30,469 bases of DNA from IMG/VR virus record IMGVR_UViG_3300033064_005166, positions 1 through 30,469 of that record. One strand, given 5' to 3'. The DNA is from a virus. The notes below the pieces were generated by a model that was given only the letters and a program-made list of their open reading frames with translations, had not been told where the DNA came from and did not search any database. The translations under genes were made by a program, and so were the position numbers. Below are positions 1-30,469 of the stretch, one piece after another; position 1 is the first letter of the stretch, and each line of letters begins with the position of its first letter.

Positions 1-1
1 G

Positions 2-166
2 GCTGAGTATGAGAAGATTAGGCAATCAGCTTGGGCTGAGTATGAGAAGATTAGGCAAACAGCGTGGGCTGAGTATGAGAAGATTAGGCAACCAGCTTTG
101 GCTGAGTATGAGAAGATTAGGCAATCAGCTTTGGCTGAGTATGAGAAGATTGAGCAATCAGCTTTT
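2..166 (+). repeat. Five tandem 33-nt repeats coding for the EYEKIRQ units
   Basis: Units begin at 2, 35, 68, 101 and 134, each starting GCTGAGTATGAGAAGATT. The first four differ by only a few bases near the end of the unit (codons for S/T/P and W/L) and the fifth also changes AGG to GAG. Near identity at DNA level points to recent unit duplication, so copy number is likely to vary between relatives. The array may extend to the left of the window. Confidence 0.9.
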
Positions 167-214
167 TGGAAAATTGCTCGTCAAAAGAAAAATAGAGTAA
201 AGATATGGAAATAA
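2..214 (+). CDS. EYEKIRQ tandem-repeat protein, 5' truncated by window edge
   Basis: The frame is open from the left edge and reads five copies of an 11-residue unit, AEYEKIRQ(S/T/P)A(W/L), then ends with a basic tail (FWKIARQKKNRVKIWK). Charged, helical (A/E)EYEKIRQ-type repeats of this kind occur in many phage hypothetical proteins; no function is established. The other forward frame is also open through the repeat (from position 9), because the unit is 33 nt, a multiple of three. I prefer this frame because its amphipathic E/K/Y composition matches known repeat proteins and because it continues 14 nt past the other frame and overlaps the next start (205). The true N-terminus lies outside the window. 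Confidence 0.7.
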   Translation, partial: AEYEKIRQSAWAEYEKIRQTAWAEYEKIRQPALAEYEKIRQSALAEYEKIEQSAFWKIARQKKNRVKIWK

Positions 215-405
215 AGAAGATAATTATAATTTTATTAGCATTGATGTTGTTGGTTCCAAACGCATATGCTTATTGGACTTATTACTATGATGAAAAAGGA
301 AAACTGGTTGGTAGTTCTGAAACCGTAGAAAACATAAACTATGATACAAATGATGAACACTATTATGACCTAGACGTAATAGGAAGAAAGGGGTTATTGC
401 CGTGA
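205..405 (+). CDS. Small secreted hypothetical protein
   Basis: 66 aa. The N-terminus is a clear Sec-type signal: basic MEIKK, a hydrophobic core (residues 6-17, IIIILLALMLLV), then PNAYA followed by Y, a good signal peptidase I site after AYA. The mature part is about 44 aa, rich in Tyr, Asp and Glu (YWTYYYDEKGKLVG). The start overlaps the end of the preceding gene by 10 nt. Signal peptide prediction is by eye. I do not recognise the mature domain; a small exported host-interaction protein is an inference. Confidence 0.6.
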   Translation: MEIKKIIIILLALMLLVPNAYAYWTYYYDEKGKLVGSSETVENINYDTNDEHYYDLDVIGRKGLLP

Positions 406-443
406 GAAATAACTTTAAACTTTTAAAAGAAGGAGAGTGAGAG

Positions 444-1058
444 ATGAAAATAGAAATCAAAAATCGTTGGGATAATAAAATTCTTTTATGTGGTGAATAT
501 GAAAGTATTAAAGATTGTTTAGAAAAAAATAGGGATGCTAACCTTATGGGTGCTGACCTTTGGAGTACTAACCTTGTGGGTGCTAACCTTGGGAGTGCTA
601 ACCTTGTGAGTGCTAACCTTGGGAGTGCTAACCTTGTGGGTGCTGACCTTTGGGGTGCTAACCTTATGGGTGCTGACCTTTGGGGTGCTAACCTTATGGG
701 TGCTAACCTTGGGAGTGCTAACCTTGTGAGTGCTAACCTTGGGAGTGCTAACCTTGTGGGTGCTGACCTTAGGGGTGCTAACCTTATGGGTGCTGACCTT
801 GTGAGTGTTAACCTTGTGGGTGCTAAAAATTACTATATGTCCCACGACATTTGTTTTGAATTGATTAAACGACAAAAATTAGAAACATTCACTTCAAGAG
901 AATGGGTAATAATCGGACAAATAGTAATACATAGGTTTTGTTGGGATACAATCAAAAAAAGATATAATAAAAAGATTATACCCATATTTAAGAAATTATC
1001 TAAAGTAGGATTTGATGAATATGAGAAATATTATAAAAGCAAAGATAAAAAACTTTGA
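444..1058 (+). CDS. Pentapeptide-repeat protein
   Basis: 204 aa, start ATG after a strong GAAGGAGAG site. Residues about 31-128 are A(N/D)Lxx pentapeptide repeats (ANLMG ADLWS, ANLVG ANLGS and so on), about 19 copies, which fold as a right-handed quadrilateral beta-helix (established for the family). The N-terminal 30 residues (KIEIKNRWDNKILLCGEY) resemble the leader of other phage pentapeptide proteins. The C-terminal 75 residues are a basic, probably helical domain (YYMSHDICFELIKRQKLETF) ending in a Lys-rich tail. Some pentapeptide proteins mimic DNA and bind gyrase, but most have no known role and I cannot assign one here. The DNA coding for the repeats is itself a 15/30-nt tandem repeat. 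Confidence 0.85.
   Translation: MKIEIKNRWDNKILLCGEYESIKDCLEKNRDANLMGADLWSTNLVGANLGSANLVSANLGSANLVGADLWGANLMGADLWGANLMGANLGSANLVSANLGSANLVGADLRGANLMGADLVSVNLVGAKNYYMSHDICFELIKRQKLETFTSREWVIIGQIVIHRFCWDTIKKRYNKKIIPIFKKLSKVGFDEYEKYYKSKDKKL
535..828 (+). repeat. 15/30-nt tandem DNA repeats within the pentapeptide gene
   Basis: Units of the type GGTGCTAACCTT / GGGAGTGCTAACCTT alternate through this stretch. Two adjacent 15-nt units form a longer 30-nt period, and several blocks (for example the GGGAGTGCTAACCTTGTGAG type) recur almost exactly, which indicates internal duplication. The opposite strand is free of stops here only because of the repeat. Confidence 0.8.
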
Positions 1059-1212
1059 ACTTTTAAAAGAGTGTATTAAGGCTTGTGTGGAAGATAAAGA
1101 TTTTATTGACTGGGGCTATCCCATTTTAGATAGAATAAACCTGGGTTTAAAATTGTTTGAAGCAGAAAGGGGAAAAGATGGAAAAGATATTAAAGTTTCA
1201 GGTAGAATATGA
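1015..1212 (+). CDS. Small hypothetical protein
   Basis: 65 aa (MNMRNIIKAKIKNFELLKE...). ATG 1015 is chosen because AGGA lies 5 nt upstream; ATG 1021 is also possible. It overlaps the 3' end of the pentapeptide gene by 44 nt and the next gene by 35 nt. It contains NFELLKECIKACVEDKDFIDWGY, a Cys-containing acidic helix. Not recognised; compact early-region phage gene. Confidence 0.5.
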   Translation: MNMRNIIKAKIKNFELLKECIKACVEDKDFIDWGYPILDRINLGLKLFEAERGKDGKDIKVSGRI

Positions 1213-1348
1213 TGAAGAAAATATTTTCCAAAGAGGTTTAGTCAATGATTTTTTGGGTAGTCTAAAAAGTTTAACAGATTACCGGAGCATTAAAGTTACC
1301 GAAATACTCAATGAGAAAGAAGAATGGAAAGGAAGAAAGATAAAATGA
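1178..1348 (+). CDS. Small hypothetical protein
   Basis: 56 aa (MEKILKFQVEYDEENIFQRG...). ATG 1178 is chosen because it sits just behind AGGGGAAAAG; the longer reading frame from TTG 1157 would waste that site. The stop overlaps the start of the nuclease gene as ATGA (1345-1348), typical of translational coupling. Not recognised. The short fold looks alpha/beta with a highly charged C-terminus. Confidence 0.5.
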   Translation: MEKILKFQVEYDEENIFQRGLVNDFLGSLKSLTDYRSIKVTEILNEKEEWKGRKIK

Positions 1349-2127
1349 AAAAGACCTATGAACTTAATTATGGGAACAAAGCTACTGTCAATGTAGGCAA
1401 CTATGAAAATTTAGGACCAATGTATAATCTAAAGTTAGTTATTGAAACCGAGGGCACTATTGATATAGGGCAAGAATTTATAAGGATGAAGGCAATGGTT
1501 GATAAGCACCTTGCCAACAATGTCAAAGAAATTAAACTGGTAAAACTTCTTGAAGATATGAAACATCTTCGCTTCTATGAGAAAGATGGAATTAAACTAC
1601 CTTCTGTTACCACCGTAATTTCACCCGAACCCTACACGGGTAATCCTGTCTTTGGAACGATAGGGGATATTTTACACAGGGCTTTTTCTAAATATATCAA
1701 AACAGGAGATATAAAAGTAGACATAACTTCATTAGAGAAAGACCAGCTAATCGCTAATAACCTAAATATAGATGATTATGTAATGGAGTGGATTAAATAT
1801 GATGAGCAGTTTATCTTTGGTAAGTCAGAACAAGAAGTCTTTAGCTTAACTGATAGGTATGCAGGGACATATGACGCTGACGGCTTATATGGTGGGGTTA
1901 AGTGTGTGTTTGACCTTAAGAGTGGCAGTATGTTAAGGGGTGGTCAGGACAAAGCCTTTATGCAGTTAGCGGCTTATAGTAAGTGCCTACCAGACATAAA
2001 AAGGTTAGTGATTATACCCTGTAACCCCAAATCTAAACAAGACCCATTGATAAGTGATGATATAGATAAATACTATTCTATGTTTATGCAGAAGCGAAAA
2101 GCATTCAAGGATAAATTCGGCGTTTAA
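1345..2127 (+). CDS. PD-(D/E)XK nuclease, Cas4/RecB-like exonuclease
   Basis: 260 aa. Start ATG 1345 lies behind AAAGGAAGA and overlaps the previous stop (ATGA); an in-frame ATG at 1324 has no such site. The motif series of the PDDEXK/Cas4-RecB nuclease superfamily is visible in order: GDILH with His111, Glu164 in EQEV, AGTYD with Asp177, FDLKSG with Asp190 and Lys192, and QLAAY (Gln207, Tyr211). The acidic residues and Lys form the metal-dependent active site in this superfamily. No Cys cluster for an Fe-S centre is seen, unlike true Cas4. In phages such proteins act as exonucleases in recombination or replication; pairing with the NinG-like gene downstream supports a recombination role (inference). 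Confidence 0.85.
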   Translation: MKKTYELNYGNKATVNVGNYENLGPMYNLKLVIETEGTIDIGQEFIRMKAMVDKHLANNVKEIKLVKLLEDMKHLRFYEKDGIKLPSVTTVISPEPYTGNPVFGTIGDILHRAFSKYIKTGDIKVDITSLEKDQLIANNLNIDDYVMEWIKYDEQFIFGKSEQEVFSLTDRYAGTYDADGLYGGVKCVFDLKSGSMLRGGQDKAFMQLAAYSKCLPDIKRLVIIPCNPKSKQDPLISDDIDKYYSMFMQKRKAFKDKFGV

Positions 2128-2144
2128 CCAAGAGGGAGTAGGAG

Positions 2145-2288
2145 ATGACAAATAAACCAAAGACTAAAAAAGATTTAAAACCACTTAATAGTGTAATACA
2201 AGTATGTCCTGTTTGTGGCAAGGTTGATGTTTATAAAGATGATGGACACAATTGTTTTGCACATATACAAAGGAGAGAAAATGATTGA
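2145..2288 (+). CDS. Small zinc-ribbon-like protein
   Basis: 47 aa (MTNKPKTKKDLKPLN...). Start ATG 2145 follows GGGAGTAGGAG. The C-terminal half holds CPVCG, then H-N-C and a further His (GHNCFAH), a pattern that fits a small Zn-binding knuckle. The stop overlaps the next start by 8 nt. Probably nucleic-acid or protein binding; no specific role can be given. Confidence 0.55.
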   Translation: MTNKPKTKKDLKPLNSVIQVCPVCGKVDVYKDDGHNCFAHIQRREND

Positions 2289-2640
2289 TGTAATCACGCT
2301 ACAAACACAGATTGAATTACTACCAGCAGAGATAGGAAGAATAGAAGAAGAAGGTATTTATTTACGAAAAGACCTTGAGATAATAAGTGGTCAGTATAAC
2401 CTAATGGTGTCCAGAGAACGCCTTAAGGAACAAGCCATAGACCCCAAATCCACAGTAACCACCCTTAATGACAAGATAGTAGAAAGGTGTGAACCAACCC
2501 GTTTAAAACTGATAGATGTAAAAACAACACTGGAACTAAAGATAAAAGAAATGAACCAAAAAGAGAGAGAGTTCCAGGGTTGTAAGGCACTACTAAGATA
2601 TAAAGAAACAGAGATTAGAAACTTAGGAACAGGACTATAA
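2281..2640 (+). CDS. Coiled-coil hypothetical protein
   Basis: 119 aa. ATG 2281 follows AAAGGAGAGAAA; the upstream in-frame TTG at 2215 has no comparable site. The protein is almost entirely charged helix, with heptad-like patterns (LQTQIELLPAEIGRIEEEG and LELKIKEMNQKEREF). Not recognised. It could be an accessory replication or scaffold-like factor, but there is no catalytic motif. Confidence 0.6.
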   Translation: MIDVITLQTQIELLPAEIGRIEEEGIYLRKDLEIISGQYNLMVSRERLKEQAIDPKSTVTTLNDKIVERCEPTRLKLIDVKTTLELKIKEMNQKEREFQGCKALLRYKETEIRNLGTGL

Positions 2641-2650
2641 GGAGGAAAAT

Positions 2651-2989
2651 ATGAGAGTAAATTATTATGTAGAAGGTAAAATAAAAGAGATGGATTTTAT
2701 ACCCGACGAAACACTTTGTCCTATTTGTGGGCAACCTACAGAAGTCAATCCATTTAAAAAAGAACCAAAACACCCCGATTATAAGTGTTCCAATAAGACA
2801 AAAGGAACAGATGGTAAATGGGAATGTGGAGCAGGATTTTGGAAACCCACCCCCAGACAACCTGCACACCAACTTAAACCAACACCTGTAAACACAGGGA
2901 CACAGATATTACTTAGTAATATACTGGAAACCCTAAAACAAATAGAGAAGAATACAAACTCTCCTACCTTGCCAATGTTTAATGAATAA
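2651..2989 (+). CDS. Zinc-finger phage protein
   Basis: 112 aa, behind a strong AAGGAGGAAA site. A CPICGQPTEV knuckle (residues about 23-32) is followed by KC (about 45) and WECG (about 58), giving a C-x2-C...C...C set that could bind one zinc. The C-terminal half is Pro/Thr rich (KPTPRQPAHQLKPTP) and ends with SPTLPMFNE, an acidic tail. Zinc ribbons of this form are common in phage DNA-binding proteins. It lies next to the nuclease and HTH genes, so a DNA-metabolism role is plausible but inferred. Confidence 0.6.
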   Translation: MRVNYYVEGKIKEMDFIPDETLCPICGQPTEVNPFKKEPKHPDYKCSNKTKGTDGKWECGAGFWKPTPRQPAHQLKPTPVNTGTQILLSNILETLKQIEKNTNSPTLPMFNE

Positions 2990-3227
2990 AAGAATAGAAA
3001 GTATACGCTGGAAAGCCGAGCTCAACAACTATTTGGCTCGTTGGGAAGGTTATAAAATAGATGAAAGAGGTTTTATCCGTCCCATTAGGAGAACTATAAA
3101 GGGTTTAGCAGACAAACTCCACACTTCCCCAATGACTATATCTCGCTGGAGAAATACAGGGAACATATCTCCTATCTGGAAAGAGAAACTCTTACAAAAA
3201 AAGATAATTAGAAAGGCTTATTTATGA
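2982..3227 (+). CDS. Small helix-turn-helix DNA-binding protein
   Basis: 81 aa, starting 8 nt inside the preceding gene. Residues about 39-60 (IKGLADKLHTSPMTISRWRN) read as a typical Cro/XRE- or MerR-like helix-turn-helix: a helix, a turn at T/S-P, and a recognition helix with TISRWR. The rest is basic (many Lys and Arg). Likely a transcriptional regulator or an accessory DNA binder. The target is unknown. Overlaps the next start as ATGA. Confidence 0.6.
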   Translation: MNKRIESIRWKAELNNYLARWEGYKIDERGFIRPIRRTIKGLADKLHTSPMTISRWRNTGNISPIWKEKLLQKKIIRKAYL

Positions 3228-3901
3228 ACTTCGGAAAATATGCTCAGTTTTATAACAAAATTTATAAAAATAAAAACTATAAAAAAGAAGCAGATATGGT
3301 TTATAAGTGGGCTAATCAACCTCGTTCCATTTTGGAACTGGGTGGTGGAACAGGTAGACACGCCCAGTATTGGAATAAATCCAAGGTTACCATTATTGAA
3401 AAATCTCTTGATATGATTAGCGAAGTAAAACCCTTTTCTCCTACCTTCCTTATAGGTGATATAAGAACATTTGATTATTCTGAATTACCCAAAGTAGATG
3501 CTGTCTTTGCTATGTTTAATGTAGTGGGTTATGCTGACCTTATCTATTATATGGATAAGTTGCCCTTAAAAGAGGACGGATATTTTATATTTGATTGTTG
3601 GGATTGTGGAACAACACTAATTCAGCCCCCCACCATTAAAGAAACAACCTTTGGAGATATAAGAAGAACCGTAACTCCCCTCGCCGTTGATTATGCCCCT
3701 TATTTAAGGTTTAAAATTACCATACATAAAAACAATAAGTTAGTATCAACAGAAGACCACATAGTTAGAAGTTATCATTGGGGAGAGATAGAAAGTCTGT
3801 GTAGTGCTTTTGGTTATAAAATAGTAGACATTAAACGTAAGGGGGATTGGGTGTGGTGGTATAAACTTCAAAAAACTTCACGATATGAACCCTATGAGTA
3901 A
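3224..3901 (+). CDS. Class I SAM-dependent methyltransferase
   Basis: 225 aa. Residues 36-44 (ILELGGGTG) form the glycine-rich SAM-binding motif I; IIEKSLDMI supplies the acidic residue after strand 2, IGDIRTFDY the motif II Asp, and DAVFAMFNVVGY the strand-4 region. The fold matches small-molecule and protein class I methyltransferases; no DNA-methylase catalytic motif (NPPY/DPPY or PCQ) is visible, so the substrate is unknown. Start is coupled to the HTH gene by an ATGA overlap, and the stop lies inside the next small gene. Confidence 0.75.
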   Translation: MNFGKYAQFYNKIYKNKNYKKEADMVYKWANQPRSILELGGGTGRHAQYWNKSKVTIIEKSLDMISEVKPFSPTFLIGDIRTFDYSELPKVDAVFAMFNVVGYADLIYYMDKLPLKEDGYFIFDCWDCGTTLIQPPTIKETTFGDIRRTVTPLAVDYAPYLRFKITIHKNNKLVSTEDHIVRSYHWGEIESLCSAFGYKIVDIKRKGDWVWWYKLQKTSRYEPYE

Positions 3902-3998
3902 GGGTTCAAGATACAGAAAGGTAAATAAAGAAAGATTTGACAAAAACTATGAAAAAATCTTCAAAAAGAAAACCAAGAATAAAACACAAAAGCACTAA
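3885..3998 (+). CDS. Small basic phage protein
   Basis: 37 aa, MNPMSKGSRYRKVNKERFDKN followed by YEKIFKKKTKN; the internal ATG 3894 is an alternative start. The (M)SKGSRYR...(K/R)FDxNYEKIF pattern is one I have seen as a tiny conserved ORF in many phages, usually near NinG-type nucleases. It overlaps the methyltransferase end and the start of the NinG-like gene, and its function is unknown. Confidence 0.55.
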   Translation: MNPMSKGSRYRKVNKERFDKNYEKIFKKKTKNKTQKH

Positions 3999-4359
3999 AA
4001 CCCTACACAAAAAAGTATGGAAATTAATGAGTGAGTATGTCAGGCGTAGAGATAAGGGTGTGTGTTTTACCTGTGGCGATAGAAAGCCCTGGAAAGAACA
4101 ACACGCAGGACACTATATACACAAGCGTTTAGACTTTAATGAAATGAATATAAATTGTCAATGTGTTAGTTGTAACAAGTTTCGCCACGGGAATTTGGCT
4201 ATATACACACTTAATCTTATTAAAAAATATGGTTTAAATCGAGTTGGGGTATTAGTAGAAGAATCTCGAAGGGTTAAAAAATGGACAATATTGGAATTAG
4301 AAGAAATACAGAAGGAGTTGTATGGAAGATTACACAATAAGAGATTGCGACCTTTGTAA
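3949..4359 (+). CDS. ninG: NinG-like recombination endonuclease (Rap family)
   Basis: 136 aa from ATG 3949 (a TTG at 3937 would add four residues). Visible NinG features: a basic N-terminus, Arg-rich helix SEYVRRRD, CFTCGD, the AGHYIHKR segment, NEMNINCQCVSCNKFRHGN with paired Cys, then YTLNLIKKYG. In lambda, NinG/Rap is a Holliday-junction and recombination-intermediate endonuclease (established for the family). Length is shorter than lambda NinG (about 204 aa), as in many other phage homologues. Together with the PD-(D/E)XK nuclease it forms a recombination module. Confidence 0.82.
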   Translation: MKKSSKRKPRIKHKSTKTLHKKVWKLMSEYVRRRDKGVCFTCGDRKPWKEQHAGHYIHKRLDFNEMNINCQCVSCNKFRHGNLAIYTLNLIKKYGLNRVGVLVEESRRVKKWTILELEEIQKELYGRLHNKRLRPL

Positions 4360-4483
4360 AGAAACAAGACACGTATATAAACACGGCACTTCAAGGTGGT
4401 GTTGTATATGTATTGATGAAGAACAACGAATGAGGATAAAAGATGACAAAAGAAGGACCCAAGAGAAGAATAAAGAGATTTGA
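4322..4483 (+). CDS. Small zinc-ribbon-like protein
   Basis: 53 aa (MEDYTIRDCDLCKETRHVYK...), overlapping the NinG-like gene by 38 nt and the next gene by 41 nt. It has CDLC near residue 9 and CCIC near residue 27, a four-cysteine treble-clef-like set, then a basic tail (RMRIKDDKRRTQEKNKEI). The start follows AGAAGGAG. The overlaps in three frames make it a candidate rather than certain. Confidence 0.5.
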   Translation: MEDYTIRDCDLCKETRHVYKHGTSRWCCICIDEEQRMRIKDDKRRTQEKNKEI

Positions 4484-4799
4484 GAAGTATAATTGTTCTG
4501 GTAAGTTAAGGGTTCAGGTTAATGTAGATGATGCTGAGATAAGCGAAATAATGCTTATCACTAAGAAAGGTGGTTGCACATATAATCTTCAGTTAATAGG
4601 CAGGTTATTGACCTTTTTATTAGAGTGCAATATAGATGTTAAATACCTATTACAGATACTTGATGATAACGACCCCTGTCCTGCTGTTATAATGAGGCAA
4701 AAAAGAGATAACTTGCCCATAGAAGAGTGTGGGGTGGGTGGGTGTAGCAAGATTATCAAACAAGCAATAGAGGAGAAACTCAAGGAGATAGAAAAGTGA
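4443..4799 (+). CDS. TSCPD-domain protein (ribonucleotide-reductase C-terminal-like)
   Basis: 118 aa. The sequence follows the TSCPD domain pattern seen at the C-terminus of B12-dependent ribonucleotide reductases and in stand-alone proteins: GKLRVQVNVDDAEISEIML (beta hairpin), GGCTYNLQLIGRLLTFLL, then LLQILDDNDPCPAV, and finally GGCSKIIKQAIEEKLKE. Three Cys-containing turns are kept (GGC, DPCP, GGCS). Stand-alone phage copies are known but their role is not. It could assist a reductase or bind nucleotides; no reductase catalytic domain lies in this window. Confidence 0.65.
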   Translation: MTKEGPKRRIKRFEKYNCSGKLRVQVNVDDAEISEIMLITKKGGCTYNLQLIGRLLTFLLECNIDVKYLLQILDDNDPCPAVIMRQKRDNLPIEECGVGGCSKIIKQAIEEKLKEIEK

Positions 4800-4806
4800 G
4801 GGATAA

Positions 4807-4992
4807 ATGGAAAATAAGTTTATAACTATTACAGTAGAGAATAGCGACGGAACAAAGATGTCTCAACAATTACATTATGATAGTGATATTTGGGACTGGG
4901 CTGAGACATTTAAAACTATAATGATATGGTTGACATTTACTCCAAAATCTATAGAGAATATTATGAGGGACAAATATGATGAAGAAGCCTAG
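4807..4992 (+). CDS. Small hypothetical phage protein
   Basis: 61 aa (MENKFITITVENSDGTKMSQ...). It looks like a beta hairpin followed by a helix (DIWDWAETFKTIMIWLTFTP). The DIxDWxETFKTIM...TFTPK arrangement is one I associate with small conserved phage ORFs of unknown function. GTGAGGGA lies upstream. It overlaps the next gene by 17 nt. Confidence 0.55.
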   Translation: MENKFITITVENSDGTKMSQQLHYDSDIWDWAETFKTIMIWLTFTPKSIENIMRDKYDEEA

Positions 4993-5191
4993 AATATTCT
5001 ATGTAATACATCCTACAAAGTATAATGACTATGATATATTAGCAATAGGGGATAAGAAGATGTTAAGGAAGTTATCAAAGGAATATGACTACTTCCATTA
5101 TATAGCTAGTATTCCAATAGTTATATTAGATACTTGTGATACTATTAAGTGCGCTTTGGAGTGTGTTGAGCATTTGAAAGGAGTAAGATGA
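4976..5191 (+). CDS. Small hypothetical protein
   Basis: 71 aa (MMKKPRIFYVIHPTKYNDYD...), alpha/beta looking, with two C-terminal Cys (DTCDTIKCALECVEHLK). Starts inside the previous gene; ends with an ATGA overlap to the following gene whose ribosome site (GAAAGGAGTAAG) lies within this gene. Not recognised. Confidence 0.5.
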   Translation: MMKKPRIFYVIHPTKYNDYDILAIGDKKMLRKLSKEYDYFHYIASIPIVILDTCDTIKCALECVEHLKGVR

Positions 5192-5469
5192 AACCCGAGA
5201 AAGAGTTGAGAGAGATAATAGAAACAAGAGGTCGTCTTGTTGATTGGACTTATAAAGATACTAAAAATCATAATCATTATAAAAGAGAATTAAACCAACT
5301 TATTACAGAAATCAAAGACTGGGCTGTGAGTAAGTTGGAGAAGAAGGGTAATTTTATAGATGTTTCTAGTTTGCCAGCTGATTGGAATAAAAGAGATAAT
5401 GATTTTATAAAATATGGTCATAGACAATGCCACTATCTATCCAGCAAGAACATCAAGGAGGAGAGATGA
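5188..5469 (+). CDS. Charged hypothetical protein, member A of a duplicated family
   Basis: 93 aa. It opens MKPEKELREIIE, has EIKDWAVSKLEKK in the middle (residues about 42-54) and closes with RQCHYLSSKNIKEER. All three segments recur in the next gene (member B), with matching DNA, so the pair arose by duplication. ATGA couplings occur at both ends. No catalytic motif is seen. Function unknown. Confidence 0.6.
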   Translation: MKPEKELREIIETRGRLVDWTYKDTKNHNHYKRELNQLITEIKDWAVSKLEKKGNFIDVSSLPADWNKRDNDFIKYGHRQCHYLSSKNIKEER

Positions 5470-5915
5470 ACATAATAAAAGCAATAGAATATTTAGAAAA
5501 TGCAGAGATAAATTGTCATAATATTAAAAGAATTGGATTACCACTTCTTCAAATAGTCAAAGAACAAATACAATCTGCACTTAAAGAATTGAACGAAGAT
5601 GAGGAAGAAGGGAGTAAGATGAAACCCGAGAAAGAGTTGAGATTAGATGATATATTAGAAGAATTAATATATAAACAATGTAAAACTATTGAACAATTAT
5701 CACTTGACCAAGCTATCCAACAAATCAAAGACTGGGCTGTGAGTAAGTTGGAGAAGAAGAAAGATTGTGGAGAACATCAAACCCACTATATTCAAGATGA
5801 ATTTTGTTATACTTGTAACAAATCTTTAAGCGAAGAAGAATATAATAAAGTTTATAATTATAAATTCAACCAATGCCACAACCTATCCAAGAAGAACATC
5901 AAGGAGTCAAATTGA
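5466..5915 (+). CDS. Charged hypothetical protein, member B, with a probable internal start
   Basis: 149 aa from ATG 5466, right after AGGAGGAGAG and overlapping the previous stop. Residues 1-48 are unique (NIIKAIEYLENAEIN...). From Met52 (ATG 5619) the text repeats member A: MKPEKELR, then QIKDWAVSKLEKK, then NQCHNLSKKNIKE. The DNA just before Met52 (AAGGGAGTAAG) also repeats the ribosome site of member A, so a shorter 98-aa product may be made from 5619. It contains an extra CGEH...CYTC stretch, a possible zinc site. Likely a fusion of a short leader ORF to a duplicated copy. Confidence 0.6.
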   Translation: MNIIKAIEYLENAEINCHNIKRIGLPLLQIVKEQIQSALKELNEDEEEGSKMKPEKELRLDDILEELIYKQCKTIEQLSLDQAIQQIKDWAVSKLEKKKDCGEHQTHYIQDEFCYTCNKSLSEEEYNKVYNYKFNQCHNLSKKNIKESN

Positions 5916-5921
5916 TAATCA

Positions 5922-6026
5922 GGGGATGTCGCCGAGTGTATTCGCCAGACGTATTCAAAGTGCATAGGCGGAAAGGACTATAATCTTAAGATTTGTTGAA
6001 CGGCTGGAACAACAAACGACATCTCC
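5922..6026 (+). ncRNA. Candidate structured RNA (three-stem, tRNA-like 3' end)
   Basis: This gene-free interval (5916-6052) is closed by a 10-bp stem with one G-U pair: GGGGATGTCG 5922-5931 with CGACATCTCC 6017-6026. Inside are a 6-bp hairpin stem (TTCGCC 5941-5946 with GGCGGA 5967-5972, one G-U) and a perfect 7-bp hairpin (TTTGTTG 5992-5998 with CAACAAA 6010-6016) that abuts the closing stem directly. The 3' side continues ACCACCA. The segment looks more GC-rich than its surroundings. It is not a normal tRNA: the T-loop consensus is missing and the stem lengths are wrong. Strand is assumed from gene direction. It might be a degenerate tRNA, a ribozyme or a regulatory RNA; no known class was recognised. 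Confidence 0.4.
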
Positions 6027-6052
6027 ACCACCAAAAATATAATGGAGGAGAG

Positions 6053-6229
6053 ATGAAGAAAACTTGTGAAGGTTGTCGTTATATAAAAATAAAAACAGGT
6101 GAAATGGGATTGGGTTCTTCTTCTTTATTGTCGCCCTGTATTATTTGTGGTTGTTGTAGGTTAGCTATAGATAAAATGTATGATATTGCGGTAGCAATCA
6201 ATAAATTATTTAAAGGAGACCCAAGATGA
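6053..6229 (+). CDS. Small Cys-rich protein
   Basis: 58 aa, ATG 6053 behind TGGAGGAGAG; the longer frame from 5993 runs into the structured RNA and is rejected. Cys pattern: CEGC near the start, then CIICGCC in the middle (SPCIICGCCRLAIDKMYD), six cysteines that could hold zinc. The stop overlaps the next start by ATGA. Function not recognised. Confidence 0.55.
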   Translation: MKKTCEGCRYIKIKTGEMGLGSSSLLSPCIICGCCRLAIDKMYDIAVAINKLFKGDPR

Positions 6230-6915
6230 CCCTAAAAGAACGGATTGAGGAGATAGCTTGGAATTATTTACACACAGTTACCTTTGCACACGACAATGAA
6301 CCCAATGAATCTCATAGGCAAGTAATATGTAAGCAAAAAATACCAGAACTAATCACTGATATTCTCAAGGCGATAGAAGAAGAGGGCTACATCAAACCTA
6401 CAGAGGATAAAGGGTTGGAGGAGTTAATAGGAACTTTTGTATTGGAGAATCAATCAGCAAGACAAGCAGGGAAGAATACTAAATATGCTAAAGAACTTGC
6501 CAAACAAATCTCTGCTGGCTACATCAAGAAAGAAATCCTAATAGAGCAACAAAGAATTAACAATGCAATACTGGCTGATAAATGTGATGAGTTGGATAAG
6601 TTTGAGAAAGACTGCACCAAAAAATCAGATACCAGAGTTTTACCTTGTAAACATCTTGCCTACAAAACCTTGAATAACAATATTACAGAGCTATTCATTA
6701 ATGGTGAAGAATGGGTTAAGAAATCTAAAATTGAGGTGGATGAAGGGAAGATGGCAAAAGAAATTAGGATACCGATTACACAGGCTTGTGCTTCTATATT
6801 TGAATATAGCTTAAGCGAACATGGTATTACTCAGTTAGTTTTAAAAAACACAATAAAACAATGTGTAAATAAATGTTCCCACGCCATAGCCCAACACAGA
6901 AAGGGGAAAAGATGA
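6226..6915 (+). CDS. Hypothetical protein with LKERIEEI / TDILKA module
   Basis: 229 aa behind AAAGGAGACCCAAG. The N-terminus (MTLKERIEEIAWNYL) and ELITDILKAIEEEGYIKP (residues about 40-57) are shared with the next gene and with the reverse-strand gene at 9517-9795. The rest is long charged helix with scattered Cys (KCDELDKFEKDC, VLPCKH, QACASIFEY). No enzymatic motif was found. The C-terminal half may be a separate domain joined to the shuffled module. Confidence 0.6.
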   Translation: MTLKERIEEIAWNYLHTVTFAHDNEPNESHRQVICKQKIPELITDILKAIEEEGYIKPTEDKGLEELIGTFVLENQSARQAGKNTKYAKELAKQISAGYIKKEILIEQQRINNAILADKCDELDKFEKDCTKKSDTRVLPCKHLAYKTLNNNITELFINGEEWVKKSKIEVDEGKMAKEIRIPITQACASIFEYSLSEHGITQLVLKNTIKQCVNKCSHAIAQHRKGKR

Positions 6916-7160
6916 ATCTAAAAGAACGGATTGAGGAGATAGCACAAAAGTTAAGAGAATCTATTATGGTTGAAGCTGAGTCAAATTATGATTATCTAGA
7001 AGATTATACAGTAGACCAAGCTACCACCGACATACTCAAGGCATTTAGGGAGGACGTAGAAGAGAAGAAGTTAATTGATTGTAATGTTGAATATGAAAAT
7101 ATAGATGTTAATGCCTATAAGAATGATGTCCTACAAGAAATTATAGAGGAGATAGAATGA
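6912..7160 (+). CDS. Hypothetical protein with LKERIEEI / QATTDILKAF module
   Basis: 82 aa. ATG 6912 follows AAGGGGAAAAG and overlaps the preceding stop (ATGA); the track-length start at 6873 has no such site. It opens MNLKERIEEIAQKL and has VDQATTDILKAF in the middle; the tail is acidic (DVLQEIIEEIE). The first 26 coding bases after ATGA-A are the same as in the preceding gene, and the QATTDILKAF DNA is nearly the same as in the reverse-strand gene at 9517. Function unknown. Confidence 0.6.
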   Translation: MNLKERIEEIAQKLRESIMVEAESNYDYLEDYTVDQATTDILKAFREDVEEKKLIDCNVEYENIDVNAYKNDVLQEIIEEIE

Positions 7161-8101
7161 GTTATGTTTCTGTTGTTATCCCCCACCATACAGGCAGGCT
7201 TATTTATGATTGCCTACATTCACTCAGAGATGAAAGAGTAGAAAAGATTGTCTGTTCCTCTACACCCACCATCTTCCCTAATGTAAGGTCTGTATATACT
7301 CCATTAAACGAACCCACCCACAAGAGAAACAAGGGCGTTAAGTTGTCTATGGGCGATTATATCTGCTTTTTAGATGATGATGTAACTCTTTGTATTCTTT
7401 GTATAAAAAATATGCAGAGGTATTTAGACTGGCACAATGACGTAGGTATGGTATTTGCCACTCTTTTTCGCACAGATGAAACATTAGATTCTATCGGAGT
7501 ATATTTAAACTGGACTGGTTTCTTGATTGAGAACACAAAGCGTCCCGCCTACCCCACACCCATATTAAGTGGTAAGGGTGCTTGCTGTATGATTAGAAAG
7601 AAACTCTTTGATGATATAGGTGGCTTTGATGAGGACTTTGTTATCTATGGAGAAGAAACAGACCTGTCTTGGCGTGTGTGGTTAGCAGGTTATAAAGTAA
7701 TGCAACTACCTTTTGCCACTGCTATTCACTGCGCCGAAAGCAAAGACAAGTCTTATTATAATCCCGAATACATTTACTATCACGGCTGTAAAAACTATAT
7801 TACTATGTTAATCAAGAATTTAGGGCTATGGTATATGCCTATCGCACTCATTAACTTTTGCCTATGGGCATTTACAGGCGTCTTATTTCTGTTTAAGTCG
7901 CCTAAAAAGGCGTTTTGGATATTTCAAGGGCTTTGGTATAATATAGTTAACCTGCCACATATCCTTAAAAAGCGAAATAAAATACAAAAAGAAAGAGTCC
8001 TAACTGATACAGAACTCTTTCCTTATGTTTACACCTCAACAGGAATTAAATATTATATGACTCGCCTTTGGGAATATCTATTCTCTCCTTTGAAGCTATA
8101 A
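7157..8101 (+). CDS. Glycosyltransferase family 2
   Basis: 314 aa. The GT-A fold is clear: SVVIPHH strand 1, HKRNKG, then FLDDDV (Asp73-75) as the metal/nucleotide-sugar binding DxD site, SGKGACCMIRK, and GGFDEDFVIYGEETDLSWR (residues 155-173), the acceptor-side ED motif of rhamnosyl- and similar transferases. The C-terminal hydrophobic stretches (MPIALINFCLWAFTGVLFLF) could associate with the membrane. It transfers a sugar from a nucleotide donor; the acceptor could be host surface glycan, phage DNA or a virion protein, which cannot be told here. It is the last forward gene before convergent transcription, and its 3' end overlaps the reverse gene at 8046-8216. Confidence 0.85.
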   Translation: MSYVSVVIPHHTGRLIYDCLHSLRDERVEKIVCSSTPTIFPNVRSVYTPLNEPTHKRNKGVKLSMGDYICFLDDDVTLCILCIKNMQRYLDWHNDVGMVFATLFRTDETLDSIGVYLNWTGFLIENTKRPAYPTPILSGKGACCMIRKKLFDDIGGFDEDFVIYGEETDLSWRVWLAGYKVMQLPFATAIHCAESKDKSYYNPEYIYYHGCKNYITMLIKNLGLWYMPIALINFCLWAFTGVLFLFKSPKKAFWIFQGLWYNIVNLPHILKKRNKIQKERVLTDTELFPYVYTSTGIKYYMTRLWEYLFSPLKL

Positions 8102-8216
8102 AGCCTTGATATAATTTATCCCCGCAATCAATCTCCACCCAACAAATATCTTCTTGTGTCTTGTCTATCGTTATGGCAAACTTTTCTCCCCAAGTATCTA
8201 CTGTGATTTTGGTCAT
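8046..8216 (-). CDS. Small hypothetical protein, reverse operon last gene
   Basis: 56 aa (MTKITVDTWGEKFAITIDKT...), starting at 8216 on the reverse strand behind a strong AGAGGAGGCAGAAG site. Sequence looks like a beta-rich fold (VEIDCGDKLYQGFIASKERI). Its 3' 56 nt overlap the 3' end of the glycosyltransferase on the other strand. Not recognised. The good ribosome site is the main support. Confidence 0.5.
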   Translation of the reverse strand: MTKITVDTWGEKFAITIDKTQEDICWVEIDCGDKLYQGFIASKERIDIPKGESYNI

Positions 8217-8337
8217 CTTCTGCCTCCTCTCTAACCCTATTTGCTTTCTCTTCTAACCAGTCTGAACACTCTTGGCAAATATACATCTGTAAACATACGC
8301 TACTTTCAATGGGTCTAAAACACATTTCACATAGCAT
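8128..8337 (-). CDS. Small zinc-ribbon protein
   Basis: 69 aa from ATG 8337 behind GGGGGTGAGAT. Two CxxC pairs (CEMC and CQEC, residues 3-6 and about 21-24) suggest one Zn site, followed by a charged helix (DWLEEKANRVREEAEDD). The 3' 89 nt overlap the start and ribosome site of the downstream reverse gene, so the C-terminal tail is less certain. Confidence 0.5.
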   Translation of the reverse strand: MLCEMCFRPIESSVCLQMYICQECSDWLEEKANRVREEAEDDQNHSRYLGRKVCHNDRQDTRRYLLGGD

Positions 8338-8348
8338 ATCTCACCCCC

Positions 8349-8504
8349 TTATTTATCTTCTATAATCCTTGTTATCATATCTTCGAGGTCATACCATTTT
8401 GTATCGCCATCTTTACAATCAAACATATCTTCATCACCCATATATTCAGCTATGCTTTCAAGTATTTGAATTGCTATTTTTTGTGTTATCGATAAATTTC
8501 TCAT
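8349..8504 (-). CDS. Small acidic hypothetical protein
   Basis: 51 aa (MRNLSITQKIAIQILESIAE...), start 8504 on the reverse strand behind GGGGGGAATAAA. One helix (residues 6-21) then an acidic stretch (YMGDEDMFDCKDGD) and a helix ending in EDK. Ends 11 nt before the next start. Not recognised. Confidence 0.5.
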   Translation of the reverse strand: MRNLSITQKIAIQILESIAEYMGDEDMFDCKDGDTKWYDLEDMITRIIEDK

Positions 8505-8519
8505 TTTATTCCCCCCTTC

Positions 8520-8849
8520 TCACCCCCTCGTTAATCTGTCTCTTAAAATCTTGATATTTCTGTTAATCTCATTGACCATTGGAGTATTTTCTTCTCTATT
8601 TCCCTCGCCCTCATAATAGGGGCAGTTGTCAAACTCCTTAAAAAAGTCATTATCAAGCTCTCTTATGGTCTTGAATACCTTTTCGTTGCCCTTGTTGTCT
8701 GTCCATAGTCCCTTAGCACAGAACAGCTTGACCAATCCTTGTGCTTTGGTCTTGGGAGCGAACATAGTAGCACCATATCTAACACCTTTGAGGTCTTTCT
8801 TTCTTTTTTTTATGCGCATTTTGCAGTTAAAACAATTTTTACACTTCAT
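8520..8849 (-). CDS. Cys-containing hypothetical protein
   Basis: 109 aa. ATG 8849 is chosen because GGAGGGAAAA sits right before it; a TTG at 8861 would place that site inside the gene. It begins CKNCFNCKMRIKKRK (three Cys), then FCAKGLW and DNCPYYEGEG, a pattern typical of small phage zinc proteins of unknown role. The C-terminus is a basic helix (NRNIKILRDRLTRG). Confidence 0.6.
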   Translation of the reverse strand: MKCKNCFNCKMRIKKRKKDLKGVRYGATMFAPKTKAQGLVKLFCAKGLWTDNKGNEKVFKTIRELDNDFFKEFDNCPYYEGEGNREENTPMVNEINRNIKILRDRLTRG

Positions 8850-8876
8850 TTTTCCCTCCAAACATCTTCTCTATGA

Positions 8877-9104
8877 TTAGGTTGTGGATTGATTTGGCGA
8901 CTTTAAATATATACTCTGCTTCCATATTCCCACAGCCCCTTCTCCTTTCTGTATTTCTACTCTCATAGTTTTAAAACCACATTCCAAACAAACGAATTCA
9001 AATGGCCACACAGGCATAAGGCCTACATTATTGTGGCCACAGGCCAGCTTGTAGTGTTTGTTTTTGTCTAATTCTTTAACTATTTCATATCCAGTTTTTT
9101 CCAT
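8877..9104 (-). CDS. Small zinc-ribbon-like protein
   Basis: 75 aa, ATG 9104 behind AAAGGAGTGAAA. It contains LACGHNN and FVCLECGF, giving C-x-H and C-x2-C pairs about 20 residues apart, as in rubredoxin-like or zinc-ribbon knuckles. The tail (GAVGIWKQSIYLKSPN) is not recognised. Follows the 20-aa membrane peptide by 12 nt. Confidence 0.55.
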   Translation of the reverse strand: MEKTGYEIVKELDKNKHYKLACGHNNVGLMPVWPFEFVCLECGFKTMRVEIQKGEGAVGIWKQSIYLKSPNQSTT

Positions 9105-9116
9105 TTTCACTCCTTT

Positions 9117-9179
9117 CTATCTTGTTATAAATATCACTATTATAATTAAGGTAACCGCTATAAAGAAAGCCTTTTCCAT
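9117..9179 (-). CDS. 20-residue single-span membrane peptide
   Basis: The reading frame MEKAFFIAVTLIIIVIFITR starts at 9179 behind a full-strength AAAGGAGGATTAAAA site and ends at TAG. It is one hydrophobic helix with a charged residue at each end. The next gene starts 12 nt after its stop, with its own site. Tiny membrane peptides occur in phage lysis and host-takeover loci; it lies directly downstream of the secreted, possibly lytic protein. Coding status rests on the ribosome site, spacing and hydrophobicity. Confidence 0.45.
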   Translation of the reverse strand: MEKAFFIAVTLIIIVIFITR

Positions 9180-9181
9180 TT

Positions 9182-9520
9182 TTAATCCTCCTTTCTGTAT
9201 CTAACAAGCCAATACTTGACCATTTCACTCCATCTCTTCCAGTTGGGCGGACAGTATCGCTGGCCCATACTCTCCAAAAAGTCGCCCTGTTTATCCCAAC
9301 GTTTATAAGCATTTATAACTGATTGTCTGCATATCTTACGAGCAACCTCTTTTTTACCCCTTGCGTCTATGCTTTTAATTCCATAGGGGTATTTCTCGCT
9401 GTTTTCAACCCTGCCGATTGCCCTGACTACCTCATCAACCGTAAACTGTTCTGCATTAGCTATTAAACAGGAGCCGATTAAGATAGTCAATGCTGTAATA
9501 GGTATCCAGTACCATTTCAT
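9182..9520 (-). CDS. Secreted, possibly peptidoglycan-active protein
   Basis: 112 aa. The N-terminus MKWYWIPITALTILIGSC then LIANA is a signal sequence; IGSC could also be a lipobox, or cleavage may follow ANA. The mature part has VVRAIGRVENSEKYPYGIKS, then ARKICRQSVINAYKRW and MGQRYCPP, and a Trp-rich end. The IxxVENSxxYPYGI...ARxIC...RYCPP pattern is one I have seen in phage proteins resembling lysozyme-type transglycosylases, where the Glu of VENS would be catalytic; that assignment is an inference. Start overlaps the preceding stop (ATGA on the reverse strand). Confidence 0.5.
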   Translation of the reverse strand: MKWYWIPITALTILIGSCLIANAEQFTVDEVVRAIGRVENSEKYPYGIKSIDARGKKEVARKICRQSVINAYKRWDKQGDFLESMGQRYCPPNWKRWSEMVKYWLVRYRKED

Positions 9521-9795
9521 AGTTGCTCCTTTTCAAACATCTCCTCATTAATATCATCTATGGCTTGGTTGTAGCCTTCATCATACCTAGACTGATAATA
9601 ATTATTTTTATAGTTTATTAAAGATTCTTTGTTTGGAAATGGATATGGGTCTTTCTTCTTCGACAAACTCTCCCCAAACGCCTTGAGTATGTCGGTGGTG
9701 GCTTGGGATTCATCAACACCAAGACACTCTCCAGAAATAAGAGCATATTTAGTATTCTCTCTAATTATCCCCTCAATCCGTTCTTTCAGTTTCAT
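9517..9795 (-). CDS. Hypothetical protein with LKERIEGI / QATTDILKAF module
   Basis: 92 aa from ATG 9795 behind AAAGGGGGAAAGA. The N-terminus (MKLKERIEGI) and ESQATTDILKAF (residues about 29-40) match the forward genes at 6226 and 6912, at DNA level too, although it lies on the other strand. The C-terminal half (YYQSRYDEGYNQAIDDINEEM) is its own. Function unknown; a member of a shuffled family. Confidence 0.6.
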   Translation of the reverse strand: MKLKERIEGIIRENTKYALISGECLGVDESQATTDILKAFGESLSKKKDPYPFPNKESLINYKNNYYQSRYDEGYNQAIDDINEEMFEKEQL

Positions 9796-9825
9796 TCTTT
9801 CCCCCTTTGTTTATATTGGGTTAAC

Positions 9826-9999
9826 CTAATTATATACATCAATTCTTATTGAGTACTTTTTGAGTTTTCCTGTCTTTGTCAATTTTGCCCACCAAGTACG
9901 ATTAGAAGTCTTAAAACGAATAAATCTCAAATCATCTGTTGAATATGAAACTACCCTGTCATCTAATTGCTTTTCTATTTCTTTGATTACCTTAGTCAT
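9826..9999 (-). CDS. Small basic hypothetical protein, first gene of the reverse operon
   Basis: 57 aa (MTKVIKEIEKQLDDRVVSYS...), ATG 9999 behind AGAAAGGAGCAAAC. Short helix, then a beta-like segment (LRFIRFKTSNRTWWAKL) with paired Trp, then KTGKLKKYSIRIDVYN. It is the gene closest to the promoter at 10040-10067. Not recognised. Confidence 0.55.
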   Translation of the reverse strand: MTKVIKEIEKQLDDRVVSYSTDDLRFIRFKTSNRTWWAKLTKTGKLKKYSIRIDVYN

Positions 10000-10039
10000 T
10001 GTTTGCTCCTTTCTGGTTAGATTTATCTTTCATACTCTA

Positions 10040-10067
10040 AGTTTAACATATTTATATAACTTGTCAA
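10040..10067 (-). promoter_or_regulatory. Sigma70-like promoter for the reverse operon
   Basis: Read on the reverse strand: TTGACA (10067-10062), a 16-bp spacer, then TAAACT (10045-10040), 6/6 and 4/6 matches to the bacterial consensus. The first start codon follows 41 nt after the -10 box. It would drive the nine genes from 9999 down to 8046. Confidence 0.6.
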
Positions 10068-10202
10068 GTTTTATCTTCTTTTTTTTGCTATATATACCAA
10101 CGACTTACAACACATTTAAAAAAAAAGTTTGAATTTCCCAAATATGGGGGGGTCTATATGTTATCCTTTTAGCGTACGAATAAACAAAAAAGGAAGGTCG
10201 CT

Positions 10203-10559
10203 ATGAATGAGAAAGAAGCAAAGAGGCGTTATAACGCCCAACGCAAACATAAAGATGCTCTTGTTGAACTCAAGGGCAATAGGTGTGCTTTATGTGGTGG
10301 AGTATATCCTACGTGTTGTTATGATTTTCACCACTTAAACCCAAAATTAAAAGAAAAGAATATTGCACAATATGCACAAACTAAAAAAGGATTTGAAAAG
10401 GCAAAGCAGGAACTCTATAAATGTATGTTGCTTTGTTGTAATTGTCATCGGCTGATTCACGCTTGGGGTGGATTCTATTTGAACGGCGACCTTCGAGTCC
10501 TTAAAATTAAACCCAAGTGGAGTCAGCCAGCAGATAAGAAACTACTGGAAGATTTTTAG
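10203..10559 (+). CDS. HNH endonuclease
   Basis: 118 aa, ATG 10203 behind AAAGGAAGGTCGCT. CALCGG (residues about 28-33) and LLCCNCHRLIH (about 77-87) supply the zinc ribbon, and YDFHHLNP carries the His-His that starts the beta-beta-alpha metal catalytic core. This is the small phage HNH type. It is far from the terminase and so more likely a free-standing homing or host-nicking nuclease than a packaging partner, though some HNH proteins act in packaging. It borders the long non-coding region, a usual place for mobile HNH genes. Confidence 0.8.
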   Translation: MNEKEAKRRYNAQRKHKDALVELKGNRCALCGGVYPTCCYDFHHLNPKLKEKNIAQYAQTKKGFEKAKQELYKCMLLCCNCHRLIHAWGGFYLNGDLRVLKIKPKWSQPADKKLLEDF

Positions 10560-10695
10560 ATTTTTATCTTTGTTTGAGGTTGAAGGAAAAAAATGAAAAA
10601 AAATACTAGCTTTCCTAAATACTGATACAAGGTAAGCTGAAGAAAAGAAAGAAAGGGAGTAGATATATATATAGGTAACAGTCTACAAACTCCTT

Positions 10696-10731
10696 TAAGA
10701 TACTGAAGCGATTAGGTATCTTAATCGCTTC
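10696..10731 (+). repeat. Two overlapping inverted repeats in A-B-A'-B' order
   Basis: Repeat 1: TAAGATAC (10696-10703) with GTATCTTA (10716-10723), 8 perfect pairs. Repeat 2: GAAGCGATTA (10705-10714) with TAATCGCTTC (10722-10731), 10 perfect pairs and a 7-nt loop. The right arm of repeat 1 falls within the loop and stem of repeat 2, so the two hairpins exclude each other. No T-run follows on either strand, so neither looks like a simple terminator. Confidence 0.75.
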
Positions 10732-11200
10732 AAAATCTGATACAATTAAAACACGTAAATGTTCTATAAACCGAACAAATGTCTTTTAAACCGAATATAC
10801 CCTTTAAGGTATAACAATTCATAAAAAGCGAAAAAAGAAAAGAAAAAGGGTATAATATAATGATTACCTATTACATTGTTACATTCAGGGTATAAGTCAT
10901 CTAGTTTAGCTATAACTAAACCAATCAATATACCATTCAATATCAGTATACCATTAGGCGAAGAAAGAAAAGAAAGAATGTCCGTTATGTCCGATAAATG
11001 TCTTAAATACTATATATAATACAAGACAATAGATAAATGTAGATAAGTACAAGTTAAGAACAATACATATATTACCTGAAGAGTAAGCACACCCTAACCA
11101 CATACTACTCATACACATACGAGTCCCGAACGATAATTCAACATAATAAATATTATAGGCTCATACAAGGGTATAGGGTGGCATAGGGCACCCTGTTGGA

Positions 11201-11229
11201 TTGTAAATTCGGGTGGGTTTATATATTAT
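11201..11229 (+). promoter_or_regulatory. Possible forward promoter in the gene-free region
   Basis: TTGTAA (11201-11206), a 17-bp spacer, and TATTAT (11224-11229) match 4/6 and 5/6 of the sigma70 boxes. It points toward the methyltransferase and late block. In AT-rich DNA such matches arise by chance, so support is weak. Confidence 0.25.
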
Positions 11230-11347
11230 ATATCCAACCCAGTCATATAGTTAAGTTTGTCCAATACACTCATTTAGTTAGTAAGTATATGTTGTACAAA
11301 CACTTAGGTACTTATTTTTCCAACCCCCCCCCAAGGTGAGGAAGGGT

Positions 11348-11373
11348 AAATGTCTACTGTTTAGTGGACATTT
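11348..11373 (+). repeat. 11-bp hairpin built from an ATGTC / GGACAT inverted motif
   Basis: AAATGTCTACT (11348-11358), loop GTTT, AGTGGACATTT (11363-11373), with one G-T pair. A third half-site, GTGGACATT, follows at 11381-11389. The same half-site occurs as ATGTCC/ATGTCT at 10979-11005 and near 10784. Could be operator or iteron half-sites. Confidence 0.5.
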
Positions 11374-11468
11374 AGAAATGGTGGACATTGATTTTGTGAG
11401 GGAAAAGGCTCAAGTCGCCACCCTAAAGTAAGAAAGATAAAATACTTAATAAATATATTTTTTAAGTT

Positions 11469-11708
11469 ATGATGAATATTGAACTAATAGAAACAGAAAC
11501 CCTTATACAGGAACTACTTAAGCGCTTTGACGCCTCTTGCTTTGTAGGGGTCAGGCACAAGTATAAGTCCAAGGACACCGAAGACTATACTATACGTTAT
11601 AGGGGGTCTTTGGCTACCCTTAAAGGACTTAACTCTATACTTGAGAACCACATAAATATGGATTTAGAAGAACTTATAGACGAAGAGGAAAAATTTGAAA
11701 ATCCTTGA
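11469..11708 (+). CDS. Small hypothetical protein
   Basis: 79 aa (MMNIELIETETLIQELLKRF...); ATG 11469 or 11472. No clear ribosome site precedes it, only an AT-rich stretch, so initiation may be weak or leaderless. It is acidic, with a middle FVGVRHKYKSKDTEDYTIRY that looks like a beta hairpin. It overlaps the next gene by 14 nt. Not recognised. Confidence 0.5.
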   Translation: MMNIELIETETLIQELLKRFDASCFVGVRHKYKSKDTEDYTIRYRGSLATLKGLNSILENHINMDLEELIDEEEKFENP

Positions 11709-12243
11709 TATTGGGGGAAATCTGGGCATTAGAGCTCAAAAGGCTTATCCTGGAGCTAAGATAGTAGTCCTGGATAAGAGGTATGGATTTGATGTTACCA
11801 AAGAAGAGTTCCCTGGGGTTGAGTGGGATGTAATCTTGGTTAACCACCTCATAGAACACCTGGAAGACCCAGATGACTTCTTAGATAAGTGCTATCGGGT
11901 TATGGATGACAAGACCATTTTGGAAATATCCACACCTAACCTATTGGCTTGGTTTAATAGACTATTAGTATTATCGGGGTATTTACCCCACACATATGAA
12001 GTGTCTTTTAGGCATAATGTGGGAAAACCATTTAATTGGGGCACTGAGAGATTAGGTGGGCACTTACGAGTAACCTGTCCACGTGCCCTTAAAGAACTAC
12101 TCCGTAAGCACGGATTTAAAATATTAAGCGTAAAGGGTGAATATTCTACATACCCTTGTAATCTATTTATAAGGTTAATAGATAGAATATGCACTATAAA
12201 CCCCAACTTGGCATCATCATTTAGGATTAAAGCAAGGAGGTAA
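11695..12243 (+). CDS. Class I SAM-dependent methyltransferase, TTG start
   Basis: 182 aa. The gene starts with TTG 11695 behind GAAGAGGAAAA; no earlier in-frame ATG exists. KILDIGGNLG is motif I, VVLDKRYG carries the acidic residue after strand 2, FDVTKEEFPG and WDVILVNHLIEHL the following strands, and TILEISTPN the next. This resembles Methyltransf_11/23-type enzymes, often found with glycosyltransferases. The substrate is unknown. It is truncated at the N-terminus compared with many family members, which usually have a leading helix. Confidence 0.7.
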   Translation: MKILDIGGNLGIRAQKAYPGAKIVVLDKRYGFDVTKEEFPGVEWDVILVNHLIEHLEDPDDFLDKCYRVMDDKTILEISTPNLLAWFNRLLVLSGYLPHTYEVSFRHNVGKPFNWGTERLGGHLRVTCPRALKELLRKHGFKILSVKGEYSTYPCNLFIRLIDRICTINPNLASSFRIKARR

Positions 12244-12245
12244 TT

Positions 12246-12425
12246 ATGAGACTTAAAAAGAAAGTAAAGAAAGAGAAAGTAGTAAAAGCACCAGAGGTGG
12301 TAGTTGAGATATCTAAAGAACCCATTCAGGAAGTATGCAAGTCGGCGGGTTGTTCAAGGTATGCCGTAAAAGACGGTTTATGTCAGAATTGTATTAATGA
12401 CTTAAGTTCAATAGGTTATAAGTAA
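12246..12425 (+). CDS. Small basic zinc-binding protein
   Basis: 59 aa, ATG 12246 behind AAGGAGGTAATT. The N-terminal third is very basic (MRLKKKVKKEKVVK), followed by VCKSAGCSRYAVKDGLCQNC, a C-x4-C...C-x2-C set that should bind zinc. Immediately upstream of the packaging genes. A nucleic-acid binding role is inferred from charge. Confidence 0.6.
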   Translation: MRLKKKVKKEKVVKAPEVVVEISKEPIQEVCKSAGCSRYAVKDGLCQNCINDLSSIGYK

Positions 12426-12454
12426 GGGAACTTGTCTACAAGTTAAGGAGACAT

Positions 12455-12565
12455 ATGGCTAAAAAAAAGAAGGGTGCTTCCCCGTGGAAGGGATATTCTC
12501 CCGAAGAGAAAAGGCAGTATGATTTACAGTTTGGAGCTAAAAAACACAAACGTGAAAAGAAGTGA
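12455..12565 (+). CDS. Very small basic protein upstream of terL
   Basis: 36 aa (MAKKKKGASPWKGYSPEEKR...), ATG 12455 behind TTAAGGAGACAT. Lys/Arg rich with a WKGYSPEEKRQYDL core. Its TGA overlaps the GTG start of the terminase (GTGA 12562-12565), so the two are translationally coupled. Function unknown. Confidence 0.55.
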   Translation: MAKKKKGASPWKGYSPEEKRQYDLQFGAKKHKREKK

Positions 12566-13986
12566 AAAAAAGCACCGCCGAACAACTTCAAGAAAGAGAA
12601 AGGCTCCTAAAAGAATTAGAAAATCGCAAGAAAGAACGGGGTATGGATTTCTACATACCCAACAAGGTTCAGGTAAAAGCCCACCAATCAAAAGCAAAAA
12701 TAATTTGTTACGTAGGTGGAAATAGGGCAGGAAAAACGACTTTGGGGGCGATGGAAGTTGCTTGGCACGTTACCAAAAAATATCCAGATTGGTTTCCCAG
12801 AGAACGCAGATTTAAAGGACCAATTAAAATTAGGATAGCAACAGATAAGTTTTTTAAGATAGATACAGTTATAGAACCGAAGTTACGTGCATATTTACCC
12901 GCAGGAGAAATCAAACGCATTAAGCGTTCTCCACAAGGTTATGTAACTAAACTCTCTACGAGAGACGGCTCGTTTATAGAATTTCTCACAATGGAACAGG
13001 ACCAGATGGCTTTTGAGGGGCAGGATTTAGACCTGTTCTGGGGTGATGAACCAGTTAACAGGGCAAGGTATATAGCCACTCAAAGGGGATTGATAGATAG
13101 GGGGGGTTACACCTTACTTACCTTTACTCCCCTAGTGGAGCCCTGGATGAAAGAAGAGATTGTTGATTCGGCAGATGGTAAAAACATAGATGTCTTTACT
13201 GCTGACATAAGAGACAATAAGTTTGATACACACGGCAACGCTATTCTCAATGAAGAGGACATTCAAAGGTGGGAAGATATGCTCACCGATGATGAAAAGG
13301 AAACTCGTCTTCACGGGGCGTTCTTCCATTTAAGGGGTCGTGTATATAAAGAATTTTCCGATGTTCACCTTATTGATGATTTTAAGTATGAGCAGGGTTA
13401 TCCAGTTATCTGTGTTCTTGACCCACACGACAGGCAACCACACTGGATTATTTGGGCGATGATAGACCGCACTGACGATATTTACGTAATTTATGAAAAC
13501 ATAATACATTGTTCCACTCAGGAACTAGCTGCCAATATTTTAGCGACTGAAAAATACTTTGGATGGAATATGAGAAAACGCCTTATAGACCCAAACTTTG
13601 GCAGAAGACCAGCGAAGATAGGGATGGACATTTCTCTTATAGAAGAACTTAGAAAGTTTAAGTGTGTATTTACAGAGGCTAACGACAATAAAGATACGGG
13701 TCATATGAGGGTTAAGAGCCTCTTGCACTATAACGCAGATAGACCCATAGATATAAACAATAGACCTAAATTGTTTTTTGACAGGCGTTTTGCCCCAAAG
13801 ACTATTCACTCAATGAGAAACCTACAACACGACGAATGGAAGGGTCAGACAGATAGAGACCCCAAGGAAGAAGTAAAACCAAAAGATAAACACGGGTCTG
13901 ATTGTATAAGATATTTAGGTGCTGATGGTCCCACGTTTGATGGACCACAGATGTATGAACCAGATTTTAGAGGAGCAATTTACTAA
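12562..13986 (+). CDS. terL: Terminase large subunit
   Basis: 474 aa from GTG 12562. ATPase part: Walker A GGNRAGKTT (residues 52-60), Walker B DLDLFWGDEP (155-164) with the catalytic Glu, and the coupling motif LLTFTP (185-190). Nuclease part (RNase H fold): VLDPHD with Asp287, LIDPNF with Asp343 and HGSDCIRYL with Asp447, the expected three metal-binding acids. It pumps DNA into the procapsid and cuts it. Length is usual for the family. The N-terminus is short and carries a charged helix. It lies first in the late block. Confidence 0.92.
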   Translation: MKKSTAEQLQERERLLKELENRKKERGMDFYIPNKVQVKAHQSKAKIICYVGGNRAGKTTLGAMEVAWHVTKKYPDWFPRERRFKGPIKIRIATDKFFKIDTVIEPKLRAYLPAGEIKRIKRSPQGYVTKLSTRDGSFIEFLTMEQDQMAFEGQDLDLFWGDEPVNRARYIATQRGLIDRGGYTLLTFTPLVEPWMKEEIVDSADGKNIDVFTADIRDNKFDTHGNAILNEEDIQRWEDMLTDDEKETRLHGAFFHLRGRVYKEFSDVHLIDDFKYEQGYPVICVLDPHDRQPHWIIWAMIDRTDDIYVIYENIIHCSTQELAANILATEKYFGWNMRKRLIDPNFGRRPAKIGMDISLIEELRKFKCVFTEANDNKDTGHMRVKSLLHYNADRPIDINNRPKLFFDRRFAPKTIHSMRNLQHDEWKGQTDRDPKEEVKPKDKHGSDCIRYLGADGPTFDGPQMYEPDFRGAIY

Positions 13987-14516
13987 TGATGTGGTGGGGA
14001 AAAAAACAAGAAACAGGTGAACTTGAAACAAACGAACCTGAAAACAAGAAAAGGATTTTTGTAGTTCCTGATGCCAAGATGTATATATGCAATCTTTTGG
14101 CTCAATACAAAAAGCCCAAAGAGATTATCAGTCTTATTAAAGAAGAACATAATATAAAGGTAAGTCCTTCTTCTATAAGCCAATATAAAAAAGAAAACAA
14201 AGAACTCATAGAAAAATTAAGAACCAGCTTTTTAGCGACAATTAACGACGTTCCCATAGCACAGAAGAAAATCAGGTTAGAAAGAGCAGATGAGTTATAT
14301 ACTATCTCTCAAGAACTAAGGGGTGGAGAGAAAGTTAATCTATCTCTTAAGTGCCTTAAGGAAGCCAGAGAAGAAGTTGAAGGCGCTGGTAGTGGTAGTG
14401 TAACCTTCCAACAGTTTAACCAGTATAATGCACTCTCTGATGAAGAACTAAGAGAAAAGTTAAAAGAAGTAGAAGAAAAGATTGTGAAGACTAACGTAAT
14501 TGAGCAGGAGGCGTAA
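13986..14516 (+). CDS. terS: Probable terminase small subunit
   Basis: 176 aa, starts TAATG-fashion on the terL stop (ATG 13986 or 13989). Residues about 30-80 (AKMYICNLLAQYKKPKEIIS, then IKVSPSSISQYKKENKEL) form a helix-turn-helix typical of the DUF2280/terS-like phage proteins; the following helices (QKKIRLERADELYTISQEL) would form the oligomer ring, and the C-terminal LSDEELREKLKEVEEKI may contact the large subunit. The order terL-terS is opposite to the more common arrangement. Assignment by pattern, not by comparison. Confidence 0.65.
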   Translation: MMWWGKKQETGELETNEPENKKRIFVVPDAKMYICNLLAQYKKPKEIISLIKEEHNIKVSPSSISQYKKENKELIEKLRTSFLATINDVPIAQKKIRLERADELYTISQELRGGEKVNLSLKCLKEAREEVEGAGSGSVTFQQFNQYNALSDEELREKLKEVEEKIVKTNVIEQEA

Positions 14517-14671
14517 TGTCCCCATTTCGCAGTGAGAAGCAAAGAAGATACTTATGGATGAATGAACCGAAGTTAGCAAAAAAATGGACAAAAAAATATG
14601 GTTCTAAAATAGATGGTGGTGGTAAAGAAAAATCGCCCGCAAAGTTTAAACGTAGAAACGGAACTGCATAG
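14516..14671 (+). CDS. Small conserved phage protein (SEKQRRYLW type)
   Basis: 51 aa, MSPFRSEKQRRYLWMNEPKL then AKKWTKKYGSK. The PF(R/K)SExQRRYLWxxxPxxAxxWTxxYG pattern is a frequent tiny ORF in tailed phages, of unknown function, often near structural genes. It begins on the stop of the previous gene (TAATG) and ends 6 nt before the portal. Confidence 0.7.
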   Translation: MSPFRSEKQRRYLWMNEPKLAKKWTKKYGSKIDGGGKEKSPAKFKRRNGTA

Positions 14672-14677
14672 GAGTAA

Positions 14678-16852
14678 ATGATGAACCCAATCCAAATAGA
14701 TATAAAAGAAGATATGCAAAAACTCCTTGTAGAAGTTTGTATTGACGACTTCAAAAGGGCAGAGGATGCTCGCAATGCCAGAGACTATGGAGTAGATTCA
14801 AAAGGGGTAGCATTTACTTTTGATTCTAAATTAGACGAACTCACAGATATGTTTTATGGTAATAGAAAACCAAAATCAGTTCCCTGGAGAAATTGTTCTA
14901 ATCGCTCTATGAAAATAGCTATGGCTATTTTAGAGATGCTTCACTCAAGGATGTTTTCTGCTATTTGGAATGAGGACTTAGTGCGTTGGATGCCTGGTGA
15001 AAGAACCGACAAAGAAAAGGTAGACCGAATCAATAAGTTTATGGATTGGTGGATACGTGTTCACATACGTATGAAGAACTTCTTTGACAAATGGACAAAG
15101 GTAGTTACTGGATTTGGGGATTGTCTTACAGAAATAAGTTGGGATATTAAATACTACGACAGGGGAGAAACCGAAGAAACTCCCATAACAGATGAGTTTG
15201 GATTACAGTTATTTGAACAGGACGGGACACCATCCGTAAACAAAGAAAAGAAATTTAGGATAGAAGAAAAAACTAAGTGCGAAATTATACCACAAAAAAG
15301 CATTTATTTCCAAGAAGCCCAAAAAAGTATATATGATGAACCCGTTATTATTAAGCTTCGCTATCTTTATTCTGATTTGGAGGAGATGGAGAAAGACGGA
15401 AAAGTAGTTAACATCACCACAGAACTAAAGTCTAAAATTGAAGACCGCCTTAATGCCCAATACAGCGATTCCACAGACGAAAACTTAGAAATTATTAAAG
15501 AAGCCAAATTAAGAAATACACCAGTAGATGTCCTAAAGATTTACAAAAAAATAGATATAGACAGAGATGGTTTTCCAGAAGATTTAAGAATTCTTATAGA
15601 CCCTGACAATAGAATTTATTTAGGTGCTGTTGCCATTAAAGATATTACCAAGAATGGCAAGAGACCATTGGATTTTACAAAGATTAACGACCTTATAGAT
15701 AGACCTGACGAACTTGAAGGATTAGGCATATTGGAAATGGTTAAGCCCTTAGCCGATGAATTAGACGCTATATTCAATCAGTTGACTGACGCTAATACTC
15801 TGGGAGTGCTTAGACCATTCTTTTATGACCCATCGGGAAGTTTAGTTCCACAGAATATTACTTTAGCCCCAAACAAGGGAATACCTGTTCCTGACCCACA
15901 AAGGAATGTTTACCTACCTGATTTTAACTTACCCACAGAAAGATTATTTATTGCAATGAAGACCGTGCTGGAGTTTATTGAAAGGCTTACAGGTGCCTCT
16001 TCTTACGTAATGGGTAAGGAGTCAGAGGTTGTGGGTGGTTCTGGAACAGCTACAAGAACACAGGCTATTGTTATGGCTTCAGAGCAGAGATTTGCCATAC
16101 CTGCTCAGAGATTAAGAGAGGGTTGTGCTCGGATACTTACAAAAATTTTAGACCAAGTCCAAAAGAATATACCACCAGGATTAGAAACCAGGGTATTAGG
16201 TGAAGATGGAGAACCTATTTTCCACGGCAATGAACTTTCAGAAGAAGGATTATCTACTGAATTAGATGCCTATATACTTGAAGACGCTTCTATGGGTTCT
16301 CAAAATACAGAACGTCAGTTAGCAGTATTTTTATATCAGATGTTAATGCAAAATCCCTTGGTCGCTTCAGACCCCATTAAAATTTATAGGGCTACGGCTA
16401 ATTTACTTAAATCCCATAGATTTGAACCAACAGAATATCTGGGACCAGAACCAGATATGAATGACCTGGATTCTCCCGAAGAAGAAAATACTAAAATACT
16501 TCAGGGGGATTTTGAAAAGGTAAGACCGACAATGGTAGAAAACCATATGATGCACATTCAAACGCATCAAAAGGTCTTACAATCGCCAACATTAGCAGTG
16601 GTAAATCCTGAGATGATTGAACAGATTATGCAATATACTCAATCTCACGTTCAGGAACATATGCAGATGATGCAACAGATGATGGCGATGCAACAGTTAG
16701 GAGGAAAAGGTGGACCAGGATTACAAACAGGAACAGCTCAAGGACCTGAAGGAATTCAAGGAACACAAGGGGTGGAAAATCTTCCAGGACCTGTCGGGCA
16801 AATGGCTAGAACAAAAGAACAAGGAACTAGTAGTCCAGCTCCGTCAACATAA
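14678..16852 (+). CDS. Portal protein
   Basis: 724 aa; ATG 14678 behind TAGGAGTAA (14681 also possible). The dodecameric portal at the capsid vertex is the DNA entry channel and terminase docking site. Pattern support: MDWWIRVHIRMKNFFDKW and TGFGDCLTEISWDI in the N-terminal half, the PLADELDAIFNQLTDANTLG stem helix, FIERLTGASSYVMGKESE and RTQAIVMASEQRFAIPAQRL in the clip/wing region. Length and layout fit large podovirus-like portals. The last 60 residues are Met/Gln rich, then collagen-like G-x-y (GGPGLQTGTAQGPEGIQG). The position between the terminase genes and scaffold is diagnostic. Confidence 0.85.
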   Translation: MMNPIQIDIKEDMQKLLVEVCIDDFKRAEDARNARDYGVDSKGVAFTFDSKLDELTDMFYGNRKPKSVPWRNCSNRSMKIAMAILEMLHSRMFSAIWNEDLVRWMPGERTDKEKVDRINKFMDWWIRVHIRMKNFFDKWTKVVTGFGDCLTEISWDIKYYDRGETEETPITDEFGLQLFEQDGTPSVNKEKKFRIEEKTKCEIIPQKSIYFQEAQKSIYDEPVIIKLRYLYSDLEEMEKDGKVVNITTELKSKIEDRLNAQYSDSTDENLEIIKEAKLRNTPVDVLKIYKKIDIDRDGFPEDLRILIDPDNRIYLGAVAIKDITKNGKRPLDFTKINDLIDRPDELEGLGILEMVKPLADELDAIFNQLTDANTLGVLRPFFYDPSGSLVPQNITLAPNKGIPVPDPQRNVYLPDFNLPTERLFIAMKTVLEFIERLTGASSYVMGKESEVVGGSGTATRTQAIVMASEQRFAIPAQRLREGCARILTKILDQVQKNIPPGLETRVLGEDGEPIFHGNELSEEGLSTELDAYILEDASMGSQNTERQLAVFLYQMLMQNPLVASDPIKIYRATANLLKSHRFEPTEYLGPEPDMNDLDSPEEENTKILQGDFEKVRPTMVENHMMHIQTHQKVLQSPTLAVVNPEMIEQIMQYTQSHVQEHMQMMQQMMAMQQLGGKGGPGLQTGTAQGPEGIQGTQGVENLPGPVGQMARTKEQGTSSPAPST

Positions 16853-16970
16853 GTTAGATGAAGCTTATGGCACACAAAGGTGGATTGACGGGTTTTTATA
16901 TAGAGAAATAATTTTAGAAGACCACATCAAGGAGTTAATAGTCCCCGAAGAGGAGATTCCAACTTATTAA
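16710..16970 (+). CDS. Overlapping hypothetical gene starting inside the portal gene (GTG start)
   Basis: 86 aa from GTG 16710 behind an exact AGGAGG at 16698-16703. The first 143 nt overlap the portal 3' end in another frame. The non-overlapping part (QLRQHKLDEAYGTQRWIDGF then LYREIILEDHIKELI) reads as a good helical protein ending PEEEIPTY. No other in-frame ATG, GTG or TTG exists downstream in the ORF, so the overlap seems real. Possible small head accessory protein; function not known. Confidence 0.6.
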   Translation: MDQDYKQEQLKDLKEFKEHKGWKIFQDLSGKWLEQKNKELVVQLRQHKLDEAYGTQRWIDGFLYREIILEDHIKELIVPEEEIPTY

Positions 16971-16990
16971 GTTGAGGAAAGGAGAATAAA

Positions 16991-17782
16991 ATGGAAGAGA
17001 AAAACCAGGATAAACAACCTGAGACCAAAGAAATCGAAGATGGTGGAGTAGAGGTTTCTTTAGAGGAAGAAGGTACTCCAGTAGTGCCAGAGGAAGAGAA
17101 AGAGCCTGAGCCAAAAGCCAAAGAGGAACCAAAACAGGATTCCTTTAAAAACAAGGTTTATGCTCAAGATAGAATCATCTCTAAACAACAGAAAGAAATT
17201 GATGATTTAAGGGAACAAATGACTTCTCAACCAAAGGTAGAAGAAACAAAACCAGAGGATTTTGACAAAGATGTTCAAAGTGATTGGCAGGGTACTTTCC
17301 GCAAAATTGCAAAACAAGAAGCAGAAAATATCTATAAAGCCGACCAAGCAAAGATTCAAAAAGAAGCTCAGGAGAGAGAACGTAAACAAGTTCAAGAAAC
17401 AAATGAACAAAAAGTTGTTACTAAATATCCAGAGCTTAATGACTCTAGTTCAGAACATACACAAATCTGGTTTGATGTATTGAACAAAAATCCAAGATGG
17501 AGAACATCTCCTGATGGTCCAATTCTCGTTATGCGGGAAATGGAAGATGTACTCCGTGTTAAAGGATATGATATTGATGGGAGAACAACCAAGGCGGTTA
17601 ATCATGAGCGTGAGCGTTTAGCTAATGCAAATGCAACTTCTTTGGGGACATCAAGACCAACCCCATCCAATAAAGTAATTCTTTCACGGGAACAGAGAGA
17701 GTTTTGCGATACAAACGGCATTTCCTATGAGGAATATGCCAGAACCCTGAAAAAAACAGCAGGAGGAGGGCTTGAATTATGA
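16991..17782 (+). CDS. Probable scaffolding protein
   Basis: 263 aa behind AAAGGAGAATAAA. The first 55 residues are highly acidic (EDGGVEVSLEEEGTPVVPEE), followed by coiled coil (IISKQQKEIDDLREQM, then AEQEA-type and QAKIQKEAQERERKQVQE), and the C-terminus has a compact domain ending TLKKTAGGGLEL. Acidic plus coiled-coil composition and the position directly between portal and capsid genes are what scaffold proteins show. It would guide capsid assembly and then leave. No protease gene is seen nearby. Confidence 0.65.
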   Translation: MEEKNQDKQPETKEIEDGGVEVSLEEEGTPVVPEEEKEPEPKAKEEPKQDSFKNKVYAQDRIISKQQKEIDDLREQMTSQPKVEETKPEDFDKDVQSDWQGTFRKIAKQEAENIYKADQAKIQKEAQERERKQVQETNEQKVVTKYPELNDSSSEHTQIWFDVLNKNPRWRTSPDGPILVMREMEDVLRVKGYDIDGRTTKAVNHERERLANANATSLGTSRPTPSNKVILSREQREFCDTNGISYEEYARTLKKTAGGGLEL

Positions 17783-18459
17783 ACAATAATCCGTTAAAAG
17801 ACGAGGGACTTGAAGAAAGCCCAAAAAAACGTGTAGAGAGAGAGTTTGAAACAATCCCAGATAACAAACCTGCGGATAAAGAGGAATATGTAGAAAAGAT
17901 TAATAAAGAAGCTGTTCCTTTTGTAGAACAACAGAAACCTGAACTTCACGTAGTAATGGCTCAGGATGATGCCTACATTGCTGACAGGATAAAATCACAA
18001 CCTAAGACTCTAGATGAAGTTTTACTTATGAAAGAGAGACAATATGCTCCTGGTGAGCATAGATTATCTCTTCCACAGGAACTTCGCCAGTATCAAAATA
18101 AAGTTGCTTTTCGTTGGATTAATAAAAAGAAAAGGGCTATTGATGATGCTATAGATTTGAAGGGTTGGGTTTTTATCAACAGGTTAAGTTTTAAAAACAT
18201 ACCTGACCGTTTATTTTCCAATAGTGGAGCTATTGAAAGAGGAGACACGGTGCTTATGTATATGCCCTTAGAAATGGCAGAAAGAATACGTAGGACACCA
18301 GGAGAAAAATCAACAGCCATCTTAAAAGCTCATTTAGCTAAAGGAGAAGAAAAACTCTCAAAAGGACAATCAGGTTTTTATAAACCAACAGAGAGTGCTT
18401 CCGATTCCGATAATGTTCCCACGGGGGAACAAGTTTACACGGAGGGGAAGGACTTTTAA
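17779..18459 (+). CDS. Hypothetical head-region protein
   Basis: 226 aa, starts ATGA-coupled to the scaffold gene. N-terminal third charged and disordered looking. The middle holds AFRWINKKKRAIDDAIDLKG and WVFINRLSFKNIPDRLFS, then GAIERGDTVLMYMPLEMAER, which looks like a folded domain met in other phage head clusters. No enzyme motif. Possibly an assembly or head-completion protein; inferred from place only. Confidence 0.55.
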   Translation: MNNNPLKDEGLEESPKKRVEREFETIPDNKPADKEEYVEKINKEAVPFVEQQKPELHVVMAQDDAYIADRIKSQPKTLDEVLLMKERQYAPGEHRLSLPQELRQYQNKVAFRWINKKKRAIDDAIDLKGWVFINRLSFKNIPDRLFSNSGAIERGDTVLMYMPLEMAERIRRTPGEKSTAILKAHLAKGEEKLSKGQSGFYKPTESASDSDNVPTGEQVYTEGKDF

Positions 18460-18481
18460 GTAGCAAATAAGGAGTAAGTAA

Positions 18482-19102
18482 ATGGCAAACACAAATAAAT
18501 TCTGTGGATTGCGACCTATATATCCTTATATCAGAGCACAAGTATACAAGCACGTAACGGGCGTACCTGTTTTTATGTATCAGCCAGCAACATTAAATAA
18601 TGGCGGATATGCCGAATTAGCAGTTATGGACGGAACCACTGCTGGTGAAGCTCTATTGGGTTCAGTTGTCGGCATTTTAGGCGGCGATTGGTCTCCTTTG
18701 AGTGTATCAGAAAGTGGTTACGCACCTGCGAATCCAGCAGCAGCATCAGTGGATGCTAATGGTTATATGAATGTGTTGATTGCAGATTCACCAGAACAAC
18801 TCTTTTTAATACAAGAGACAACTGATGGAACAGCTTTAACACAGGCAGCAGTCGGGTTAGGAACAGTACCGTTTTGTGTTACCGCAGCTTCTGGTAGTAC
18901 AATCTCTGGTATAAGTACAGTACATATCGGTTCAGCAACTACAGTAATGGCAGCACCGCTTTCAAACCTTAACTTGCAGTTAGTCAAGTTATGGGATAAA
19001 CCAGACAATGCTTTTGGCGCATATGCCAAATGGATTGTCAGAATTAACGACCACCAATTCAGTAGAGCAGGTGCTTATCTTGAATTAGGTGAATTATTAT
19101 AA
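18482..19102 (+). CDS. Probable capsid decoration or accessory protein
   Basis: 206 aa behind AATAAGGAGTAAGTAA. Rich in Ala, Gly, Ser and Thr, with short beta-type segments (VVGILGGDWSPLSVSES, ATTVMAAPLSNLNLQLVKLW). The composition resembles phage structural proteins on the capsid shell. It precedes the major capsid gene by only 12 nt, which fits a decoration or co-assembled protein. The N-terminus (NKFCGLRPIYPYIRAQVYK) is distinctive but not recognised. Confidence 0.55.
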   Translation: MANTNKFCGLRPIYPYIRAQVYKHVTGVPVFMYQPATLNNGGYAELAVMDGTTAGEALLGSVVGILGGDWSPLSVSESGYAPANPAAASVDANGYMNVLIADSPEQLFLIQETTDGTALTQAAVGLGTVPFCVTAASGSTISGISTVHIGSATTVMAAPLSNLNLQLVKLWDKPDNAFGAYAKWIVRINDHQFSRAGAYLELGELL

Positions 19103-19114
19103 GGAGAATAAATC

Positions 19115-20035
19115 ATGAACAGGTCAACTTTTAATAAGGCTGTCGTTCCTGGTTTGTTCGCCTTTATGATTCAAGGCTATCGTCCCGCTTCTACAGAAGT
19201 TAGTTGGAGTGGTTTTGTTAGCGCGAGAACATCAAAGAGAGCATACGAGGAATGCGCCTACGCAGGTGGATTAGGGATTTTCCCTCACAAGCCTGAAGGC
19301 GATGCAATAACCTATGATGAAATTCTACAAGGTCCAACAAAGAAATTCGTACATAAGACTTATTCGTTAGGTATTAAGTTATCAGAAGAGTTAATTGAAG
19401 ACTCTTTATATCCTGATATTCCAACGACAATGAGGTCTTTAACCGAAGAACTTGGTAGGGCTGCGAGAGAAACAAAGGCACTATTGGTTTGGGATATGTT
19501 AAACAATATAACATCTACCACAAATCATACTGGTGCTGATACGTTGGCTTTAGCAACAGCAAGCCATACTTACATCACAGGTGGAACGTGGAGTAATCTA
19601 TTAAGTCCAGCAGCAGATTTATCTGCTACAGCATTACAGACTTGTATAGATAACTTCGAAACAATAAAAGACGAATCAGGTAGGTATCAAATTTTAAAAG
19701 CTAAATACATCATTGTTCATCCGAACAATGCGTGGAAGGCAAAAGAGCTTTTACAATCTGGTTACGACCCTGAAACAGCGAATAATGCTATTAACGTATT
19801 AAAGGAGAAAAATCTCCAGCTTGTTGTCAGTCCATATTATACTGACACTGATGCTTTTACATTAGTAGCAAAACCAGCAAATAGAGAGTCTGGTGTCATC
19901 GCTTTTGACAGAAGAAAACTTTCTTTTGCCAAAGATGGTGATTTTGAGACCGGTGACGCAAAATTTAAGGGTAGCTTTAGGTTTAGCGTTGAATGTGCCC
20001 ACGCTGGAAATTTATATCATTCTGGCGGAGGCTGA
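19115..20035 (+). CDS. Major capsid protein, HK97-fold (Mu gpT-like)
   Basis: 306 aa behind TAAGGAGAATAAATC. Patterns of Mu gpT-type capsid proteins: PEGDAITYDEILQGPTKKFV (E-loop and spine region), THKTYSLGIKLSEELIEDSLYP, TEELGRAARETKALLVWDML (long helix) and later LKAKYIIVHPNN plus LVVSPYYTDTDAF. It ends with RFSVECAHAGNL. It lies after the scaffold and decoration genes. HK97 fold and gpT-type are inferred from these patterns; I did not compare structures. Confidence 0.8.
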   Translation: MNRSTFNKAVVPGLFAFMIQGYRPASTEVSWSGFVSARTSKRAYEECAYAGGLGIFPHKPEGDAITYDEILQGPTKKFVHKTYSLGIKLSEELIEDSLYPDIPTTMRSLTEELGRAARETKALLVWDMLNNITSTTNHTGADTLALATASHTYITGGTWSNLLSPAADLSATALQTCIDNFETIKDESGRYQILKAKYIIVHPNNAWKAKELLQSGYDPETANNAINVLKEKNLQLVVSPYYTDTDAFTLVAKPANRESGVIAFDRRKLSFAKDGDFETGDAKFKGSFRFSVECAHAGNLYHSGGG

Positions 20036-20120
20036 TAAGTCTTTGTATTACAACAAGTTACAATAATCTAAGTGCGAAAAGGTGGGGGTAGTTTACCCCA
20101 CCCCACGCTTAGGAGGAAAA
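20036..20120 (+). other. Intergenic spacer with GC-rich hairpin after the capsid gene
   Basis: GGTGGGG (20081-20087) pairs with CCCCACC (20096-20102), with two further T-A pairs after a one-base bulge. It is followed by CCCACGC, not by T residues, so it is not a classic terminator. Its place between the capsid gene and the next ribosome site suggests mRNA stabilisation or partial termination that raises capsid expression (inference). Confidence 0.45.
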
Positions 20121-20813
20121 ATGGGAAATTTAAACAGAGTAAATCCTAGTCGCTTTCATCAATTAGCGTTAGGAAAATTTGATAATTTTACACACAAAAC
20201 AGCTGGTTTAATTGGACTTGGTGATACCACCCCAGATGTATCTTTATATAGTTTACTATGGGCTGATACCACTGGTTCATTAACCATATCATATTTTGAC
20301 AATGGTTGTGAAGGACAACTTGTATTGCTGGGAAATTTAGGAACAGGTGAAGTAGATTTTGATGGTGCTAATATTGTTGAACAAGCATCATCCCCAATAG
20401 CTACAAACGAATTTGCAGCATTTGTTAATCACAACTCATCTTGGTATGAACTATTTCGTTCCAAAGCAGATAGTGCTCAAGACATAACTACGGTGGTTGG
20501 TTCTGGAGATGCACGTTGGTGGGGAACATCTACTGGTGGTTTTTCTGCAACTGGTTTATCATTTATTCAAATGAACTCAGCTGGCAAAACTGTTATTAAA
20601 GCATTATCAGATGGCAGGGTTGGTCAGAAAATAACGGTTGCAAATATAGGAAAAGCAGATTTACACTTCTGTAGTGGTTCTGGTGGAACACACGGAACAT
20701 TTGTAAATGCTTCAGCTAGAACATTAGTGATACCAACAAGTGCAAGTATTAACGCAACTTTTGATGGAACTAATTGGTTTATTGATTCACCTACACTATT
20801 AGGATTAATCTAA
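20121..20813 (+). CDS. Beta-rich structural protein with an internal duplicated motif
   Basis: 230 aa, ATG 20121 right after AGGAGGAAAA. It looks like a virion protein: GQLVLLGNLGTGEVDFDGAN (residues about 70-89) and GQKITVANIGKADLHFCSGS (about 165-184) are internally similar, and each is followed by a beta segment. A fibre, decoration or head-fibre role is possible. The upstream in-frame ATG at 20082 is rejected because it lies inside the hairpin and lacks the ribosome site. Confidence 0.6.
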   Translation: MGNLNRVNPSRFHQLALGKFDNFTHKTAGLIGLGDTTPDVSLYSLLWADTTGSLTISYFDNGCEGQLVLLGNLGTGEVDFDGANIVEQASSPIATNEFAAFVNHNSSWYELFRSKADSAQDITTVVGSGDARWWGTSTGGFSATGLSFIQMNSAGKTVIKALSDGRVGQKITVANIGKADLHFCSGSGGTHGTFVNASARTLVIPTSASINATFDGTNWFIDSPTLLGLI

Positions 20814-21058
20814 TGGGAAGAATTCCGAGAGATAAAAGAAAAAATCTTCTTAAGGAATCCGAAAGGTCTGGCTTTAAGTATTTTAAGCGAGAACTAATTA
20901 AGGATGGTAAGTGGTGGGTTCATCCCACAGAATTTGATGAACCCGCTCCTCATCCTAAAAATATAGGTGGAGAAGGAGAAAGAAACGCTTCAGGAGCTAG
21001 GAAAGATAGGTCTGCCTACCCTACTCTGAAGTCAGGAATATGGCAGGAAATGACCTAG
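20813..21058 (+). CDS. Small hypothetical protein
   Basis: 81 aa, starts TAATG-fashion at the preceding stop. Basic N-terminus (MGRIPRDKRKNLLKESER), then FKYFKRELIKDGKWWVHP and PAPHPKNIGGEGERNASG. The WWVHP...PAPH segment recalls small phage proteins between the capsid and tail genes. Not recognised. Confidence 0.5.
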   Translation: MGRIPRDKRKNLLKESERSGFKYFKRELIKDGKWWVHPTEFDEPAPHPKNIGGEGERNASGARKDRSAYPTLKSGIWQEMT

Positions 21059-21068
21059 GAGGAGGAAG

Positions 21069-21350
21069 ATGGGAGCTTTAATTGCAAATTTAGGAAATAT
21101 ATATCACATAGATAGTGAGGGGGTAATCAATAATAATAAACCCTTATTTGTCAAAAGAATTTTAATTTATGAAGTGGATACTGCTGCTGCATCTTTTATT
21201 CTTAGCATTAATGGGTCTACAGCCATACAACATATTGGCGGGCTTCATCCCCACGCAAATCTACAATCAATCGATGTGGGTGGAGTTTGGATGGAACATT
21301 TAAGTGCTAAGACAGTAACTGCTTGTACAGGATGGTTGTTCTTGGGATAA
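21069..21350 (+). CDS. Small beta-rich structural protein
   Basis: 93 aa behind AGGAGGAAG. Ala/Gly/Ile rich (MGALIANLGNIYHIDSEGVI, then TAAASFILSINGSTAIQHIG). Probable virion-associated protein; the sequence looks related in style to the following gene. Function not recognised. Confidence 0.5.
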   Translation: MGALIANLGNIYHIDSEGVINNNKPLFVKRILIYEVDTAAASFILSINGSTAIQHIGGLHPHANLQSIDVGGVWMEHLSAKTVTACTGWLFLG

Positions 21351-21358
21351 GGAGATTT

Positions 21359-21673
21359 ATGGATATTCACGTATTTGAAATCAATAGCCAGGGAGCTGCG
21401 AGTAATACTTTTTCTACAAATACTCTTAATATTCAGGGTGGTATTTGCAATCAGATTTATCTAGCTGCACACGATACATCTGTTACCACTTTTGAATTAC
21501 AACTTATAGATGACCACGACAATATTATATATGACACCGTAAGGCGTGAGAAAACAGCAACGGGTATATTAGATGATGAAGTAAACTTGCCTATGATGGG
21601 AATATACACCGTAAAGGTTTATAATGCGTCTTCTGATGATTTATTTACTGGACGATTATTAATTATGGATTAG
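21359..21673 (+). CDS. Small beta-rich structural protein
   Basis: 104 aa; ATG 21359 behind TAAGGAGATTT, preferred to the track-length start at 21323, which is inside the preceding gene. It has alternating hydrophobic beta segments (TFELQLIDDHDNIIYDTVRR and YTVKVYNASSDDLFTGRLLI). Probably a virion component. Not recognised. Confidence 0.5.
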   Translation: MDIHVFEINSQGAASNTFSTNTLNIQGGICNQIYLAAHDTSVTTFELQLIDDHDNIIYDTVRREKTATGILDDEVNLPMMGIYTVKVYNASSDDLFTGRLLIMD

Positions 21674-21682
21674 GAGGAGTGT

Positions 21683-22204
21683 ATGTTCAAAAAGTATGTA
21701 GCAAAGATTGACAGCATTAAAACAGACCTATTCAGTGCTATTGAGAGCATTAAGGTAGATTTGAACAGTGCTATTGAGAAGTTACTTACCACAAATAACA
21801 AAAGATTAGAAGATTTAGATTTAAAGTATGAAAGATTTGAAATAGAAATTCATAAAAAACTCAACAATTCCCACACAGAATACTCCAATAAATTATTTGA
21901 AATACTCAGTTCATTTTTAAGATGGAACAAGGAAATTTCTTTGGTTTCTTTTCTTGGCGGGAAAGAACCAAATTTAGATAAATTAAAGAGAGAACTACTA
22001 AGACCGATGAATGAATCTAATTGGGCTAAGACCAATGCAGATGAAGCAGAAAGAATAAACAAGGCTTTAGAATCTAACGGAGAAAAAGTTAGAAAAAAAA
22101 GGCAAGATATAAAAGAAAAATTGTTAGCTGAAGAAAGACAAGGTAAAGATACTACTATTACAAAACAACATCTTGATTTTTTAAATTCTATTATAGGTGA
22201 TTAA
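21683..22204 (+). CDS. Coiled-coil protein
   Basis: 173 aa behind AGGAGTGT. Residues 8-60 are an unbroken coiled coil with a nearly repeated heptad pair (SIKTDLFSAIESIKVDLNSA), then a hydrophobic segment (LRWNKEISLVSFLGG) and a basic coiled C-terminus (KVRKKRQDIKEKLLAEERQ). It could be a fibre stalk, chaperone or spacer; the place between structural genes supports a virion role. No motif recognised. Confidence 0.5.
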   Translation: MFKKYVAKIDSIKTDLFSAIESIKVDLNSAIEKLLTTNNKRLEDLDLKYERFEIEIHKKLNNSHTEYSNKLFEILSSFLRWNKEISLVSFLGGKEPNLDKLKRELLRPMNESNWAKTNADEAERINKALESNGEKVRKKRQDIKEKLLAEERQGKDTTITKQHLDFLNSIIGD

Positions 22205-22542
22205 TGAAAAAAATATTGTGTGGATTATTAATATTCTTTTTGGTTGTTGGTAGTGCTATTGGATTAAAGTATTCAATTAAGACCACCAGTGTAACCGTTG
22301 ATACCACCAGAGATAAATTACCAACTGCCCCGTTGGCTGGTAGGGAATATGTGTTGATTACAAATAGTGATGCCACTACTGTCTTATATATAGGGGATTC
22401 AACAGTAACTGCTACTGGTGCGACCATAGGAACACCCCTACAGCCCTACGATACATACTATGGTGAATGGAGTTCAAATGTCGACATCTGGGGTATTACT
22501 GCGGCAGGTTCAATTGTCGCCATAGTTCAAGAAGGTAAATAG
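22204..22542 (+). CDS. Signal-peptide-bearing beta-rich protein
   Basis: 112 aa, TAATG-coupled. The N-terminus MKKILCGLLIFFLVVGSAIG then LKYS is a clear Sec signal with a hydrophobic core; cleavage could follow GSA or AIG. The mature part is beta-like (SVTVDTTRDKLPTAPLAG, LITNSDATTVLYIGDSTV). The protein precedes the fibre gene by one nt. An export signal on a gene inside the virion block is unusual. Confidence 0.6.
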   Translation: MKKILCGLLIFFLVVGSAIGLKYSIKTTSVTVDTTRDKLPTAPLAGREYVLITNSDATTVLYIGDSTVTATGATIGTPLQPYDTYYGEWSSNVDIWGITAAGSIVAIVQEGK

Positions 22543-22543
22543 T

Positions 22544-25531
22544 ATGAAAAAATTTCTCAAATATGCAGTTATATTTCTTGCTACAACCTCTCTATGTTTT
22601 GCACAGGGAGACCAAAAGGTTAAAATTTATCAATCTGTTAGAACTGGTGCTCAATCAGCTACTGGTTGGACAGATGACGGCACAGACGTATATTTAACCA
22701 CTACTTCTGATAGTGTTGGTATTGGAACGACGGCGCCTACTGATAAATTATCTGTTTATAACGGTAGAATAAATATTAGAGAAATGACTTCTTCAGATTA
22801 TGCGGTATTAGAGTTTGGTAATGATTCAAGTTCTTTGGTAGGTGGATTCTTTTTAGCTGGTAGCACTGCAGCGGGATATGGCGGGGCAAGGTCAATGAAT
22901 TTAATTAATTTACAAAGGTATCCTGTTGCTTTGGGTTCTGATAATAGTGTTGATATGGTTATTGTTAGTGGCGGCAACGTCGGCATCGGGACAACGGCGC
23001 CAAATAAAAACTTACAACTCCAATTTAGTAGTAGTGATGCTGCTGTTGAAACTGGTAACGGTCTAGGCGGTGGAGCTGCAGGAAGTGGTTTTTTGATTTA
23101 TAACTCGAATACAACTACAAACTCTTATGCTAATCTTGATTTTAGAAGTAATAATGCAGACGCTAGAATCGCTTATAGATATACAGGAACAACTAATAAA
23201 GGAGATTTTCATTTTATTACAGACAATACAGGTTCGCCTCAGACTAAGATGGTCATATTGGATAGCGGCAACGTCGGCATAGGGACGACCAACCCAACAG
23301 ACCAACTTGAATTATCAGGCGCTACAATGAAAGCCGACTCCAATACGATAGATTTCACAGATGTAACAGACGGATATGTTTTAACCTTTGATACAGGCAC
23401 AGACACTTGGGCTGGTGAAGCAGGTGGTGGTGCTGGTTCTCAAACGCCTTGGACAGCAAATGTAAATGCCGCAGGATACACTTTAACTAACATCGGCAAT
23501 GCCGGAACAGACTTTCTGGCTTCTACCGGCGGCCTAAACTTAGCCGGTAATTTGGCTGTGGATACTAATGTCCTTTATGTAGATACTTCTTCAAATGAGG
23601 TCGGCATCGGGACGGCAACACCTAACAACTTACTTCATGTAACAGGTGGAACAGGTGAGATGGATAGTTTATATATTAGCGGTAGTCAAACAGGGAACGC
23701 GCCTGCAGGCGATTATATGAGACTTTATTATTACGCTGGTGTAGGAGGAAGATTATATTCTTACGGTAGCAGTGCGTATAAGGATATGTATCTCGGTGAT
23801 TGGAATGGCGGCAATCCACCTTTATCATTAAAAGTAGGAGGAAAACTAGGTATTGGTGCTCCTTATGATAACGTTCCTGATGCTCTAACAGTTGTAGGCG
23901 ATGGGTCTTTTACTGGAAGTATAACTGCGGAGACCACGGGAAGCATCGGAACGAGCTTAGACGTTGGAACTGTTTTAAGCATTGGAGTTGCTACAGCCGA
24001 CACAGCTTTACATATTGAAACCGCTGACCCTGTTTTAACTTTAGAAAGCACTTCTGTTTATTCAACTTCTCCTTCGGCGACTATTAACTCACGCTTTAAG
24101 CACAACACCGCTGGAACTATAATTAATTTCGGAAAGATAGTTTTTGCTAAGAATAATAATATTGATGGAAATACAGGCGGATATATGTCGTTCTGGAAGA
24201 AGCCTGCTGGGGCTGCTGCAGCAGAGGCTATGAGGATTGGCCCTGATGGCAACGTCGGCATCGGGACGACGGCACCTGCTACTGAGTTAGAAGTAGTCGG
24301 CACTATAACTGGTGATGTAACGGGTGCTTTGACTGGACAATCTGATACAGTAGCAACTATCACAGGTCTTGCACCAGACACACAAAATACATACGCAAGA
24401 ACACAATATTTAATTCCTTATGCCTCAACTACGACTGCATTTGGTCAGATTGCCATAGGAACAGATGGACAGGTTTTAACCTCAGCGGGAGCAGGTGTAG
24501 CACCAGCGTTTGAAACGGCAGCTGGAGTGACAACTTTACAAGAAGCCTTTGATGGTGGTCAAACTATTACCATAGGAGATGGAGATAATCAGACTTTAGC
24601 TATAACAAATAATGATGTAACTAATGACCCGAACACAATGACTATCACTAATACTGGTGATAAGCACGGGTTATATATTGCACATACAACTACTGCACAA
24701 GCAGTAGGTTATCACGGATTATATGTTCAATCTACCACTGCTAATATAGCCGCTGATGCCGCTTTAATTAAAATACATCAAGATAACGCTTCATCTACTG
24801 AACCAGCCTTAGAGATATATAATGATGGAACTGGGAAAGCATTAGAAATAGTCAATATAGGTGCGGGAATTGGTTTTTTCGTTGAAGCTAATACTAATTT
24901 TAACGAGGGAGCTTGTGCTGCATATATTTATGATGGGAATCAAGAAAAAACAACAGGATTGGGCTTATTGTATGTCCGAGCTAATCACGCTAGCACATCA
25001 ATTCCAACAATTATAATTAATCATAAAGGTTCAGGTGTTCAGATACAAGGAGAGGGTGATGAAAATTTATCTAATGCGGGAGTATGGACAGACAGAACGT
25101 CCACTTTTGCTGATAAAGAAGTTATAGATGAGATAAAAGGATTAGAGTTTATTGATAAATTAAGAGCCTTAAAATTATATTCTTACAGGAAGAAATCTGA
25201 GATTTATGGAAATAAAAGAAGAGATGAGGTAGAAATTACAGAAGAAGAATATGACGAAGAAAATCTAAGCCATAGTAAGAAAGATAAAAAGTTTTATAAA
25301 GAGATAGGTGAAGAAAAATATCCCACAGTAAAGAAACGCCCCGCTGCCAGAATATTCAAAGGGTATATTCTTGATGACCCAACTACACCGCAAGAACTCA
25401 TATCAAGAGACCTTGATGGCAATATGAATGGTGTTAGCGCTGCTGATGGAGTTAACTTTCTTTTGGGTGTATGTAAGGAATTGATTAATAGAATAGATGA
25501 GTTAGAAGCGAGAATTGAGGCATTGGAATGA
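22544..25531 (+). CDS. Large tail-fibre-type protein: signal peptide, GIGT repeats, S74-like C-terminus
   Basis: 995 aa. MKKFLKYAVIFLATTSLCFA is a signal peptide, cleavage after CFA. The body has about seven copies of a (N/E)VGIGTTAP(T/N)...L motif, a pattern of trimeric phage fibres, each followed by a loop domain. The last 150 residues (VIDEIKGLEFIDKLRALKLY, then KGYILDDPTTPQELIS and GVNFLLGVCKELINRIDELE) resemble the intramolecular chaperone (peptidase S74) that folds and then cuts itself off fibre trimers; the usual catalytic Ser and Lys could not be placed with confidence. It likely binds the host receptor. The signal peptide is odd for a fibre; see findings. Confidence 0.7.
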   Translation: MKKFLKYAVIFLATTSLCFAQGDQKVKIYQSVRTGAQSATGWTDDGTDVYLTTTSDSVGIGTTAPTDKLSVYNGRINIREMTSSDYAVLEFGNDSSSLVGGFFLAGSTAAGYGGARSMNLINLQRYPVALGSDNSVDMVIVSGGNVGIGTTAPNKNLQLQFSSSDAAVETGNGLGGGAAGSGFLIYNSNTTTNSYANLDFRSNNADARIAYRYTGTTNKGDFHFITDNTGSPQTKMVILDSGNVGIGTTNPTDQLELSGATMKADSNTIDFTDVTDGYVLTFDTGTDTWAGEAGGGAGSQTPWTANVNAAGYTLTNIGNAGTDFLASTGGLNLAGNLAVDTNVLYVDTSSNEVGIGTATPNNLLHVTGGTGEMDSLYISGSQTGNAPAGDYMRLYYYAGVGGRLYSYGSSAYKDMYLGDWNGGNPPLSLKVGGKLGIGAPYDNVPDALTVVGDGSFTGSITAETTGSIGTSLDVGTVLSIGVATADTALHIETADPVLTLESTSVYSTSPSATINSRFKHNTAGTIINFGKIVFAKNNNIDGNTGGYMSFWKKPAGAAAAEAMRIGPDGNVGIGTTAPATELEVVGTITGDVTGALTGQSDTVATITGLAPDTQNTYARTQYLIPYASTTTAFGQIAIGTDGQVLTSAGAGVAPAFETAAGVTTLQEAFDGGQTITIGDGDNQTLAITNNDVTNDPNTMTITNTGDKHGLYIAHTTTAQAVGYHGLYVQSTTANIAADAALIKIHQDNASSTEPALEIYNDGTGKALEIVNIGAGIGFFVEANTNFNEGACAAYIYDGNQEKTTGLGLLYVRANHASTSIPTIIINHKGSGVQIQGEGDENLSNAGVWTDRTSTFADKEVIDEIKGLEFIDKLRALKLYSYRKKSEIYGNKRRDEVEITEEEYDEENLSHSKKDKKFYKEIGEEKYPTVKKRPAARIFKGYILDDPTTPQELISRDLDGNMNGVSAADGVNFLLGVCKELINRIDELEARIEALE
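22973..24267 (+). repeat. GC-rich GGCAACGTCGGCATCGGGAC-type repeats in the fibre gene
   Basis: The 20-mer is exact at 22973-22992 and 24248-24267, differs by one base at 23267-23286 (ATAGGGAC), and its last 14 nt recur at 23600-23613. These codons (GGC, ATC, GGG, ACG) are GC-rich while the gene elsewhere prefers A/T. Copies code for NVGIGT. Confidence 0.75.
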
Positions 25532-25650
25532 AACTTATATTAGCTATACTCTTATCAATAATTTTAGCGATATTAGTTTATGATTTTGCACAGGGAGCAA
25601 ACGCAGAATTAATTTGGGACGAAGTTTTAAATACTACTGCTGTTATTTAG
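25528..25650 (+). CDS. Small membrane or secreted peptide
   Basis: 40 aa (MKLILAILLSIILAILVYDF...), ATGA-coupled to the fibre stop. Residues 1-18 are one hydrophobic helix; AQGANA then follows, so it is either a signal peptide with cleavage after ANA or a membrane anchor. The remaining 14 residues are acidic (ELIWDEVLNTTAVI). It is the first gene of a membrane cassette that follows the fibre. Confidence 0.55.
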   Translation: MKLILAILLSIILAILVYDFAQGANAELIWDEVLNTTAVI

Positions 25651-25658
25651 GAGGGACT

Positions 25659-25883
25659 ATGAAAGAAGAAATCATTGAGCTTACCGCCAGAGAATTAGAG
25701 GATATAAAGGACGACATCAAATTTCGGACAAAAGTTACCCTTGATTTGAAATGCCTGCAAAAAAAGATGGATGCTGTCAATGGCGTTAAGACTTCCATAA
25801 ATTTTCTAAAGGCTAATGTGGGTATACATTGGTTATTAATACTTACTATTATAAGCGCTCTTTTATATAGGTTCTCAAGATGA
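25659..25883 (+). CDS. XhlA-like small protein (coiled coil plus C-terminal membrane helix)
   Basis: 74 aa; ATG 25659 right after TTAGGAGGGAC, chosen over 25614. The N-terminus is a charged helix (IELTARELEDIKDDIKFRTK) and the C-terminus one transmembrane helix (GIHWLLILTIISALLYRFSR). This layout is that of the haemolysin XhlA family, which acts in phage lysis with holins (family knowledge; match by pattern). ATGA-coupled to the next gene. Confidence 0.55.
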   Translation: MKEEIIELTARELEDIKDDIKFRTKVTLDLKCLQKKMDAVNGVKTSINFLKANVGIHWLLILTIISALLYRFSR

Positions 25884-26077
25884 AGAAGATAAACGGATTC
25901 AAGACAAGTTGGAAAAAGATTGATAAGGTTCTACACGATATGAAAAATGCTTTGACAATCATAAATTTAGCAGAACACAATTTTAATGCTTCTATGGACA
26001 AAGCAAAGAAGAAAATAGGAAATGGAATAGAGGGAATATTTGATTCTATAAATAAGATGAGGAATGGCAAATCCTGA
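25880..26077 (+). CDS. Small basic helical protein
   Basis: 65 aa, ATGA overlap with the preceding gene. Sequence MKKINGFKTSWKKIDKVLHD, then amphipathic helices (ALTIINLAEHNFNASMDKAK) and a Gly/Lys tail. It overlaps the next start by 14 nt. Not recognised; part of the membrane cassette. Confidence 0.5.
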   Translation: MKKINGFKTSWKKIDKVLHDMKNALTIINLAEHNFNASMDKAKKKIGNGIEGIFDSINKMRNGKS

Positions 26078-26525
26078 ATTAAACTTAGTATTTATTCCTG
26101 CCCTGGCTTGGCTTTTATTTTCTCTTGGTGGGTCTAAAATTTCGGAAGAAATACCAGGTTGGAAAGGTTGGAGAAGATTTATTCTACCTGCTGTATTTTT
26201 GGTTGCTTGTTTTATTAATGGAATTATTTGGTGGAAATCTATCTTGGCGATATTACCCTGTTGGGCTTATTGTATGGGATATGGGGAAAGAGCCTCTTAT
26301 CTTAAGAAATTCTTTATTGGTTGCCTATATGGATTAATAGGAGTAGCAATAGGAATATCTTGGTGGAATTTAGCTACAATAGTGGGTTTTATCACCTTGT
26401 TTAAGTTATCAAACACAAAGTTGGTCGCACATATTTTCGTCTGGAAAATAATTGAGGGTATGTATGGTTTGTTTTGTGGTATTCAATTAGGATACCTTTT
26501 AGCGGGAAATGGGACAATCTGGTAA
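26064..26525 (+). CDS. Multi-span membrane protein
   Basis: 153 aa with four to five hydrophobic helices (LVFIPALAWLLFSLGG, FILPAVFLVACFINGI, SILAILPCWAYCMGY, FFIGCLYGLIGVAIGI, then GFITLFKL and LFCGIQLGYLLAG). It starts inside the preceding gene. Trp and Gly rich. Holins can have this form, but a membrane channel of other purpose is possible. No family recognised. Confidence 0.55.
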   Translation: MANPELNLVFIPALAWLLFSLGGSKISEEIPGWKGWRRFILPAVFLVACFINGIIWWKSILAILPCWAYCMGYGERASYLKKFFIGCLYGLIGVAIGISWWNLATIVGFITLFKLSNTKLVAHIFVWKIIEGMYGLFCGIQLGYLLAGNGTIW

Positions 26526-26534
26526 GGAGGCGTT

Positions 26535-26762
26535 ATGGTTTTTTTCAAAAACATTTGGAACTTAATACCAGCGTTTTTGGGGTTAGTTCAATCTTCACTG
26601 CCCGTAATTAAAGAAATCGCTGTAGCAGTAGTAAGGCTCATTGGTATACTGCCTTTTCTATGGAGTGTGCCAGAACCAATAATAGAAAGAATAAACGAGA
26701 TATATGATACCGTTTATGAGTGGGTGGAAAAGATTAAAAACTTTATTTTATTGGTGAGTTAA
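26535..26762 (+). CDS. Small membrane-associated protein
   Basis: 75 aa behind TAAGGAGGCGTT. It has a hydrophobic or amphipathic first half (NIWNLIPAFLGLVQSSLPVI, then VVRLIGILPFLWSVPEP) and a charged second half (NEIYDTVYEWVEKIKNFI). Could be a holin-like or antiholin-like partner of the preceding protein (inference). Overlaps the next start by one nt. Confidence 0.5.
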   Translation: MVFFKNIWNLIPAFLGLVQSSLPVIKEIAVAVVRLIGILPFLWSVPEPIIERINEIYDTVYEWVEKIKNFILLVS

Positions 26763-27040
26763 TGGAACACATAACCGAAATAGGACAAGTTGTTAAACAA
26801 CTTTTTGTCTTTTTGGGGCTTATGATAGACCCCACCAAGAGAAAAGAAGCATATTCACTTTATCTTACAAAGCGACAGCGTAAGGCTGTAGATTATGCCG
26901 AAAGGTATATTTTAGAAGCTGGTGATTTGGTTGAGTGGATGTCTGATTATATGAAATTAGACAAAGCTGAAACAAAAGAGTTTAAAAATAACAGAAAATA
27001 TTTAGATAGGTTAAAAAAGAGTTTTTTCAAATACAACTGA
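26762..27040 (+). CDS. Small hypothetical protein
   Basis: 92 aa, TAATG-coupled. First helix hydrophobic (VVKQLFVFLGLMIDPTKR), then basic and acidic helices (AYSLYLTKRQRKAVDYAERY, EAGDLVEWMSDYMKLDKAE). Last gene of the membrane cassette, ahead of the adaptor gene. Not recognised. Confidence 0.5.
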   Translation: MEHITEIGQVVKQLFVFLGLMIDPTKRKEAYSLYLTKRQRKAVDYAERYILEAGDLVEWMSDYMKLDKAETKEFKNNRKYLDRLKKSFFKYN

Positions 27041-27070
27041 TAAGTTGTAAAGGCTCTTAAAATACAACTT
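27032..27070 (+). repeat. Two alternative hairpins ahead of the adaptor gene
   Basis: Hairpin 1: TACAACT (27032-27038), loop GATA, AGTTGTA (27043-27049), perfect 7 bp. Hairpin 2: AAGTTGTA (27042-27049), 13-nt loop, TACAACTT (27063-27070), perfect 8 bp. They share the middle arm and so exclude each other. Hairpin 1 overlaps the stop region of the previous gene; the ribosome site of the next gene lies just after hairpin 2. No T-run follows. Confidence 0.6.
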
Positions 27071-27079
27071 TAGAGGTGT

Positions 27080-28186
27080 ATGGTGATAAAAAATATTCCC
27101 CTTGTAGAAATGGCGGAAAGGATAAAAAATCTTGCCCGTGAAAAAGCAAGCAGTGAGAATATAATCCGAGGTATAATTAATGATGTCTATACCAAAGATA
27201 TATCCAGAGAATATGATTGGTCTTTCTTAAAATCAAGTTCTGCTATTTCCTGTATCGCTGAATATAATACGGGATATGTTACTGTAAATACCCAAGGGAC
27301 TGTTTGCACTTTTCAAAGTGGAGCTGCCATAACCTCTGCAATGACTGGAAGAAAGATTAAGTTTGACGGTAATTCCAATATATATGATTTTACTCAAACA
27401 GGTGTTTTAACTGGGGCTATCAACCCCCCGTTAAGCGGTGAAGCCAATGTGGGAAGTGGGGGGTATGTAATATTCCAAGATACTTTTTCCCTTGCTTCGG
27501 ACTTTGATAGGTTTCCTGTTAATGGGGGTCTATTATTTTATTCTGCTGGACAACCCACTCCTATACCAGAAAAAATGGATGATGATTGGTATGCCGAATA
27601 TATAGCTTCTCCAACTTCTGAACCTGGAATGTGCAGGATTGTTGAGCCAGATACAGCAGGAAATATCGCAGTGCAGATAAATCCACCACCTCAAGACCCC
27701 ACAGTTATAGCTTATGAATATATCAAACAGGTAAACCCAATGAGTTTTGAGACTGGGGGAACTGTAGTTACTATTTCTAATTCTACGATTATCACAGGGA
27801 CAGGAACATTCTTTGCCCGTATGACCACAGGAGATTACTTTAGGGTTGATAATTTTGGAATAGGACAGGATTCAGATTGGTATAGAATAAGTGTAATATC
27901 AAGCGATTCAGATTTAACCCTTTCTACTAATTTTAGGGCTACTACAGCAGGTGGGGCTTTTACTGACTATGCTATTTCTTCTGCACCACAGATGCCCTAT
28001 AGGATACAGGACGCTATTATAGCAGGTGCTATGAGGCATATACTTATGGACCAAAATGATAAGAATTTTCTTTTTTATCACGCACAATTTGCAAAGGTTT
28101 TAAGTGACAATAAAATACTTTATAAATCAAGAAATGCTAAAGATGACATAGAATTGATAGCTGAAAATTCAGAATATAGGAGATAG
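27080..28186 (+). CDS. Probable head-tail adaptor or tail-completion protein
   Basis: 368 aa, ATG 27080 behind TTTAGAGGTGT. The N-terminus (IIRGIINDVYTKDISREYDW then SFLKSSS) matches the pattern of phage adaptor proteins that carry INDxYxxxxxxYDWxFL. It continues with beta-sheet rich segments (TGRKIKFDGNSNIYDFT, GTGTFFARMTTGDYFRVD) and ends with a helix (AGAMRHILMDQNDKNFLFYH). Paired with the following propeller-like protein as in podovirus tails. Function is from pattern and position. Confidence 0.55.
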   Translation: MVIKNIPLVEMAERIKNLAREKASSENIIRGIINDVYTKDISREYDWSFLKSSSAISCIAEYNTGYVTVNTQGTVCTFQSGAAITSAMTGRKIKFDGNSNIYDFTQTGVLTGAINPPLSGEANVGSGGYVIFQDTFSLASDFDRFPVNGGLLFYSAGQPTPIPEKMDDDWYAEYIASPTSEPGMCRIVEPDTAGNIAVQINPPPQDPTVIAYEYIKQVNPMSFETGGTVVTISNSTIITGTGTFFARMTTGDYFRVDNFGIGQDSDWYRISVISSDSDLTLSTNFRATTAGGAFTDYAISSAPQMPYRIQDAIIAGAMRHILMDQNDKNFLFYHAQFAKVLSDNKILYKSRNAKDDIELIAENSEYRR

Positions 28187-28188
28187 TA

Positions 28189-29685
28189 ATGCTCCAAAAT
28201 GTAAAAGATATCATTTCACAGAAACAAACCAGGGGTTTAAATACCGCCAGGGATATATTTAGTTTAACGCCAGGCGAGTCTCCAGATTGCTTAAATACGG
28301 TTTTTGACTTTGATAGTTTTGCGGCAAAGCGATTAGGAACTACCACAATGAACGAGGTTAAGCTATGCACTTCTGCAACCGCTTCTGGTTATGGAATGTT
28401 TGATTTTGGTATAGGTTCTATTCCACAAGAGAGACGCTTACTTTGTGCTACTAATACGGGGATTTTGTATTCTACGGATGTTGGCAGGACTTGGACTGTT
28501 TGTGAAACTGGTAGGACTGCGGCTTTAAATAGTTTTGCGTTTGTAAAGAATTTTGTTATTAATTGTAATGATAGTTATGAAAATCCCCTCTTTTGGACAG
28601 GAAGCGTGGCATCTCATTTTTCAGCCCTGGCTATTAATAGTGCGCCTATATGCAAGTATGTAGATACCCACCAGGGTTATATGTTTCTTTTAAACGAACA
28701 GAACAACAAAAGAGATGTATATTATGAAGATGAATCAGAGATGTTTTCTTCTGAAGAGTGGAGCCATTTTAGACTTCCCACAGCAAGAAATGATGAGATA
28801 TGCACAAGTTTTCATTTAAGGACTAAATTTTATGTATCTACTAAATACAAATTGTTTGACCTTGCGTTTGTGGGGGGTAACCCAGACTGGGCGTATGAAG
28901 AAGTAAAGAACTGGGGTTTTGTTCCCAGAACAGTGAAAAAAATCCAAATTCCAGACACAGGAACAGAAACCGTTATCGGATTGGATTGGACTAAACGAAT
29001 CAGGGTATTTAGTGGAGATGAAGATGAGGTAATTTCCAGCAAAATAGAAAAGAATAATGGTATGACATCTTTCTATTTGGACAATATCAACGAAGAACAG
29101 ATGTTAAAATGCTGGGCTGAGAACGATGAAAAAGCACAAAAATATAGACTTTTTGTTCCTTATGATGATAGTGGAGAGTGTGATTACTGTATAGTATTTG
29201 ATTATAGGAGTTTTGCTTTTTATCCAGAGGACGGAAGAAACTTTAAGTGTGGAATTATTGCTCAGGACACAGCACACGGATTGCATATGTTGGCTTGCAC
29301 AACAGACGGGTTAATTCATCACCTTGATTCAGGCAATAGAGACCACAAGACGGCGATAGATGACCATTTCATATCTAGTTTTCTCTTCAATGAAACTCCC
29401 TCAAGGATTAATAAGAACCAAAAAATAGACCTATATTTTTCTGTTACAAGTTCAGGGACTATAAATTTTGAAGAGAGAAATGATTTTAATAGTATATGGT
29501 CTCTTAACAAGTCGTTTGAATTGGTATCTGGTATAAGCGCTGTGCAGACTTCTCAGACTATTGATGTTAGAAATATGAGTAATGTATATCAATTTAAAAT
29601 CTCATCCAGTGCTAATTCAGCAGATGCCTGGGAGTTAAATAGGTTTGATTACCTTTTGGACGGTAAAGGATACGGGAGAGCATAA
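28189..29685 (+). CDS. Probable tail nozzle or tail-hub protein (beta-propeller-like)
   Basis: 498 aa. The pattern of repeated blades is visible by eye: GYGMFDFGIGSIPQERRLLC, ATNTGILYSTDVGRTWTVCE, YKLFDLAFVGGNPDWAYEE, TVIGLDWTKRIRVFSGDED and CTTDGLIHHLDSGNRDHK. Many podovirus tail nozzles are propeller-like proteins of about 500-900 aa. It follows the adaptor and precedes an FN3 protein, so it likely sits at the tail tip. The match to a named family was not made. Confidence 0.5.
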   Translation: MLQNVKDIISQKQTRGLNTARDIFSLTPGESPDCLNTVFDFDSFAAKRLGTTTMNEVKLCTSATASGYGMFDFGIGSIPQERRLLCATNTGILYSTDVGRTWTVCETGRTAALNSFAFVKNFVINCNDSYENPLFWTGSVASHFSALAINSAPICKYVDTHQGYMFLLNEQNNKRDVYYEDESEMFSSEEWSHFRLPTARNDEICTSFHLRTKFYVSTKYKLFDLAFVGGNPDWAYEEVKNWGFVPRTVKKIQIPDTGTETVIGLDWTKRIRVFSGDEDEVISSKIEKNNGMTSFYLDNINEEQMLKCWAENDEKAQKYRLFVPYDDSGECDYCIVFDYRSFAFYPEDGRNFKCGIIAQDTAHGLHMLACTTDGLIHHLDSGNRDHKTAIDDHFISSFLFNETPSRINKNQKIDLYFSVTSSGTINFEERNDFNSIWSLNKSFELVSGISAVQTSQTIDVRNMSNVYQFKISSSANSADAWELNRFDYLLDGKGYGRA

Positions 29686-29687
29686 AT

Positions 29688-30469
29688 TTGAAATTATCTT
29701 CATTTGAATGGTGGGGGCAACCATCAGAACTTGTAGATTTTAAGGACGAAGTTACTACTATTCTTAACTATGGCAAGTATGCTGTTCAAGTTCTTACAGA
29801 GGCAACTACTTCCCCAGCCTGGAAAGGAAGAGAGGGAGAAAGTGTCTATGCTTATTCTACCAATGAGGACTCTACTTATACTTTTCGCACTTATTACTGG
29901 ATAAATTCTGGTTGGGTTTATACTACTTTTATTGGAACAATTTCCGATAACACCCTGCAACCAACGGCACCACCCAATCCTACAAATGTTTTAATCACCA
30001 CTGGTGGTCATATAGAAACAGATGGAACATATATCCCATACTTTGATGTAGCTTGGACAGCTCCAACTTTTGCTACTAATTTAGAATCATACGCTATATC
30101 TTATTCTGAAGACAGCGGGGTAAACTGGGTAAACATTACAATAGTAGATAAGTCAGAAACTACTTTTAGGTGGTTAATACCCGATATAAACACGGCTTAT
30201 ATAGTCAGGGTTAAGTCCGTAGGAACAAATGGGGAATATTCTACTGGGGCACAATCTTCTTCAACTACACACCCTGGTTATTCTACGGCACCAGCTTTAG
30301 TAGCACACTTTTCTGCAAGTTTTACAGATAGAATATCATTTACCTGGGATGCTAACACCGAAAATGATATATCAGAATATGAAATAAGGTCGGCAAATGC
30401 TAATTGGGGTAGTGGTGGTGGAGTTCAAATATTCCACGGAAACGCCCTAAGATATACATTAGTAACACC
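29688..30469 (+). CDS. FN3-domain tail-tip or fibre protein, TTG start, cut by window end
   Basis: The frame from TTG 29688 is open to the window end (260 codons seen, no stop). GGGAGAG upstream supplies a ribosome site and no in-frame ATG exists near. A unique N-terminal region (KLSSFEWWGQPSELVDFKDE) is followed by fibronectin type III domains: APPNPTNVLIT..., DVAWTAPTFATNLESYAISY and YIVRVKSVGTNGEYST in one, then SFTWDANTENDISEYEIR in a second. FN3 repeats occur in phage tail proteins that touch the host. The C-terminus is not in the window. Confidence 0.65.
   Translation, partial: MKLSSFEWWGQPSELVDFKDEVTTILNYGKYAVQVLTEATTSPAWKGREGESVYAYSTNEDSTYTFRTYYWINSGWVYTTFIGTISDNTLQPTAPPNPTNVLITTGGHIETDGTYIPYFDVAWTAPTFATNLESYAISYSEDSGVNWVNITIVDKSETTFRWLIPDINTAYIVRVKSVGTNGEYSTGAQSSSTTHPGYSTAPALVAHFSASFTDRISFTWDANTENDISEYEIRSANANWGSGGGVQIFHGNALRYTLVT

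Follow-up and report, generated by a model that had tools for sequence, protein, structure and literature searches.

What kind of sequence occupies the structured 105-nt interval (5922-6026, + strand) that separates two early genes of a phage, and does it control the gene that follows? The window, meaning the whole 30,469-nt stretch analysed here, represents part of the genome of an uncultured tailed phage, in which the terminase large subunit lies at 12562, the portal at 14678 and the capsid at 19115. Near the element, the early genes are short and on the + strand, and most of them overlap or abut. The upstream gene (5466..5915, + strand; 149 aa, no confident family), the C-terminal half of which is a paralog of gene 5188-5469, has its TGA stop at 5913-5915, which leaves 6 nt to the closing stem of the element. 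The downstream gene, and presumed target, is a 58-aa Cys-rich ORF (6053..6229, + strand) with CxxC and CxxCxCC motifs, possibly metal-binding, for which Pfam, PHROGs and the phage collection gave no match; its Shine-Dalgarno sequence and start codon (GGAGGAGAGATG) lie at 6044..6055 (+ strand) and its stop codon shares bases with the start of the following ORF (6226). The gap that separates the stop codon (5913-5915) from the start codon (6053) measures 137 nt with 44% GC; further non-coding gaps of more than 100 nt, by our choice of genes, are found at 1059-1323, 12426-12561 and 16853-16990, all with GC below that of the element's gap.

Elsewhere in the window, we noted a pentapeptide-repeat protein (444-1058) and a family-2 glycosyltransferase (7157-8101) with relatives of 37-39% identity in L011 and L013, which likewise sit upstream of terminase in a similar position. 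The small early ORFs include paralogs that share N-termini (MKPEKELR, LKERIEEIA), middles and C-terminal tails, with up to 97% DNA identity, and the repeat pairs 5176-5211/5607-5642, 5294-5346/5707-5759 and 6223-6257/6909-6943 fall among them. This pattern of sequence suggests that the paralogous ORFs arose by cassette-like shuffling.

Fold and composition of the interval

A preliminary description had proposed three stems for this interval, and all of them are present where it placed them: 1) a closing stem P1 of 10 bp (5922-5931/6017-6026, + strand), with 6 GC pairs and 1 GU pair, formed by the 5' strand GGGGATGTCG and the 3' strand CGACATCTCC; 2) a hairpin P2 of 6 bp with one GU pair (5941-5946/5967-5972, + strand), the 20-nt loop of which contains a weak inner stem; and 3) a hairpin P3 of 7 bp (5992-5998/6010-6016, + strand) with the 11-nt loop AACGGCTGGAA. 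P3 directly abuts P1 as described, ending at 6016 where the 3' strand of P1 begins at 6017, and the P1-closed fold is predicted to be a three-way junction. A long-range pseudoknot between CCG at 5932-5934 and CGG at 6001-6003 was also considered, but its 3 bp are too few for a claim.

Overall, the fold is modestly more stable than chance, as judged by a z score of -1.94 to -2.08 against shuffled sequences, with 7 of 200 shuffles equally stable. The exact interval 5922-6026 has a folding energy of -29.1; in a scan of the whole window in 5-nt steps, the nearest sampled position (5921, one base off, -25.8) ranks 826th among 12,146. The unusual part of the element is its long closing stem: 10-bp closing stems with at least 6 GC pairs and at most 1 GU pair number 2 on the + strand of the window vs. 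2 in total in 10 whole-window shuffles, and 1.2% of 1000 gap shuffles gave a stem with 10 bp or more and a span of 90 nt or more. As a separate observation, local folds at 18601-18745 and 10426-10550 (about -36 to -41 kcal/mol per 105 nt), both within predicted ORFs, surpass the element in stability.

The higher GC content that had been suspected for the interval is borne out at 46.7%, compared with a mean of 34.8% among 105-nt windows in 4400-8000, only 0.14% of which attain the value of the element. Coding across the interval was considered and rejected: all three forward frames are interrupted, and two joined-peptide searches for likeness to phage proteins returned chance matches only.

Predicted pairing with the downstream start codon

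Within the 3' strand of P1, CATCTC (6020-6025) is a perfect complement of the AUG-containing GAGATG at 6050-6055, and the neighbouring CC and CCA are able to pair with the Shine-Dalgarno GG and TGG. The resulting alternative hairpin over the Shine-Dalgarno sequence and start codon (6020..6055, + strand; -9.5 kcal/mol) and P1 are mutually exclusive because CATCTC serves both pairings. This hairpin is the strongest among 38 sampled start regions of the window, a set that we picked ourselves from the ORF list and in which the position of at least one start (5466) is wrong by one base. For 5915-6075, the predicted energies are -35.7 kcal/mol with P1 closed and -31.4 kcal/mol with P1 open; a ribosome terminating at 5913-5915 would extend to roughly 5924-5928, and masking the bases up to this point in the model turned an ensemble dominated by P1 (0.98) into one dominated by the sequestering stem (0.76-0.95). 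A strong start-codon hairpin appeared in 2.7% of 1000 dinucleotide shuffles of the gap, and the long-range 10-bp stem and strong start-codon hairpin appeared together in 0 of 1000 gap shuffles. The exclusive choice between a closing stem and pairing of the ribosome-binding site and start codon, which marks a translational switch, is present here in computed form only; these properties, calculated on one sequence, match the look of such a switch without demonstrating one.

Based on these features, we tentatively favor the interpretation that the interval is an orphan cis-acting element controlling translation of the 58-aa ORF at 6053. Among the readings considered, this is the best supported, narrowly ahead of an inserted spacer that folds by chance, and from its sequence the element qualifies as a modest candidate overall. 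We surmise that it would lie within an early polycistronic mRNA, presumably transcribed through the element, and would modulate translation of the 58-aa ORF. With P1 closed, the strand at 6017-6026 would be kept off the start codon, leaving the latter open in a permissive state in which the Shine-Dalgarno sequence is masked by a weak hairpin only. Opening of P1, which a ribosome at the stop codon 5913-5915, protein binding or the loss of a stabiliser of the junction might bring about, would allow CATCTC at 6020-6025 to pair with GAGATG at 6050-6055, hiding the Shine-Dalgarno sequence and AUG in a putative non-permissive state.

In favor of this cis-acting reading, the element is bracketed exactly by a stop codon and a Shine-Dalgarno sequence amid mostly overlapping or abutting genes, and its high GC content stands out in an AT-rich region. 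Searches for structured noncoding RNAs make use of this property, and GC-rich intergenic segments of AT-rich genomes are an established place of discovery for them (PMC6429828). Against it stand several observations: 1) the Shine-Dalgarno sequence is partly paired in the P1-closed model as well; 2) the stability of the fold is just ~2 sd from that of shuffled sequences; 3) the start hairpin that ranks second in strength is found at the paralogous junction of gene 5466, a junction without such an RNA, and the complementarity may therefore partly come with a repeated gene-tail module; 4) a promoter-like -10 element, TATAAT (6038-6043), could initiate transcription downstream of the element, such matches being not above chance; and 5) the element is a single sequence for which no homolog was found.

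With respect to the last point, the sole other carrier is a near-identical contig, 3300032731_000305, in which the RNA is unchanged. Searches of viral contigs, with the proteins of the neighbours 6226-6912 and 6053-6226 as queries and with portal and terminase loci taken with 10-kb flanks, recovered dozens of related contigs, in which the early region was not conserved where reached. BLAST of the element against phages and plasmids gave chance matches only, while for exact and gapped DNA patterns in viral and genome contigs, the non-self matches inspected share nothing past the pattern and the others are without a full-length model match. A single-sequence covariance model yielded nothing convincing in ~0.57 Mb of related loci, 28 whole viral records and ~800 bacterial genomes of two phyla picked without knowledge of the host; its best non-self match (L023, E = 0.54) has two closing pairs broken and most of the 3' half missing.

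Gene-tail repeats and competing explanations

The preliminary description had the element end in ACCACCA, like the 3' end of a tRNA. The letters are present, at 6027-6033, and thus fall just beyond the end of the interval at 6026. They are explained by a 35-nt direct repeat, D2, with copies beginning at 5441, 5887 and 6028, since the third copy starts there. Copies 1 and 2 each form the 3' end of a small gene, the two genes being paralogs, and copy 2 (5887..5906, + strand) is a gene tail ...SKKNIKE with GGAG; copy 3 (6028..6062, + strand), which opens with CCACCA, is a decayed gene tail plus ribosome-binding site, where the upstream gene's frame reads TTKNIMEER* vs. SSKNIKEER* in copy 1. The 16 nt 5' of the Shine-Dalgarno sequence are identical to the tail of gene 5188-5469 at 11 of 16 positions (composition-shuffle p = 0.0035), and 0.07-0.18% of the 16-mers in the window match that tail equally well. 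The structured interval sits between copies 2 and 3, the space between which it exactly occupies, as though a gene-tail junction had received it by insertion or shuffling. In more general terms, CCA-like letters beside a stem may derive from a repeated gene tail and not necessarily from a tRNA.

This arrangement speaks for the strongest competing explanation, which we regard as possible if somewhat less probable than cis-acting control: a non-functional spacer, inserted or shuffled between repeated gene-tail copies during rearrangement of the small paralogous early genes, that folds by chance. The placement of 5922-6026 between D2 copies, the decayed tail ahead of the Shine-Dalgarno sequence and the fold z of just about -2 would all suit such an origin, whereas the joint rarity of the stem and start-codon complementarity among gap shuffles, together with the position of the segment as the GC-rich extreme of its region, would not be expected from it.

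The inverted repeats at both edges, the foreign GC content and the flanking repeats also recall a small mobile or insertion-sequence-like DNA relic of 105 bp, with P1 as the terminal inverted repeat (GGGGATGTCG vs. GGAGATGTCG, 9/10). We consider this unlikely, given that no second copy was found in the window or in the searched phage, plasmid and viral collections, whereas MITEs and insertion sequences are recognized by several copies with the same ends; in addition, the flanking repeats have diverged (14/20) and are seemingly older than a simple target duplication. Less likely still is a trans-acting phage RNA (a small RNA, decoy or tRNA-like molecule) processed from the early transcript; the compact closed fold and 3' ACCACCA would be in keeping with it, but tRNA and Rfam matches are absent, no intrinsic terminator was found on its strand, and the ACCACCA is accounted for by the repeated gene tail. 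A more far-reaching version of the switch reading, which we also consider improbable, is a kind of phage RNA switch not described before, perhaps containing a new aptamer, that would sense ribosome occupancy at the upstream stop or a ligand and free the anti-start-codon strand from the closing stem, shutting the next gene.

The preliminary description could not place the element in a known RNA class and suggested a degenerate tRNA, a ribozyme or a phage regulatory RNA. The first part holds: Rfam is empty at the gathering score and ARAGORN gives no match, the sole Rfam match at E up to 10 being an irrelevant chance snoRNA (E = 9.4) on the opposite strand. Of the three suggestions, the first two gained no support, as evidenced by the lack of any Rfam tRNA (RF00005) or tRNA-Sec match at E up to 10 with permissive filters, or of any match to a known ribozyme family in Rfam; a tRNA/tmRNA search of the window and its relatives also found none. 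Like a tRNA, the element has a closing stem followed by CCA-like letters; unlike one, it forms no cloverleaf with a T-arm, a T-loop motif being absent from both strands as had been noted, and its CCA-like letters belong to a decayed coding repeat. With only ACCACCA and GCCGAGTG, which resembles a D-arm, on the other side, a degenerate tRNA or member of a catalogued ribozyme class is highly improbable, and these known classes are essentially excluded. The third suggestion, a phage regulatory RNA, is plausible as the leading reading, but without a match to a catalogued phage RNA or riboswitch family.

Relation to known translational controls

Translation-coupled attenuators and intercistronic structures that sequester the Shine-Dalgarno sequence are a recognized class of control. 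The element resembles these in that a terminating upstream ribosome is predicted to alter the choice between two exclusive structures; in contrast to them, this ribosome is predicted to shut the downstream start instead of opening it. Translational riboswitches and anti-Shine-Dalgarno switches, as in bacteria and phage Melnitz, are likewise multi-stem structures in which the 3' strand of the closing stem competes for the ribosome-binding site and start codon. The element differs from these in having no Rfam aptamer match, no homologs and no ligand hinted at by its target gene, and in being intercistronic, starting 6 nt past a stop codon. Few riboswitches are known from phages; one is the glutamine riboswitch of phage Melnitz (PMC9004378). 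If real, the element at 5922-6026 would count as an orphan regulator located in the early region of an uncultured lineage of tailed phages, and would join the few known cases in which structured RNA exerts control within phage mRNA.
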